A DNA stretch of 64,000 bases from Methanofollis tationis. Its GTDB lineage: Archaea > Halobacteriota > Methanomicrobia > Methanomicrobiales > Methanofollaceae. The DNA is taken from contig NZ_JABXWR010000001.1 of NCBI RefSeq assembly GCF_013377755.1, positions 1,251,104 through 1,315,103 on the forward strand, given 5' to 3'. A model generated the notes under the pieces. That model was not told the origin of the DNA. It did not search any database and saw only the letters and a program-made list of their open reading frames with translations. Positions 1 to 64,000 of the stretch are shown here, in pieces; the stretch's first letter is position 1; every line of letters starts with the position of its first letter. Position numbers and translations under genes: made by a program.

Positions 1-55
1 TCATGCCATTCTCATTATCGGAAAGATAATCTTCGATTAACGCTAAGGGATCCAT
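1..55 (-). CDS. IS256-family transposase, N-terminal 18 codons
   Basis: Reads leftward from the ATG at 55 and matches the first residues (MDPLALIEDYLSDNENGM) of the transposase at 42937. The 75-bp leader with the TTTGTCC...GGAGAAAC segment is the same in both copies. Whether the rest of this copy is intact cannot be seen. If it is, it could mobilise the disabled copy at 42.9 kb in trans. Confidence 0.88.
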   Translation of the reverse strand, partial: MDPLALIEDYLSDNENGM

Positions 56-131
56 GGCCCTGTTTCTCCTTTGTCCAAATCTAGGTTGGATTCAGGGCCA
101 AATTATTTTTACAGAAGATTCGTTACACTGT
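1..131 (-). mobile_element. IS256-family element, left-hand copy (cut by window edge)
   Basis: Positions 1-131 are the reverse complement of the start of the element at 42861-44447, with one difference seen (aatcttctg here, aattttctg there). The terminal inverted repeat ends near 130-131 (cgttacact on the + strand). Only the 5' end, leader and first codons lie in the window. It points away from purA and is opposite in orientation to the copy at 42.9 kb. Its target duplication cannot be tested because the other end is outside. Confidence 0.9.
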
Positions 132-169
132 CGTGATAGATGCGAGAATGAGTGAGGGGAGCAAACCCC

Positions 170-189
170 GATGATATACTTTTATCATC
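170..189 (+). promoter_or_regulatory. purA promoter region with perfect 7-bp inverted repeat
   Basis: gatgata-tacttt-tatcatc is a perfect 7+7 inverted repeat with a 6-base spacer, 31 bases before the purA ATG. It overlaps a TATA-like stretch (gatatactttta), so a protein bound here would compete with TBP. The TATA-to-ATG distance (about 40) allows a short leader. An operator role is inferred. The IS end at 131 lies just upstream. Confidence 0.45.
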
Positions 190-219
190 AAGTATCACCC
201 CAAATTACATGATATAGCA

Positions 220-1230
220 ATGGCGTGTACGATTATTGTCGGCGGATTTTTCGGGGATGAGGGAAAAGGCAAGATTGTGGCCCATATTGCCCACCAGGAC
301 CACACATCGATCATCTCCCGGGGCGGCGTGGGCCCGAACGCCGGACACACGGTGATGGTCGGCGACAAAAACTATGGCGTGCGGATGATCCCGTCCGGGT
401 TCGTCTACCCGGATGCGCGACTCTGCATCGGCAGCGGCGTCCTGGTGGACCCGCGGGTCTTCCTCCGCGAGGTCGAACTCCTGGACGTCGGCGGCAGGAT
501 CTTTGTGGACGGGCGCTGCGGCGTGATCGAGGAGGAGCATATCGCCCGTGACAAGGCGAGCGACCACCTCTCGAAGAAGATCGGGTCCACCGGGACCGGG
601 TGCGGCCCGGCGAACTCAGACCGCGTCCTCCGCACCTCCAGGCAGGCAAAGGACGTCCCTGAACTCGCCCCCTACATCATCGACGTCGCCGCCGAAGTGA
701 ACGCGGCGATCGACCGCGGCGAGAACGTCCTCCTCGAGGGGACGCAGGGTTTCGGGATCTCTCTGTATTACGGGACCTATCCCTTCGTGACGAGCAAGGA
801 CACCTCGGCCTCGCAGATCGCCGCGGACAACGGCGTGGGCCCGACCAGGATCGACGACGTCGTCGTCGTCTTCAAGGCATACCCGACCAGGGTCGGCGAG
901 GGACCGTTCCAGACCGAGATGAATGCCGAGGCCTCCGACGCCCTCGGGTTCAAGGAGTTCGGCACCGTCACCCACCGCCAGCGGCGGATCGGCGGCTGGG
1001 ACGGCAAGATGGCCCGGTACTCGGCGATGATCAACGGCTGCACGATCGCGGCGATCACCGGGATCGACCACGTGGACCCGGCCTGTTTCGGCGCCACCTC
1101 GTACGACGGCCTGACCGAGAAGGCGATCGCCTTCCTCGAACAGGCCGAGAAGGACATCGGCGCCCCGATCGGTCTGATCTCCACGGGCCCCGAGCTCACC
1201 CAGATCATCGACCTGAGGGATGAACTGTGA
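220..1230 (+). CDS. purA: Adenylosuccinate synthetase
   Basis: Joins IMP and aspartate with GTP hydrolysis to form adenylosuccinate, the first committed step to AMP, in the cytoplasm. The protein has 336 residues, the short archaeal length (bacterial enzymes are about 430). The N-terminal GDEGKGK phosphate-binding loop (residues 12-18), the NAGHTV segment and the GTGCGP segment around residue 128 are all present. The ATG at 220 places the GDEGKGK loop at the usual distance from the N-terminus. Its TGA overlaps the GTG of the next gene, so the two are probably co-transcribed. The intact reading frame and archaeal length make this assignment secure. Confidence 0.97.
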   Translation: MACTIIVGGFFGDEGKGKIVAHIAHQDHTSIISRGGVGPNAGHTVMVGDKNYGVRMIPSGFVYPDARLCIGSGVLVDPRVFLREVELLDVGGRIFVDGRCGVIEEEHIARDKASDHLSKKIGSTGTGCGPANSDRVLRTSRQAKDVPELAPYIIDVAAEVNAAIDRGENVLLEGTQGFGISLYYGTYPFVTSKDTSASQIAADNGVGPTRIDDVVVVFKAYPTRVGEGPFQTEMNAEASDALGFKEFGTVTHRQRRIGGWDGKMARYSAMINGCTIAAITGIDHVDPACFGATSYDGLTEKAIAFLEQAEKDIGAPIGLISTGPELTQIIDLRDEL

Positions 1231-1409
1231 GGCGTTCGCTCCTCGACATCCTCTGCTGTCCGGTCTGCAAGGGCGACCTCGACCTGCGCGTCGACGAGGA
1301 GACCGGCGACGATATCGTCGAGGGCTCGCTCTGGTGCGCCGCCTGCGGCGTCGCATACCCCATCAAGGAGGGCATACCAAACCTCCTCCCCCAGACCGAC
1401 AAGGACTAA
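1227..1409 (+). CDS. Trm112-like zinc protein (methyltransferase activator family)
   Basis: Sixty residues that start at GTG 1227 and overlap the purA stop (GTGA). Two zinc-knuckle pairs are visible: CCPVCKG (about residues 10-16) and WCAACG (about 36-41), followed by YPIKEGIPNLLP. This is the signature of the Trm112/YcaR-like family. Archaeal Trm112 binds and activates several SAM-dependent methyltransferases that act on tRNA, rRNA and release factor; which partner is used here cannot be told. The small size and complete cysteine set suggest a functional protein. The next gene starts 4 bases after the stop. Confidence 0.88.
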   Translation: MRRSLLDILCCPVCKGDLDLRVDEETGDDIVEGSLWCAACGVAYPIKEGIPNLLPQTDKD

Positions 1410-1413
1410 TACT

Positions 1414-1920
1414 ATGGATGTTCCCTGTGAGATCCGGTTCAATACACGCTCAATAAATTCGATCGACCTGCCCGAATCGGTCGAGGTCCATGCCGGGGAC
1501 ACCCTGGTCCTCAAACTGAAAAACGAGGGCTCGCCCCTCCATCTCACCCTTTCCACCGCCGACGCCGCGCGGTTCACCGATTTTTTCCATGAAAATCTCT
1601 ATCTTGAGCGTCTGGCAGACGTGCCGGTTGTCATCAGGGACGACGTCTTTCCGGGAATGTTTGCGATCACGGTGATCACCGGCTACGGCACGAACCGTTC
1701 GGGCCTGAAGGTCGCCGTCAGGGAGCGCCCGGCCCCGGTGGAAGAACCGCCGCAGCCGCTCCCCCCGCCCCCGCAGCTCCCGGTGGTGCCCTTCGCCATC
1801 GTCATCGTCGCCGCCCTCCTCTTTATCATCTACGTCGGCACCGGGGTCCTCCTCTTCGAGGCCGCAGCATTCGTCGTACTGATCCTCGGGGTGATTGCCG
1901 CATGGTTTTTGCGGCGCTGA
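1414..1920 (+). CDS. Membrane-anchored beta-sandwich protein, unknown function
   Basis: A 168-residue protein. Residues 1-105 are soluble and look beta-rich (alternating hydrophobic pattern, VEVHAGDTLVLKLKN...). A proline-rich linker follows (PPQPLPPPPQLP, about 112-124), then two hydrophobic helices (about 125-165) ending in RR. The layout suggests a small globular domain tethered to the membrane by a C-terminal hairpin. I do not recognise an enzymatic motif. It sits 4 bases after the Trm112-like gene and overlaps cbiB by 19 bases, so it is translationally linked to a cobamide-synthesis gene, but no role in that pathway is evident. Confidence 0.72.
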   Translation: MDVPCEIRFNTRSINSIDLPESVEVHAGDTLVLKLKNEGSPLHLTLSTADAARFTDFFHENLYLERLADVPVVIRDDVFPGMFAITVITGYGTNRSGLKVAVRERPAPVEEPPQPLPPPPQLPVVPFAIVIVAALLFIIYVGTGVLLFEAAAFVVLILGVIAAWFLRR

Positions 1921-2822
1921 CCCTCGCCCTGGCGCTCGTCGTTGACCGGCTCTTCGGCGACCCGCGCACGCCCCTCCACCCGGTCGCCCTCTTCGGCAGG
2001 TTCGTGGGCTGGTGGGGCAGGCCGGGCCGCTATCCGGTGCGCCTCCAGCGGGCGGCGGGCGTCGTTCTCTGGGCGGTCTCCGCCTGTCTCTTCGCCGCAC
2101 CCTTCTATCTCGTCGAGCACTATGCCCCGCCCCTCCTGCTCCTGGTGCTCGCCCCCTTCCTCCTGAAGGCGGTCTTCGCCTGGCGCTCCCTGGAGGAGCA
2201 CGCCGCTTCGGTCGAGGCGGCGCTCACCGGCGGGGGCCTGGACGCCGGGCGGACGGCCGCCGGCATGCTCGTCTCGCGCGACACCTCGGCCCTCTCCGCG
2301 GACGAGATCAGGTCGGCCGCCTACGAGTCGGTCGCCGAGAACCTCTCCGACTCGATCGTCGCCCCGCTCTTCTGGTTCGCCGTCTTCGCCCCCTTCGGCC
2401 TCGGGCTGACGGCCGCAGCCCTCTATCGCTCGTTCAACTGCATGGACGCCATGCTCGGCTACACCGACGAGCGGATCAGGCTCGGCTGGTGCGCCGCACG
2501 GGCCGACGACCTGGCAAACCTCGTCCCCGCCAGGCTCACCGCCCTTATCGGCCTCCTCTACTTCGGGGTAAAGGGCCGGTTCGCCCCGGCGTGGCAGGCG
2601 CTCCACCTCGACCGGAAGAAAAGGCCGGGCTACAACGGCGGCTGGCCGATGGCGGTGGTCGCCGGGGGTGTCGGGGTGCGCTTCTGCAAACGGGGTATCT
2701 ATGCGATCGGACCCGGCGAGCGGAGCCTTGCAGAGGGTGGAAACGATATAATCGCGTCCGTTCGTGGAATAACGCTGATATTTGCGGTATCTGCCATCAT
2801 CGCACTATTTTTATTGGCATGA
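1902..2822 (+). CDS. cbiB: Adenosylcobinamide-phosphate synthase CbiB/CobD
   Basis: Integral membrane enzyme that attaches (R)-1-amino-2-propanol phosphate or a similar aminoalcohol to adenosylcobyric acid in cobamide assembly; methanogens need cobamides for methyl-transfer corrinoid proteins. The 306-residue product has the family's opening (DRLFGDPRTPLHPVALFGR, near residue 14), the RDTSALSADEIRSAAYESVAENLSDSIVAP segment (about 127-156) and NCMDAMLGY (about 178), plus several hydrophobic helices. Length is normal. It overlaps the upstream membrane-protein gene by 19 bases. The next gene, pdxS, starts 20 bases after its stop. Confidence 0.95.
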   Translation: MVFAALTLALALVVDRLFGDPRTPLHPVALFGRFVGWWGRPGRYPVRLQRAAGVVLWAVSACLFAAPFYLVEHYAPPLLLLVLAPFLLKAVFAWRSLEEHAASVEAALTGGGLDAGRTAAGMLVSRDTSALSADEIRSAAYESVAENLSDSIVAPLFWFAVFAPFGLGLTAAALYRSFNCMDAMLGYTDERIRLGWCAARADDLANLVPARLTALIGLLYFGVKGRFAPAWQALHLDRKKRPGYNGGWPMAVVAGGVGVRFCKRGIYAIGPGERSLAEGGNDIIASVRGITLIFAVSAIIALFLLA

Positions 2823-2842
2823 CCGCCCAATAGGTAGGAATA

Positions 2843-3739
2843 ATGAAACTTGAGGAACTGAGGTACGGCACCGAGCTCCTGAAGCGGGGCTTCGCGTCCA
2901 TGCAGAAGGGCGGCGTCATCATGGACGTGGTGAACGCCGAACAGGCGCGGATCGCCGAGGATGCGGGCGCCGTCGCGGTGATGGCCCTCGAGCGCGTACC
3001 GGCCGACATCAGGAAGGCCGGGGGCGTGGCGCGCATGGCCGACCCGGAAAAGGTCATCGAGATCATCGACGCCGTCTCCATCCCGGTGATGGGCAAGGTG
3101 CGGATCGGCCATTATGTCGAGGCCCAGGTCCTTGAGTCGATCGGCGTCGACATGATCGACGAGAGCGAGGTGCTCACCCCGGCAGACGAGCAATACCATA
3201 TCGAGAAGACCCGGTTCACCGTCCCGTTCGTCTGCGGCGCACGGAACCTCGGCGAGGCGATGCGCCGGATCGGCGAGGGCGCGGCGATGATCAGGACGAA
3301 GGGCGAGGCCGGCACCGGCAACGTCGTCGAGGCGGTCAGGCACATGCACGCGATCGGCGGCGAGATCCGCGAGCTCCAGGGCATGGACGAGCAGGAACTC
3401 CGGGCCCGCGCCCGCCAGATCGAGGCGCCGTACGAGGTCCTCGCCGAGACGGCGAAACGGGGCCGCCTCCCGGTCGTCAACTTCTCGGCCGGCGGGATCG
3501 CCACCCCCTGCGACGCCGCCCTGATGATGCAGATGGGCGCGGACGGCGTCTTCGTCGGCTCCGGGATCTTCAAGTCCACAAACCCGGAGAAGATGGCGAA
3601 GGCGATCGTCGAGGCCGTCCACCACTACACCGACGCGAAGGTGATCGCCGCGGTGAGCCGCGGCATCGGCGACCCGATGAAGGGCCTGGACGTCCACGAA
3701 CTCAAAGACGAGGAGAGGCTCCAGGAACGTGGCTGGTAA
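2843..3739 (+). CDS. pdxS: Pyridoxal 5'-phosphate synthase, lyase subunit PdxS
   Basis: Makes PLP directly from ribose 5-phosphate, glyceraldehyde 3-phosphate and ammonia supplied by PdxT; forms a dodecameric core. The 298-residue protein has the opening [16 protein letters not shown] (residues about 15-30), [12 protein letters not shown] with the family lysine region, [11 protein letters not shown] (about 90-100), and the phosphate-binding FSAGGIATP and FVGSGIF loops (about 213-240). Length matches the family. pdxT overlaps its 3' end by 11 bases, the usual partnered arrangement. A short leader with gtaggaata precedes the ATG. Confidence 0.97.
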
Positions 3740-4298
3740 GAAGGTCGGCGTCCTTGCCGTGCAGGGGGACGTATCCGAGCACGTGAGGGCGTTTCTGGAT
3801 GCCCTCGGGGGCGAGGGCGAGGTGGTGGAGGTCAGGTCCGCCGCCGACCTCGCCGGCTGCGACGCCTTCGCGATCCCGGGCGGGGAATCGACGACGATCG
3901 CCCGCCTGATCGGTGAAAACGGACTCCGGGAGGCGATCCGCTCCTTTACGGGCGGGATCTTCGCCACCTGCGCCGGGATGGTGATCGTCGCCGCGACGAT
4001 CAACGACACCCGGTTTTTGCCTCTCGGCATCGTCGATATCACGGTTGAGAGAAACGCCTTCGGGCGGCAGAAGGACTCTTTCGAGGCCGACCTCGCCGTT
4101 CTCGGGCTTGAAGCCCCCTTCCACGCGGTCTTCATCAGGGCGCCGGTTGCGGCGGCCGCGGGCCCGGGCGTCGAGGTGCTCGCCAGGATACCGCAGGGGA
4201 TCGTTGCGGTGCGGCAGGGGAAGCATATGGCGCTCTCCTTCCACCCCGAACTCTCCGGCGACCTCAGGCTTCACCGGCTGTTTCTTGCCGGGCTGTAA
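3729..4298 (+). CDS. pdxT: Pyridoxal 5'-phosphate synthase, glutaminase subunit PdxT
   Basis: Class I glutamine amidotransferase that releases ammonia from glutamine and channels it to PdxS. It starts at GTG 3729 inside pdxS. The 189 residues include [12 protein letters not shown] (about 6-17), the GGESTT oxyanion motif (about 49-54), the nucleophile region ATCAGM (Cys near 80) and the His-Glu pair in [10 protein letters not shown] (near 170-178). All triad residues are visible, so it should be active. A run of eight T residues (4312-4319) follows the stop and probably ends the transcript. It converges with the marC remnant. Confidence 0.95.
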
Positions 4299-4318
4299 GG
4301 CCGGGCGCATCTTTTTTT

Positions 4319-4498
4319 TCAGAGCAGTCCGACGATCCCGTCCATGATGATCTTCACGGCGATCGCCGCGAGGAGCATCCCGGGCACCGTGCCCATGATG
4401 TCGGTGAGCGAGACGAAGATCGGCACCGAGAGCAGGGGGTCGAGAATGACGAAGAGCGTGGTGAAAGCGTAGAGAAGGGGGGCGAGCAGGTCCTGCAT
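4319..4498 (-). pseudogene. MarC-family membrane protein remnant with internal deletion
   Basis: The 59-residue frame reads like the two ends of a MarC/UPF0056 protein (about 200 residues, six helices) joined together. The N-terminal helix LYAFTTLFVILDPLLSVPIF (about residues 9-28) is the MarC opening, and VPGMLLAAIAVKIIMDGIVG resembles the family's last helix. Roughly 140 central residues are missing and the junction falls after FVSLT (about residue 33). The frame stays open to a TGA at 4319. An alternative start lies at 4519. The two-ended match is from memory of the family, so the deletion is inferred. Confidence 0.6.
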
Positions 4499-4561
4499 AC
4501 AGCGCTGTGGGCCCGGCATGGAGATCTATTTTGAGGGGCGCCCTCCCTGAACGGGCCCTGC

Positions 4562-4599
4562 CGCCAGTTATTTATTCGTGGCCGCGCTCTCTCGGTGTG
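4562..4599 (+). promoter_or_regulatory. TATA-type promoter of the REC-PAS kinase gene
   Basis: An AT-rich box, gttatttattcg (4567-4578), lies in otherwise GC-rich sequence about 27 bases before the ATG at 4600. That spacing predicts a transcript starting at or beside the start codon (leaderless). It is the main reason for choosing 4600 over the upstream in-frame start at 4507. Confidence 0.5.
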
Positions 4600-6057
4600 A
4601 TGAGGGCGCGTGCAGGGGGGACGGCCAGGGTGCTGATCGTCGATGACGATCCGGTCGTCCTGGAGCGGGCAGGGGGATATCTCGAGGTGACCGGCGGGTA
4701 TGACTGCATCAGGGCGTCATCCGCGGAAGAGGCCCTCTCCCTCGTCGGCAGGATCGGGTGCGCCGCCATCGTCTCCGACGAGCAGATGCCGGGCATGAAC
4801 GGCATCGCCTTTCTCCGGGCCCTGCGGGCGCGGGGCGTCACCGTTCCTTTCATCCTCTACACCGGAAAAAGCCGGGATTCGGTCTTCGAGGAGGCCATAG
4901 ATGCCGGAGCGTCGTTCTATGTGAGAAAAGGCGAGTGTACCCCTGCCGAGTGCGCCGAGCTCCTCCATGCGGTCAGGTGCGCCATCGCCCTGGCAGGGTT
5001 AAGCGAGAGCCCTCCTGGCCCGCTCTCTGTGAGCGAGGAGTGGCTCGCCCTGGCCGTTGACGGGGCGGGGCTGGCGGTCTGGAACTATGACCTGGCCACC
5101 GGGACGATCACCTACAACCGCCGCTGGGGCGAGATCATCGGCTCTGCAGGCGCTGTCTCGGAGAACGATCTCGCCGCCTGGCAGGCCCGCCTCCACCCCG
5201 ACGACCTGGGGCGCGTGATGGATGCGATCGTCGATGGGATCAGGAGGGAAAACGCTTTTTCCGTGGAGTACCGTTTCCGCTGCGACGACGGTGCGTGGAA
5301 GTGGATCCTCTCGATGGGCCGGGCCCACCGGGACGATCCCTCAGGCCAGGTCAGCCGCGTTACCGGCATCTCGCAGGACGTCACCGCCAGGCGCCGGGCC
5401 GAGGAGGCGCTGCGGGAGGCGAACCGGAAACTCAACCTTCTCGGTTCGATCACGCGCCATGACGTTCTCAACCAGGTGACGGCGATTGCAGGCTACACCT
5501 GGCTGATGCTGGATACCGGGTCGCTCTCGCCCTTCCAGCGCGACACCCTTCGAAAGATACAGGACCTCGTCGGGATGATCAGCCGCGAAGTGGAGTTCAC
5601 CAGGCTCTACGCCGACCTCGGCGTGATGGAGCCGCGCTGGCAGCATGTGGGGAAAGTCGCCGCTCGCGCCGCCGAGGGGCTTGATTTCCGGGGGATTACC
5701 TTCTCGGTCGCCACCGGGGGCCTGGAGGTCTTCGCCGACCCCCTCTTTGAGAAGGTGCTCTTCAACTGCTTTGAAAACGCCCTCCGCCACGGCGGCGGGG
5801 TGAGCCGGATCGAGGTCTCGTTTGTCGAAAGGGAAACCTGCGGCGAGATCGTCGTCGCCGACGACGGTGTCGGCGTCCCGTTCGCGCAGAAAAAAAACAT
5901 CTTTGCGCGGGGTATCGGGCAGCATACCGGGTTCGGGCTCTTCCTTGCAAAAGAGGTGCTCGACCTCACCGGGATAGGGATCCGCGAGCAGGGCATACCT
6001 GGCGAAGGGGCGCGGTTTGTGCTCTCCGTGCCGAAGGGGGCGTATCGCAACCCTTAG
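4600..6057 (+). CDS. Response-regulator/PAS/histidine kinase protein
   Basis: A soluble sensor kinase of 485 residues with domains in the order REC-PAS-HisKA-HATPase. REC (about 10-125) has VLIVDDDP and a phospho-acceptor Asp in IVSDEQMPG. PAS (about 150-270) ends in the DVTARRRAEEALREAN linker. The kinase core has the phosphorylated His in SITRHDVLNQ (near 287), the N box FENALRHGG, G1 DDGVGVP and G2 GFGLFLAKEV. No membrane segment is seen, so it probably senses a cytoplasmic cue or relays from another kinase. An N-terminal receiver in front of the kinase is common in methanogens. Its stop overlaps the convergent corA stop by 4 bases. Confidence 0.9.
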   Translation: MRARAGGTARVLIVDDDPVVLERAGGYLEVTGGYDCIRASSAEEALSLVGRIGCAAIVSDEQMPGMNGIAFLRALRARGVTVPFILYTGKSRDSVFEEAIDAGASFYVRKGECTPAECAELLHAVRCAIALAGLSESPPGPLSVSEEWLALAVDGAGLAVWNYDLATGTITYNRRWGEIIGSAGAVSENDLAAWQARLHPDDLGRVMDAIVDGIRRENAFSVEYRFRCDDGAWKWILSMGRAHRDDPSGQVSRVTGISQDVTARRRAEEALREANRKLNLLGSITRHDVLNQVTAIAGYTWLMLDTGSLSPFQRDTLRKIQDLVGMISREVEFTRLYADLGVMEPRWQHVGKVAARAAEGLDFRGITFSVATGGLEVFADPLFEKVLFNCFENALRHGGGVSRIEVSFVERETCGEIVVADDGVGVPFAQKKNIFARGIGQHTGFGLFLAKEVLDLTGIGIREQGIPGEGARFVLSVPKGAYRNP

Positions 6058-6998
6058 ATCATGTTCTTTTTCATCAGCACCAGCACCAGCACGGCCGAGA
6101 TCACCATCGAGGTCCCGACGATGATCGCAAAAGCGATCGGGCTCTCGCTGAGCGGGATGCCGACGTTCATCCCGAAGAAACTCGCGATCATCGTCGGCAC
6201 GGCCAGCACGATCGTCACCGAGGCGAGGAACTTCATCACGATGTTCAGGTTGTTCGAGATCACCGAGGCGAAGGCGTCCATCGTGCTGGAGAGGATGTTC
6301 GAGTAGATGTTCGCCATCTCGATCGCCTGTTTGTTCTCGATGATGACGTCTTCCAGGAGCTCCTCGTCCTCCGGGAACATCCTGACCGGTTTGAACCTGA
6401 GGATCTTCTCGAGCACCACCTCGTTGCTCTTCAGAGAGGTCGAGAAATAGACCAGGGACTTCTCCAGGTTCAACAGGAGGATCAACTCCTCGTTGCGCAG
6501 GGATATATGGAGCGCTTTCTCGATCTCGGTCGAGCGCTTGTCGATCTGCCTGAGAAAGTTCAGGTAATAAAAGGCGCTCCGGTAGAGGATCTGGAAGAGG
6601 AACCGCGTCTTTTTAAAGGTGTAAAAGGTCTTCACTTTTCCGGCGATGAAGTCCTGCAGGATCGGGCTTTCCTGGAGGCAGATGGTGAGGATATACTCGT
6701 CGTTGATCGCAATACCGAGCGGGATCGTCGAGTAGGTCCCCGCGGGTTCTCCGGCGATCCGCATCGGGATGTCGATCAGGATGAAGGTCCGCCCCTCTTC
6801 GGTCTCCATGCGGGGCCGCTCCTCCTCGTCGAGCGCCGCCCGCAGGTCTTCGGTCGGGATCCCCATGATCCCGGCGGCACGGGCGATCTCGGTTTCGTCA
6901 GGTGCGGTGCAGATGATCAATGCTCCCGGCTCGACGGTGTCGAGCTCCTCGATAAATGTCTCCCCTCCGTTCTGTCGGGTCTTGAAAATCTGAAGCAT
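6054..6998 (-). CDS. corA: CorA-family divalent cation transporter
   Basis: Pentameric Mg2+/Co2+ channel family of the cytoplasmic membrane. From ATG 6998 the protein has 314 residues: a long acidic and helical cytoplasmic domain (about 1-250) and two C-terminal transmembrane helices. The signature GMN lies in SFFGMNVGIPL between them, and the protein ends in the basic tail LMKKNMI. An in-frame ATG at 7034 would add 12 residues (MRRKRFPAGDTS). I prefer 6998 because family members begin near MLQIFKT and a purine-rich ggggat precedes it. Substrate (Mg, Co or Ni) is not determined by sequence. Confidence 0.92.
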   Translation of the reverse strand: MLQIFKTRQNGGETFIEELDTVEPGALIICTAPDETEIARAAGIMGIPTEDLRAALDEEERPRMETEEGRTFILIDIPMRIAGEPAGTYSTIPLGIAINDEYILTICLQESPILQDFIAGKVKTFYTFKKTRFLFQILYRSAFYYLNFLRQIDKRSTEIEKALHISLRNEELILLLNLEKSLVYFSTSLKSNEVVLEKILRFKPVRMFPEDEELLEDVIIENKQAIEMANIYSNILSSTMDAFASVISNNLNIVMKFLASVTIVLAVPTMIASFFGMNVGIPLSESPIAFAIIVGTSMVISAVLVLVLMKKNMI

Positions 6999-7087
6999 GG
7001 AAGTATCCCCTGCAGGAAAGCGTTTCCTGCGCATAGGGTTCTGTTCTGATCAGAGATGAAGGTGTTTGCGCCTGACGGCGGTCGCAG

Positions 7088-7101
7088 AAAAAAAGAAAAA
7101 A
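7088..7101 (-). terminator. T-rich terminator after hppA
   Basis: Read on the minus strand, the sequence right after the hppA stop is a run of T residues with one interruption (TTTTTTCTTTTTTT). This is the usual form of an archaeal terminator; no hairpin is needed. Confidence 0.55.
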
Positions 7102-9144
<2,043 letters not shown>

Positions 9145-9317
9145 GTTTTTTCTTTCCCCCGGGTTCTGGTTGACAGCACCGGATCCCGGCTTTTTGATTC
9201 TCTATCTATGTGCCCCTTCAATAATAAAAATAGAGCGATTCGAATGATCTGATCGTTTTCTTCCGCATCGCCGCAGGATGCCGGAAGTTTCCGTTGCCAG
9301 GAGGAGCGCCCGCACGA

Positions 9318-10730
9318 TCAGGATCCGGGAGTCAGAAAATCGACGATCTCGGTCTCAAGGCTCTGAAGGTCAAGGACGACCGCCTGCGCGGGTGTCGGCA
9401 CGGTGTTCATCTGTTTCTGGAATGCGGTCTGAGACTGCCAGGTCCCGGCATTGATCATCAGCACGCCCCGGTAGCGTTTGATCCCGCTGATATGGACGTG
9501 GCCGGTGAAGAGCACCTCCGGGACCGGGTCGATGATGAGCGGGTCCTTTTTTCCCGGTGCGATCGGGGTGCGCATCCCGAATATCGGGGCGAGGTGCCGG
9601 CGTTTCAGCATCTCCTCCATGATCTCCGCGGGGCGGTTGTATGAGGCGCCCGGGATCGTCCCGATCATGTCGTCGAACGAACGCCCGTGGTAGATGAGCA
9701 CCCGCACGCCCTGCAGGGAGACGAGCGCCGGGTTCTCGACCCACACACAGTTTGCCGGGTAGCCCGTCCTGAACGCCGGCGGGATCGCAGGCTGCGGTTC
9801 GGCGCCCCTGACCACGTCGTGGTTGCCCGGCGAGATGACGATCGTCAGCCGCTCCGGGAGGGCCGCGAGCATCTCCCCGAGCGCCTGGTACTGCTGGTAA
9901 ATATTCTTGATCACGAGCTCTTTTTCCTGGCCCGGGTAGATCCCGATCCCGTCCACGAGGTCGCCGGCGATGACCAGGTAGCCGATATCCTCCCGGCCTG
10001 AGATCCAGTCGGCGAAGCGGTGCCATTCGTCCTCGAGGAAGGTGTCTGAGCCGACGTGGATATCCGAGATCAGCACCGCCCGGCCCGGACGCTCTGAGCG
10101 GTACGGAGCGTTCGAGAGCGGGATGTCGGGGCGGACCAGCGTGTTGGCGAAAAAGATGTTGCCGTCCTGCGAGAGTTTGCCCCGCACGCCGATCACCTCG
10201 TCGGGCAGGATCTTCTCGGCCTCGGCAAAACCGTCCCTGGACTTGTTGAAGAGCACCCGCATCGTGCCCGTGGGGTCCTCCACCTCGACCATCTTATTGC
10301 CGTTGGCCGTACTCCGCACGTTCGAGACCATGCCGATGAACGAGACCTCCTCCTCCTGGTAGCGTCCGGTCCGGGCCAGCGCCTCGATCGGGACCGGCTG
10401 GATCCGCCCCCGCATGAAGGTGGAGAGGCGGGTGAAACGGTTGCGGAAATAGGTGATGTACTCCTCGAAGTCCCTGATGCTCTCGGCCGAGTTCTCCATG
10501 CCGGCGAGGACCTCGCAGACCGGGTCTGCGAGAAAACGGGTGCCGTCCCTCACCTTCTTGAGGGCGGGAATGCACTCGGGCGAGACGACGACGGTGCCCT
10601 CGGGCGTCCCGGCGATGATCCGGTCGATGAGGCCGGGGTCGTCCTGCTCCTGTATGTAGGCCACCACCTCGGGCGAGACGAACAGGCTGGTGGCAAGGAA
10701 CCGTGAGACGATCTCATCCTCGCAGAGCAT
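9318..10730 (-). CDS. polB: DNA polymerase D small subunit (DP1, exonuclease)
   Basis: Small subunit of the euryarchaeal replicative polymerase D, with 3'-5' exonuclease activity. The 470 residues hold an N-terminal helical region, an OB fold (about 130-215, FIGMVSNVRSTANGNKMVEVED) and a calcineurin-like phosphoesterase domain. The metal-binding motifs are in order: DIHVGSDTF, GDLVDG, SPGNHD, YHGRSFDD and TGHVHISG. All catalytic residues are present, so proofreading should be intact. The large subunit gene is not in the window. It is divergent from the DtxR-type gene, and about 100 bases separate them. polB is the usual archaeal symbol for this subunit. Confidence 0.95.
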   Translation of the reverse strand: MLCEDEIVSRFLATSLFVSPEVVAYIQEQDDPGLIDRIIAGTPEGTVVVSPECIPALKKVRDGTRFLADPVCEVLAGMENSAESIRDFEEYITYFRNRFTRLSTFMRGRIQPVPIEALARTGRYQEEEVSFIGMVSNVRSTANGNKMVEVEDPTGTMRVLFNKSRDGFAEAEKILPDEVIGVRGKLSQDGNIFFANTLVRPDIPLSNAPYRSERPGRAVLISDIHVGSDTFLEDEWHRFADWISGREDIGYLVIAGDLVDGIGIYPGQEKELVIKNIYQQYQALGEMLAALPERLTIVISPGNHDVVRGAEPQPAIPPAFRTGYPANCVWVENPALVSLQGVRVLIYHGRSFDDMIGTIPGASYNRPAEIMEEMLKRRHLAPIFGMRTPIAPGKKDPLIIDPVPEVLFTGHVHISGIKRYRGVLMINAGTWQSQTAFQKQMNTVPTPAQAVVLDLQSLETEIVDFLTPGS

Positions 10731-10792
10731 TGTGATCAGGTTGGCGGTCGAGCCTCATGATCCTTGCGGATGGGGCCGCGAGGTTTGGGGTG

Positions 10793-10830
10793 GGGGAAAA
10801 TTTAACTCTCTGGCCGGCGCACTACGGCGC
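10793..10830 (+). promoter_or_regulatory. Promoter of the DtxR-type regulator
   Basis: The AT-rich stretch gaaaatttaac (10797-10807) sits about 28 bases before ATG 10831, the spacing for a leaderless archaeal transcript. It supports the start at 10831 instead of the longer frame from 10690, which would overlap the polB promoter region. Confidence 0.5.
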
Positions 10831-11262
10831 ATGGAGGAGATCAGCGGTTTCGAACTCCCTGGCCGGAAGGCCGAATACCTGAAGATCATCGGCATCATGG
10901 GTGGGTGCGCCCGGACAAACGAGATCGCGCGGAGGGTCGGCGTCGCCCCCTCGACGGCCACGAAGATGCTTCTCGCCCTTGCAGATGAAGGGTATCTGGA
11001 GCATACGCCCTATCACGGCGTCTCCCTCACCGCGCAGGGGGAGCGATACGCCCGTTTCCTGGTCCGCCGCCACCGTCTGCTCTCTCTCGCCCTGAGCCAG
11101 TTCGGGCTGACGCCCGCGGAGGCGTGCAGGGAGGCGAACATGCTGGAAGGGCGGGTCTCAAAGGACCTCGTCGACCGGATCTGCGCATCCCTCGGGCACC
11201 CGGTCCAGAGCGTCTGCGGCCCGATCGAGCACGATCTCGCCTGTTGCCCCGATGCCGGTTGA
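10831..11262 (+). CDS. DtxR/MntR-family metal-dependent regulator
   Basis: A 143-residue transcription factor. A winged helix-turn-helix (about 10-70: EYLKIIGIMGG...TNEIARRVGVAPSTATKMLLALADEGYLE) is followed by the dimerisation and metal-binding helices (LVRRHRLLSLAL, EACREANMLEGRVSKDLVDRIC). The His and Cys ligand positions are visible. The His that usually follows Glu in the family's EH pair seems to be Gly (LEGRVS), so metal specificity may differ. It stands immediately upstream of a Zn/Mn-type ABC transporter and probably represses it when metal is plentiful. There is a perfect inverted repeat between the two genes. Confidence 0.88.
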   Translation: MEEISGFELPGRKAEYLKIIGIMGGCARTNEIARRVGVAPSTATKMLLALADEGYLEHTPYHGVSLTAQGERYARFLVRRHRLLSLALSQFGLTPAEACREANMLEGRVSKDLVDRICASLGHPVQSVCGPIEHDLACCPDAG

Positions 11263-11297
11263 TTATGGGCTCAAAAACCTATTTACGGGTTGCAGGG

Positions 11298-11322
11298 ATA
11301 ATTTAGATACGTACCAAATTAT
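11298..11322 (+). promoter_or_regulatory. Candidate metal-regulator operator
   Basis: A perfect inverted repeat, ataattt-N11-aaattat, lies 14 bases before the transporter start at 11336 and downstream of a TATA-like ctatttac (11279-11286). Its 25-bp span and AT-rich arms suit a DtxR/MntR dimer. The regulator gene ends 36 bases upstream. Bound protein here would block transcription start or elongation. Function is inferred from symmetry and position. Confidence 0.55.
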
Positions 11323-11335
11323 GGGTGTGGAGAAG

Positions 11336-12208
11336 ATGGAAACGGCGCAATGGCTGTTGTCTGCGATCGGTGTGCTTTTTCTTCTGGTGACGGCGGGCTG
11401 CCTCGGTGACGGCGCGGCCCCGGCCGAAGACGGTCCGATCCCGGTCGCCGTGACGATCCCCCCCCAGGCCGAATTTGTCAGGGCAATCGGGGGGGAGCGG
11501 GTGGACGTGATGGTCCTCGTCCCGCCCGGCGCAAACCCGCATACCTACGAGCTGACGCCCGGGCAGATGGCGGCCCTCGGAGAGGTGCGGATGTATGCCG
11601 CCGTCGGTTCCGGCATCGAGTTCGAGCGCGCCTGGATGGCGAAGATCGCCGGGGTAAACCCGGGGATGCATGTCGTCAACTGCTCGGAGGGCCTGACCTT
11701 CCTCTCCGGCGACGAGGAGGAGGGCGGCACAGACCCGCACGTATGGCTCTCGGTGCGAAACGCCGCGGTGATGGTCGAGAATATCTGCGCCGGTCTGGTG
11801 GCGATCGATCCGGCCGACGCCGCCTATTTCGAGGCGAACCGCGATGGATACCTCGACGAACTGCGGGCCCTCGACACCGGGATCGCCGCCTCTCTCGCGG
11901 GCCGCGAGGGCGAGGCGATCATGGTCTACCACCCGTCCTGGGCATATTTCGCGCGGGACTACGGGCTTGTCCAGATTCCGATCGAGGACGAGGGAAAAGA
12001 GCCCGGCCCGCAGGGGATCGAACGGCTGATCGTCCAGGCAACGGCGGAGAATATCACCGTCGTCTTTGCCTCGCCCGAGTACTCCACGAAAAGCGCCCGG
12101 GTGATCGCCGATGCGATCGGCGGCCGGGTCGCCCTGGTGAGCCCGCTTGAAGAGAACTATACGGCGAACATGAGGAACGTCGCCGCGGCGTTCGGCGGGG
12201 CGGTATGA
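11336..12208 (+). CDS. znuA: Metal (Zn/Mn) ABC transporter substrate-binding lipoprotein
   Basis: Cluster A-I binding protein that presents Zn2+ or Mn2+ to the ZnuBC-like permease. From ATG 11336 there are 290 residues: a signal helix with lipobox LVTAGC (Cys near 20), then the two-lobed fold. Ligand candidates are His in NPHTYELTPGQ (about 66), His in TDPHVWLSVRNA (about 132), His in MVYHPSWAYFARDYG (about 197) and the acidic ASPEYSTKSAR (about 250). It has no long His-rich loop, which leaves Zn versus Mn open. A start at 11321 or earlier is possible, but ggtgtggag is a ribosome site for 11336. It overlaps the ATPase gene by 4 bases. Confidence 0.9.
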   Translation: METAQWLLSAIGVLFLLVTAGCLGDGAAPAEDGPIPVAVTIPPQAEFVRAIGGERVDVMVLVPPGANPHTYELTPGQMAALGEVRMYAAVGSGIEFERAWMAKIAGVNPGMHVVNCSEGLTFLSGDEEEGGTDPHVWLSVRNAAVMVENICAGLVAIDPADAAYFEANRDGYLDELRALDTGIAASLAGREGEAIMVYHPSWAYFARDYGLVQIPIEDEGKEPGPQGIERLIVQATAENITVVFASPEYSTKSARVIADAIGGRVALVSPLEENYTANMRNVAAAFGGAV

Positions 12209-12981
12209 GCGGGGACCCGGTCATCGACGTCAGGGGCGTCTCGGTGACCCTGGGCGGCCGTCCGGTGCTGGAGGACGTCGATTTCAGGGTCGAAAAAGGC
12301 GATTTTTATGCGGTCATCGGCCCGAACGGGGGCGGGAAGAGCACCCTTTTGAAGGTGATCCTGGGGTTGATCCGCCCGTCCGCAGGGACGGTCAGGGTGC
12401 TGGGCGGGACGCCCGTCGAGCGGCGCCACCTCCTCGGCTATGTCCCGCAGTACCGCACCTTCGACTTCTCGTACCCGGTCACCGTGGGCGAGATGGTGCT
12501 TTCCGGCAGGCTCGGGCACATCAGGAATTTTCCCCGCCGCTACGGGCAGGAAGACCGCGCTGCTGCGGACCGGGCGATGGCCACGATGGGGATCGGCGAC
12601 CTCGCGGCCCAGGAGATCGGCGCTCTTTCCGGGGGGCAGCAGCAGCGGGCGATCATCGCCCGCGCCCTGGTGGGCGATCCTGAGGTGCTGATCCTGGACG
12701 AGCCCACCGTCTATGTCGACGCTCCGACCGGCGAGCACTTCCTGGACCTGCTTGTCGGGCTCAGGGAAGAGATGACCGTCCTGCTGGTCACCCACGACGT
12801 CGGCGTCCTCTCCTCGCGCGTGACAAAGATCGCCTGCTTGAACCGGCGGATATTCACCCACGATACGGCCGAAATAACCGGCGACATGCTTAAAGGGGCA
12901 TACGGCTGCCCGGTGGACCTGATCGCCCACGGTCTTCCCCACCGCGTCGTGGGAGAGCACGAAGGGGAGGAGCGGCCGTGA
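12205..12981 (+). CDS. znuC: Metal ABC transporter ATP-binding protein
   Basis: Energises metal uptake on the cytoplasmic face. The 258 residues contain Walker A GPNGGGKST (about 37-45), the Q loop in YVPQYRTFDF, the ABC signature LSGGQQQR (about 145), Walker B VLILDEPT and the H-loop LLVTHDVG. The sequence resembles the ZnuC/MntB group. Start and stop overlap its neighbours by 4 bases each (ATGA-type), so the three transporter genes form one operon behind the DtxR-type gene. Confidence 0.93.
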   Translation: MSGDPVIDVRGVSVTLGGRPVLEDVDFRVEKGDFYAVIGPNGGGKSTLLKVILGLIRPSAGTVRVLGGTPVERRHLLGYVPQYRTFDFSYPVTVGEMVLSGRLGHIRNFPRRYGQEDRAAADRAMATMGIGDLAAQEIGALSGGQQQRAIIARALVGDPEVLILDEPTVYVDAPTGEHFLDLLVGLREEMTVLLVTHDVGVLSSRVTKIACLNRRIFTHDTAEITGDMLKGAYGCPVDLIAHGLPHRVVGEHEGEERP

Positions 12982-13787
12982 TCTCTGTATTCGCCTATGA
13001 GTTTTTCAGAAACGCCCTGATTGCCGGGCTGCTTGCGAGCGTCGCCTGCGGGGTGATCGGCACCTACGTGGTGGTAAGAAAGATGGTCTCCCTCTCGGGC
13101 GGGGTTTCGCATGCCGCCTTCGGCGGGATCGGGCTCGGCTATTATCTCGGCCTCGACCCGATCCTCTCGGCGACCGTCTTCACCGTCGCCGTCGCCCTCG
13201 GCATGGGCGAACTCTCCCTGCGGCAGCGGCAGAACCTCGACACGATCATCGGGGCGGTCTGGGCCGCGGGGATGGCGCTCGGCATCCTCTTTGTCTACCT
13301 CACGCCCGGCTTCGCGCCCGATCTCTTCGGCTATCTCTTCGGGAACATCCTGCTCGTGCCGCGGGAAGACCTCGTCCTGATGGGCGCCCTCGTCGCCGTG
13401 ATCCTCATCGTGGTCGCCCTCTTCTTCAGGGACCTCTTTGCGGTCACCTTTGACGAGGAGTACGCGCGGGTGATGAACCTCCCGGTGGAGCGGATCTCGC
13501 TCCTGCTCCTGGTGCTCGTCGCCCTGACCGTGGTGATGCTCATCCAGGTCGTCGGGATCATCCTGGTGATCGCCCTGCTGACGATCCCGGCGGCGATCGC
13601 GCGGGAGTTCTCCTCCCGCCTGGGGCTGATGATGGCCCTCGCGGTCGCCCTCGGGGCGGTCTTCACCGTGAGCGGGATCGTCCTCTCCTACCTCTTCAAT
13701 GTCCCGTCCGGGGCGACAATCATCCTGGTCGCCGCCGGCGTCTACGGGGCGGTGATGGGGGTGCGGACGCTCTTTCCCCGGGATTGA
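12978..13787 (+). CDS. znuB: Metal ABC transporter permease (ABC-3 family)
   Basis: Membrane subunit of the Zn/Mn importer, 269 residues with about eight hydrophobic helices. Family features are VVVRKMVSLSGGVSHAAFGGIGLGYYLG near residues 33-60 (the coupling region SHAAFGG) and the GIILVIALLTIPAAIARE segment near 193. It starts at GTG 12978, inside the ATPase stop codon region. Nothing co-directional follows; the next gene is the convergent, interrupted DUF3267 gene, and a run of T residues (13797-13805) lies just after its stop. Confidence 0.92.
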   Translation: MISVFAYEFFRNALIAGLLASVACGVIGTYVVVRKMVSLSGGVSHAAFGGIGLGYYLGLDPILSATVFTVAVALGMGELSLRQRQNLDTIIGAVWAAGMALGILFVYLTPGFAPDLFGYLFGNILLVPREDLVLMGALVAVILIVVALFFRDLFAVTFDEEYARVMNLPVERISLLLLVLVALTVVMLIQVVGIILVIALLTIPAAIAREFSSRLGLMMALAVALGAVFTVSGIVLSYLFNVPSGATIILVAAGVYGAVMGVRTLFPRD

Positions 13788-13884
13788 GGGGCGTCCTTCT
13801 TTTTTATGGCCCTTCGCGGCCTCTCGTGTGCGTGGACTGGCACGCCTGAGGCTGACCCCCGGGGATGTGCGAAGGCCCCTCTGT

Positions 13885-14344
13885 TTATTCCGGCACAAAG
13901 AGTGTCATGGCCCCTCCCTCCTCGAGGACCAGGCTTTCGGCCGGGGAGCGGAGAAGCGCCGCGGTCGCATAGAGGTCGGCGGCCGACCCGGCGGCGTTGA
14001 GGGGGACCAGGACGAGGGCGGCGATCCCCCATGCCGGGGCGAGGACGATCGCCCCGAGGCCGAGGGCCGTGATCAGGACGAACGGCAGCGTGAGGACGAT
14101 GACGCTCTCGCCCCGCGTGTACGCCCCGTCGGCCGAGCAGGAGCAGGAGAGGAGCAGAGATTTCCTCCCCCGGCCGAAGACCGGGCGCCGGTGCAGGAGG
14201 AGGTAGGCCAGGGCGTGGAGACCTTCGTGGAGGACGCCGACGAGGAGGACCAGGAGGATCAGGGCGAGGATGGGCAGGAGATCTGAGGGGCCGCTCGCCG
14301 TGAAGGTGAACGAGTCCGTGCCGGTGACCAGCGTATATACGAGG
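13885..14344 (-). pseudogene. DUF3267-type zinc metalloprotease, C-terminal part (split by IS5-family element)
   Basis: The minus-strand frame ends at TAA 13885 and holds two hydrophobic helices around the zinc motif HEGLH (in LVGVLHEGLHALAYLLLHR), followed by a hydrophobic region and LNAAGSAADLYATAALL. This pattern fits membrane HExxH proteins of the DUF3267 type. There is no start codon: the frame runs into the element at 14344. Removing 14345-15483 and one 4-bp gagg repeat joins it in frame to 15488-15639, giving a 203-residue protein (…AAAVLL|VYTLVTG…), a normal length for the family. Confidence 0.82.
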
Positions 14345-15483
14345 GAGAATTGCGATTAACTCCTCCCTGCCATCAGATACTCGCTCCCGACTGCCCTCTT
14401 CCCCTCGCTGTTCAGCCGTTTCCTTCCTGAACCCCTGCATTTAGAGGGTTTTTTGGATTTTCTCGAGAGCTATCGCTCGGCAGCTTGCGCTTTGAGGGTA
14501 AGAAGTTGCCTGAAGTTGAAATTCATGCAGGAGAAGATGTTCTTGACGTGCACTCTGGCAACCGTCGTGACCATGAGGTGGCCTGCATGGAACACCCGCT
14601 TGATCACGGCAAACGGTCGTTCCACCAGCGATCGTGTTCTGCTGATGGCCTTGTTCCGCCGGTTCTCCTTGATGGAGAGGGGATGGTTGCGAACGGCCCG
14701 GTGCATGGTCTTGTCCATAGATGCCTGCGGTTTCACCCCAAAATAGCCTTTATCGCGATAGACCGTCTCACCTTCCCGGGAGAGATCGATCCTGCTGTCA
14801 TGGAGTGACGCCGTGGTGGTCTCAATCCGGCGGATCAGCTGACTGTCCTTGTCGAGCAGGATGTGAAGTTTGTACCCGAACTGTGACTTCGAGCCCTTCT
14901 TGGCCCAGGTGCCGTCGCGGCTGCGCCGCGTCTCTGCCTGATCTCCCCGGGGCGTGCCGGCAGGAGCATGCCCGGGATCGGCGGTGATGAACGTCGCGTC
15001 CTGCATGACACCGCGTTTGATGGCGAGCCCTTGTACTTCGAGTTGCCGCTGGAACTCATCCCAGATCGCGGTATCCTTCCCGGTTTGCGCCAAGCGTTCC
15101 CGGAACAGCCAGACCGTCGACCGATCCGGAATGGTTTCCGGATATCCCAGGAAGTGACGGAACGAGATCCGGTCGGTCGCCTGACGCTCCAGTTCGGGGT
15201 CAGACAGGCCATACCACTGCTGAAGCACCAGCAGCCGGATCATCAGAACGACGTCATAGTTCGGACGGCCGCCTCGCCCCTCGGCGTTGGTGTAGAGGTC
15301 AGCAAGGAGAGGGCGGAAGGCATCCCAGTCGATCAGACCGCTGACCTCACCCAGCCGATCACCCAGAGCTGCAAGGCTGGCATATTCGTGGTGGATCGCG
15401 AAATTGGTAAACGTGCTCATGGGAAAAAGGTCGATCCGGGACTATAAAGTACTTTGGGTGAGGTGGGGTTGTTCGAAATTCTC
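14345..15483 (-). mobile_element. IS5-family insertion sequence (1139 bp)
   Basis: The ends are gagaattgcgattaactcc (14345-14363) and its imperfect inverse gagaatttcgaacaacccc (reverse complement of 15465-15483). The element is flanked by the 4-bp direct repeat gagg (14341-14344 and 15484-15487). It carries one transposase gene and a non-coding tail of about 125 bp at its left end. It interrupts the DUF3267-type gene. The repeat and the restored frame fix the ends to the base. Confidence 0.88.
14470..15420 (-). CDS. IS5-family transposase
   Basis: A 316-residue DDE transposase. An N-terminal DUF772-like region (about 1-120: RGGRPNYDVVLMIRLLVLQQWYGLSDPELE) is followed by the catalytic core: first Asp in MQDATFITAD (about 142), second in YRDKGYFG (about 220) and Glu in SLVERPFAVIKR (about 267). 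The frame is uninterrupted, so the element may still be mobile. Start at ATG 15420 with the terminal repeat 45 bases further out. No second copy is visible in this window. Confidence 0.9.
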   Translation of the reverse strand: MSTFTNFAIHHEYASLAALGDRLGEVSGLIDWDAFRPLLADLYTNAEGRGGRPNYDVVLMIRLLVLQQWYGLSDPELERQATDRISFRHFLGYPETIPDRSTVWLFRERLAQTGKDTAIWDEFQRQLEVQGLAIKRGVMQDATFITADPGHAPAGTPRGDQAETRRSRDGTWAKKGSKSQFGYKLHILLDKDSQLIRRIETTTASLHDSRIDLSREGETVYRDKGYFGVKPQASMDKTMHRAVRNHPLSIKENRRNKAISRTRSLVERPFAVIKRVFHAGHLMVTTVARVHVKNIFSCMNFNFRQLLTLKAQAAER

Positions 15484-15639
15484 GAGGAGGACGGCGGCTG
15501 CAGAGACAAAAAACAGGACGAACGATCCGGCCGTGAGGAGAAGGGACGCCTCTCCGGAAACGTCGATGGTCTTCTCTTTGCGGTAGCCTTTCAGGTCGAT
15601 AGACCCTTCTTCCCTTGAACTCCCCGGCATATGCAGCAT
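15484..15639 (-). pseudogene. DUF3267-type zinc metalloprotease, N-terminal part (split by IS5-family element)
   Basis: From ATG 15639 (or 15630) the frame encodes a short basic N-terminus (REEGSIDLKGYRKEKTIDV) and a first membrane helix (LLLTAGSFVLFFVSAAAVLL), then enters the insertion sequence at the gagg repeat. With the element removed it continues into the HExxH half at 14340. The original gene was divergent from the signal peptidase gene. Confidence 0.8.
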
Positions 15640-15689
15640 CTCTTCCGGTCAGGTGCGTCTTCCCGACCTATCATGCCGCCGGTCAGGAT

Positions 15690-15736
15690 CGTTCCCATAT
15701 TTATATCAGATCCAGGTTCCCACCATCACCATACAG
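15690..15736 (+). promoter_or_regulatory. TATA-type promoter of the signal peptidase gene
   Basis: ccatatttatatcag (15694-15708) is a clear TATA box about 35 bases before ATG 15737. It supports that start over the upstream in-frame ATG at 15653, which lies before the box. Confidence 0.55.
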
Positions 15737-16432
15737 ATGTCGGATAAACCGTCTCTCCAACCGAAACCCGGCCTGATCGAGCAGTTCAGGGAGAGCCAGC
15801 ACCCCATCGTCTCCATCGCCCGCGACGTCCTCTGGGCGGTGGCGGTCGTCGGGGTGATCGCACTCGTCCTCTTCCTCGTCTCAGGCATCTGGCCCGCCGT
15901 GGTGGCGATCGAGTCCGAGAGCATGGTCCCGAACATGAATGTCGGCGACCTCGTCTTCGTCGTGGCGCCCGACCGTTTCGGGGCTCTCCAGACCTTCGAG
16001 GATGGACAGGTCTCCGGGTATATGAAATACAACGAATACGGGGACGTGATCATCTACCGGCCCAACGGGGCCGATTCGGTCCACCCGATCATCCACCGCG
16101 CCATGATGCGGGTCGAGGGGGGCGAGACGGTGGACACCCTCAACGGCCTCAACCTCGGTTATACGGCGCCGCACGAGGGGTATATCACCTGGGGCGACAA
16201 CAACCCGGTCCCCGACCAGGTGGTCGCCTATCCGGGGCTCGGGCAGATCGAACCGGTGAAAGAGGAGTGGATCGTCGGCAAGGCCCTGTTTGCGATCCCG
16301 GTGATCGGGTATCTCCCCCTCCACCTGCTCGAGGTGGCGGTCGCCCTGATCGCCCTGATGATCCTCTGGGACTACCTGAGCGAGAGACGGAAAAAAGAGA
16401 CGGATAACGATAGCAGGAAGAGACGACCATGA
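15737..16432 (+). CDS. Signal peptidase I (archaeal/SipW type)
   Basis: Cleaves signal peptides from Sec-exported proteins at the outer face of the membrane. The 231-residue protein has an N-terminal helix (about 28-52), the catalytic Ser in IESESMVPNMNVGD (about 60), and the archaeal-type His in VHPIIHRAMM (about 117). Both catalytic positions fit the Ser-His pattern that replaces the bacterial Ser-Lys dyad. The GYITWGDNNPVPDQ segment follows (about 152), and there is a C-terminal helix with a charged tail. The stop overlaps the first cofH start by 4 bases, so it is probably transcribed with FO synthesis genes without functional connection. Confidence 0.92.
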   Translation: MSDKPSLQPKPGLIEQFRESQHPIVSIARDVLWAVAVVGVIALVLFLVSGIWPAVVAIESESMVPNMNVGDLVFVVAPDRFGALQTFEDGQVSGYMKYNEYGDVIIYRPNGADSVHPIIHRAMMRVEGGETVDTLNGLNLGYTAPHEGYITWGDNNPVPDQVVAYPGLGQIEPVKEEWIVGKALFAIPVIGYLPLHLLEVAVALIALMILWDYLSERRKKETDNDSRKRRP

Positions 16433-17517
16433 CAGACAGAATACGCACGCTGCTCTCTGACACGCTGGCCGGCCACCGGATGACCGAAGGGGAAGCGCTG
16501 ACGCTTCTCGGCGCGAAGGGCCGGGATATCTGGGCGATCGCCGCCGCCGCCGACGAGGTGCGGGAGCAGAAGGCCGGCGATGCGGTCACCTTCGTTTTGA
16601 ACCAGAACCTCCATATCACCAACATCTGCAAGAACCTCTGCGGCTTCTGCGGTTTCGGCCGCAAAGCGACCGATCCCGACGCATACATGCTGGGCAAAGA
16701 GCAGGTGCAGGCGCAGGCCCGCAATGCGGGGGCGCGCGGGGTCACCGAGGTCTGTTTCCTCTCCGGCGTCCACCCGGCCTTCACCATGGAGTCCTACGAG
16801 GAGATGATCGGCTGGGTCAGGGAGGTCCTCCCCGATGTGGACATCCACGCCTGCAGCCCTGAAGAGGTCTTCTTTGCCGCGGAACGGAGCGGCATCCCGA
16901 CGGTCGAGGCGCTGGAGCGCCTGAGGGCCGCCGGGCTCGGGACCCTCCAGGGGACGGCGGCGGAGATCCTGGTGGACGAGGTGCGCGACGTGATCTGCCC
17001 GAAAAAGGTGCGGACGGCCGACTGGGTCAGGATCATCAGGGAGGCGCACCTGATGGGGATCAGGTCGTCAGGGACGATCATGTACGGCTCGTACGAGTCG
17101 GACGCCGACCGCGCCCGCCACCTCGGGATCCTCAGGGAGATCCAGGACGAGACCGGCGGGTTCACCGAGCTGGTCACCCTCCCGTACATCCACCAGCACA
17201 CCCCCCTCTACCAGGCCGGGATCGCCCGTCCGGGCTCGACCGGGCGGGAGGACATCCTGCTCATTGCCGTATCGCGCCTCTTCCTGGACAACTTCCAGAA
17301 CGTCCAGGTCTCCTGGGGCAAGGTCGGGACGAAGATGGCGCAGGTCTGTCTGCTCGCCGGTGCGAACGACCTCGGCGGGACGATGTTTGCCGACGCGGTG
17401 ACGGTCTCTGCCGGCGCCGACGAGGCCGACTACCTGGACCCGGCGGCGATGCGGCGGATCGCAGAGGACCTCGGCCGTCCGCTCGTGCAGCGGACGACCA
17501 CCTACGGACGGGCCTGA
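16429..17517 (+). CDS. cofH: FO synthase subunit 2, CofH (copy 1)
   Basis: Radical SAM enzyme that joins 5-amino-6-ribitylaminouracil to tyrosine-derived hydroxybenzyl, on the way to the F420 chromophore FO; CofG then closes the ring. The 362 residues contain the cluster motif C67-x3-C71-x2-C74 (ICKNLCGFCGF), the preceding TFVLNQNLHITN, and the late motif RRIAEDLGRPLVQRTTTY. Start ATG overlaps the signal peptidase stop. A second cofH lies 47 bases downstream in the same direction. cofG is not in the window. Confidence 0.92.
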   Translation: MTDRIRTLLSDTLAGHRMTEGEALTLLGAKGRDIWAIAAAADEVREQKAGDAVTFVLNQNLHITNICKNLCGFCGFGRKATDPDAYMLGKEQVQAQARNAGARGVTEVCFLSGVHPAFTMESYEEMIGWVREVLPDVDIHACSPEEVFFAAERSGIPTVEALERLRAAGLGTLQGTAAEILVDEVRDVICPKKVRTADWVRIIREAHLMGIRSSGTIMYGSYESDADRARHLGILREIQDETGGFTELVTLPYIHQHTPLYQAGIARPGSTGREDILLIAVSRLFLDNFQNVQVSWGKVGTKMAQVCLLAGANDLGGTMFADAVTVSAGADEADYLDPAAMRRIAEDLGRPLVQRTTTYGRA

Positions 17518-17527
17518 GCCCCTCCCT

Positions 17528-17564
17528 CTCTCTTTTATAGGGTGAGTGCAGAAGCACCTGGTAC
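17528..17564 (+). promoter_or_regulatory. Candidate promoter between the cofH copies
   Basis: ctcttttataggg (17530-17542) is a TATA-like box about 29 bases before ATG 17565, so the second cofH could have its own leaderless transcript as well as read-through from the first. Confidence 0.4.
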
Positions 17565-18647
17565 ATGATACGGGCGCTGCTCGACGAGATCCTCGCCGGT
17601 CGCCGGATGACCGAAGCCGAAGCGCTGACCCTTCTCTCCGCCAGGGGCCGGGAGGTGTGGGCGATCGCCGCCGCCGCCGATGAGGTGCGGAAGAAACGGG
17701 CCGGCGAGGCGGTCACCTATGTGCGCAACCAGAACCTGAACCTGACGAACATCTGCATAAACTCCTGCGGTTTCTGCGGGTTCTGCCGGAAGATCGGGGA
17801 TCCCGACGCATATTTCCACGGGCCCGACGAGGTGCTCTCCCGCCTGCGGGCCGCGCGGGATCGCAGTGTCACCGAGATCTGCACGGTGAGCGGCCTCCAC
17901 CCCGACTTCACGGCCGACGATTATATCGACCTTTTCCGGCGGATCAGGGAGGAGGCGCCGGCGGCGCATATCCACGCCTCAAACCCGCAGGAGGTCGCCT
18001 ATGCCGCCAGGCAGAGCGGGCTTTCGACCCGGGAGGTCCTGGGCCTGATGAAGGAAGCCGGGCTCGGGTCGCTCTGCGGCACCGCCGCCGAGATCCTGGT
18101 GGACGGGGTGCGCAAAGAGATCTGTCCGGGTAAGATCGGGACTGCAGAATGGGTCAGGATCGTCAGGGAGGCGCACCTGATGGGCATCCCCTCGACGGCG
18201 ACGATCATGTACGGCCATATCGACACTGCCGCCGACCGCGCCCGCCACCTTGCGATCCTGAGGGAGATCCAGGACGAGACCGGGGGGTTCACCGAGTTCG
18301 TCCCGCTCTCGTTCATCCCGTGGACCACCCCCATCTACACCTCGGGGCGGGCGCGGGCCGGTGCGACCGGGCGGGAGGACCTCCTGATGTATGCGGTCTC
18401 CCGCCTCTTCCTGGACAACATCGTCCATATCCAGGCGTCGTGGGTGAAGATCGGGACAAAAATGGCGCAGATCGCTCTCATAGCCGGCGCCGACGATCTC
18501 GGCGGGACGATGTTTGAAGAGAGCATATCGAAAGGGGCAGGGGCGACCGGGACCGATTACCTGGACCCCGCGGAGATGCGGCGGATCGCAGAAGATCTCG
18601 GCCGCCCCCTCAGGGAGCGCACGACCCTGTACGGGGCCGTGCGGTGA
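17565..18647 (+). CDS. cofH: FO synthase subunit 2, CofH (copy 2)
   Basis: A paralogue of the preceding gene: 360 residues, with the same blocks at nearly the same positions. They include MTEAEALTLLSARGREVWAIAAAADEVRKKRAG, the cluster motif C64-x3-C68-x2-C71 (ICINSCGFCGF), PQEVAYAARQSG, GTAAEILVDGVRKEICPGKIGTAEWVRI and the C-terminal RRIAEDLGRPLRERTTLYG. Substitutions cluster in the substrate-side segments: FVPLSFIPWTTPIYTSG here versus LVTLPYIHQHTPLYQAG in copy 1. One copy may therefore act on a different hydroxybenzyl donor or uracil intermediate. Which copy is the main FO enzyme cannot be decided from sequence; copy 2 is closer to the IPWTTP-type pattern of characterised CofH. Confidence 0.9.
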   Translation: MIRALLDEILAGRRMTEAEALTLLSARGREVWAIAAAADEVRKKRAGEAVTYVRNQNLNLTNICINSCGFCGFCRKIGDPDAYFHGPDEVLSRLRAARDRSVTEICTVSGLHPDFTADDYIDLFRRIREEAPAAHIHASNPQEVAYAARQSGLSTREVLGLMKEAGLGSLCGTAAEILVDGVRKEICPGKIGTAEWVRIVREAHLMGIPSTATIMYGHIDTAADRARHLAILREIQDETGGFTEFVPLSFIPWTTPIYTSGRARAGATGREDLLMYAVSRLFLDNIVHIQASWVKIGTKMAQIALIAGADDLGGTMFEESISKGAGATGTDYLDPAEMRRIAEDLGRPLRERTTLYGAVR

Positions 18648-18651
18648 TCTC

Positions 18652-21600
18652 TCACCGCCCCTTCCTGCAGATCTCGTTGAGGGCGTCGACGAGGTCCTGG
18701 ATCCGGTAGGGTTTCGGGAGCGCCGCTGCAAACCCGTAGTCGGCATAGGAGGCCATCACCGGGTCCTGCGAGTAGCCGCTCGAAACGATCGCTCGCACCG
18801 CCGGATCGATCTCCTTGAGCCGCTCCATCGTCTCCTTCCCGCCCATGCCGCCGGGGATGGTCATGTCCAGCACCACGGCGTCATAGGGCTCTCCTCCTTC
18901 CATCGCCTTTCTATAGCGTTCGAGGGCGGCGGCCCCGTCCTCCGCGGTGTCCACAGAGAACCCTTTTCTGGTGAGCATCGCCTTCATCACCGCCCTGATC
19001 GCCTCCTCGTCGTCCATGATCAGGACGCGGCCGGGGCACGGCGTCTCTTCGGATTCTGCCTCTCCATGCTCCTCGGGGGCGGGTTTTTCCTCGGCCGCCG
19101 GGAGGTAGACCGAGAAGGTCGTCCCGGCACCCACCCCGGAGCGCACATCGATCCAGCCGTCGTGCTTTTTGATGATGGAGAAGCAGCTGGGAAGGCCGAG
19201 CCCGCGCCCGCCGGCTTTTGTGGTGAAATACGGGTCGAAGATCTTCGGGAGAACCTCGGGCGGGATGCCGGTCCCGGTGTCGGCAACCTCGACCCTGACA
19301 TATTTCCCGGGCTTGAGCACGGGCGTCTCCTCGCCGAGATCGACGTTTCTCGCAGAGATGGTGACGATGCCGCCTCCCTCCATCGCCTGTGCGGCGTTCA
19401 GGACGAGGTTTCCGATCACCTGCGCGATCTGGCTGAGGTCCACGTTCACCGGCAGGAGGTCCTCGGGGATATCGAAGGACGGTCTCGACCGTGACCCTCG
19501 CAGGGTGAAGGTGGCCGTCTCCCTGATCATCTCCCCGAGGTGGCGGGCGCGCCTGACCGGCGCTCCGCCCCGTGCGAAGGTGAGGAGCTGCGCCGTCAGG
19601 TCCCGTGCCCTGAAGAGTGCCGCCTCTGCGTCTTTGAGATACTTCAGCCTGATATCGCCCTCCTCCATCCCCTCGGCGGCGAACTGGATGTTGCCCAGGA
19701 TCCCCATCAGGAAGTTGTTGAAGTCGTGGGCGATCCCGCCTGCAAGAAGGCCGAGGGACTCGAGTTTCTGTGCCTGGATCTGCTCCTCCTCCGCCTTTCT
19801 GGCTGCGGTCACGTCCCTGAACACGATGACGACGCCGGTGATCCGGCTCTCTGCATCACGGATCGGGGCGGCCGAGTCGGCGACGACCCGCTCGGCCCCG
19901 TCCTTCATGACGAGGACGGTCTCCCGCGGGAGCTCGATGATGGCGTTCTCCCTCATCACCTGCGCCACCAGGTCGTCACGGGGCTGCCGGCTGAGTTCGT
20001 CGACGATCCTGAGGACCGAGGCGAGGTGTTTTCCCCGCGCCTCCTCGATCGCCCACCCGGTGATCTCCTCTGCGGCCCGGTTCATCATCTCGATCCGCCC
20101 GTCTGTGCCGGTGACGATCACGCCGTCCCCGATCGATCGCAGGGTCACTGCAAGCCGCTCTTTCCCGTCTGCAAGCCTGGACTCGGCGGCCTTCCGGTCC
20201 CTGACCTCGTCGCTGAGGCTTTTCACCGCCCGGTCGAGTTCGGCGGTGCGTTTTGCGACCTGCTCTTCGAGGGTTTTGCGGGAGACCTCCCGCTCGATCT
20301 CCACCCGTTTGCGCCCGGTGAAGTCCACATGGGTGCCGACCATCCTGAGAGGGGTGTCGCCCTCCCACGCCGCGACCCGTCCCCGGCCCAGGATCCACTT
20401 CCATTTGCCTTCACGGGTGAGCATGCGGAATTCGACCTGAAAATCGGCGTCTTTCCTGGAGACGGCGGCTTTGATCTCGCCCCTGACCCGCTCCCTGTCG
20501 TCGGGATGGAGCAGCGCCTCCCATGAGGCATAGGACGCCGGGAATGCGCCGGGCTCGTAGCCGAGCATCCGGTAATACGAGGGGCTGAAATAGGCCCGGT
20601 TGTCGGTGAGGTCCCACTCCCACACCCCGTCGTTGGTGGCGGCAAGTGCGGCGGAAAGCCGCTCTTCGCTGGTCTTCAGCTTCGTTTGTACACCCTTGAG
20701 CCGCCTGTTCATCAGGACGAGGCCGGCGAGAAGGGCGGTGAGCAGGGTTGCAGCGACGACCGAGAGGTACACCGTCTGGATCGGGACCTCGATGCTCGTT
20801 TCCGGCCTGTTTATCACGACGCTCCCCTCGGGCAGGGCCGAGATGGGGATGCCGTGCTCTTCGAGCTGACGGTAATCGAAGATCGCCGCCTGCGGCCGCG
20901 CCACCACGGGGGCGATCGCCGCCGTCGGGGTGCCGTTGAGGATCTCGGCTGCAATCTCGCCGGCCGCCGCGCCCTGCTCGAACCCCCGCGTCATGTAGCC
21001 GCCGACGATCCCTTTGCCGAGATAAAAGTCCCAGATGCCGTAGACCGGGGCGTCGGTCATGCGGGTGATCTGCTCCACCATCTCGTCGTAGGTGAAGATC
21101 CGCCCTTCGGCGTCCTGGTTGTAGGTGAGGAGCAGGACGACGCTTCTGGTGGGGAGGCGCTCCAGGGCGAGGTAGAGGTCTTCGGCGGCGAGGCCGCTGA
21201 GGGTGATCACCTCGAGGCGCTGGCGTTCCCGGTATGCGGGCAGGACCGTCTGGAGTATGAGGTCGTTTTCCTTTCCGGCAGTCGAGATGTTGTCGTTGAT
21301 GACGACGAGGTGCCCGGTCTCGGGGTGGAGGGCGAGGGCGAGATCGATCGTCCGCGCTATCTCGTAGTCCTCCATCACCCCGGTGGCGTCGGGAAGTTCA
21401 GGGGCCTGCCGGTCCTCCCGCCAGTTCAGGCCGACGACCACGACCGGCGTGTCCGGGAAGAGGTCGTCCCGGTATTTTTTTAAGAAGAGGTAGGCGTCCT
21501 CCTCCTCGGCGATGATCACGTCGGGCGTGTCGGTCCGGTATTTGGTCTGGTAGATCCTGAAGAGGTGCTCGAAGTACTCGTCTCCGCTCGCCCGCTTCGT

Positions 21601-21738
21601 ATCCATGTACTCGATGCGGAGATCGGTGTCGGCGTCCGGCGGGATGACGGAGATGACGCCGTCCACCACGTCGTCGGTCCACGCAAAACCCTGGTTATAG
21701 GAGAGAAGGAGCAGGACGGTCCTGGTGTCGTCGGGCAC
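18652..21738 (-). CDS. Hybrid sensor kinase with extracytoplasmic ABC-type binding domain
   Basis: Starting at GTG 21738 the protein has 1028 residues: a periplasmic-binding-like domain (about 1-320, TVLLLLSYNQGFAWTDD... GIWDFYLGKGIVGGYM), one membrane helix (about 325-345), PAS (about 365-480), coiled coil, PAS (about 530-650), HisKA with His 671 (GGIAHDFNNFLMG), HATPase (NLVLNAAQAM, DTGTGIP, GGRGLGLPS) and a receiver domain with Asp near 957 (VVLDMTIPGG). The true start is probably further upstream: the frame stays open and encodes a signal peptide (KKGFVAALLLLSLVLSASAA) behind GGAGG, but the expected start codon at 21813 is ATC. A homologous sensor domain occurs in the gene at 31.1 kb. Confidence 0.88.
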   Translation of the reverse strand: MPDDTRTVLLLLSYNQGFAWTDDVVDGVISVIPPDADTDLRIEYMDTKRASGDEYFEHLFRIYQTKYRTDTPDVIIAEEEDAYLFLKKYRDDLFPDTPVVVVGLNWREDRQAPELPDATGVMEDYEIARTIDLALALHPETGHLVVINDNISTAGKENDLILQTVLPAYRERQRLEVITLSGLAAEDLYLALERLPTRSVVLLLTYNQDAEGRIFTYDEMVEQITRMTDAPVYGIWDFYLGKGIVGGYMTRGFEQGAAAGEIAAEILNGTPTAAIAPVVARPQAAIFDYRQLEEHGIPISALPEGSVVINRPETSIEVPIQTVYLSVVAATLLTALLAGLVLMNRRLKGVQTKLKTSEERLSAALAATNDGVWEWDLTDNRAYFSPSYYRMLGYEPGAFPASYASWEALLHPDDRERVRGEIKAAVSRKDADFQVEFRMLTREGKWKWILGRGRVAAWEGDTPLRMVGTHVDFTGRKRVEIEREVSRKTLEEQVAKRTAELDRAVKSLSDEVRDRKAAESRLADGKERLAVTLRSIGDGVIVTGTDGRIEMMNRAAEEITGWAIEEARGKHLASVLRIVDELSRQPRDDLVAQVMRENAIIELPRETVLVMKDGAERVVADSAAPIRDAESRITGVVIVFRDVTAARKAEEEQIQAQKLESLGLLAGGIAHDFNNFLMGILGNIQFAAEGMEEGDIRLKYLKDAEAALFRARDLTAQLLTFARGGAPVRRARHLGEMIRETATFTLRGSRSRPSFDIPEDLLPVNVDLSQIAQVIGNLVLNAAQAMEGGGIVTISARNVDLGEETPVLKPGKYVRVEVADTGTGIPPEVLPKIFDPYFTTKAGGRGLGLPSCFSIIKKHDGWIDVRSGVGAGTTFSVYLPAAEEKPAPEEHGEAESEETPCPGRVLIMDDEEAIRAVMKAMLTRKGFSVDTAEDGAAALERYRKAMEGGEPYDAVVLDMTIPGGMGGKETMERLKEIDPAVRAIVSSGYSQDPVMASYADYGFAAALPKPYRIQDLVDALNEICRKGR

Positions 21739-21920
21739 CGCAGCGGAGGCCGAAAGGACAAGAGAGAGCAGCAGGAGGGCGGCAACGAACCCCTTCTTCC
21801 CGGAACCTTCGATAGTAACTCCTCCACGCGGCTGGAATGGTCGTGTTCAGGTTTCTCTTTGATCCATGTATCTGTTCTCATTCGATTGGCGCAGGTCTTC
21901 CCGTGCGATGGCCTGAACCT

Positions 21921-22220
21921 TCAGAGGAGTTCGAGGGCCTCTCTCCCGGTCATGCCCGGTGCGATACCCCTCTTTGCCGCCGGTTCGTTTGCCACGGCGA
22001 TAATGCCGGCGAGGAGGTCGTCGAGGTCGCGGATCGATGACCCCTCTGCCGGTCGCACCCGTGCCGCCGGGTAGCCGAACCGCTCCAGCGCCGCCACATC
22101 GAAGGCGCCGCAGCCGACGAGCCCGCGATCGGTCTTTGCAAATACGAGGTTTGCCGGGCCGAGGGGGACGACAAAGCCTTCAGCCTCTTTCTCTGTGAGG
22201 GGGATCCTGATGCCTTCCAT
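21921..22220 (-). CDS. DUF1805-family protein
   Basis: A 99-residue soluble protein, starting at ATG 22220. It has the DUF1805 sequence pattern: GFVVPLGPANLVFAKTDRG, CGAFDVAALERFGYPAARV, DDLLAGIIAVANEPA and GMTGREALELL. Function is unknown, but the family is widespread in methanogens. The start is set by a TATA box (catatatcaa on the + strand, 22241-22250) 25 bases upstream, giving a leaderless transcript. The frame also stays open to 22391, but that extension is a fragment copied from hppA, not part of the family. Length matches the family (about 95-100). Confidence 0.85.
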   Translation of the reverse strand: MEGIRIPLTEKEAEGFVVPLGPANLVFAKTDRGLVGCGAFDVAALERFGYPAARVRPAEGSSIRDLDDLLAGIIAVANEPAAKRGIAPGMTGREALELL

Positions 22221-22261
22221 ACCTTCGGGTGAGTCTCCGGCATATATCAATGGATTTGTCC

Positions 22262-22393
22262 TTGCGTCATTCACAGGGGGTGCTGCAGTAAAAATACCGT
22301 CAGGCAGGATGGCAGCGATCAAGAGAGCGATAACTACGACGGACAGGGCAATGGCACAGTAATGCATCTCCGGGCGGGCGGTTCGATCCATGC
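22262..22393 (-). pseudogene. Fragment of a membrane pyrophosphatase gene (hppA remnant)
   Basis: The minus-strand frame starting at ATG 22391 reads YCAIALSVVVIALLIAAIL followed by PDGIFTAA. It aligns with YRAIALFVVVLAIVIAAIL and PNGVLTAA of the hppA gene at 7.1-9.1 kb (residues about 53-80). The sequence just before the ATG is also alike: a purine-rich leader then gcATGGAT versus acATGGAT. The remnant thus looks like the start of an hppA gene with about 45 codons removed and everything after helix 2 lost. The divergence suggests an old event. Confidence 0.72.
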
Positions 22394-22505
22394 TTTCTTC
22401 TCTCCTTCGGGATTTTTCTCTGCTCCACCTATTTTCTGACCTTAAAATAAAAAAGGTGCTTTTTTTGGGTTAGGTCAGCATTTTGATGTAGATTGGGGTG
22501 CCTTT

Positions 22506-23057
22506 TTAGTCGTGAGGCTGGAGGAGGTTGATGATCTTCCGTGCGGCCTCGTCTGACTTTCTGACCGCCCGGGCGTCGGTCATGATCTCGCCGGGGAGAT
22601 AGGCCTTGCCGCAGACATGCCCGAGATAGGAGAACTGGTGGGTGTTCAGGAAACCTTCGATCGTCTCAAGCGAGCGCTCGCAGCCCCGGTCGGCGCAGAC
22701 CGTCACGGCGACGGCGTTTCTGCCGGCCAGCTTCCGGTCGTGGTAGAAGGAATACGTCCGGTCGATGAGGTTCTTCATCTGGCCGTTGATGTCGTAGTAG
22801 TAGGTCGGCGAACCCAGGACCACCACCTCGGCCTCGAGCATCTTTTCAGCGATGGCGCTCCAGTCGTCTCCCTCGATCACGCACCATTTCGTCTCCTTGC
22901 ACTTTTCGCAGCCGGTGCACGGTTTTATCTCCCGGTCTGCAAGGGAGACGAACTCGGTCTCGATCCCGGCCGTCTGCACCTTTGCGAGGATATATCTCAC
23001 GATCTGGGCGGTGTTGCCGTCCTTTCTCATGCTCCCAGAAATGCCGAGCACTTTCAT
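22506..23057 (-). CDS. Iron-sulfur flavoprotein (NADPH-FMN reductase-like fold)
   Basis: A 183-residue flavodoxin-fold protein. The FMN phosphate loop is GISGSMRKDGNT (residues 5-16). The compact cysteine motif C47-x2-C50-x2-C53-x5-C59 (CTGCEKCKETKWC) is the [4Fe-4S] site of the methanogen iron-sulfur flavoprotein family, and GSPTYYYDINGQMKN follows (about 83-97). Such proteins pass electrons from ferredoxin-like donors to oxygen, peroxide or quinone-type acceptors; the acceptor here is unknown. It is the last gene of a three-gene operon (MBL, DUF123, flavoprotein), overlapping the previous stop by 4 bases. Confidence 0.9.
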   Translation of the reverse strand: MKVLGISGSMRKDGNTAQIVRYILAKVQTAGIETEFVSLADREIKPCTGCEKCKETKWCVIEGDDWSAIAEKMLEAEVVVLGSPTYYYDINGQMKNLIDRTYSFYHDRKLAGRNAVAVTVCADRGCERSLETIEGFLNTHQFSYLGHVCGKAYLPGEIMTDARAVRKSDEAARKIINLLQPHD

Positions 23058-23509
23058 ATCAGGAGATCACTCTCCCCCTTATTGGTCTTTCTGGTTACGG
23101 CAGAGATGCCAATCGCGGTGAAGGCCCGTGTTATCTCATCAAATGGGTCGTCAGAACGGTAAAAGAGGTGCGAATCGCAGGCGCAGTCGGTGCACCCGAA
23201 GCCCGGCACGCCCTCCCGGCCGATCGCACCGGCGAGGCGGCACTCGAGCCTCTCTTCGGTGCCGCCGCAGACCGCCCCTTCGAGGCTGAATGCGGGCGAG
23301 AGGAGGAGGCGGTCGATGTGCCAGCGCGGAGCCCGGTCTTTTGCGGCGGCGAGCCTGAAATGTCTGCCGACGCGGGCGGGAAGTCCGCCCGGGCCGAGGG
23401 CCGAACCGACGTAGATGTGCCAGCCCTCTCTGAAATGGGCCGGTCCGAGCCTTCCCACCTCAAGGCCGCATGCCCCGTTTCTGAGGACGAGGCAGTAGAT
23501 CCCTTTCAC
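23054..23509 (-). CDS. DUF123/GIY-YIG-like domain protein
   Basis: A 151-residue protein starting at GTG 23509 (VKGIYCLVLRNG). The GIY...HIYVGSALGPGGLPARVGRH pattern (about 3-55) is the GIY-YIG-like core of the DUF123 family, and a Cys/His-containing tail (GCTDCACDSHLFY, about 115-127) follows. In other archaea this domain is sometimes fused to endonuclease III. Here it stands alone between an MBL hydrolase and a flavoprotein and overlaps both by 4 bases (GTGA and ATGA). Nuclease activity is not established for the family. Confidence 0.85.
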   Translation of the reverse strand: MKGIYCLVLRNGACGLEVGRLGPAHFREGWHIYVGSALGPGGLPARVGRHFRLAAAKDRAPRWHIDRLLLSPAFSLEGAVCGGTEERLECRLAGAIGREGVPGFGCTDCACDSHLFYRSDDPFDEITRAFTAIGISAVTRKTNKGESDLLI

Positions 23510-24105
23510 CGCATCTCCCGCACGGCGATGGCCGCCGCCCTGATGTGGCGGATCCCGCCGGTCCTGACCGGCTCGCCGTGGCCGGGGTAGAGCGCCTCGA
23601 CGTCCAGGGCGGCGAGACGGTCGATCGAACCGGTGAGCGCATCGAGATCGCCGCCCGGGAAATCGAACCGTCCGAAGGATCCGCCCGGAAAGACGATGTC
23701 CCCGCAGAAGAGCGCCCGCTCCTCGGGGCTGTACAGGGAGATGCCGCCCGGCGTGTGGCCGGGGGTGTGGATCACCTCCAGGCCGCCGATCCGCTCCCCG
23801 CCTTCGAGGATACGGTCCGGGACGGTCATCGGGGGGCGGGCGCCGAACATCGGGGCGAGGCTGGCCCTTTCCCCGGAGAGCCCGGCGGCGTCGAAGGCGT
23901 GGACGCAGACCTCGGCCCCGGTGAGCGCTTTGATCTCCTTGAGGTACGCGATGTGATCGTAGTGCGTATGGGTGAGGACGACGCTCTCGATCCGGTCGGC
24001 GTGCCGGGCGAGCGCCAGCGGCGTCACCCCGGCGTCGACGAGCACCCCGCCGAAGATATAACTGTTCGCGAAATATCCTTCTCCAGGCAACCACACGACT
24101 GGCAT
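23506..24105 (-). CDS. MBL-fold metallo-hydrolase
   Basis: A 199-residue metallo-beta-lactamase-fold hydrolase, starting at ATG 24105 (MPVVWLPGEGYFANSYIF). The binuclear metal ligands are in THTHYDHI (about 59-66), HTPGHTPGG (about 122-130), the bridging Asp in FCGDIVFPGG (about 145) and His in PGHGEP (about 182). The glyoxalase II-like size and spacing suggest thioester or similar ester hydrolysis, but the substrate is unknown. The gene is divergent from thiC, with 25 bases between the starts at 24105 and 24131. Confidence 0.87.
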   Translation of the reverse strand: MPVVWLPGEGYFANSYIFGGVLVDAGVTPLALARHADRIESVVLTHTHYDHIAYLKEIKALTGAEVCVHAFDAAGLSGERASLAPMFGARPPMTVPDRILEGGERIGGLEVIHTPGHTPGGISLYSPEERALFCGDIVFPGGSFGRFDFPGGDLDALTGSIDRLAALDVEALYPGHGEPVRTGGIRHIRAAAIAVREMR

Positions 24106-24139
24106 GCAGAATAATAAGGATTCCCGATAGATGTGTGTT

Positions 24140-25411
24140 ATGCAAACCCTGATCAAGGAGTGCCTCAAAGGTGTCCCTCCTGAGGTGGAGGTGGTGGCGA
24201 GGGACGAGGGGCTCTCGCCGCGGCAGGCCGCCCGTGCGATAACGAGGGGGCGGATCACGGTCGCAGCCAACCCCCGCCGTCCGCACCGCCTCTCCGCCAT
24301 CGGCGAGGGCTGCCGGATCAAGGTGAACGTGAACATCGGCACCTCAGGGGAGCGCTGCGATCCCGCCCTCGAGATCAGGAAGGCGCAGGCGGCCCTGGAG
24401 AACGGTGCCGACACCCTGATGGACCTCTCCACCGGGGGCGATCTCCCGGCGATGCGCAAGGCGATCCTGGCCCTCGACGTTCCCGTGGGCACGGTCCCGA
24501 TCTACGAGGCGGTGCGGCGGGCCGGGAATGCGGCCGAAGTCACCTCCGATCTCCTCTTTAACGTGATCAGGGAGCACTGCAGGCAGGGCGTGGACTTCCT
24601 CACCCTCCACTGCGGCGTGAACCAGGCCGCCTTTTCGGCCCTCCGCCTCGACCCGCGGGTGATGGGCGTGGTCTCGCGGGGCGGGGCCTTCCACGTGGCG
24701 ATGATGGCGGCGACCGGCGAGGAGAACCCGCTCTACAGCGAGTACGACTACCTCCTCGAGATCCTCTCTGAGGCCGATGTCGTCGCCTCCCTCGGGGACG
24801 GGATGCGCCCCGGCTGCCTGTACGACGCCGAGCGGCTTGCGAAAGTGACCGAGTACGTCACCCTGGGGGGCCTCGCGAAGCGGGCCCTCGCGGCCGGCGT
24901 CCAGCGCTTCATCGAGGGGCCCGGGCATATGCCCCTCGACCAGGTCGGCTACAACGTGCAGATGCTCAAAGAGGTCTCGGACGGTGCGCCCCTCTACCTG
25001 CTCGGGCCCCTGGTGACCGACGTCGCCCCGGGCTACGACCATGTCGTCGGGGCGATGGGATTTGCGGTCGCCGCCATGCACGGCGCCGATTTCTTCTGCA
25101 TGGTCTCGCCGGCCGAGCACCTCGCCCTCCCCGACATCGACGACATCGTGGAGGGGACGCGGGTGGCAAAGATCACCGCCCATGCCGGCGACATCGTCCG
25201 TTTCGGTGCAGGCGCCCATGCCAGGGCCGACCTGAAGATGGCCGAGGCCAGACGGCGGCTCAACTGGGAGGAGCAGTTTAAGGCGGCGATGTACGGCGAG
25301 CACGCCCGAACGATCCATGAGCGCGACGGCGACCTGGAGACCTGCTCGATGTGCGGCGATCTCTGCGCCGTGAAGATGGTGCGGGACATCCTCGGGGAAC
25401 GGGAAAAATAG
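24140..25411 (+). CDS. thiC: Phosphomethylpyrimidine synthase ThiC
   Basis: Radical SAM enzyme that rearranges aminoimidazole ribotide to HMP phosphate for thiamine. Start ATG 24140 gives 423 residues; 24131 (MCVMQT) is an alternative. Visible hallmarks are NVNIGTSG (about 62-69), MDLSTGGD (about 94), the catalytic LHCGVNQ (about 149), GDGMRPGC (about 217), EGPGHMPLDQ (about 260) and the C-terminal cluster motif C-x2-C-x4-C in CSMCGDLC (about 406-413). The length is the archaeal form without the bacterial N-terminal extension. A T-rich run (25453-25459) follows the stop. No thiamine riboswitch is seen in the short gap upstream. Confidence 0.96.
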   Translation: MQTLIKECLKGVPPEVEVVARDEGLSPRQAARAITRGRITVAANPRRPHRLSAIGEGCRIKVNVNIGTSGERCDPALEIRKAQAALENGADTLMDLSTGGDLPAMRKAILALDVPVGTVPIYEAVRRAGNAAEVTSDLLFNVIREHCRQGVDFLTLHCGVNQAAFSALRLDPRVMGVVSRGGAFHVAMMAATGEENPLYSEYDYLLEILSEADVVASLGDGMRPGCLYDAERLAKVTEYVTLGGLAKRALAAGVQRFIEGPGHMPLDQVGYNVQMLKEVSDGAPLYLLGPLVTDVAPGYDHVVGAMGFAVAAMHGADFFCMVSPAEHLALPDIDDIVEGTRVAKITAHAGDIVRFGAGAHARADLKMAEARRRLNWEEQFKAAMYGEHARTIHERDGDLETCSMCGDLCAVKMVRDILGEREK

Positions 25412-25468
25412 TGCGGCCGCCCGGCCTCGCCGCCGGAGTGCCCGATTCTCTCTTTTTTTCAGGGGGCT

Positions 25469-25978
25469 CTACGAAAGACACCGCAGGTGTTTCTCATAAC
25501 ACACCCGGGAGGAGCAGGCTCCGCCTTCCCTCTCTGCGGGGCCCAGATCCCCGTCTCGCACCGCCCCGAAGAGCAGCAGGTCCTCGAAGCGTCCCCGGTG
25601 GAGGAGATGCTCCCGCAGGCACCCCTCGTACTGCAGCCCGGCCCGCTCCAGCACCCGCGCCGACCCGGCGTTCCGCCTGAGGCAGGAGGCGTGGACGCGG
25701 TGGACTCCCATCTCCTCAAAACCGAACTGCACTGCGGCCCACGCCGCCGCCGTGGCATAGCCCCTGCCCCAGTAGTCCTTCCCGATCCAGTACCCGAGTT
25801 CTGCGCTCCGGTTTTCCGTATCCATCGTTATTCCGACCTCTCCTACGAGAAGGCCGTCGGTTGTCCTCGTAACTTTCCAGGCCGCGCCCCACCCGGCCTT
25901 CCATCCTGCTGCGCTCTCCGCGATCCAGGCCTCTGCCGCTCCCTCGGAATAGGGATGGGGCATGAGGACCGCCGTGTC
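25469..25978 (-). pseudogene. GNAT (RimJ/RimL-type) acetyltransferase, C-terminal part (split by ISH3-family element)
   Basis: The minus frame DTAVLMPHPYSEG...ends at 25469 and has the RimJ/RimL acetyl-CoA pattern: IGKDYWGRGYATAAAWAAVQFGF (about 80-100 of the complete protein) and RRNAGSARVLERAGLQYEG. The N-terminus is missing: the frame runs into the insertion sequence at 25978. Removing 25979-27293 and one copy of the 5-bp repeat gtgtc joins it in frame to 27299-27403, giving a 204-residue acetyltransferase (…GDDAVAD|TAVLMPHPY…). The intact gene followed purE in one operon. Confidence 0.88.
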
Positions 25979-27293
25979 CAGTACTTCGCTAATTTTAGAA
26001 ACCCCAAATCCCCCTCTACCGCCCGAAGCCCGCCCAAAATCGAAAGATCTATATAGATTGCAGGCTTCCCCTCATGCCTTTACCTAAATCGAGGGTGACC
26101 TGCAGAAAGAGCAACATTCTGAAACCTAAAGACTGTTGCGCCCCTGTTGTTTCGGCACTGGATCAGCATCTAACCATTCCCATTCAGGGAAAACTCACTC
26201 AAACGGACTTGATTTCTTCTCTGGTCGGCATGGCTGTAATGAATCAGTCAGTTCACTCAATCACCCACATCCTGGATCGGGTACCGTGCGAAACGTCCGT
26301 TCGCTACCACCTCAAAAAGCTCGATATGGCCGATTTGGAACAGAATAACACCTCGATCCTCACCACCCATATGCACCACGTCCTCAAACCTGGGTACGCC
26401 TATCAGTTTGCGATTGACTTTACCAACGATCCGTACTACGGGTCAACCGATGAGGAGAATGAGGCCTATATCGTGCGAAGTAAGCGTAAAAAGTCAACAA
26501 ATGAGTTTTATTCCTACATCACTCTGTATGTGACCACCAGGAACCGGCAGATGACGCTGGCCGTGTTCCCGGTGCGCCGGGATACCTCGAAGGTCGGATA
26601 CATCGCGCAATGTCTCGATCGGATCACTGAACTCGGTCTTCGCATCGAAGTTCTCTGCCTGGATCGGGAGTTCTACACCCGGAAGGTGCTCGGGTTTCTG
26701 ATGGACGTCCAGGTGCCGTTCATCGTTCCTGTCAGGAAACACGGGAAAAGGATGAAACAAGTCCTCCAGGGAACCCACTCCCGGTATGCTGAATATCGGA
26801 TGCACGGAAAACCGGTGCTGGTCCTGAAGATTGCGATTGCCGTGAAGTATGCAAAAGGAAAACGGGGTAAGCGCGGCGTTGAGAATCTGGGTTACGTCGT
26901 GGGAAACCTCCGGTGGAATCCCCATCGGGTCCATCAGACCTATCGGTCCAGGTTCTCGATTGAATCGTCCTATCGGATGCGCAACCAGGTGAAACCCCGT
27001 ACGAGCACAAAAAACCCGGTCATCCGGTATCTCTACGCCATAATATCGTTCCTCCTCAAGAATATCTGGATCGATATACTCTGGAAGCACTTTTCCCCCG
27101 TGAAACAGGGACCACAAACCATTGAGGTGCGCGGCTTCCGGTTCAGCTCCTTCATGTGCATAATCTGGGAGGCGATCCGCACATCGATGAGGGGTGCCAG
27201 AGCCATTCCTGTGTTAAGGTATCCTGTTTAGGAAAGGGAGCGAGAAACGCCGTTGAATGAAATGAGAGGGAGGAAGGAATTAGAGAAGTACTG
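25979..27293 (+). mobile_element. ISH3-family insertion sequence (1315 bp)
   Basis: Inverted ends are cagtacttcgctaatt (25979-25994) and, on the other strand, cagtacttctctaatt (27278-27293), 15 of 16 matching. A 5-bp direct repeat gtgtc flanks it (25974-25978 and 27294-27298), the duplication length expected of this family. It carries one transposase and splits the GNAT gene in the opposite orientation. Confidence 0.92.
26074..27231 (+). CDS. ISH3-family transposase
   Basis: A 385-residue transposase with an IS4-like DDE core. The first Asp lies in AIDFTNDPYYG (about 115), the second in LCLDREFYTRK (about 198) and the Glu in RFSIESSYRMRNQVKPRTST (about 301). The RFSIE...Y.....RTS block is typical of the ISH3/ISC1225 group found in haloarchaea and methanogens. 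The frame is intact. Base composition is visibly less GC-rich than the flanking genes, as expected of a recent arrival. Confidence 0.88.
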   Translation: MPLPKSRVTCRKSNILKPKDCCAPVVSALDQHLTIPIQGKLTQTDLISSLVGMAVMNQSVHSITHILDRVPCETSVRYHLKKLDMADLEQNNTSILTTHMHHVLKPGYAYQFAIDFTNDPYYGSTDEENEAYIVRSKRKKSTNEFYSYITLYVTTRNRQMTLAVFPVRRDTSKVGYIAQCLDRITELGLRIEVLCLDREFYTRKVLGFLMDVQVPFIVPVRKHGKRMKQVLQGTHSRYAEYRMHGKPVLVLKIAIAVKYAKGKRGKRGVENLGYVVGNLRWNPHRVHQTYRSRFSIESSYRMRNQVKPRTSTKNPVIRYLYAIISFLLKNIWIDILWKHFSPVKQGPQTIEVRGFRFSSFMCIIWEAIRTSMRGARAIPVLRYPV

Positions 27294-27403
27294 GTGTCGG
27301 CGACGGCGTCGTCTCCTGCAAGGAGAGCGATGCGCCCGGCATCTTCCGGGCACAGCGGGGCAAGGAGCACGGGACCGTTCCTGATGGTCGGCTGGGTCTT
27401 CAT
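27294..27403 (-). pseudogene. GNAT acetyltransferase, N-terminal part (split by ISH3-family element)
   Basis: From ATG 27403, overlapping the purE stop (ATGA), the frame reads [20 protein letters not shown] and DAGRIALLAGDDAVAD, then meets the 5-bp gtgtc duplication and the element. This is the normal first strand-helix unit of a RimJ/RimL protein; the remainder is at 25469-25973. Confidence 0.88.
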
Positions 27404-27789
27404 GCGACGCCCAGGATGCGGGCGGCCAGGTGCGCTGCGTTCTCTCCGCCGTCCACGGCGACGCAGGCGACCGGCACGCCTTTGGGCATCTGGACGATGG
27501 AGAGGAGGGCGTCGAGCCCGCCCATCAGTTTGCCTGAGACCGGGACCCCGATCACCGGGCGTTTCGTCTTCGAGGCGACGACGCCGGGGAGGGCGGCCGC
27601 CATCCCGGCGATGGCGATGAAGACCTTCGCATCCGAGGTGCGCATATAGTCGTCGAGGCGGTCAGGGTCGCGGTGGGCCGAGATCACCTGGACGTCATAG
27701 GAGAGACCGTAGGTTTCGAGCACTCGTACCGCCTTTTCGGCAATCGCACTGTCTGAGTTCGAGCCTGTGATCACTGCAACATCGGGCAT
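27400..27789 (-). CDS. purE: 5-(Carboxyamino)imidazole ribonucleotide mutase / AIR carboxylase PurE
   Basis: Catalyses the carboxylation step of purine synthesis. 129 residues from ATG 27789: [20 protein letters not shown] (about 8-27), [14 protein letters not shown] (about 36-49) with the catalytic His, [26 protein letters not shown] (about 61-86), [32 protein letters not shown]. Motif spelling [12 protein letters not shown] fits the single-domain family; class I versus II cannot be settled. It was followed by the now split GNAT gene. Confidence 0.94.
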
Positions 27790-27912
27790 AACTGATCTGT
27801 AGTATTGTGCGGTCGTGGGATTAGGTCTTCTGTCAGGGCCAGAGCCTACGCCCGCGCCCCACCATGAAAACCTACATTGCCCCGGAAGATGCACCAGTAC
27901 ACGCTGATCTTT

Positions 27913-29504
<1,592 letters not shown>

Positions 29505-29557
29505 TACCGGCAGAATAAAGAAAGAACAGAGACAGGATCAATTCGAGGAGTTATATC

Positions 29558-29965
29558 ATGGCAATCACACTGGGATTTGTGGTCGCGGAGTTCAACCGCG
29601 ACATCACCTATATGATGGAGATCGAGGCGCGGGAGCATGCGAAGTTTCTCGGCGCCGAGGTGGCGGATTGCATCTATGTGCCCGGCGCCTACGACATGCC
29701 GCTTGCGATCAAGAAGCTGCTCAAGCAGGACGGTATCGACGCCGTCGTCACCATCGGCTGCGTCATCGAGGGGGCGACCCAGCACGACGAGATCGTCGTC
29801 CAGCACGCCGCCCGGAAGATCATCGACCTCTCCCTGGAGTACGGCAAGCCGGTCGCCCTCGGGATCTCGGGGCCGGGCATGACCCGCCTCGAGGCCACCG
29901 AGCGGATCGATTACGCAAAGCGCGCCGTTGAATCAGCCGTAAAAATGGTGCAGAGATTGGAATGA
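29558..29965 (+). CDS. ribH: 6,7-dimethyl-8-ribityllumazine synthase
   Basis: Condenses ribitylaminouracil with 3,4-dihydroxybutanone phosphate. 135 residues, [20 protein letters not shown] (about 5-24), the substrate loop [15 protein letters not shown] (about 44-58), [14 protein letters not shown] with the catalytic His (about 67-80) and [13 protein letters not shown]. ribosome-binding ggagttat precedes the ATG. The gene overlaps the next aminotransferase by 4 bases, so the order is aminotransferase-ribC-ribH-aminotransferase in one unit. Confidence 0.95.
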
Positions 29966-31104
29966 AGGCCCTCTCGGAGAAGGTCAGCGCCGTCGCCCCC
30001 TCGGCGACGATCGAGATCTCGGACGCCGCAAAGAGGATGAAGCGGGAGGGGATCGACGTGATCGGCCTCTCGATCGGCGAACCCGACTTTGCGACGCCCG
30101 CGCACATCGTACAGGCCTGCTGCGACGCCCTTGCCAGCGGCGAGACCCATTACGCACCCTCGAACGGGATCCCCGAACTCCTGCATGCCGCCGCAGAGAA
30201 ATGTCGGACCGAGAACCACATCCCCTGCGCCCCCGAAAACGTCATCGCCACCTGTGGAGCGAAGGACGCCATCTTTCAGGCGATGCAGGCCTGCCTGAAC
30301 CCGGGCGACGAGGTGGTCCTCCCTGATCCCTCGTGGGTCAGCTACGAGCCCTGCGTCCAGATGGCCGGGGGCCGGGTCGTCCACCACGCCCTCAAGGAGC
30401 CCTCGTTCCAGATCGACGACAGAATTCTCGAACGGGTGGGGCCGCGGACGAAGATGATCATCGTCAACAGCCCCTCGAACCCCACCGGGACGGTGCTCTC
30501 GAGAGCGTCCTTAAAACTCGTCGCCGATATCTGCGAGGACTACGACCTCCTCGCTCTTTCCGACGAGATCTACGAGAAACTGATCTACGGGAAAGAGCAC
30601 ATCTCCCTCGCCTCGATCGGCGATATGGCCGGTCGGACGATCACGGTCAACGGCTTTTCCAAGGCCTATGCGATGACCGGCTGGCGGCTCGGCTATGCGG
30701 TCGCCCCCCTCCCGGTCCTCCGCCAGATGGCGAAGGTGCAGCAGCACTCGGTCTCCCACCCGGCGACCTTCGTGATGTGGGGCGGTGTTGCGGCCCTGAA
30801 AGGCGACCAGTCCTGTGTCGAGGCGATGCGCAAAGAGTTCGAGGCCAGGCGGATGTACATGCTCGACGAGTTCACCTCGATGGGCTATGCGGTCGCCCCG
30901 CCCGACGGCGCCTTCTACGCTTTCGTGCGGGTGGAGGGCGACGACCTCGAGATCGCCCGTTCATGGCTGAACGATGCCCATGTGGCGGCGACACCGGGGG
31001 CGGCGTTCAATGCGCCCGGCTGGATCCGGGTCAGCTATGCCGCCTCCCTGCCGACGCTGAAAGAGGCGATGCGCCGGATACGGGCCTGGAAAAAGAGCGG
31101 ATAA
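29962..31104 (+). CDS. Aspartate-type aminotransferase (class I/II)
   Basis: A 380-residue fold-type I PLP enzyme. It has [25 protein letters not shown] (about 20-44), NSPSNPTG (about 171-178), the PLP Asp/Tyr region [14 protein letters not shown] (about 196-209), the Lys in [18 protein letters not shown] (about 231-248), and the substrate Arg in [10 protein letters not shown] near the end. This is the aspartate/prephenate-type archaeal aminotransferase group. Transamination of aspartate/2-oxoglutarate is likely; aromatic substrates are possible. Start ATG overlaps the ribH stop. Confidence 0.9.
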
Positions 31105-31119
31105 TTGAGAAGGTAGTAG

Positions 31120-32874
31120 ATGAGAGCAGAAGGACCGTCCCGGAATAGGTGCCGTTCTCTCGCTCTCATCCTCCTCATTTTTCTTTTCTCCTCCCTCGCA
31201 GTCCCGGCGCTTGCAGCAGAGCAGCCCGCAAAAAAAGTGCTTCTTCTCCATTCCTACCACCAGGGCCTCTCCTGGACCGACGAGATGACCGGGGGGGCCA
31301 GGTCGGTCTTCGATACCGCCGAAACGCCGATCGACCTCTATGTCGAGTACATGGACACCCTCCGTCTCGGCGATGCGGGCTACGGGGACCGGGAGGAGGC
31401 CATTCTGGGACAGAAGTTTGCAGGAGTCACGTTTGACCTCGTCATCTGTCTGGACGACTACGCCTTTCATTTCCTCCAGGACCGTCACGCCTCCCTTTTT
31501 CCCGGTGTCCCGGTCGTATTCTGCGGCCTGAACTATTTTGACGAGGCCGATCTCGAAGGCTGGGAGAACTGCACCGGGATCGTCGAGGTCTATGACGTGG
31601 ACGGCACCCTCGACGCCGCCCTCTTCCTCAACCCCGGGATAAAGAATGTTTTTGTGGTGAACGACGCCACCGAGACCGGGATCTCGAACCTGCGGATCCT
31701 CCAGGGTGCCGCGGACCGCTATGCCGGTCGCCTGACCTTCACCTACTCGGGCGATGCGACCCTGGACCAGATCGAGGAGACGGTGCAGAACCTTCAGGAC
31801 GACACGATCGTCCTGCTGATGACCTACTACCGCAGCCCCGACGGGACGTACTACGAATATGCCGACGTCGCCGGTCCGATCTCCGCGGCGTCGGCCGTCC
31901 CGGTCTACGGGGTGTGGGACTTCTATCTTGGTCACGGGATCGTCGGTGGGAAGATCCTCTTCGGGAGAGAGCAGGGGGAGGCGGCCGCCGCAATGGGGCT
32001 GCGCATCCTCGACGGCGAACCGGCCTCGGCGATCCCGGTGAAGACCGACCTGCAGGGGCGCTATGTCTTTGATTATCGCCAGCTCCAGCGCTACGGTCTT
32101 GAGGGCTCCTCTCTGCCCGGGGGGAGCGCCGTGATCAACAGGCCGTCGCGGCTGATCGAGGTCGACCGGAGCGTGGCGGTTGCCGGGGTGTTTGCGATCG
32201 CCACCCTTGCGATCACCGTCGTCTTCCTGGTCGCCCATATCAGGCTGAGGCGGCGCTCGGAGCGGATCCTGCAGGAGAACGAGGAAAAGTTCAGGCGCAT
32301 TGCCGAAAGTTCATTCGACATCATTTTTTCTACGGACATCGGGGGCCGCTTCACCTATCTCTCTCCCTCGGTCCTCCGGGTGACCGGCTACGAGCCCGCG
32401 GACCTGCTCGGGAGATCCTCTGTGGACCTGACCGATCCGGCGGATCATGAACGCTGCGCCGAAGCCTTCTCCGCTGTCGCCGGTGGGGGGAGCCTGGAGG
32501 GGCTGGAGGTACTCTTCCTGAAAAAGGACGGTGCCAGCGGCTACCTGGAGATCAACGCCGCCCCCCTCTATGCGGACGGCACGGTGATCGGGATGCAGGG
32601 GGCGGCACGCGAGATCACCGAGCGCAAACAGATGGAGAGGATGCGCTCCGAGGCGTTTGCGCAGATCGACCGGAACATCGGGCAGTTCGCCACCCTGGGC
32701 GACGAGATCAGAAACCCGCTCGCCGTGATCGTCGGTGTCGCCGACCTTTACTGCGAGGAGGAGCAAAAGGAGCGGATCCTGGAGCAGGCAGAGATCATCG
32801 ACGGGATCATCACGCAACTCGATCGCGGCTGGATCGCGTCCGAGAAGGTGCGTGAGTTCCTCAGGAAGCACTGA
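31120..32874 (+). CDS. Membrane sensor protein: ABC-type binding domain, PAS, degenerate kinase module
   Basis: A 584-residue protein. It has a signal peptide (LALILLIFLFSSLAVPALAAE, about 14-33) and an extracytoplasmic binding domain (VLLLHSYHQGLSWTDEM... GVWDFYLGHGIVGG) that resembles the hybrid kinase at 18.7 kb. A membrane helix (about 350-370) and PAS (about 390-500) follow. The short ending, AFAQIDRNIGQFATLGDEIRNPLAVI...QLDRGWIASEKVREFLRKH, matches the methanogen module in which the kinase His normally stands before IRNPL; here that residue is Glu. There is no ATP-binding domain. The protein cannot be a normal kinase and probably signals by contact. Start ATG lies 15 bases after the aminotransferase stop. 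Confidence 0.85.
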   Translation: MRAEGPSRNRCRSLALILLIFLFSSLAVPALAAEQPAKKVLLLHSYHQGLSWTDEMTGGARSVFDTAETPIDLYVEYMDTLRLGDAGYGDREEAILGQKFAGVTFDLVICLDDYAFHFLQDRHASLFPGVPVVFCGLNYFDEADLEGWENCTGIVEVYDVDGTLDAALFLNPGIKNVFVVNDATETGISNLRILQGAADRYAGRLTFTYSGDATLDQIEETVQNLQDDTIVLLMTYYRSPDGTYYEYADVAGPISAASAVPVYGVWDFYLGHGIVGGKILFGREQGEAAAAMGLRILDGEPASAIPVKTDLQGRYVFDYRQLQRYGLEGSSLPGGSAVINRPSRLIEVDRSVAVAGVFAIATLAITVVFLVAHIRLRRRSERILQENEEKFRRIAESSFDIIFSTDIGGRFTYLSPSVLRVTGYEPADLLGRSSVDLTDPADHERCAEAFSAVAGGGSLEGLEVLFLKKDGASGYLEINAAPLYADGTVIGMQGAAREITERKQMERMRSEAFAQIDRNIGQFATLGDEIRNPLAVIVGVADLYCEEEQKERILEQAEIIDGIITQLDRGWIASEKVREFLRKH

Positions 32875-32979
32875 AGGAATTGTGCCTGCGGGGCCCTGTG
32901 GGGATGCTCCAGGGGATCGGTTCATCTGGGTGCCGGACAAGATCTCCTCCATGAACGAGAGAATGCGGAGTGGTGGGGA

Positions 32980-33345
32980 ATGAAGGACCGGTTTGTTCTG
33001 CTCTGGCGGCGGGTCGGGACCGCCCTCTGCCCGTACCGCTCGTCGGATACCGATCGGTCACTCCCTGATCTGCTCAGGGAAATCATTCCTCTTCTCGAAG
33101 AAAATGGGGTTTCTGTCCAGGTGAAGGTGGAGCAGACCGATGAAGGGGCCGGCGTCTGGTTCAACGGCGCCCCTCTTGCCGACCTGATCGACGAGGCCGC
33201 CGGGGCCCAGCGCTACTGCACCGGGCCGTCCCGGATGGAGGAACTCGGCCACCCTGAGTGCGCGTATGAAGGGGAGGTGCGATCCGGCTATGTCGTGCCC
33301 GAGATCATCTTTCGAAAGGCGGTCCTGCTCGCCCTCGAGGACTGA
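32980..33345 (+). CDS. Small conserved protein, possibly DUF2703-like
   Basis: A 121-residue soluble protein. The pattern LPDLLREIIPLLEENGVSVQVKVEQ (about 28-52), then VWFNGAPLADLI, and a late Cys/Glu-containing stretch CTGPSRMEELGHPECAYEGEVRSGYVVPEIIFRKAVLLAL recalls the thioredoxin-like DUF2703 family. The usual CxxC in the first strand is not obvious: only one Cys is seen near residue 17 (ALCPYRSSDTD). The assignment is therefore weak. The ATG has ggtgggga directly before it. The 105 bases upstream hold no gene. Confidence 0.6.
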   Translation: MKDRFVLLWRRVGTALCPYRSSDTDRSLPDLLREIIPLLEENGVSVQVKVEQTDEGAGVWFNGAPLADLIDEAAGAQRYCTGPSRMEELGHPECAYEGEVRSGYVVPEIIFRKAVLLALED

Positions 33346-33351
33346 CGACCC

Positions 33352-33387
33352 GATGGTATATATGCGCGCCCCGCGCGAGTGATCTTC
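33352..33387 (+). promoter_or_regulatory. TATA-type promoter of the Yip1-like gene
   Basis: ggtatatatgcgcg (33355-33368) lies about 29 bases before ATG 33388, which predicts a leaderless start. It supports 33388 over 33379. Confidence 0.5.
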
Positions 33388-34035
33388 ATGAGTCATCCGA
33401 TCGTTGAGGTTCTCCTCAATCCTGACGCCTTCTTTCGGAAAATGGCGGATCGTGCGCCTGACCTGATGCTGCCGGCAGCCCTCGTGCTCGTGACCGGGAT
33501 CATCGGCGGGATCGCCGCATACCTGATCACGAACATGCTCACCCCGGCCTTCCCCGCGGAGGCGCAGGGCATCATGGGGATCATCGCCGTCGCAGGAGCG
33601 GTCGCCACGCCGATCTTCTCCCTGATCGGCTGGGTGGTCGTCGCCATTATCTTCTATGCGATTTCGTCCGTGTTCAAAGGGAGCGGGAGCCTGAAAAAAA
33701 CCCTTGAGTTCACCGGCTACGGCTATGTCCCGACGGCCCTCTCCTCGGCGATCTCTCTCGTCCTGACGGCGCAGTTCACCTCGTCCGTCACCCTCCCCCA
33801 GATCGATTTCACCGATCCGGCGGCGGTGACGGCGTTCCAGGCGACGGTCACGCACTCTCCCATGATGACGGCGGTCGTTGGGATCACGATCGTCTTCCTC
33901 CTCTGGAGCGCGAACATCTGGATCTTCGGCATGAAGCATGCGAGAAATCTCACGCTGAAAAACGCGGCGATCACGGTGGGCGTGCCGGTGGGGATATATA
34001 TTATCTATCAGATAGTATCTCTGGGAGTTATATAA
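33388..34035 (+). CDS. Yip1-family membrane protein
   Basis: A 215-residue protein with five hydrophobic helices. The start is PIVEVLLNPDAFFRKMADR, the typical amphipathic opening of archaeal/bacterial Yip1-domain proteins (NP..FF). SVFKGSGSLKKTLEFTGYGYVPTALSSAISLVLT (about 88-121) is the family core. Role is unknown. The stop is immediately followed by the ATG of the CARDB-like exoprotein (no gap), and in methanogens the pair often accompanies a MacB-type ABC transporter; none is visible here. Confidence 0.85.
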   Translation: MSHPIVEVLLNPDAFFRKMADRAPDLMLPAALVLVTGIIGGIAAYLITNMLTPAFPAEAQGIMGIIAVAGAVATPIFSLIGWVVVAIIFYAISSVFKGSGSLKKTLEFTGYGYVPTALSSAISLVLTAQFTSSVTLPQIDFTDPAAVTAFQATVTHSPMMTAVVGITIVFLLWSANIWIFGMKHARNLTLKNAAITVGVPVGIYIIYQIVSLGVI

Positions 34036-35190
34036 ATGAAAAGATGCCTGCTGTTCTGTGCGGTCTTTGTCCTCCTGCTTGCAGGGGTCGTCTCCGGCGC
34101 CACCCCCCAGGAGAACGCCGCACGCGTCACGGTCACCGGGTTCTCGGTCGACCCAGCCGTGCTCATGCCCGGCGATGCGGCGACGGTGACGGTGACGGTG
34201 AAAAACACCGCCGATGAGAGCGTTGCCCTCAGAAGCGCCAGGATGTTCACGGAGAGAAACATCGTCATTCTGGACAACCCCTACCAGACCTTCGGCTCCA
34301 TCGGCCCGGGTAACGAGGTCTCGTTCACGTTTACGGTGCGGGCGTCCACAGGGGACGGGATATTCTACCCGCCGTTTGTGATCGATTTCAGGGACGCCGG
34401 TTCGCTCCGGTCCCCGGTCACGGTGAAGGTGGAGAGCACCGAACCGCGGATATCGGTCATGGAGCGCCCAGATTCTTTCGCCGAGGGGAAAAAAGCGACG
34501 ATAAAGGTGAAGGTCAGCAACCCGCGCTCAGGCGAGATCAACGGCGTCACCATTGTGCCCCTGGGGGATGGGATCGTGAGCACACCGACGAGCGTGTTTG
34601 CCGGGGCCCTCGTTCCTGATGGTATGGCCGAGGTCTCCTTTGAGATCACGCCGTCCAGGGAGACCGATCTGGTCTTGAACGTGGATTACCGCAACGGGAA
34701 CAACCAGAGGAGCACCTCTGCTCGCCTCCCGATCACCTTCTCTGAGGACAAGAAACAGGCCGAGATCGTCGTCTCCGGGATCGAGGTGACGAGGGAGGGC
34801 GGCGTCTACCGGGCGAGCGGCGACGTCACCAATGCCGGCCTTGAGGTGGCGAAGGCCGTCGTGATCACCGTCGGCGCCCCGGCCGTCCCGGTCGAGCCGA
34901 ACCGGGTCTATCCGGTCGCTTCTCTCGACCCCGACGACCTCTCGAGCTTCGATGTCACCTTCACGGCTGAAGATGCGGACTCGGTCCCGCTCGTCATCGA
35001 ATACAAGGATGAGGACGGGAACGCCTACCGTTCAACCATTCCGATCTCGATCGGGTCCACCGGCACGGTGGCCCCCGGGGAGAGCGGATCGTTCCCGGCA
35101 TGGGCGATCGCCCTGATCCTTCTCGCGGTCGTGGCGGTCGGGGGCGTCATCGTCTATTCGTGGAAGAAGGCAAAACAGAACCCTGAATAA
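34036..35190 (+). CDS. Secreted, membrane-anchored CARDB-like adhesion or scaffold protein
   Basis: 384 residues: signal peptide (about 1-22, CAVFVLLLAGVVSG), three beta-sandwich repeats resembling CARDB/NEW3-type domains (about 28-130, 135-230, 240-345; for example VDPAVLMPGDAATVTVTVKNTADE), a linker and a C-terminal helix (about 353-375) ending in KKAKQNPE. The protein would sit outside the cell, held by its C-terminal helix. Such proteins often act as non-enzymatic partners of envelope transporters. Translationally coupled to the Yip1-like gene. Confidence 0.82.
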   Translation: MKRCLLFCAVFVLLLAGVVSGATPQENAARVTVTGFSVDPAVLMPGDAATVTVTVKNTADESVALRSARMFTERNIVILDNPYQTFGSIGPGNEVSFTFTVRASTGDGIFYPPFVIDFRDAGSLRSPVTVKVESTEPRISVMERPDSFAEGKKATIKVKVSNPRSGEINGVTIVPLGDGIVSTPTSVFAGALVPDGMAEVSFEITPSRETDLVLNVDYRNGNNQRSTSARLPITFSEDKKQAEIVVSGIEVTREGGVYRASGDVTNAGLEVAKAVVITVGAPAVPVEPNRVYPVASLDPDDLSSFDVTFTAEDADSVPLVIEYKDEDGNAYRSTIPISIGSTGTVAPGESGSFPAWAIALILLAVVAVGGVIVYSWKKAKQNPE

Positions 35191-35309
35191 CTTTTTTTGC
35201 TCTTTGCTCCTGTGTGCCCGGGGGTTCCCCTCTGTCTAAGGACGAAGAACCGATTTTTTCATAGAGGTGGTGCAGGAGAGGCCCCCATCCTCCCATACTG
35301 CCCGGACGA

Positions 35310-35489
35310 TCAGTCTTTTGCCATGACCGCCCCGATCACGATCAGCCCGAGGCCGACGATGACGACGGCGAGTTCGACGAGGCCGACGAGGAAAGCGACC
35401 ACTTCAGGCGGGAGGAGCATAATGCCGTATATGCCGATGGCGGCAAGCACCAGCCCTGCGACGACCATTCCAATACCTGTCCTGTCCAT
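35310..35489 (-). CDS. Small two-helix membrane protein
   Basis: A 59-residue frame from ATG 35489: MDRTGIGMVVAGLVLAAIGIYG, then LPPEVVAFLVGLVELAVVIVGLGLIVIGAVMAKD. It has two hydrophobic helices with few charges. No family is recognised. The sequence has coding character (clean hydrophobic periodicity, charged ends), and it lies in a gap between the CARDB-like gene and the methyltransferase gene, divergent from the latter. Confidence 0.65.
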   Translation of the reverse strand: MDRTGIGMVVAGLVLAAIGIYGIMLLPPEVVAFLVGLVELAVVIVGLGLIVIGAVMAKD

Positions 35490-35594
35490 GGACTTTTCAC
35501 CAGGGGTTCCATTGTTCGAAGCACCATATGAGCGTTGCGCCCGTCCCCGGCAGGCACGGTCGGTTTTTTCTGTTTCAGGGACGATTGTTCTCTC

Positions 35595-36425
35595 ATGGAT
35601 GCCGGGATCGACTGGAACAGGGTGTGGCGGGTGCGGCTGGCGGCGCACCGGTCGAGCCCGGGCTTCGTGAGCGGCGGCGCACTCTGGAAGGAGAAAGAGA
35701 CCGCCCGCCGCTATGACCGGGGCGTCGGAGAGAGCGATCGGGTGGAGCAGTGCCTGGCCGCCCTCCCCCTCGGGCCGGAACACGCGGTGCTCGATATCGG
35801 CGCCGGGCCAGGCACCCTCACCCTCCCGATCGCACGGCTGGTGCGGCGGGTCGATGCCGTCGAGCCGGCCGCCGGGATGGCGGCGGTGCTGCGGGAGCGG
35901 GCGGCTGAGGCGGGGCTTGAAAATATCAGGGTCGTGGAGGGGCGGTGGGAGGACCCCGGCCTGGACCTCGATCCCCCGTACGACGTGGTCATCTCCTCCT
36001 TCTCGCTTGCGATGCCCGATCTCGCCGCCGCCCTCGAAAAGATGGAGGCGGTCGCCGCGGGGTCGGTGCATATCTTCTGGCATGCGGGGACGCCGGCATG
36101 GGAGCGGCGGTATATGGCCCTCTGGCCGGCCCTCCACGGCGCCCGGTACCGTCCGGTGCCGAAGGCCTGGGTGGTCTTCCGCCTCCTTGAGGAGACGGGG
36201 CGCCGTCCCGAGATCACGATGCACGCCTTCACCGAAGAACGGCGCTTTTCGAGTCTGGAGGATGCCCTCTCGTATTATGCGCCGCGGTTCTCGGCGGTGG
36301 ACGAGCGGCAGCGGCAGGTCCTTGCAAACGCCCTTGAGGGCTGGCTTGAATGCGGGGAAGAGGGGCCTGTCATGCGGGGCCGGTCCAGGTTCGCCCATAT
36401 CTGGTGGAAAAAAGAAGAGCGTTAA
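35595..36425 (+). CDS. SAM-dependent methyltransferase (class I)
   Basis: 276 residues from ATG 35595 (the frame opens at 35535). The SAM site is VLDIGAGPGTLTLPIARLV (about 65-83), the acidic residue at the end of strand 2 is VDAVEPAAGM (about 87-96), and PYDVVISSFSLAMPDL (about 128-143) is the catalytic-face loop. The N-terminal WNRVWRVRLAAHR...WKEKETARRYD is common in small-molecule methyltransferases of methanogens. The substrate is unknown. Its stop overlaps that of the convergent binding-protein gene by 4 bases. Confidence 0.87.
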   Translation: MDAGIDWNRVWRVRLAAHRSSPGFVSGGALWKEKETARRYDRGVGESDRVEQCLAALPLGPEHAVLDIGAGPGTLTLPIARLVRRVDAVEPAAGMAAVLRERAAEAGLENIRVVEGRWEDPGLDLDPPYDVVISSFSLAMPDLAAALEKMEAVAAGSVHIFWHAGTPAWERRYMALWPALHGARYRPVPKAWVVFRLLEETGRRPEITMHAFTEERRFSSLEDALSYYAPRFSAVDERQRQVLANALEGWLECGEEGPVMRGRSRFAHIWWKKEER

Positions 36426-37975
36426 TGCCACTTCAGCCCCGCGGCGAGAACGAGCGCCCCGAGGGCGAGGGCGATCGGCAGGGGGGCGGGCTGCGGGGTG
36501 GTTGCCTCTGCTCCGGTTTTCGCCGGGGTGGCGGCGGGGGTGTACGATGTCGCTGTGGTCGTTTTTGCAACATTCACCGTTTCCGTGGCATCAGTCGTCG
36601 GCGTGACGGTCTGCTGTGTGGTTTCGATCTCGGCGGCGACGGCCGCTCCTGCCGCGTACGTGATCGCAAACAGCGAAAAACCGGTGCAGAAGGCCCGGTA
36701 ATGGTGAGTTCCGTCATCGTCTGTCCCGAGGTACTCAGTCGTCAGCCGCTCCCATGCGCCGTTATGCCAGTGCAGAAGGGCGATGTCCAGAGGGCCGGCG
36801 CCCTGCGCCGTCATCCATGAGTTCCCGACGGTAAACTCGATCGTGGCATTGCATCCTCCACTCAGGGCCGGCGTGGGGGAGATGTCGAGGTAGTGATAGG
36901 TGGCGTTCTCCGGCGCCGTCGTCCCGCCCGGCAAATAAGCGAACACCTGGACATTCATCACGACCGATGCCATGTCCTCCTCCGGGACCAGGACGATCCG
37001 GCTGAGAACGCCGTTTTCGAAGGAGAACTCCGTCTCTTCTCCGGCAGAAAGGCTGGTGGCGAGGCTTGCAGGGCTGTCTTCCCGGTCTCCGCCGCCGGTG
37101 TTCGGGCTGGCCATGACGATCTCCTTGTTGTGCTCGAGCACGCCCGGTATCGACTCCACGCCAGGGAGGGATTTCGGGAAGTTGGTGAAGATAACGCGGT
37201 CGGCGGCAATCCCCCTGTCATGGAGCGCCTCCTCGATCCCCTTCGCGAGCTCGCCCGACTGCATGTTCTCGATGACATATTTCACGTTCCGGTATTTTTC
37301 GGGGTTTGCATTGATGTCGTCGACGATCTTTGCCGGGGTGAACTGTCCGCCCATATAGAACTCAGGGCCGAAGATGCTGACGACGTTGAGGCCAAGCCAT
37401 GCCTCGGCGGCCTCGCGCTGCCAGACCATCACCACGACGTCCTGCCCTTCGACCCGCGCCCGATCGCCCCCGGTGATGTCTGCGGCATCGATCGTGTCGC
37501 AGTAGGCGTTGTATCTCGCCTCATACGAAGTCGTATTGGTCGGATCGGCTGCGACCAGAATATCCCTGATATCTTCGGCAAGCACCTTCGCCTTCTCCGG
37601 GGTGTTCCAGTCTGCGGCCGCAGGCACGGTCCAGGTGACGGTGCCATAGCCGTTCGCCTGCATGAAGTCCTGTATGGCCGGCATGACGATCGCCTTGTCC
37701 ATCGAAGAGTCGTAGGCCAGGAAAAGGTCTGCAGATGCGATGAAGTCCCTGTTCATCTGGATGCGTGCGTCGATGACATCGCCCTGCATATGCGGGCAGA
37801 TGCTTGGGTCTGCGACATAGATCACCTCGACGTGCTCGCCGCCGATCGCCTGCGCCGGGTCCCAGAGCACGCTCGTCGTGGCGACCACGTCGAGGGCCGC
37901 TACGGGTGTGACGCTGCAGAAACAGAGGATGAAAAGCGAGAGTGCGATCCCGCATATGGTACTTAATTTGAGCAT
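36422..37975 (-). CDS. Metal-type ABC binding protein fused to PGF-pre-PGF domain, C-terminally anchored
   Basis: 517 residues in four parts. A signal peptide (about 1-27) is followed by a cluster A-I (Zn/Mn-type) binding domain (about 28-300, VVATTSVLWDPAQAIGGEHVEVIYVADPSICPHMQGD, ... FTNFPKSLPGVESIPGVLEHN). Next comes a PGF-pre-PGF-type beta domain (about 310-455, ending CTGFSLFAITY), and last a Thr-rich stalk with a C-terminal helix (PLPIALALGALVLAAGLKWH). The binding domain would thus be tethered at its C-terminus, not by an N-terminal lipid. The only obvious metal ligand is Cys-Pro-His near 59; the usual later His residues are not evident, so the ligand may not be zinc. It is the last gene of a transporter locus. 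Confidence 0.82.
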   Translation of the reverse strand: MLKLSTICGIALSLFILCFCSVTPVAALDVVATTSVLWDPAQAIGGEHVEVIYVADPSICPHMQGDVIDARIQMNRDFIASADLFLAYDSSMDKAIVMPAIQDFMQANGYGTVTWTVPAAADWNTPEKAKVLAEDIRDILVAADPTNTTSYEARYNAYCDTIDAADITGGDRARVEGQDVVVMVWQREAAEAWLGLNVVSIFGPEFYMGGQFTPAKIVDDINANPEKYRNVKYVIENMQSGELAKGIEEALHDRGIAADRVIFTNFPKSLPGVESIPGVLEHNKEIVMASPNTGGGDREDSPASLATSLSAGEETEFSFENGVLSRIVLVPEEDMASVVMNVQVFAYLPGGTTAPENATYHYLDISPTPALSGGCNATIEFTVGNSWMTAQGAGPLDIALLHWHNGAWERLTTEYLGTDDDGTHHYRAFCTGFSLFAITYAAGAAVAAEIETTQQTVTPTTDATETVNVAKTTTATSYTPAATPAKTGAEATTPQPAPLPIALALGALVLAAGLKWH

Positions 37976-37995
37976 GAGCCTACCTTAGTGTTAAA

Positions 37996-38018
37996 AAATT
38001 AATAAATTTTACTAATTG
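37996..38018 (-). promoter_or_regulatory. Palindromic promoter element of the binding-protein gene
   Basis: An inverted repeat (aaattaataaa-t-tttactaattg on the + strand; 9 of 11 arm positions pair) lies 21-43 bases before the start at 37975. It contains TTAATA-aatt-TTACTA (37999-38014), which recurs with a 3-base spacer before the fmdE-like gene. It overlaps the likely TATA box. It is probably the operator of a shared regulator; the gene also needs its own promoter because 76 bases separate it from the permease. Confidence 0.5.
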
Positions 38019-38051
38019 ATGTGATAGAATTTTGCATCTATGATCTCTGGC

Positions 38052-38879
38052 TCAGGCCCCCTTCGGCACCCGCCGCTTCGGCGATATCAGCACCGCCACC
38101 AGGAAGAGGGCGCTGAAGGCGACCGCCGTGAGGGGGCCGACCGGAAGGGAATACTGGAGCCCGATCCACGCCCCGGCCACGCTGACACTCCCGGCGATGA
38201 GCGGGGCTGAGAGGAAGAGGCCGCGCACCGTGGTGCAGAACTGGTAGGCGATCGCTGCCGGGGTGACAAGCCAGACATAGAGAAGGAGCCCGCCGATGAT
38301 GTTGAGGGAGAGCGAGACCGAGATGGCGATCATGAAGAGGAGGGCGTAATAGATGGGCCTGACCCTGATCCCGGCGGCCTCGGCGATCTTCCGGTTAAAG
38401 ATGATCGCCGTGATCTCCTTTGAAAAAACCGCCACAAACACGATGGCGAGAACGGAGATGACGGCAAGGGCGTAGATCTCCTCCCGGTAGAGGGAGATGA
38501 CGTTGCCGAAGAGCAGGGCGCTCGCGTTGACCGCAGTGCCCAGGTACTGCATGTACGAGACGAAGAAAATGGCGATCGCCATCATCATCCCGAAGAGAAT
38601 GCCCAGGATCGTGTCGGTGGACATCCGCGCCTTCTCGGAGAGCGGACCGATTATGGTGGCGATGAGCAGACTTGCCAGGATCGCCGCCATCGTCCCGCCG
38701 ACGCCGAAGAAGATCCCGACCGACGCCCCCGCGAATGCGGCATGGGTCATGGTGAACCCGATGGACGAGATGCCCATCTGCGTGATGATCACGCCGAGAA
38801 TGCTGCAGGCGATCGAGGCGAAGAGCATCGCCTCCACCGCATGGCAGATGATATTGTTCTGGATGAGGAATTCAAGCAT
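38052..38879 (-). CDS. Metal ABC transporter permease (ABC-3 family)
   Basis: 275 residues with about eight helices; FASIACSILGVIITQMGISSIGFTMTHAAFAGASVGIFFG (about 21-59) contains the SxTHAAFAG coupling segment. LLYVWLVTPAAIAYQF (about 204-219) corresponds to the conserved TIPAA region of ZnuB-type permeases. Overlaps the ATPase gene by 8 bases. Clearly distinct in sequence from the permease at 13.0 kb, so the two systems probably carry different cargo. Confidence 0.9.
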   Translation of the reverse strand: MLEFLIQNNIICHAVEAMLFASIACSILGVIITQMGISSIGFTMTHAAFAGASVGIFFGVGGTMAAILASLLIATIIGPLSEKARMSTDTILGILFGMMMAIAIFFVSYMQYLGTAVNASALLFGNVISLYREEIYALAVISVLAIVFVAVFSKEITAIIFNRKIAEAAGIRVRPIYYALLFMIAISVSLSLNIIGGLLLYVWLVTPAAIAYQFCTTVRGLFLSAPLIAGSVSVAGAWIGLQYSLPVGPLTAVAFSALFLVAVLISPKRRVPKGA

Positions 38880-39612
38880 GGACGGCCCCCGGCAGGCGCC
38901 TGATCCGCTCCTCCACCTCGTCCCCGCGGCAGTGGGCGTCCATGCTGATCCTTCCCTCGTTCATCGCCAGGATTCTGATATCATGCCCGGGAAGGGCGTC
39001 GAAGGCGTGGGAGACGATGACCACCGTGCACCCGGCCTCCGCGATGCTGGTGAGGATCTCGCCGACAAAGGAGCGGGCGAAAAGATCGAGGTTCGAAAAG
39101 GGTTCGTCCAGGAGGAGGATCTCGGGTTTTTTTGCGAGGTTCTGGGCGATGAGCACCTTCTGCTGCTGTCCCCCGGATAACTTGCCGATCGGTCGGTCGA
39201 CGAGGTCTTCGATGCCCAGGAGGTGCATCGCCTCTTCGGCGGCGCGATGGTCCTCCTCCCGGGGCTGCCGGCCATACCCCAGGAGGCCGTAGCGCCCCAT
39301 GATCACCACGTTCCCGACGGTGAAAGGGGCAAGGGGATCGAAGGCGAAGTTCTGGATCACGTAGCCCACCCGCTTTCTCACCTCGGTACCATGGGCCGCC
39401 ACATCGAGGCCGCAGACTGTCGCCTGTCCATTGGTGATCGGGAGCATGCCATTGATCGTCTCGAGCAGCGTCGTCTTGCCGGCACCGTTGGGCCCGCCCA
39501 CGACGACAAACTCCCCGGCCGCGATGGAAAACGAGATCCCCCTGATCACCGGCAGGTCAGAGCCCTCGTAAGCGGTGGAAACCCCGGAGAGTTCGATGGT
39601 GCCGGCGGTCAT
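38872..39612 (-). CDS. Metal ABC transporter ATP-binding protein
   Basis: 246 residues: Walker A GGPNGAGKTT (about 38-47), Q loop VIQNFAFDPL, signature LSGGQQQKV (about 142-150), Walker B ILLLDEPFSNLD (about 162-173), H-loop VIVSHAFDALPGHD. Start overlaps the stop of the fmdE-like gene (ATGA-type), showing translational coupling between the FmdE-like protein and the transporter. Confidence 0.92.
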   Translation of the reverse strand: MTAGTIELSGVSTAYEGSDLPVIRGISFSIAAGEFVVVGGPNGAGKTTLLETINGMLPITNGQATVCGLDVAAHGTEVRKRVGYVIQNFAFDPLAPFTVGNVVIMGRYGLLGYGRQPREEDHRAAEEAMHLLGIEDLVDRPIGKLSGGQQQKVLIAQNLAKKPEILLLDEPFSNLDLFARSFVGEILTSIAEAGCTVVIVSHAFDALPGHDIRILAMNEGRISMDAHCRGDEVEERIRRLPGAVHA

Positions 39613-40055
39613 GCCAGGCGCTCGACAGAGAAGAGATCGCTGTCCGGGAGGTAGTACATTTTTTCGGCGTACTCCTCGATCTGCCGTTCATAATCGTCGT
39701 TTTCCACGCGGGGGGGCAGGAAGAAGGGAGCCGGGACGACCCTGACGGTTTTGCCGTCGCTCTCGAACTCGCAGTAAACGTCGTCGCTCCTGATCAGTTC
39801 GATGTTCCGCTTGCCAAGGGTGCACCCGCTCCCGAGCTGCACGCCGTCGGCCAGGCATGACTGCGGCGGGATGGTGGTGCAGAAGACCCGTGCCTTGAGA
39901 GAAAAGGGGTCTTTGCAGATCTGCTCGCGTGCAAACCTCCCGATACGGTAGCCGAGCACGATGTACGGGCCGAGGTGGCTGTGGAATGCGGCGAGGTCTT
40001 CGACCGTGAAGGTGCGGTCGAGGTTCATATAGTGGCATGATGCTTGATGTTCCAT
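39609..40055 (-). CDS. FmdE-family protein linked to an ABC transporter
   Basis: 148 residues, the FmdE fold named for a protein of the molybdenum formylmethanofuran dehydrogenase operon. Family residues are FHSHLGPYIVLGYRIGRFARE (about 24-44), FCTTIPPQSCLADGVQLGSGCTLGKRNIEL (about 59-88). The Cys/His set (FHSHLGP, PQSCLADG, GSGCTLGK) is the expected metal- or cofactor-binding site. There is no C-terminal zinc finger, so this is the short form. As first gene of a transporter operon, it may bind or sense the imported cargo; no fmd/fwd genes are nearby. Confidence 0.88.
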   Translation of the reverse strand: MEHQASCHYMNLDRTFTVEDLAAFHSHLGPYIVLGYRIGRFAREQICKDPFSLKARVFCTTIPPQSCLADGVQLGSGCTLGKRNIELIRSDDVYCEFESDGKTVRVVPAPFFLPPRVENDDYERQIEEYAEKMYYLPDSDLFSVERLA

Positions 40056-40073
40056 AAAGCAAGATCAGCAATG

Positions 40074-40103
40074 ATGCTATAAAAACTTTTAATATTGTTA
40101 CTA
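40074..40103 (-). promoter_or_regulatory. Promoter of the fmdE-like transporter operon
   Basis: On the minus strand a TATA box (TTTTTATAGC, 40073-40083) lies about 23 bases before the ATG at 40055, predicting a leaderless transcript. Immediately upstream is TTAATA-ttg-TTACTA (40089-40103, + strand notation), nearly the same as the element before the binding-protein gene at 38.0 kb. The long AT-rich block continues to about 40135. Confidence 0.55.
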
Positions 40104-40146
40104 TGTGTGCTTTAAGGTAGATTTTTTAATGATTATCCGGGAAAAG

Positions 40147-40416
40147 TCATTTCCTCCCGTGCTGGCCCGGCGAAGTGACCGAAAGGGCCTCCCGTGCCCG
40201 CCCGACCGCCCTGGCAACGATGTCGTCCGGGACCTCCGCCACCCCGCAGGAGAACAGGCGCACCCATCCCTCTCCGGCGATCACGAGCCCGATCAGCTCA
40301 GCCGTGAGAAACAGTCCCGGTCCGGCGACGATCGTTTGCGTCCTCACGATCGGTACGATCGCCCGCCCGGCCGCGACCCGTGCCTCGCCTGCTTCGACGA
40401 CCGTCTCCTCCCTCAT
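40147..40416 (-). CDS. Small conserved hypothetical protein
   Basis: 89 residues from ATG 40416: MREETVVEAGEARVAAGRAIVP, a central hydrophobic stretch (GPGLFLTAELIGLVIAGEGWVRLFSCG, about 34-60) and a helical end. No known domain is recognised. It overlaps the DUF2953 gene by 4 bases and so belongs to the GerW-DUF2953 unit. The hydrophobic part is not long enough to be confident about a membrane segment. Confidence 0.6.
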   Translation of the reverse strand: MREETVVEAGEARVAAGRAIVPIVRTQTIVAGPGLFLTAELIGLVIAGEGWVRLFSCGVAEVPDDIVARAVGRAREALSVTSPGQHGRK

Positions 40417-41072
40417 GCTTCACCCCGGATCAATGGCCAGACGGCGGTCCGCACCGGTGCCGAGACCGCAAAGAGCGCCGCCGCGATCAGGATTGTGAGG
40501 GGGCGCTCGATCAGCACCCGCCCTTCGGCCCGCCCGGCGGCCTCCCCGCCGTCGAAGAGGGGTTCCATCACGATCGAGAACGGGGTCGGCATGAGGGCCC
40601 CGTTCACCGCCTGGACGATCCCGTAGAGCATCCCGGTGTCGGCGGGTTCGTCCAGCCCGGCCCTGAACCGGATCCGCCCGCAGGCGATCCGGGTGCGTGC
40701 AAGGGTATATCCCAGCAGGTTGAGAACACCCGGGAGCACCGCCCTGGCGGCGGCGAGCACCTTCCTGGCCCCGGGCCCTGCGGCAGTCTCCTCCTCTTCC
40801 CCGGTCTTCTTCTCCGCCTCTTCCTCCCCCCCTCCGAGGGGCGTTGAGAAGAGCACGCTCCTGCCGAGGGCGACCTCCGCAGATGGGGCGCCCTCCGTCC
40901 ATAATAATCTCAACGAGACGACCGCCCAGCAGAAGGCGCAGAACCCCCGCACCTCCCCGGCTTCATAGCCACCGGAAAAACGGATCTCGAACGGGACGAG
41001 GAGCAGGGCGTACAGGGGCAGGGCTAGGAGTGCGAGGAAAAAAAGGAGTACCGGGAGGTCGCCGCCGCCCAT
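40413..41072 (-). CDS. DUF2953-family membrane protein
   Basis: 219 residues: an N-terminal helix (about 8-26, LLFFLALLALPLYALLL), then the DUF2953 pattern PFEIRFSGGYEAGEV, an acidic low-complexity insert (GGGEEEAEKKTGEEEE, about 79-95) and TRIACGRIRFRAGLDEPADTGMLYGIVQAVNGAL (about 125-158), ending in a second hydrophobic segment. In spore formers and archaea this family sits next to GerW/YtfJ genes, as here. Function unknown. Confidence 0.83.
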   Translation of the reverse strand: MGGGDLPVLLFFLALLALPLYALLLVPFEIRFSGGYEAGEVRGFCAFCWAVVSLRLLWTEGAPSAEVALGRSVLFSTPLGGGEEEAEKKTGEEEETAAGPGARKVLAAARAVLPGVLNLLGYTLARTRIACGRIRFRAGLDEPADTGMLYGIVQAVNGALMPTPFSIVMEPLFDGGEAAGRAEGRVLIERPLTILIAAALFAVSAPVRTAVWPLIRGEA

Positions 41073-41081
41073 GATCTCCGG

Positions 41082-41519
41082 TTATTTCTCAGGCTCTTCC
41101 GGCGCCTTCTCCCCCTCTCCGGCGCAGGCCTTCCTCATCTCGAGCACCTTGCCGCCGACCCGCTCCACCACGGACGGCAGCGTCTCGCCGACCGTCTCGA
41201 TGATCTCGGAGAGCTGCCCTTTCTTGGTCAGGGAGTAGATCTGCACGCCTTCGGGCCCTTTGACGTCCTTGTGAACGACCAGGAGAGCGATCGGCTTGAC
41301 CCCGCCGCCGGCGCCGCCGCCCTCACCGCCGCCCTCACCGCCGCCTTCTCCTTCCTCTGCCTTTCCGCGCCCGGCCCCGGCCCCGAAGGCGAAGCCGAAG
41401 GTTGCGATCGAGAAGACCACCTTGTCCCCGAGGTCGAGGGGGTCGCCGATGATCGCCTTTGCGCTGATGAAGTTGCGGAGCTCCTCCGCTGTTGCTCTGA
41501 TCATCTCATCGCCTGTCAT
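41082..41519 (-). CDS. GerW/YtfJ-family protein
   Basis: 145 residues. AKAIIGDPLDLGDKVVFSIATFGFAFGAGAGRG (about 20-52) and VKPIALLVVHKDVKGPEGVQIYSL (about 72-95) are the two halves of the GerW fold, joined by a Gly/Glu-rich loop (EGGGEGGGEGGGAGGG). The family is called sporulation protein in Firmicutes, where it is of uncertain function; archaea do not form spores, so the name should not be transferred as a role. It is 9 bases upstream of the DUF2953 gene. Confidence 0.87.
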   Translation of the reverse strand: MTGDEMIRATAEELRNFISAKAIIGDPLDLGDKVVFSIATFGFAFGAGAGRGKAEEGEGGGEGGGEGGGAGGGVKPIALLVVHKDVKGPEGVQIYSLTKKGQLSEIIETVGETLPSVVERVGGKVLEMRKACAGEGEKAPEEPEK

Positions 41520-41593
41520 CTATCTCACCACGCTGCCTGATTGACCGCGCCCCTATAAATACGTGGTGCCGTTCCGGTGGAGGAAACAGGCGG

Positions 41594-41940
41594 TCACAGC
41601 AGCCGCGTCGAGTCGGTCGGCCGCGGCACCTTGATCACGACACCCTGAAAGGTGCGTCGCTCTCGTTTGTCCAGCGGTGCGGGATGCGGGCCGGGCTCTC
41701 GATGAGGGTATCGGGGCCGCACTCCTGCCGCTCCTCCCCGATCTCGACGACTCCCCGCCCTTCGAGGACATAAAAGGCGACGTCCACCGGGGTGATGTGC
41801 CGTTTGAGCCCTTCGCCGGGCTGCAGGGTGATGTGGACGATCACGGCGTTCTCGGTGTCGTAGAGTTTCCTGACGTCCACGCCGTGCGGGTTTTTCTCCT
41901 TCGGCAGTTCGCCGACAGTTCTGGCATCCATCTCTCTCAC
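41594..41940 (-). pseudogene. Cupin protein with frameshift near the C-terminus
   Basis: From ATG 41940 the frame encodes a small cupin (ITLQPGEGLKRHITPVDVAFYVLEGRGVVEIGEE, ... SPARIPHRWTNESDAPFR) and then stops at 41635 after 101 residues. In the next frame the normal ending follows at once: VVIKVPRPTDSTRLL to TGA 41594. A single missing base near 41640-41650 explains this. The lost 15 residues are the last strand and tail, so the shortened protein might still fold. The metal-ligand set is incomplete (one His in motif 1, one in motif 2). Confidence 0.72.
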
Positions 41941-42771
41941 CTACGTGTGAACTCTCTCTTTTCCCGTGTATATCTTCTGGCCCGGGGCTGCGGCGGCATC
42001 ACGGCCTCCGGCGATCATCTTCCGTGCGAGCTGGTGCTGGACGCAGGTGATGAACGGGAGGGTGATGATCACGCCTTTACGCCTCCCGTTCTCGGTATAG
42101 ACGATCAGGGATTCCTCGTCGTCGGCCATGAAGATGTACTCGAGGGAGAAGACCGAGCCCTCGTGATCGATCGGGCGGGAGAAGACCTTCCCGTAGATCT
42201 TCTCCTGGAAAAAGGGGCAGAACTCTCCGGCAACCGTGACCCTGACGCCTTCGGGGCACGCCTGCGCCGCTCCTTCGGGGAAGACCACCTCGACGGTATG
42301 TCGCCCGACCGCCTCAGACAGGAGGGCGGCGTACTCGCCGGGCCCTGACCTGAGCATGCAGACGACCGTGAGGGCGGCATAATCGCCGTGGACGAGGGAT
42401 TCGAGATGGCGGCGGATACTCCACTCCCCGTCGAGGTACCAGATCGGGGCGGGCGTCGGCCTCGCCTCGAGGCGCAACTCATCGAGGCCGGAGAGCGCCC
42501 GGTCGGCCGCTCCTTCGAGCGCCCCCCTGAGTTTTGCCGTCACGACGCCGGGCTCTTCCGGGCGGTAGCGGAGGGGGGAGCCCTGCCGCACCTCGACAAA
42601 CCCCCTCCCGGCAAGCCCCTCCAGGATGTCTTAGACGCGGGGGCGGGGGACGCCGCTTGCGATATGGATCTCGCGGGCGTTCCCCTCCCCGATCCCGACG
42701 AGGGCCGCATACACCTTTGCTTCGTACTCCTTCATGCCGAGGGCGACAAGGTCCCGGACGATCTGGTCCAT
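41941..42771 (-). pseudogene. TrmB-family transcriptional regulator with nonsense codon
   Basis: From ATG 42771 the frame gives a TrmB-type winged helix (VRDLVALGMKEYEAKVYAALVGIG, EIHIASGVPRPRV) up to codon 46. It then meets TAA (42631-42633) where the family has Tyr in the RVYDIL segment. After the stop it continues in the same frame for 229 codons (DILEGLAGRGFVEVRQG... to TAG 41941), including the effector domain (WYLDGEWSIRRHLESLV). A single TAC/TAT to TAA change is enough. A TATA-like acataaatc (about 42793-42801) remains upstream. The gene was divergent from cooS and may have regulated it. Confidence 0.8.
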
Positions 42772-42936
42772 ATGTCACTATTGCGGGTACGACAGATTTA
42801 TGTTCTCCTGCCGTGAGGCTGATGCCGGAGGGGTCTGGCCGTCGCCGGTATCCCGCTCCGATAGTGTAACGAATTTTCTGTAAAAATAATTTGGCCCTGA
42901 ATCCAACCTAGATTTGGACAAAGGAGAAACAGGGCC

Positions 42937-44064
42937 ATGGATCCCTTAGCGTTAATCGAAGATTATCTTTCCGATAATGAGAATGGCATGAAGACCCTCA
43001 TCACCTGGTTCCTCAACCAGGTGATGCTGCTCGAAGCCCTCCACCAGGCGGGAGCCGAGCAGTATGAACGAACCGATGCGCGGAAGGCTCACCGAAACGG
43101 CTACAAGAAGCGCTCTCTAAAAACCCGATATGGAGAAACGATCCTCCAGAAACCACAATTCCGAGAGTTCCCCTTCGAAACACAGGTATTTGGACGCTAT
43201 TCCCGGGTTGAGAAGGCTCTTGAGAATGCTATCTTTGAATCCTACCTTCAGGGAGTCTCAACCCGCCGGATCCAGGAGATTGTTGCTCATTTTGGCATCG
43301 AACAACTCTCTCCTGCTTCAGTATCCAGGATAGCAAAGGACCTCGATGAACAGGTCCATGCATTCCTTCAGAGGCCTATTGAACAGGAGATTCCCTATCT
43401 CTTTGTGGATGCTTCGTACTACAAAGTCAGAGAGGGACCACGCTACATCACCAAAGCTCTTCTGGTGATCGCCGGTGTTCGAATGGATGGCTACCGCTAA
43501 ATCATGGGAGCCAGAATCACTGATTGTGAAAATGAGATGTTCTGGTCGGGATTGTTCGAAGACCTCAAAGAACGAGGATTGGTGGGTGTCAAGATGGTTG
43601 TCTCAGATGGTCATGCCGGGATCCAGAAGGCGGCGGAAGCCGCCTTCCTCGGCGCATCGTGGCAGATGTGCTCGGTCCATTGCACCCGGGCGGTTTTAAA
43701 GAATATTCCACGGAAACATCAGAAAGAAGTTGCTGAGTCCTTGAAGGAGGCATATGGGGACGAGGAAAGACTTCAGCAGCTTGCAGATGATCTGAACGAA
43801 CGAGGATATCGGAAAGCGGCCAATACGATCGAGAGATTCATCCCGGGACTTATGAGTTACACGGCGTTCCCGAAAGAGCACGCAAAGCGGATCCGAACGA
43901 CGAACATGATGGAAAGAGTCAACAAGGAACTGAAACGGAGAACCAAAGTTGTAGGGGCCTTTCCCAATGAAGAGTCACTCCTCAGGCTGGCAGGATCCAT
44001 CCTGATGGACATCAATGAGGAGTGGGTGACCGGCAGAAGATATTTGACGATGGAGGGGGAATGA
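42937..44064 (+). pseudogene. IS256-family (mutator type) transposase with one nonsense codon
   Basis: A 375-codon frame split by TAA at 43498-43500. The N-terminal part (187 residues, MDPLALIEDYLSDNENGM... VIAGVRMDGYR) contains the first catalytic Asp in YLFVDASYYKV. The C-terminal part (starting IMGARITDCENE) holds the second in VVSDGHAGIQKA and the Glu in NMMERVNKELKRR. In related transposases the stop position is Glu (GYRE), so one G-to-T change disabled it. Both halves are otherwise intact. The ATG at 43504 could restart the second half, which would lack DNA binding. Confidence 0.9.
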
Positions 44065-44447
44065 TCAAACAAGGAGACAGGGCTCAGACGAATTACAGAA
44101 GATCTGAAACACTACCGATGATCTGAACGAACGAGGATATCGGAAAGCGGCCAATACGATCGAGAGATTCATCCCGGGACTTATGAGTTACACGGCGTTC
44201 CCGAAAGAGCACGCAAAGCGGATCCGAACGACGAACATGATGGAAAGAGTCAACAAGGAACTGAAACGGAGAACCAAAGTTGTAGGGGCCTTTCCCAATG
44301 AAGAGTCACTCCTCAGGCTGGCAGGATCCATCCTGATGGACATCAATGAGGAGTGGGTGACCGGCAGAAGATATTTGACGATGGAGGGGGAATGATCAAA
44401 CAAGGAGACAGGGCTCAGACGAATTACAGAAGATCTGAAACACTACC
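43786..44447 (+). repeat. Exact 331-bp tandem duplication of the transposase 3' end and right IS end
   Basis: Copies lie at 43786-44116 and 44117-44447, beginning gatgatctgaacgaacgagg and ending with the right terminal repeat (…gaaacactacc). No difference was seen on reading both copies. The second copy contains an orphan open frame (44183-44395) identical to the last 70 codons of the transposase. The last bases of each copy (cc) correspond to the flanking target repeat, which suggests the duplication arose after insertion. Confidence 0.93.
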
Positions 44448-44465
44448 CGCTCCGGGGTGAATGGC

Positions 44466-46370
44466 ATGGAAGATATACGGATATCACACCATGAATCGGT
44501 AAAGAGGGTGTACAGACAGCTCCACGAGATGGGGCTCTCCAATGTCTGGGACCGGTACGAGGCGCAGGGCCTCGGCACCGATCCCGACCAGCGCTGCCGC
44601 TTCTGCATGGGCGGGGTGCGGTGCGACTTCTGCTCGAACGGCCCCTGCCGGGCCGATGCGGAGAAGGACAAACGCGGCGTCTGCGGGATCTCGGCCGACG
44701 GAATGGCGATGCGGATGATGCTGTTGCGCAACGTGATGGGGGCCGCCACCTACCACTATCACTGCGAGCAGACGATCCGCACCCTGCGGGAGACGGCTCT
44801 CGGGTCCTCGCCCTTCAGGATAGCCGATCTGGCGAAACTGAAGCATTTTGCCGCCCGTCTCGGTCTCAACACCGCCGTTCCCGCCGACGAACTGGCCCTG
44901 GACCTCTGCGCATTCCTGGAGGAGGACTTCGCCAGGAAGTCCCATGAAGAGAGCCTGATCGTCGATCTCCTCGCCCCGGCAGAGCGGAAGAAGGTCTGGC
45001 GCAATCTCGGGATCTTCCCCGGCGGGATCTATGGCGAGATGATGCTCGCCACCGGGTCTTCTCTCACCAACGTGGACGGATATTTTGTGAGCCTGGCGAA
45101 AAAGGCGATGCGTCTTTCGATCGCGATGGCCTACCAGAGCCAGCTGGTGCTCGAGAGCCTTCAGGACGTCCTCTTCGGGACGCCCAGGCCCCACTGGATG
45201 CGTGTCGATCTCGGCGTCCTGGATCCTGATTACGTGAACATCCTCCCCAACGGTCACGAGCCCTTCCTCGGGTTCGCCCTGGTGGACCTGGCCCGGAACC
45301 CCGAATGGCAGGAGCGGGCCCATGAAGCCGGAGCGAAGGGGATCAGGGTGATCGCGAACATCGAGACCGGGCAGGAGATGGTCCAGCGCCTGAAGATGGA
45401 CGAGGTCTTCTGGGGTTACACCGGCAACTGGATCATGCAGGAGGCCGTGCTCGCCACCGGTGCCGTCGACGTCTTCGTGGCCGATATGAACTGCTCGCTC
45501 CCGCTCGACCCGGTGTATGCAGAGAGGTTCGGGTTCACGATCGTCCCGGTCTCAGACCTCGTCGCCTTCGAGGGCGTTAGCGACCGGATGGACTACGACC
45601 CGCGATCTGCGAGGGAGCAGGCGGCCGCCCTCCTGGAGATGGGGATTGCAAACTTCAGGGAGCGCCGGGAGCGGGTCACCCCGATCGCCGGGCTGCCGGT
45701 GGGGAAGGCGGTGGTCGGGTTCTCCCCTGAGAGCATCACGGCGGCGCTCGGGGGGAGCCTGGGCCCCCTGCTTGATGCGATAAAGGAGGGATCGATCAGG
45801 GGCGTGGCCGGGCTTGTCTCGTGCACGACCCTGCGGGACTCGGGGCAGGACGTCCACTCGGTCGCCGTTGCAGAGGAGCTGATCAAACGGGACATCCTGG
45901 TGCTCTCGCTCGGCTGCGGGAATGCGGCGATGCAGGTGGCCGGGCTGTGCAACCTCGACGCCGCCGCAAAGGCCGGGCCCGGGCTGAAGAAGGTCTGCGC
46001 CGCCATCGGCGTCCCGCCGGTCCTCTCATTCGGCACCTGCACCGACACCGGCAGGCTTGCCGACCTCATCGCCGCCGTCGGCGAGGCTCTGGGCGGCGTG
46101 GCCGTCCCCGACCTCCCGGTCGCCGCCGTGGCGCCCGAGTACATGGAGCAGAAGGCGACGATCGATGCCATCTTCGCCCTGGCATACGGGCTGTACACCT
46201 ACGTGAACCCGGTGCCGACGGTGACCGGCGCCCCGTCCCTGGTCCGCCTGCTCACGCAGGAGTTAAAGGGGATCACCGGCGGCGTCCTGGCCTTAGAGAC
46301 CGATCCTGCGGCCGCCGCGGAGGGCATCCTTGCCCATATCGAGGAGAAGAGGACCGGGCTCGGGATCTGA
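44466..46370 (+). CDS. cooS: CooS-like anaerobic carbon monoxide dehydrogenase, divergent
   Basis: 634 residues of the Ni,Fe-CODH family, which interconverts CO and CO2 with ferredoxin-type carriers. The B-cluster set is C53-x2-C56-x4-C61-x11-C73. C-cluster ligands found are His 264 (NGHEP), C343 (DMNCSLP), C453 (LVSC), C484 (SLGC) and C525 (FGTC). Two changes stand out: the usual CCTGNE segment is IETGQE (residues 299-304), removing one C-cluster Cys, and the D-cluster pair is C44-x2-C47 with Arg 52 at the usual second position. There is no cooC, cooF or acs nearby. The IS256 element ends at its ribosome site (ggggtga, 44454-44460). GTG 44457 is an alternative start. Confidence 0.88.
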   Translation: MEDIRISHHESVKRVYRQLHEMGLSNVWDRYEAQGLGTDPDQRCRFCMGGVRCDFCSNGPCRADAEKDKRGVCGISADGMAMRMMLLRNVMGAATYHYHCEQTIRTLRETALGSSPFRIADLAKLKHFAARLGLNTAVPADELALDLCAFLEEDFARKSHEESLIVDLLAPAERKKVWRNLGIFPGGIYGEMMLATGSSLTNVDGYFVSLAKKAMRLSIAMAYQSQLVLESLQDVLFGTPRPHWMRVDLGVLDPDYVNILPNGHEPFLGFALVDLARNPEWQERAHEAGAKGIRVIANIETGQEMVQRLKMDEVFWGYTGNWIMQEAVLATGAVDVFVADMNCSLPLDPVYAERFGFTIVPVSDLVAFEGVSDRMDYDPRSAREQAAALLEMGIANFRERRERVTPIAGLPVGKAVVGFSPESITAALGGSLGPLLDAIKEGSIRGVAGLVSCTTLRDSGQDVHSVAVAEELIKRDILVLSLGCGNAAMQVAGLCNLDAAAKAGPGLKKVCAAIGVPPVLSFGTCTDTGRLADLIAAVGEALGGVAVPDLPVAAVAPEYMEQKATIDAIFALAYGLYTYVNPVPTVTGAPSLVRLLTQELKGITGGVLALETDPAAAAEGILAHIEEKRTGLGI

Positions 46371-46377
46371 AGAGGGA

Positions 46378-46402
46378 GGAGACCACAGGTCTCCTTTTTT
46401 TT
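46378..46402 (+). terminator. Hairpin plus T-run terminator after cooS
   Basis: ggagacc-aca-ggtctcc (46378-46394) is a perfect 7-bp stem followed by eight T residues (46395-46402), 8 bases after the cooS stop. It should end the cooS transcript, so the following cupin gene probably has its own start. Confidence 0.7.
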
Positions 46403-46444
46403 CAGGGGAGGAAGCATTATCCGCACGCCGTGAAGAGGCTGAGT

Positions 46445-46777
46445 ATGGAAGGGAAGAAAAATGCGCTCGCCGAATCGGTGATCGATCCGCGGGCGCTCGT
46501 GGCCTATCAGGACGGGGCGGTCGTCTCCCGCGCCCTCGTCACGAAGAAGGCAGGGACGATCACGGCCTTTGCGTTCGATGCCGGGGAGGGCCTTTCTGAA
46601 CATACGGCGCCCTACGATGCGGTGGTCCAGGTCCTGGAGGGCGAGGCGGAGATCACCGTCGGGGGCCGCCCGTACACCCTCGCCGCTGGCGAGATGATTA
46701 TCATGCCGGCAACAATTCCGCACGCCCTGTTTGCCCGGGTGCCCTTCAAGATGCTGCTCGTGATGATCCTCGAGTGA
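46445..46777 (+). CDS. Cupin-domain protein
   Basis: 110 residues from ATG 46445 with a single cupin barrel: motif 1 FDAGEGLSEHTAPYDAVVQVLEGEAEI (about 43-69) and motif 2 MIIMPATIPHALFARVPFKMLLV (about 84-106). Two His residues (SEH and IPH) and Glu could bind a metal. The family includes many small sensors or enzymes of unknown substrate. It stands 75 bases after cooS beyond a terminator. Its relation to the broken cupin at 41.6 kb is only at fold level. Confidence 0.85.
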   Translation: MEGKKNALAESVIDPRALVAYQDGAVVSRALVTKKAGTITAFAFDAGEGLSEHTAPYDAVVQVLEGEAEITVGGRPYTLAAGEMIIMPATIPHALFARVPFKMLLVMILE

Positions 46778-46818
46778 AATTGGTTTCAAAAACGTGCCCC
46801 GGGGCGGTCCCCGGTATT

Positions 46819-47067
46819 CTGTTCGGCCCCGTGATACGCCCTCTCTGTCCCTGGCCTTCAGCCGTTTCGGCCCCGGAACCGGGCCCTCATGGCATCGAAC
46901 CCTGTGAAGATAGGCCGGCGCCGTTCAAAGACCTTCTCTGCCGCCACATCTCTTTTGCCGGAGAAGATCTGTGGCTCTGGTCTTTGCGGCCCTATCTTCA
47001 GCGGGTGTCTGTTCGGCCCCCTGATGCGCTCTCGTTTTCGCCCGTTCGGTCTTCAGCCGTTTCGACC
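46819..47067. repeat. Pair of imperfect direct repeats of about 55 bp
   Basis: Copy 1 is 46819-46874 and copy 2 is 47009-47067. Each starts ctgttcggcccc, continues tgat(a/g)cgc(c/t)ctc and ends cttcagccgtttcg(g/a)cc; spacing between the two conserved blocks differs by 5 bases. They bracket the stem-loop at 46905-47000. Confidence 0.6.
46905..47000. ncRNA. Candidate structured RNA or palindromic mini-element
   Basis: Three nested pairings fit one 96-base hairpin: TGAAGATAGG-CCG (46905-46917) with CGG-C-CCTATCTTCA (46987-47000), CAAAGACC (46926-46933) with GGTCTTTG (46979-46986), and GCCACA (46943-46948) with TGTGGC (46970-46975). At least 27 base pairs form with internal bulges. There is no coding frame. 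Both strands would fold, so strand is undetermined; a transposon-derived palindrome is the main alternative. Confidence 0.45.
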
Positions 47068-47180
47068 GTCGGGCTGATCGCACCCTGGCAGCATCTGTCC
47101 GGTCACGATCCCCCCCGAGGCAGATTTTTATTGTGCATGTACTATAAAATAATTTTGCCCGGCACTTCCCTGGAGGGCGA

Positions 47181-47885
47181 ATGGGAAGAGATATGCCCTT
47201 TCCGTCCAGAAGAAGGCGTATGCACCAGACGCTCCGCTGGCACCGGGTCGGTGTCGAAGAGAACCTCGCCGCCCTCAGGGACGGGCTTGCCCGGAAGGCG
47301 GCCGCCCTCCCCGGGGGGAGAGAGCAGGCCCTGACCGCACGCTGGCTCTCCTCGGTGGAGGAGATCCTGCGGCAGATCGGTTCGGTCCGGCTGGTGGTCA
47401 TGCCCGCCGTCGAGCGCGACCTCGGCTTTTCCATCGAGAACGACGAGATCTTCCTCCTCGCCCTCTTCCAGCCCTCCACGAAAAACCTCTTCTCCGAGAT
47501 CAACGCCCATTTCAGGGACGGCAGATGCGCCCTCTCCCCGACTGCCCTCGCCGAGATGGCCCGCCTCCCTGAAGCGGCCGAGACCCTCGCCTGGATCGGG
47601 GATGCGGCCCTGAAGATCGGGGTCCTGCCCGAGATCTGGAGCCCGCGCCTCGCCGATGCCGGGCTGCTCTCAGAGCGCCGGAAGGCGTATGAGAGCAATG
47701 TGAATATGGCGCGGCTCTGCGACCGCTGGGGGCTGTACGAGCACCGGGTCCACTTCGACCCGCCGGTGGAGAAGGGCGATTGCGATCACGTGAAGGGCAC
47801 CCTGGTCGAGGCCGTGCTCGGGATCGTCTTCCTCCAGTGCGGGCTCAAAGGGGTGGCACGGGCCGCCCGCCTCCTTGCGCCGTGA
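47181..47885 (+). CDS. RNase III-like domain protein
   Basis: 234 residues from ATG 47181 (47193 and 47220 are alternatives). The C-terminal half has an RNase III-type helical core: TLAWIGDAALKIGVLPEIW (about 134-152, the FLGDA-like signature with Asp), LSERRKAYESNVNMARLCDRWGL and KGDCDHVKGTLVEAVLGIVFLQCG (about 199-222) with the second acidic site. There is no double-stranded RNA-binding domain. The N-terminal half is helical and unrecognised. The Glu that precedes LGD in classical RNase III appears to be Trp (AWIGD), so cleavage activity is uncertain. An AT-rich promoter lies at about 47121-47157. Confidence 0.75.
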   Translation: MGRDMPFPSRRRRMHQTLRWHRVGVEENLAALRDGLARKAAALPGGREQALTARWLSSVEEILRQIGSVRLVVMPAVERDLGFSIENDEIFLLALFQPSTKNLFSEINAHFRDGRCALSPTALAEMARLPEAAETLAWIGDAALKIGVLPEIWSPRLADAGLLSERRKAYESNVNMARLCDRWGLYEHRVHFDPPVEKGDCDHVKGTLVEAVLGIVFLQCGLKGVARAARLLAP

Positions 47886-47919
47886 GAGTATATCGTATAT
47901 CTTTTATTTTATGGGCTTG

Positions 47920-47934
47920 TCAATGATATATTGA
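47920..47934 (+). promoter_or_regulatory. AT-rich palindromic block
   Basis: tcaat-gatat-attga is a 5-bp inverted repeat within the AT-rich stretch 47886-47934 (gtatatcgtatatcttttattttatg). It looks like a promoter, but the only thing downstream is the MoaD remnant. Confidence 0.35.
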
Positions 47935-48049
47935 TCTGCTCCTGAACGGCCCCGGCCTGGTATCCGGGGGCGTGCAGTACCCCTCGGCCGCAGGGACCCC
48001 GGTGCGGGGGGAGGACCAGGTCTCGATCCTCCCGGCCGTTGCCGGATAA
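47927..48049 (+). pseudogene. MoaD/ThiS-like (ubiquitin-fold) protein remnant
   Basis: An open frame of 40 codons without a start codon reads DLLLNGPGLVSGG, then GTPVRGEDQVSILPAVAG before TAA 48047. The second part matches the end of MoaD/SAMP proteins (TP..DGDEVSI.PPVAGG). The N-terminal half is missing, and only one of the two terminal glycines needed for thiocarboxylation is left. An inactive remnant is the simplest reading. Confidence 0.55.
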
Positions 48050-48117
48050 TCCGATCTCTTTTTTTCTCCTCTGTCTCTCGCCCCAACGCTCTTCCCCCCT
48101 CCCGCCGAGAGGAGAGC

Positions 48118-48366
48118 ATGGACATCGAGTTCCCGCGCTACGAGCGCAACGAGGCATGCAGGAGGATCGATCTGGAGTTCGTCGCCCGCTTCTCCGGCGC
48201 CATCCCGTCGCGGGATGAGGTGCGTGCTGAACTTGCCCTGATCTCGGGCGTCGACCCGGCGGCGATCGCCCTCGATCGCCTGAGCCCGCGGGCGAAAAAA
48301 GGTGAGATCCGGGGGAAGGGAAGGATATACGACGACCCGGCCGCGATGAAGGCCGGGGAGCGGTGA
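48118..48366 (+). CDS. Ribosomal protein S24e-like protein
   Basis: 82 residues: MDIEFPRYERNEACRRIDLEFVARFSGAIPSRDEVRAELALISGVDP and KKGEIRGKGRIYDD follow the S24e pattern (PSR.EV...LA, then R..K.E..G.A.IYD). The protein is shorter than typical S24e (about 100) and lacks its basic tail. It is not next to S27ae or other ribosomal or RNA polymerase genes as the housekeeping gene usually is, so it may be a paralogue. A gagagga ribosome site precedes the ATG. Confidence 0.72.
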   Translation: MDIEFPRYERNEACRRIDLEFVARFSGAIPSRDEVRAELALISGVDPAAIALDRLSPRAKKGEIRGKGRIYDDPAAMKAGER

Positions 48367-48984
48367 TCACGCCGGAAGGGCCCGCCAGAGGTACGAGGCC
48401 CCGAAGAGGATCAGGAACACCCCGCAGGCGGCGCGGACGAGGCGGTACTGCCTGACCGAGAGGACAGTCTTTCCACCCGCCGTCCCGGCGGCGACCAGCC
48501 CGAACCACCCGAAGTCCGAGGCCCAGTGGCCGATCATGAAGGCGACGGCGACCGCCGCTCCGGCCGCCAGCCCCTCCAGCAACAGCCCGCTCCCCACCGA
48601 GAGCCACCAGAGCCAGAAGTACGGGTTTGCGGCGCTCGTGACGACCCCGGCAAGGAAGGGGCTGCCCGATGCCGCTTCTCCGGGGGCGTCGAGCACGGCG
48701 GTCCGGCTCTCCCGCACCGTGAGCCCGCCGAAGAGGATCAGGGCCAACCCGCCGACAACGGCGACCGGCACGGCCACGCTATCGGCCGCAGCGGCAAGCC
48801 CGGCGACGATCGCGAGGGCGAGGACCGCCTCGACGGCCGCATGACCCGCGGCGACGCGCGGGCCGGCCGTCCACCCGTGATCGAGCGAGCCCCTGATCGT
48901 CGCCACCAGGGTCGGGCCCGGGGCCAGGGCTCCGGAGAGGCCGATGACAAACCCGATGATCAGGGCCGGGATGATGCCGTCCAT
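48367..48984 (-). CDS. LysE-family exporter
   Basis: 205 residues with six hydrophobic helices. The N-terminal signature is FVIGLSGALAPGPTLVATIRGSLDHGWTAGPRVAAGHAAVE (about 12-52), with the G-x-x-PGP motif of the LysE/RhtB superfamily; FLAGVVTSAANPYFWLWWLSVG (about 109-130) is the second conserved region (NP.FW). It exports amino acids or similar small solutes; substrate unknown. The stop abuts the convergent S24e-like gene. Confidence 0.88.
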   Translation of the reverse strand: MDGIIPALIIGFVIGLSGALAPGPTLVATIRGSLDHGWTAGPRVAAGHAAVEAVLALAIVAGLAAAADSVAVPVAVVGGLALILFGGLTVRESRTAVLDAPGEAASGSPFLAGVVTSAANPYFWLWWLSVGSGLLLEGLAAGAAVAVAFMIGHWASDFGWFGLVAAGTAGGKTVLSVRQYRLVRAACGVFLILFGASYLWRALPA

Positions 48985-49044
48985 CGGTATGTATGGGACG
49001 GGAGATGAGATAAGGAGAGGGGCCGGCGCACGGCCATCCCCGGA

Positions 49045-49149
49045 TCAGTGGACGCAGACGAAAACCAACACGATCGCCCCCGCGATCAGGGCGATCGCCC
49101 CGGCGGCCTGGACCAGCAGGAAGATGCGCGAGAGGTCCTCCCCGCTCAT
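49045..49149 (-). CDS. 34-residue single-helix membrane protein at the end of the A-ATPase operon
   Basis: From ATG 49149, overlapping the atpD stop as ATGA, the frame reads [34 protein letters not shown]. It has one hydrophobic helix with a short charged N-terminus. The 4-base overlap mirrors all other junctions in the operon and argues for translation. No family is known to me. It could be a small ATPase-associated peptide or an unrelated coupled gene. Confidence 0.6.
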   Translation of the reverse strand: MSGEDLSRIFLLVQAAGAIALIAGAIVLVFVCVH

Positions 49150-49796
49150 ACCTTCATCTCCTCCCTGCGGAGGGATTTGGTATGTTTCCGCCGGTAGAGG
49201 TCCTCCCGCTCCATCTCCTCCAGGTAGTCCTCGATATAGGCGGCCGTATCGCGGAGCGATGGGATGAGCATATAGGCGAGGGCGTTCGTCCTCCTCCTGA
49301 CCGTGACGATCTGGTCTGCAAGCCGGGTCATCGCCCCTTCTGCTTCGGCGCAGACCAGGGCGGCCGCAACCGCCTCCTCGCAGCGGCGGCAGGCCTCGTC
49401 CAGGGAGGCGCCCGGCGCCGCAAGGGGATAACCCGGCTCTTCGGCCGTGCGCAGGCGTTCCGGGAGAGGGATCGCCGGCACCGCCGTGCCCATCACCGTC
49501 CGCCGCCCCATCGCAATCTCACCGATGGAGGCGGTGAGGGCGAGGGCGTCTTCGAGGTCTCTGGCCCCCATGGTCATCTCAGCCCGGAGAAGCGGGCGAT
49601 ACGCATCTGCAAACGCCGTTTCTGCGGCTTTCCTCAGTCGCTCCCGCTCCTCCTGCAGCCGGAAAAACTCCAGCACCATGGCGTCGAGTTTCTCCTGGAG
49701 GAGTTCGTGCCCCTTCTCTGCGACGACAATCCGCTTTCTGATCTTCAGCAGTTCGATCCGGGTGGGGCGGGTCCCCGGTATGATCCGCCGGCTCAC
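49146..49796 (-). CDS. atpD: A-type ATP synthase subunit D (central stalk)
   Basis: 216 residues starting at GTG 49796. The opening [35 protein letters not shown] (about 11-45) and the closing [41 protein letters not shown] are the two halves of the antiparallel coiled coil that turns inside the A3B3 head. The tail has the usual Lys/Arg-rich end. GTGA overlap with atpB. Confidence 0.95.
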
Positions 49797-51181
49797 GTCC
49801 TCTCCCTCCGCGCATGGGCGGCGATCAGGGCCGGATCGATCCGTTTCAGTTCGTCGTCCGGGAACCGGGAGAGCAGACCCCATGCAAGGTCGAGGGTTTC
49901 GGTGATCGTCCGCCCGGCCGCCGCCCCCTGGCCGACGAATTCCCGTTCGAAGCGTGTGGCGAAGTCGAGGTAGAGGCGGTCTGTTGGCGTGAGCCCCTCC
50001 TCCCCGATCACCGCCACCAGGCTTTCGAGCCGCCTGCCCTTTGCATACGCCGCATACACCTGGTCCGAAACGGCGCCATGGTCCTCGCGCGTCTTCTCCT
50101 TTCCGATGCCGCCGGGCATCAGGCGGGACAGGCTTGGAAGGACGTCGATCGGCGGGTACACACTCTTCCGGTGGAGGTCGCGCGAGAGGACGATCTGCCC
50201 CTCGGTGATGTAGCCGGTGAGGTCGGGCACCGGGTGGGTGATGTCGTCGTCCGGCATGGAGATGATCGGGAGCTGGGTGATGGAGCCCTTCTTTCCCTTG
50301 ATCCGCCCTGCCCGCTCGAAGATCGAGGCGAGATCGGTGTACATGTAGCCCGGGTATCCCCGGCGGGCCGGCACCTCTTCCCTGGCCGCCGAGACCTCCC
50401 GCAGCGCCTCGCAGTAGGCCGTGATGTCCTGGAGGATCACGAGGACGTGCATCCCCTCCGAGAAGGCGAGATATTCGGCCGCCGTCAGGGCGCAACGCGG
50501 GGTGACGATCCGCTCGATGGCGGGATCGTCGGCGAGGTTGGCGAAGATCACGGCGTGCTCCAGGGCCCCGGTCTCCTCGAACGCCTCCAGGAAGAACCTG
50601 GACTCCTCGCTCGTGATCCCCATCGCCCCGAAGACGATCGCAAACTCCTCGGCATCCCCGAGCACCCGCGCCTGTCTGGCGATCTGGGCGGCGAGGCGGG
50701 AGTGGGGGAGACCGGCGCCCGAGAAGATCGGGAGTTTCTGCCCTCGCACCAGGGTGTTCATCCCGTCGATTGCCGAGATCCCGGTCTCGATGCAGTCCTG
50801 CGGGAAGGCCCGCGCCGTGGGGTTGATGGAGGCGCCCGAGATCTCCCGCACCTCCTCCGGGATGACGGCGCCGCCGCCGTCCGCCGGCCTTCCGGCACCG
50901 TCGAAGACCCGCCCGAGGATCTCGGGCGAGACGGCCATGCGCAGGGGTTCGCCGGTGAACCTGACCGACGTCGCCTCGGTGTCCAGGTCCCGCGTCCCCC
51001 CGAAGACCTGCACGACGGCGAGGTCCGGGCGGCTTTCGAGCACCTGCCCCAGGCGCCGCTCCCCATCCGGAAGGCGGATCTCCACCACCTCGCCGTAGGC
51101 GGCGTCACCGACGCCCGAGACGGCCATCAGGGGCCCGGCGACCATGGTGACGGAGGTGTACTCCCGTGACGGCGAGGTCAT
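49793..51181 (-). CDS. atpB: A-type ATP synthase subunit B (regulatory nucleotide-binding)
   Basis: 462 residues from ATG 51181. It opens with [28 protein letters not shown]; the [17 protein letters not shown] segment replaces the P-loop, as expected for the non-catalytic subunit. Then come [58 protein letters not shown] and [10 protein letters not shown]. Length is normal. It is the eighth gene of the operon, overlapping atpA and atpD by 4 bases. Confidence 0.97.
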
Positions 51182-52935
51182 GGTCTCCCCCCCCTGCCGA
51201 ACTCTTCCTCGATGCGCCGCTCCACCTCCCCGAAGAACGCCGGGAAATCGGCGGCCGGGACCGAACCCAGGCGGGAGAGCATGCCGGTCACGGGCAGCGC
51301 CCCCACCTCTGCGGCTGAGACGCCCCTCCCCACCGCCGCCCGTCCTGCCGCCGCGTAATCCATGATCAGCCTCATCATCAGGTACTGCTTCTGCGGCGGG
51401 CAATAGGTGTCGACCGGGTCGAAGGCGTACTGGATCAAAAACGACTCCCTGACGATCCCGGCGACGAGGAGGGTGAGTTTGTCCTCCTCGGGCAGGACGT
51501 CCGGGCCGACGAGGTGGACGATCTCCTCGAGTTCGCTCTCTTTCTGGAGGATCGCCATCAGGTCGGCTCTCACCCGGTCCCAGTCCGGCCCTCCGTGCTC
51601 TTCCCACCACTCCCTGACGGCGTCGAGGTAGAGGGAATAGGACAGAAGCCAGTTCACCGCCGGGAAATGTCGTTCATGGGCGAGATCGGCGTCGAGGGCC
51701 CAGAAGACCTTGACGATCCTGAGGGTGTTCTGGGTGACCGGCTCTGAAAAGTCGCCGCCCGGCGGCGAGACCGCCCCGATCACCGAGATCGATCCGGTCG
51801 TCTCTGCGGGGCCGAGGGGCCGCACCCTTCCGGCCCGCTCGTAGAACTCCGCAAGCCTGGAGGCCAGATAGGCCGGATAACCGTGTTCGCCCGGCATCTC
51901 CTCGAGCCGCCCCGAGATCTCCCGCATCGCCTCGGCCCAGCGGGAGGTGGAGTCGGCCATCAGGGCGACGTCGTAGCCCATGTCCCGGTAGTATTCGGCG
52001 ATGGTGATCCCGGTGTACACCGAGGCCTCGCGGGCGGCCACCGGCATGTTCGAGGTGTTTCCGATGAGCACCGTCCGCCCCATCAGGGGTTCGCCGGTCC
52101 TGGGGTCTTCGAGGGCCGGGAACTGGCGCAGCACGTCCGCGAGTTCGTTCCCCCGCTCCCCGCAGCCCACATAGACGATGATGTCGGCATCAGACCATTT
52201 GGCGAGCTGGTGCTGGACAACGGTCTTCCCGGCTCCGAAGGGCCCGGGCACCGCGGCCGCCCCTCCTTTGGCCATCGGGAAGAACGAGTCGATCACCCGC
52301 TGCCCGGTGATCAGGGGCTCTGTGGGGGGGAGCTTCTCCCGGATCGGCCGCGCCACCCGCACCGGCCAGTGCTGGAGCATGGAAAGGGTCACCTCCTCGC
52401 CTCCTGCGGTCCTGACGCATGCGATCCCCTCGTCGATGGTGTAGGCGCCGGGCGGTGCGATCCTGAGAAACGTCCCCTCGACCCCCGGGGGCACCAGGAC
52501 GGCATGGGTGAACCGCCCCTCGGGGACCGTGCCGATCCGGGTGCCCGGCGTTGCCGTCCCTCCGGCCTGTACCTGCGGTGTGAACTCGTGCCGCCGCGTT
52601 CTGTCCAGTGCGGGCAGGGAGGCCCCCCTGATGATGAAATCACCCATCTCGTCCCTTAGCACCTGAAGGGGGCGCTGGATGCCGTCATAGACCCTGCCGA
52701 GCAGGCCGGGGCCGAGTTCGACCGAGAGAGAGGCGCCGGTCCGCTCGACCGGTTCGCCGGGTGCGATCCCGGTGGTGTCCTCGTAGACCTGGATCGTTGC
52801 GACGTCCTCGGAAAGCCCGATGATCTCCCCGATCAGGGCGGCGTTTCCTGCCCTGACCACCTCGTACATCCGTCCGCCCCGCATCCCGTCGGCCTCGATC
52901 ACGGGGCCCGTGATCCTGACGATCCGCCCGCTCAC
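51178..52935 (-). CDS. atpA: A-type ATP synthase subunit A (catalytic)
   Basis: 585 residues starting at GTG 52935 (GTGA overlap with atpF). The P-loop is [11 protein letters not shown] (about 232-242), the family-specific insert region [10 protein letters not shown]...[11 protein letters not shown] lies about 130-185, and [34 protein letters not shown] (about 330-363) contains the catalytic Glu/Arg environment. No intein is present, although archaeal atpA genes sometimes carry one. Works with subunit B in the A3B3 head to make ATP from the ion gradient. Confidence 0.97.
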
Positions 52936-53243
52936 CCGCTCACCCCGGGTAGACCCCTGCCTGCTACTCTCCTCACCGCTCTGGCGACAGTGTCCTCCCC
53001 GTGCACCGGGCCCGAAGGCCCGGGGACCCCGATCACCACCGGGTAGACCCCGGGGATCTGCGGCCCGGGGATGGCGGCGAGGTATCGGTCGAGCACAAGG
53101 ATCACGCCGATATCTTTCTCTGCGAGTGCTCCTGTCAGTGCGTGTTCGGCCTCCTCTGCATCGGCGCAGGCGACCGCCCGGGCGATACCGCCGGCCCTGC
53201 ATGCCAGTGCCATGGGGCGGTCTCCGATTGCTGTAATCCTCAT
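52932..53243 (-). CDS. atpF: A-type ATP synthase subunit F
   Basis: 103 residues from ATG 53243: MRITAIGDRPMALACRAGGI, then DAEEAEHALTGALAEKDIGVILVLDRYLAAI and YPVVIGVPGPSGPVHGEDTVARAVRRVAG. This is the Rossmann-like small stalk subunit that binds subunit D. Overlaps atpC and atpA by 4 bases each. Confidence 0.94.
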   Translation of the reverse strand: MRITAIGDRPMALACRAGGIARAVACADAEEAEHALTGALAEKDIGVILVLDRYLAAIPGPQIPGVYPVVIGVPGPSGPVHGEDTVARAVRRVAGRGLPGVSG

Positions 53244-54424
53244 GCTTCTGTCTCCTCCACGATGAGCACCCGTTCGATCTCCTCGGTCGGCGCCCCGGCC
53301 GCCACGCCGACGGCGATCGCTCTCATATTCCGCGCCTCGTAGCCGAGTGCGACGAGATGGCGGAGCAGGGGGCCGCTCTCCAGGTGGTACTGGCTGGCGA
53401 TCCCCCGGGCAGCGTCCAGGATGCACCGGTCGAGGGCCGTTTCCAGTGCGGCGGCGTCGCCATCCTGCACCGCCCCGGGAAGGGCGGCGAGATACCGGTG
53501 GTAGCGCGTCCCCTCGACGGCGGCGACCAGGTCGGCGAGGTTTCCCGCCCGTTCGGCATGGAGCAGCCGCTCCCCGGTGACCTCGAAGCCGCCCTCCCTG
53601 ATCAGGTGGCGTGCCGCCGCCTCCCGCCCGGTGCCGGATGCCCTGGCCCGCACGAGGGCGCGGAGATTGGCGGCGTCGACCATTCTGCCGGCGGTCTCCA
53701 CCACCGGCGGCGAGAGAGAGATGTCCACCCCGCGTGCGGCCACGCCCATCTTGGTGAGGGCGGCGGCGAGAGAAAGCGCTGAAAATACGGCGGTGTCTCC
53801 TGCGGCGGCGGCATGGGCGCGGGCGAGGGTGGGGCCGAACGGCGCCTTCGCCATCCTCCTGATCGCCTCCTCCTCGCTCCCGGCATGCGCCGCCTTTCTC
53901 ACGCGCTCGGGCGTGAGGGCCCCGATAGGAACGGCGCGCTCTTCGATGGCGGCGGGGGAGAGGCCGCGCCCCTTCGCCGCCACGATCGCCGCCGCCTCCC
54001 CGGTGCCGATCATCGCCGCGTATGCCACGAAGAAATGTCTGACCCCGTCAGGCACGCTCTCGATCAGGCGCATGACGGCCTCGTAGTGGTGCACCCTGAC
54101 GAGCCGGTCCGCCTCCTGGCCGTCGAGACCCGTACCGGCCGGCATCCGGTGCCCGAGGGCGGCAAACCGTTCGAAGAGGTCGTGGAGATTTCCGGCCTCC
54201 AGCGCCTCCCTCACTCCTTCCCTGCCGATCATGGGGTTGCCGATCGCCCGGACCCGTGCGTCGGGCTGGGCAAAGAGAGCGATGTTCAGGATCATCCTGA
54301 AATAGCCGGCCGACGCCGCCAGGATCACCGCCACCATGACGGCGATGGAGAGCCCGGCGACGAGCATGGCTTTGCCGTTGGCCCCGGAGAGGACGGCGAC
54401 GGCGATCTCCTCAAGGGCGGTCAT
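53240..54424 (-). CDS. atpC: A-type ATP synthase subunit C (rotor adaptor, V0 d-like)
   Basis: 394 residues, somewhat longer than many archaeal homologues (about 330-370) because of an N-terminal membrane-like helix (AMLVAGLSIAVMVAVILAASAGYF, about 18-41). The helical repeats seen are IGNPMIGREGVREALEAGNLHDLFE, YEAVMRLIESVPDGVRHFFVAYAAM, NLRALVRARASGTGREA and HLVALGYEARNMRAIAVGVAAG near the end. It caps the K ring and receives the central stalk. It overlaps atpE by 14 bases. Confidence 0.93.
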   Translation of the reverse strand: MTALEEIAVAVLSGANGKAMLVAGLSIAVMVAVILAASAGYFRMILNIALFAQPDARVRAIGNPMIGREGVREALEAGNLHDLFERFAALGHRMPAGTGLDGQEADRLVRVHHYEAVMRLIESVPDGVRHFFVAYAAMIGTGEAAAIVAAKGRGLSPAAIEERAVPIGALTPERVRKAAHAGSEEEAIRRMAKAPFGPTLARAHAAAAGDTAVFSALSLAAALTKMGVAARGVDISLSPPVVETAGRMVDAANLRALVRARASGTGREAAARHLIREGGFEVTGERLLHAERAGNLADLVAAVEGTRYHRYLAALPGAVQDGDAAALETALDRCILDAARGIASQYHLESGPLLRHLVALGYEARNMRAIAVGVAAGAPTEEIERVLIVEETEA

Positions 54425-55010
54425 GACGATCCTCCCTGAAGAGGATTGCAGCGGTCCTTCCGGTCAGGCCCTCCCGCATCCGTGCGATCCTGGAAGAAAA
54501 ACGCTGGTCGCACCTGGACCGTCCGGCAAGCACAACAACGCCGCCGTCCGGGCCGTCGTCCTTGAGCGGTGCGATGGTGACCCCTTCGATCCGGCTGCAG
54601 GCGACGACGACTGCCCCCCTCTCCTCTTCACGGCAGAGGACGGTGATGGGGCCGCCGCCCACGACCTCGCGCCCTTCGAGGATGAGCCTCCTGAGGACGG
54701 CCGGGTAGTCGTCTGAGTCTTTGAGGGCGGCGATCTGCCGTTCGGCCTCCTCGAAGGCGCGGTCGATGCCCGCCTCCCTGCACGCCCTGAGGCGGGCGCG
54801 GGCCGAGAGGCGCGCCTGTGCGATCTCCTTTCGCCGCTGCCTGGCCGCCTCACGCCTTCCCTCGGCCATGATCTCTGCGGTCTCTCTCTCGGATGCCGCC
54901 CGCCCGTCCCTGAGGATCTGCTCTTCCCCGGCTTCGGCCTCCCTGCGGATCCCCTCCGCCTCCGCGGCGGCGTCGGCGCCGATACGTTCGATGATCTCGT
55001 CCACGCCCAT
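54411..55010 (-). CDS. atpE: A-type ATP synthase subunit E (peripheral stalk)
   Basis: 199 residues from ATG 55010. The N-terminal half is a charged coiled coil (IIERIGADAAAEAEGIRREAEAGEEQILRDGRAASERETAEIM, about 5-47) that pairs with subunit H. The C-terminal globular part contains LLILEGREV-type LRRLILEGREVVGGGPITVLCREEERG, which contacts the head. Length is typical. Six bases separate it from atpK. Confidence 0.94.
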   Translation of the reverse strand: MGVDEIIERIGADAAAEAEGIRREAEAGEEQILRDGRAASERETAEIMAEGRREAARQRRKEIAQARLSARARLRACREAGIDRAFEEAERQIAALKDSDDYPAVLRRLILEGREVVGGGPITVLCREEERGAVVVACSRIEGVTIAPLKDDGPDGGVVVLAGRSRCDQRFSSRIARMREGLTGRTAAILFREDRHDRP

Positions 55011-55016
55011 TCCTGT

Positions 55017-58406
<3,390 letters not shown>

Positions 58407-58414
<8 letters not shown>

Positions 58415-58742
58415 CCGTGCCGGTCTCAACACCGCCGGTCACCTCCCGCACCAGGAAGGCGACGGCGTCGTCGAGGCGTCCGGCCGCCGCCCTCTGGATC
58501 CTCGTCGCCTCCTTCTCCGCCCCAGCCCTGATCCGCTCTGCCTCCTCCGCGGCCCCGGCCCTGGCGGCGGCGACGAGGGCGGCGGCCTCAGCCTCGGCGT
58601 GGCGGCGCTCTGCTGCCGCTGACGCTGCCGCCCGTTCGCGCCCCCGCTCCAGCCTGACGCCGGCCTCTTCCCGCGCCCTGGCGATGCGGGCGAAGGCCTC
58701 CTCTTCAGCCCGCTTCACGAGTTCGATCTCATGGAAGGGCAT
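58407..58742 (-). CDS. atpH: A-type ATP synthase subunit H (peripheral stalk)
   Basis: 111 residues from ATG 58742, almost entirely one Ala/Glu/Arg-rich coiled coil (EIELVKRAEEEAFARIARAREEAGVRLERGRERAAASAAAERRHAEAEAAALV...), the partner of subunit E. First gene of the operon. The C-terminal part has VAFLVREVTGGVE. Low complexity makes sequence matching weak, but position and length fit. Confidence 0.88.
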
Positions 58743-58800
58743 CTCTATAACACCCTAACGAGCCTGAACCGTCAGGTCATTTATGTGTTTCTCTTCGGCT
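58743..58800 (-). promoter_or_regulatory. Promoter region of the A-ATPase operon
   Basis: On the minus strand acataaatgacc (58773-58790 region) is a TATA-like box about 40 bases before the atpH ATG. Between box and ATG lies cctga-accg-tcagg (58763-58776), a perfect 5-bp inverted repeat that could be a small operator or leader hairpin. Confidence 0.45.
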
Positions 58801-58821
58801 CGCACGATATCCGGCGATCTT

Positions 58822-58876
58822 CAATGTGCTACATGATGCAACAATGTATATATTTAGACAACGCCCATGCTATGGT
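58822..58876 (+). promoter_or_regulatory. Promoter of the trp operon
   Basis: tgtatatattt (58845-58855) is a strong TATA box about 27 bases before ATG 58877, predicting a leaderless trpB2 transcript. The hexamer caatgt occurs twice, 20 bases apart (58822-58827 and 58842-58847), on one face of the helix and touching the TATA box, as a regulator's paired sites would. No TGTACA (TrpY-type) box is seen. Confidence 0.5.
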
Positions 58877-60235
58877 ATGCAGACCAAGATCCTCCTCGAC
58901 GAGGATGCAATCCCGAAGGCGTGGTACAATATTCAGGCCGATTTGCCCTCGCCTCTCGACCCGCCGCTCCACCCTGGAACCGGAAAGCCGGTGGTGCCCG
59001 GGGATCTCGCTCCGATCTTTCCGATGGAGTTGATCAGGCAGGAGATGAGCACGCAGCGCTCGATCCCGATCCCGGACGAAGTGCGGGAGATCCTCAGTCT
59101 CTGGAGGCCGAGCCCGCTCTACCGTGCGAGAAGGCTGGAGCAGCACCTCAAGACGCCGGCAAAAATCTACTTCAAGTGGGAAGGTGTCTCCCCGCCGGGC
59201 AGCCACAAGCCCAACACCGCCATCCCGCAGGCCTACTACAACATGAAGGCCGGTGTCGAGCGTCTCGCCACCGAGACCGGGGCCGGGCAGTGGGGCTCGT
59301 CCCTTGCGTTCGCCACCGCTCTCTTCGACATGGAGTGCACTGTCTACATGGTCAGGTCGAGCTATGACCAGAAGCCCTACCGGAAGAGCATGATGCAGGT
59401 CTACGGCGCCGAGTGCTTCCCCTCGCCGAGCCCCCGCACCGCCTCCGGGCGAAAGGTGCTGGCGGAGCATCCCGACACCCCGGGCTCCCTGGGCATCGCC
59501 ATCTCAGAGGCGGTGGAGGACGCTGCAGGACGGTCTGACACCAACTATGCCCTCGGCTCCGTGCTCAACCACGTCTGCCTCCACCAGACGGTGATCGGGC
59601 TCGAGGCCCGCGAGCAGCTGGCGATGGTCGACGAATACCCGGACACCGTCATCGGGTGCGTCGGCGGCGGATCCAACTTCGCCGGGATCGCCTTCCCCTT
59701 TGCCGGGGACAAGATCACCGGGAAGCACCCTGAGACCGAGATCCTGGGCGTCGAACCCACCGCATGCCCGACGATGACGAAAGGGCTCTATGCCTACGAC
59801 TACGGGGATGTGGCCGGCTTAACGCCGCTGATGCGGATGTTCACCCTCGGCCACGACTTCGTCCCGCCGGCGATCCACGCGGGCGGCCTCAGGTACCACG
59901 GGGTCTCGCCCCTCGTGGCAAAACTCATTCATGACGGCGTTGTCGGCGCCTCATCCTACCACCAGAACGAGGTCTTCGAGGCCGCCGTCACCTTTGCGCG
60001 GACCGAGGGGATCATCGTCGCCCCCGAATCAGCCCATGCGGTCAAAGCGGCGATCGACGCCGCCCTCGAGTGCCGGCGCACCGGCGAGGAGCGGGTGATC
60101 CTCTTCAACAACTCCGGCCACGGCAACTTCGACTTCTCCAGCTACGAGGCGTATTTTGCAGGGCGTCTCATCGACTACGAGTACCCGGCCGACCTGATCC
60201 GGGAATCGCTCTCACATCTGCCGAAGGTGGGGTGA
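58877..60235 (+). CDS. trpB: Tryptophan synthase beta chain, TrpB2 type
   Basis: 452 residues from ATG 58877 (58826 is upstream in frame but precedes the TATA box). The long N-terminal part ([23 protein letters not shown]) marks TrpB2. PLP lysine is in [11 protein letters not shown] (about 121), the phosphate loop is [10 protein letters not shown] (about 260), and [13 protein letters not shown] is near the end. TrpB2 enzymes condense indole or serine-derived intermediates and do not form the classical complex with TrpA in the same way. Located first in the operon, 10 bases before trpE; no trpA within the window. Confidence 0.94.
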
Positions 60236-60245
60236 TGCCGGTGGA

Positions 60246-61751
60246 ATGGATGATGCCTTCACCATAACCCCCTCTTTTGAGGAGTTCTGCGTCACTGCAG
60301 AGCGCCAGGACGGCCCGGTTCTCGTCCCGCTCTGCTGCGAGCACGCCCTCCCTGGAATATCCCCACCCGATCTCTATTCGAGGCTCTGCAAAGGGCGGGG
60401 ATTTCTTCTGGAGTCGATGGAAGGGAGCGAGCGGACCGCACGCTTCTCGGTGATCGGGATCGACCCGGTGCTCTCCCTCTCGCTCGGGGAGGAGGACGTG
60501 ATCCGCGGGGACGAGCCCTATCTCCGGGTCGCCCGCTCGCCCGAAGGATCGACGCCTCTCGAGAAGATGCGTTCGGCCCTGAAGCGGCTTTCCCCGACGC
60601 CTGTCGCCGTCCCGCGCTACGCCTGCGGTTTTGTCGGCTGCTTCACCTACGACCTCGTCCACGACCTCTACCCGCAGGTGAAGCGCCGCCAGGGCAGGTC
60701 CGCCCCGGCGATCAGGTGCATGCTCGTACGGGACACCATCGTCTTCGACCACCTTGAGGGCAGGATGTTCATCGTCTCCCATCTGATCGCGGGCGGGGGC
60801 CGGGAACCGGCCGATGCGTACCAGGAGGGGCAGGAGCGGATCAGGAGGATCGCCTCGGCAGTCGCTGCCCGTGACCGTTCGTCCGCCCCGCCTCCTCTCT
60901 CCATCCCTGGCGCTGTTCCGGTCTTCTCGTCCTCGATGACGCAGGCGGCGTTCGAGGCTGCCGTCGTCAGGGTGAAAGAGGAGATCGCCGCCGGCGAGAT
61001 CTTCCAGGGCGTCGTCTCGCGGCGGATCGACTGCGACTACCCGGCCGATCCGTTTGCGATCTACACCGCCCTGCGGGCGATGAACCCCGGGCCGTACCTG
61101 TACTACCTCGACTTCGGCGGGATGCAGATCGCCGGCGCAAGCCCGGAGATGCTCGTCCGGGTGGAGAAGGGGACGGTGACGACGGTGCCGATCGCCGGCA
61201 CCCGGCCGCGGGGCAAAACACCCGATGAGGACGACCGACTGGGCCGAGAACTCCTCGCCGACGAGAAAGAGCGGGCCGAGCACACGATGCTCGTGGACCT
61301 GGCGAGAAACGATCTCGGCCGGGTCTGCAGGTACGGCTCGGTGCGGCCTGTCTCGTTCATGGACGTCGAGCGATACTCCCATGTCCAGCACATCGTCTCG
61401 GTCGTCGAGGGGAGGCTCGATGACCGCTACGACTGCTTCGACGCCTTCGCTTCCTGTTTTCCCGCAGGGACGGTCTCGGGCGCCCCGAAGATCCGGGCGA
61501 TGCAGATCATCGAGGCGGTGGAACCCTCTCCGCGCGGCGTCTATGCCGGTGCGGTGGGGTATGCGGGCTTTGACGGGAGTCTCGAATGCGCCATTGCGAT
61601 CAGGACGGTGGTCGTAGAGAATGGCACCGCCTCCGTGCAGGTCGGTGCCGGGATCGTCGCCGATTCCGTCCCCGAGAGAGAATGGGAAGAGACAGAAAAC
61701 AAGGCCCGGGCCATGCTCAGGGCGATCGAGATCGGGAGGCAATCGCCATGA
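60246..61751 (+). CDS. trpE: Anthranilate synthase component I
   Basis: 501 residues. Chorismate and ammonia are converted to anthranilate. The feedback region ESMEGSERTARFSVIGIDP (about 54-72) includes the E(S) site for tryptophan inhibition. The chorismate-binding core contains FQGVVSRRIDCDYPADPFAIYTALRAMNPGPYLYYLDFG (about 253-291), GTRPRGKTPDEDDRLGRELLADEKERAEHTMLVDLARND, HIVSVVEGRL and FPAGTVSGAPKIRAMQIIE. Overlaps trpG by 4 bases. Confidence 0.96.
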   Translation: MDDAFTITPSFEEFCVTAERQDGPVLVPLCCEHALPGISPPDLYSRLCKGRGFLLESMEGSERTARFSVIGIDPVLSLSLGEEDVIRGDEPYLRVARSPEGSTPLEKMRSALKRLSPTPVAVPRYACGFVGCFTYDLVHDLYPQVKRRQGRSAPAIRCMLVRDTIVFDHLEGRMFIVSHLIAGGGREPADAYQEGQERIRRIASAVAARDRSSAPPPLSIPGAVPVFSSSMTQAAFEAAVVRVKEEIAAGEIFQGVVSRRIDCDYPADPFAIYTALRAMNPGPYLYYLDFGGMQIAGASPEMLVRVEKGTVTTVPIAGTRPRGKTPDEDDRLGRELLADEKERAEHTMLVDLARNDLGRVCRYGSVRPVSFMDVERYSHVQHIVSVVEGRLDDRYDCFDAFASCFPAGTVSGAPKIRAMQIIEAVEPSPRGVYAGAVGYAGFDGSLECAIAIRTVVVENGTASVQVGAGIVADSVPEREWEETENKARAMLRAIEIGRQSP

Positions 61752-62329
61752 ACGTCATGATCATCGACTGCTACGACAGTTTCACCTTCAACCTCTTCCA
61801 GCAGGTCGGAATGCTCGGAGGCAATCCGGTCGTCGTAAAGAACGACGCCCCGGCATCAGTGCTCCGCGAGATCGAATCCGATCGGATCATCCTCTCGCCC
61901 GGCCCGGGCACTCCTGAGGAGTCAGGGCTCTGTCTCGAAGCGCTCAGGACGGTCTGCCGGGATATCCCGACCCTCGGGGTCTGCCTCGGCCATCAGGCGA
62001 TCTGCACCGCCTTCGGCGGCCGGGTCGTGCGGGCCGATCGGCTGATGCACGGCAAGACCTCACTGATCCGCCATGACGGTCAGGGGATCTTCAGCGGCGT
62101 CGAGAACCCGTTTGTGGCGACGCGCTATCATTCCCTGATCGTCGATCAGGCGAGCCTGCCCGACGCTCTCGCCGTGACGGCGACGAGCCTGGACGACGGC
62201 TACGTGATGGGGGTGCGCCACCAGGACTATCCCGTCGAGGGGATCCAGTTCCACCCGGAGAGCATCCTCTCCAGGGAGGGGGACCGGATCATCGGAAATT
62301 TCCTCTTCAGCCAGGGGGTCGCCCGATGA
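61748..62329 (+). CDS. trpG: Anthranilate synthase component II (glutamine amidotransferase)
   Basis: 193 residues from ATG 61748. CYDSFTFNL (about 8-16), LSPGPGTPEESG (about 49-60), the nucleophile Cys in GVCLGHQAI (about 79-87), His-Glu in IQFHPESILS (about 170-179). Complete triad, so it supplies ammonia to TrpE. Couples to both neighbours by 4-base overlaps. Confidence 0.96.
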   Translation: MNVMIIDCYDSFTFNLFQQVGMLGGNPVVVKNDAPASVLREIESDRIILSPGPGTPEESGLCLEALRTVCRDIPTLGVCLGHQAICTAFGGRVVRADRLMHGKTSLIRHDGQGIFSGVENPFVATRYHSLIVDQASLPDALAVTATSLDDGYVMGVRHQDYPVEGIQFHPESILSREGDRIIGNFLFSQGVAR

Positions 62330-63342
62330 TCGCCGAAGCGATCACGGCGCTGGTCGGTCACCGCGATCTCACGGCCGAAGAGGCCGGTGCGGTGATGCGC
62401 GAGATCCTTGAGGGTGGTGCGACCCAGGCGCAGATCGGGAGTTTTCTCACGGCAATGCGGATGAAAGGCGAGACGGTGCCCGAGATCGCCGGATGCGTGC
62501 AGGCGATGCGGGCGGCTTCGGTCGCCATCGCCCCTCGGGCCGCCTCTCCCCTCGTCGACACCTGCGGCACCGGCGGCGACCGGGCCGGGACCTTCAACAT
62601 CAGCACGGCAGCCGCTTTTGTCGCCGCCGGCGCCGGTGTCCCGGTCGTCAAGCACGGCAACCGGGGCGTATCGAGCGGGTGCGGCTCCGCCGACGTCCTT
62701 GCGGCGCTCGGCATCGACCTCGCTCTCACGCCGGGGCGGGCGCAGGCCGTCCTGGAGGAGATCGGGATCGTCTTCCTCTACGCCCCCACCTACCACCCGG
62801 CCCTCCGCCGGGCGGCCGGGCCCAGGGGCGAGATCGGGATCAGGACGATCTTCAACCTCCTCGGCCCGCTCGCAAATCCTGCCGGCGCACAGGCGCAGCT
62901 CGTCGGGGTGTACGCCCCGGAACTGGTGACGACGGTGGCAGGGGTGCTCAGAGATCTCGGCGTGGAGCGGGCGATGGCCGTCCACGGCGGCGGGCTCGAC
63001 GAGATCAGCACCACGGGGCCGACGACCGTCGCCGAACTGCGGGACGGGACGGTCCTGACCTATGAAGTCCGGTGCGAGGACTTCGGGTTTTGCCCGGCCT
63101 CCCTGCACGACCTGCGGGGCGGGGACGCCGCCGTGAATGCGGCGATCCTCAGGGAGGTGCTGGCCGGGGCCCATGGCCCTGCCCGCGATACCGTTCTCCT
63201 CAATGCCGGAGCGGCGATATATCTCGGCGGAAAGAGCCGGACGCTGATCGACGGCGTCAGCGCTGCGGAACGCTCGATCGACTCGGGAAGGGCGTTCGGG
63301 AAACTCCAATCCCTGGTGCGGGCGAGCGGGGGCGCCCTATGA
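62326..63342 (+). CDS. trpD: Anthranilate phosphoribosyltransferase
   Basis: 338 residues. Transfers phosphoribosyl from PRPP to anthranilate. VDTCGTGGDRAGTFNIST (about 82-99), KHGNRGVSSGCGSADVLAALG (about 111-131), YAPTYHPALR (about 152-161), RTIFNLLGPLANPA (about 172-185). All are canonical. Its stop overlaps the trpC start (ATGA). Confidence 0.96.
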   Translation: MIAEAITALVGHRDLTAEEAGAVMREILEGGATQAQIGSFLTAMRMKGETVPEIAGCVQAMRAASVAIAPRAASPLVDTCGTGGDRAGTFNISTAAAFVAAGAGVPVVKHGNRGVSSGCGSADVLAALGIDLALTPGRAQAVLEEIGIVFLYAPTYHPALRRAAGPRGEIGIRTIFNLLGPLANPAGAQAQLVGVYAPELVTTVAGVLRDLGVERAMAVHGGGLDEISTTGPTTVAELRDGTVLTYEVRCEDFGFCPASLHDLRGGDAAVNAAILREVLAGAHGPARDTVLLNAGAAIYLGGKSRTLIDGVSAAERSIDSGRAFGKLQSLVRASGGAL

Positions 63343-64000
63343 TCCTGGACGAGATCGTCGCCCGCACCCGCCACCGGGTCGCCGCCCTGCGGCCGGTGGA
63401 GGAGATGGATCTTCTTCCCCGGCACCGCACGCACCACAGCCTCTCCGGGGCGATCAGGTCGGCGGGCGAGCACAACGCCATCATCGCCGAGGTGAAATAC
63501 GCCTCGCCCTCCCGCGGGGCGATCCGGCGGTTCGACCCGCCGGAGACTCTCGCCGGAGACCTGATCAGGGGGGGCTGCGTCGCCCTCTCGGTGCTGACCG
63601 AGCCCTTCTATTTCGGCGGGAGCACGGAGAACATCGAGCGTATCAGGCCGGTCGCGGATGTCCCGATCCTCAGGAAGGACTTCATCGTCGACGAGCGGCA
63701 GATATACGAAACGGCCTCACTCGGCGCCGACGCCGTCCTCCTGATCGCCGGGGTGCTCGGCCCGGAACTGGGGGCATTCATCGACCTCTCCTCTGACCTG
63801 GGGCTCGAACCCCTCGTCGAGGTCCACAACGCCGCCGAGGCGAGATCGGCGCTCGCCACCGGGGCCGGGCTGATCGGGATCAACAACCGCGATCTCGCCA
63901 CGATGACGATCGACCTGAACACCACCGTCCGTCTCTCCCCCCTGTTTGCGGGCGAGGAACGGCTTTTGGTCTCGGAGAGCGGTGTCGTCTGGCCCTGCGA
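63339..64000 (+). CDS. trpC: Indole-3-glycerol-phosphate synthase, 3' end outside window
   Basis: From ATG 63339 at least 220 codons are open to the window edge. ILDEIVARTRHRVAALRP, then IIAEVKYASPSRGAIRRFDPPE (about 48-69), LTEPFYFGGSTENI (about 86-99), ILRKDFIVDERQIYETASLGADAVLLIAG (about 109-137), EPLVEVHNAAEA, IGINNRDLATMTIDLNTT and the start of VSESG. Catalytic Lys/Glu residues are present. The family length is about 250, so some 30 codons are missing. trpF, trpA or other trp genes may follow outside. Confidence 0.95.
   Translation, partial: MILDEIVARTRHRVAALRPVEEMDLLPRHRTHHSLSGAIRSAGEHNAIIAEVKYASPSRGAIRRFDPPETLAGDLIRGGCVALSVLTEPFYFGGSTENIERIRPVADVPILRKDFIVDERQIYETASLGADAVLLIAGVLGPELGAFIDLSSDLGLEPLVEVHNAAEARSALATGAGLIGINNRDLATMTIDLNTTVRLSPLFAGEERLLVSESGVVWPC

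Follow-up and report, generated by a model that had tools for sequence, protein, structure and literature searches.

The window is a stretch of 64,000 nucleotides from the 2.25 Mb genome of Methanofollis tationis. It contains a four-gene cassette for an FmdE-family protein, an ABC transporter ATPase, an ABC-3 family permease, and a substrate-binding protein (SBP) (Table 1). The stop codon of fmdE and the start codon of the ATPase gene share the letters ATGA (4-bp overlap), and the ATPase and permease genes overlap by 8 bp. These are the open reading frames and overlaps described in the sequence-only reading, and they form the pattern expected for translational coupling. The SBP gene is separated from the permease gene by 76 bp of AT-rich DNA and, for this reason, probably has its own promoter. 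The AT-rich region upstream of fmdE, likely the operon promoter, contains the element TTTATAGCA, which is common to several other Methanofollis genomes. The span originally proposed for the system, 36422–40103, ends in this upstream region; the fmdE gene begins at 40055. No riboswitch or other Rfam RNA was found at the cassette locus, and no upstream regulatory palindrome common to several genera was obvious by eye. The scan for bacterial-type promoters and terminators, which is unsuited to archaea, gave results barely over chance.

Table 1. Features of the cassette and its flanks, with positions in the window.
Feature	Position	Strand	Characteristics
MT2, class I SAM methyltransferase	35535..36425	+	convergent with the SBP gene, 4-bp 3' overlap
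SBP gene	36422..37975	-	517 aa; ZnuA PF01297 57.7 bits (cut-off 29), TIGR04213 66.3 bits (cut-off 28)
Thr-rich stalk and C-terminal hydrophobic anchor of SBP	36434..36640	-	sequence features
PGF-pre-PGF domain of SBP, residues 307–439	36659..37057	-	TIGR04213
Binding domain proper of SBP, residues 28–290	37106..37894	-	alignments, AlphaFold, Foldseek
AT-rich gap before the SBP gene	37976..38051	-	76 bp; sequence
ABC-3 family permease	38052..38879	-	275 aa; PF00950 161 bits
ABC transporter ATPase	38872..39612	-	246 aa; PF00005 108 bits
fmdE	39609..40055	-	FmdE-family protein, 148 aa; PF02663 67.9 bits (cut-off 22.9)
AT-rich region upstream of fmdE	40056..40150	-	contains the element named in the text

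The SBP is composed of a signal peptide, a cluster A-I-like domain, a PGF-pre-PGF domain, a Thr-rich stalk (17 Thr in residues 440–500), and a C-terminal anchor (hydrophobic tail at residues 496–514). The TIGR04213 match and the sequence features thus bear out the fusion recognized earlier. A literal PGF tripeptide is absent. The fusion was confined to Methanofollis: among the other genera examined no SBP had it, nor did the SBP of one Methanofollis MAG; a short Pro/Thr tail with an anchor was present also in many homologues without the fusion. The PGF-pre-PGF domain does not belong to the conserved system; only Methanofollis has it, and not in every member. As most homologues are devoid of the domain, it was rejected as the ligand-binding part. 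Three Methanofollis SBPs contained two tandem binding domains and one PGF-pre-PGF domain (L034:5671-8034, L035:5205-7568, and L036:6936-9308).

AlphaFold modeled the binding domain with a pLDDT of 93.7, and the model matched YfeA, PsaA, AztC, and ZnuA in Foldseek with a probability of 1.00, E-values of 1e-12 to 1e-9, and TM of ~0.7. The model has the cluster A-I fold, in which a long helix joins two lobes. Proteins of this fold bind the metal through four ligands, namely His, His, His/Glu, and Asp, Glu or water (PMC4542158, PMC3851752). According to the alignment of homologues, the SBP keeps one of them, the invariant His62. The second position is Ala121, with no His in relatives, and its canonical archaeal counterpart is the DPHxW motif. 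At the third position, where canonical homologues have VxHP, the SBP has Gln186, and the fourth ligand, Asp280 of PsaA, is matched by the invariant Asn265 in FTN; motif and topology guided both assignments, because confidence in the alignment is low there. Canonical archaeal homologues, except one divergent member, retain the PH, DPH, and VxHP motifs. Trp115 and Trp193 did not vary among the aligned sequences on which the SBP model is based. Hence, the SBP does not have the four-ligand site of cluster A-I importers, as judged by motif at positions 3 and 4. The poor conservation of Zn ligands, noticed before in the single protein, was observed across 30–38 homologues, and with only His62 kept, the site indeed differs from the usual Zn/Mn site. 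Because most of the Zn/Mn-gripping residues are lost, the SBP probably imports something other than a bare Zn/Mn ion; the neutral residues in their place fit a ligand other than a bare dication.

The permease and its cognate ATPase are encoded in one operon, as in cluster A-I importers. The nearest named models for the ATPase were Zn/Mn-type ATPases, all under cut-off. The permeases of the FmdE type formed a deep clade, separate from and distant to the canonical ABC-3 permease, in a tree read without its support values. In the same tree, and with the same reservation as to support, families were mostly coherent with some apparent transfers, e.g., core Methanoculleus inside Methanolinea/Methanoregulaceae.

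The cassette FmdE belongs to PF02663 both by score and by its FmdE core fold (AlphaFold pLDDT 90; best PDB match in Foldseek 2glz, E = 1.4e-7). It consists of the core domain only, and the C-terminal zinc finger is absent. The structure 2glz is an FmdE-like protein binding Zn/Ni at the site His15, His17, Cys19, and Cys55 (PMC2954224). Three of these four ligands are kept in the aligned cassette protein (His25, His27, and Cys67), and the Cys of the FHGHxC motif (Cys19 of 2glz) is Gly29. Additional conserved cysteines are Cys7, Cys59, and Cys78; Cys7 and Cys59, conserved in the subfamily, might stand in for the missing Cys. FmdE dimers have a depression that, according to the 2010 structural paper, can accommodate a fairly large ligand; the same paper left the function of PF02663 open (PMC2954224). 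In the second FmdE of the same genome, the zinc finger is present and the motif is intact; its gene is ~160 kb away from the nearest fwdC.

The search with the SBP revealed true matches to the binding domain in 46 of 150 Methanomicrobiales genomes; the other numerous matches covered the PGF-pre-PGF domain only. In the loci read, the same four genes occurred together, usually in the order FmdE-ATPase-permease-SBP. This order was kept across most Methanomicrobiales and Methanocella and varied in genus g16, in which the SBP comes first, and in Methanothrix. Scans of GTDB genomes and of 295 genomes of the phylum added Methanocella and Methanothrix/Methanotrichaceae as carriers, and every named strong match was a methanogen; these scans were pattern-based and may miss distant forms. 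In the 60-genome set, fmdE was located within 3 kb of all 25 FmdE-type ABC-3 permeases; some Methanothrix relatives had fmdE of a different subtype or on the opposite strand. The association of the four genes is not due to chance, as the operons recur in many genomes of the order. At least two Methanothrix-lineage operons contained a DUF169 (COG2043) gene between the permease and the SBP (L098:5021-5770 and L100:4462-5208); this protein, uncharacterized in Pfam, may take part in the same process as the importer. In genome G003, the flanking DNA is 93% identical, yet exactly the window segment ~36422–40163 is lacking, and genome G021 has an empty site at the cassette position too. The cassette is therefore a self-contained unit that is acquired or lost in one piece. 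No convincing repeats pointing to a mobile element were found around it.

That FmdE genes are linked to transporters is already known: Axelrod et al. reported in 2010 that most PF02663 genes have genes for metal-ion transporters next to them (PMC2954224). Our survey confirmed the association and generalized it to a conserved, cassette-like importer of methanogens, in which FmdE is a constant partner and the pocket departs from the canonical one. The proposal of a distinct, uncharacterized uptake system with FmdE as its conserved partner was upheld, and no experimental study of an FmdE-ABC-3 operon was found in the literature.

Among 123 proteins flanking 26 cassette loci, class I methyltransferases (14), Peripla_BP_2 proteins (10), ABC ATPases (9), and extra FmdE proteins (6) were the commonest families in a list of the 25 most frequent. 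The gene for a different methyltransferase, MT1, points away from fmdE, in divergent orientation, in most loci of Methanoculleus and Methanolinea. For both methyltransferases, the best NCBIfam model was the corrinoid-associated CpaM, far below its cut-off. Several FecCD (chelate-type) importer operons of the same order bear the same FmdE and MT2 partners. At least 54 of 133 FmdE genes and at least 26 of 104 MT2 genes had a FecCD or FmdE-type ABC-3 permease no more than 6 kb away, vs. ~1.4% for random placement, a rough estimate for a set of related genomes. In G009, a Methanofollis genome without the ABC-3 cassette, MT2 and a short FmdE were encoded in a FecCD-type operon together with several Peripla_BP_2 proteins (L153:5853-14001). 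MT2 is an associate rather than an integral part of the cassette, because it persists with 94% identity in G003. In one genus only (g16), genes related to B12 were found directly downstream of the permease: one is cobyric-acid-synthase-like (NF001989, above cut-off), and the other encodes a DUF71 protein whose ENGEYH signature marks the B12-salvage subgroup. In g16 (L053:9846-11368 and L052:10414-11933), the cobyric acid synthase lacks the C-terminal half and is accompanied by the DUF71 protein.

We examined whether the cassette occurs in place of other metal transporters. The ordinary Zn/Mn-type ABC-3 system noticed earlier elsewhere in the window lies at 10690–13787 together with an MntR-like regulator; the closest models for its SBP, ATPase, and permease were Mn-type MntC and Zn-type AztC, below their cut-offs. 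A canonical ABC-3 permease was present in 22 of 26 carriers (the exceptions were three g16 genomes and one MAG), and replacement of canonical Zn/Mn uptake was rejected on this ground. Replacement of Ni/Co uptake was likewise rejected, as NikM/CbiM-type systems (PF01891) were detected in all 60 genomes. A strong ModA-type protein (PF13531 match, E below 1e-40) was missing in 14 of 45 carriers vs. 11 of 55 non-carriers (P = 0.25); within Methanofollis, it was missing in 5 of 8 carriers vs. 0 of 4 non-carriers (P = 0.08). Each of the 100 genomes had at least one protein of the ModA-type family. Replacement of Mo/W uptake was also dismissed, with no pattern complementary to PF13531 proteins. Overall, the transporter survey singles out no metal and argues against a simple Zn, Ni/Co, or Mo/W replacement.

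We propose that the cassette imports a metal chelate or metal cofactor and hands this cargo to FmdE, an explanation to which we give just under an even chance. The anchored SBP would catch the cargo outside the membrane, and the ABC-3 permease with the ATPase would move it in, as in a type II ABC importer. The FmdE-family dimer, encoded on the same message, would then take over the cargo via its His/Cys metal site. The cargo would most likely not be bare Zn2+ or Mn2+ but a metal bound to a small molecule, for instance in a metallophore complex or in a cofactor or precursor of the corrinoid or another tetrapyrrole type. SAM methyltransferases encoded close by may alter the chelator or cofactor, leading to metal release or reuse of the compound. 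The evidence that points this way comprises the constant FmdE, the cluster A-I fold with lost ligands, the methyltransferase, Peripla_BP_2, and FecCD neighbors, the B12 genes of g16, and the Zn/Ni site and depression of FmdE.

The sequence-only reading had suggested a specific tie to Mo/W formylmethanofuran dehydrogenase, and this part was not sustained. An importer of molybdate/tungstate, or of a Mo/W cofactor, serving this enzyme is possible but quite improbable and is not favored. It would agree with the FmdE name, with the restriction of the cassette to methanogens, with the Methanofollis pattern of ModA-type proteins, and with a neutral Asn/Gln pocket that would suit an oxyanion. However, that pattern is not significant over 100 genomes, all of which have a member of the ModA-type family. 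In the genome of the window, the nearest fwdC is ~410 kb from the cassette, with no fmd/fwd adjacency. The cassette lies 3–6 kb from fwdC in two genomes, namely within 5 kb in G079, where fwdA is also present, and about 5.4 kb away in G141 (by inspection), but in 24 of 25 carriers the 5 kb around the cassette contain no fwdC. The FmdE name itself is weak evidence for the Fmd pathway, because FmdE-family genes mostly stand beside metal transporters and not in fmd operons (PMC2954224). Between the cassette and the fwd genes of two Methanomicrobiaceae, we observed a FAD oxidoreductase-Rieske fusion, odd for a methanogen (L047:4251-5945 and L051:3594-5276).

A bare divalent metal (Ni, Co, Zn, Fe, or Mn) could instead be imported through a rebuilt coordination site, with FmdE as a metallochaperone. 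The invariant His62, the Zn/Ni held by FmdE-family structures (PMC2954224), and the best-matching solved structures, nearly all metal-ion-binding proteins of the cluster A-I fold, speak for such an importer. We nevertheless consider it rather unlikely: three of the four ligand positions are lost or neutralized, and it fills no obvious gap, because Ni/Co systems and, in most carriers, the canonical ABC-3 system are already there. Salvage of a corrinoid or another tetrapyrrole is a specific form of the chelate or cofactor class, and the g16 genes, the adjacent BtuF/FecCD-type clusters of several lineages, and CpaM as the best, sub-threshold model of both methyltransferases are in line with it. 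The B12 genes are limited to one genus, though, the cluster A-I cleft normally houses an ion, and the methyltransferase resemblance is generic, so this form is unlikely when taken by itself.

Several points count against the chelate or cofactor importer as a whole. An unusual site for a bare ion could be built from His62, the invariant Glu236, and Cys60 close to them; the third and fourth ligand positions are assigned with low alignment confidence; the B12 neighbors are limited to one genus; gene neighborhoods are indirect evidence; and MT2 may be unrelated to the cassette, since it is present where the cassette is absent. The operon structure, conservation, fold, ligand loss, and gene neighborhoods are established, while the direction of transport, the transfer to FmdE, the class of cargo, and the part played by the methyltransferases are inferred. 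We tentatively put forward a fuller model, more doubtful than not, of an importer specific to methanogens: the cluster A-I fold, known for bare metal ions, would have been converted to carry metal chelates or organometallic cofactors, FmdE would be their dedicated receiver inside the cell, and a SAM methyltransferase would contribute a further step. If true, PF02663 gains a role in metal-complex uptake common to ABC-3 and FecCD importers. The strictly conserved FmdE-importer pair with its altered pocket is a direct handle on FmdE protein function. Methanogens rely on cofactors with Ni, Co, W/Mo, and Fe, and they may scavenge metal complexes or corrinoids by this route, with an effect on methane production. 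Our data also suggest that the automatic label "zinc ABC transporter" is probably wrong for the FmdE-type branch.

Compared with known systems, the cassette resembles ZnuABC, MntABC/PsaABC, YfeABCD, and AztABC in the SBP fold, the ABC-3 permease, and the ATPase. It differs from these cluster A-I importers in the loss of all metal ligands except His62, the dedicated FmdE partner, the archaeal C-terminal anchor, and the separate deep clade of the permease. Its FmdE has the core fold of PF02663 proteins (FmdE of the fmd operon, 2glz, and 2gvi) and retains most of their His/Cys motif, but has no zinc finger, has Gly for the Cys of FHGHxC, and carries the extra conserved N-terminal Cys7 plus Cys59; unlike FmdE of the fmd operon, it is tied to an importer and not to fwd genes. 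With FecBCD/BtuFCD-type chelate importers of the same genomes, the cassette has in common the type II importer architecture and the FmdE and MT2 partners, whereas those importers use a FecCD permease and Peripla_BP_2 proteins in place of the ABC-3 permease and the ZnuA-like SBP.
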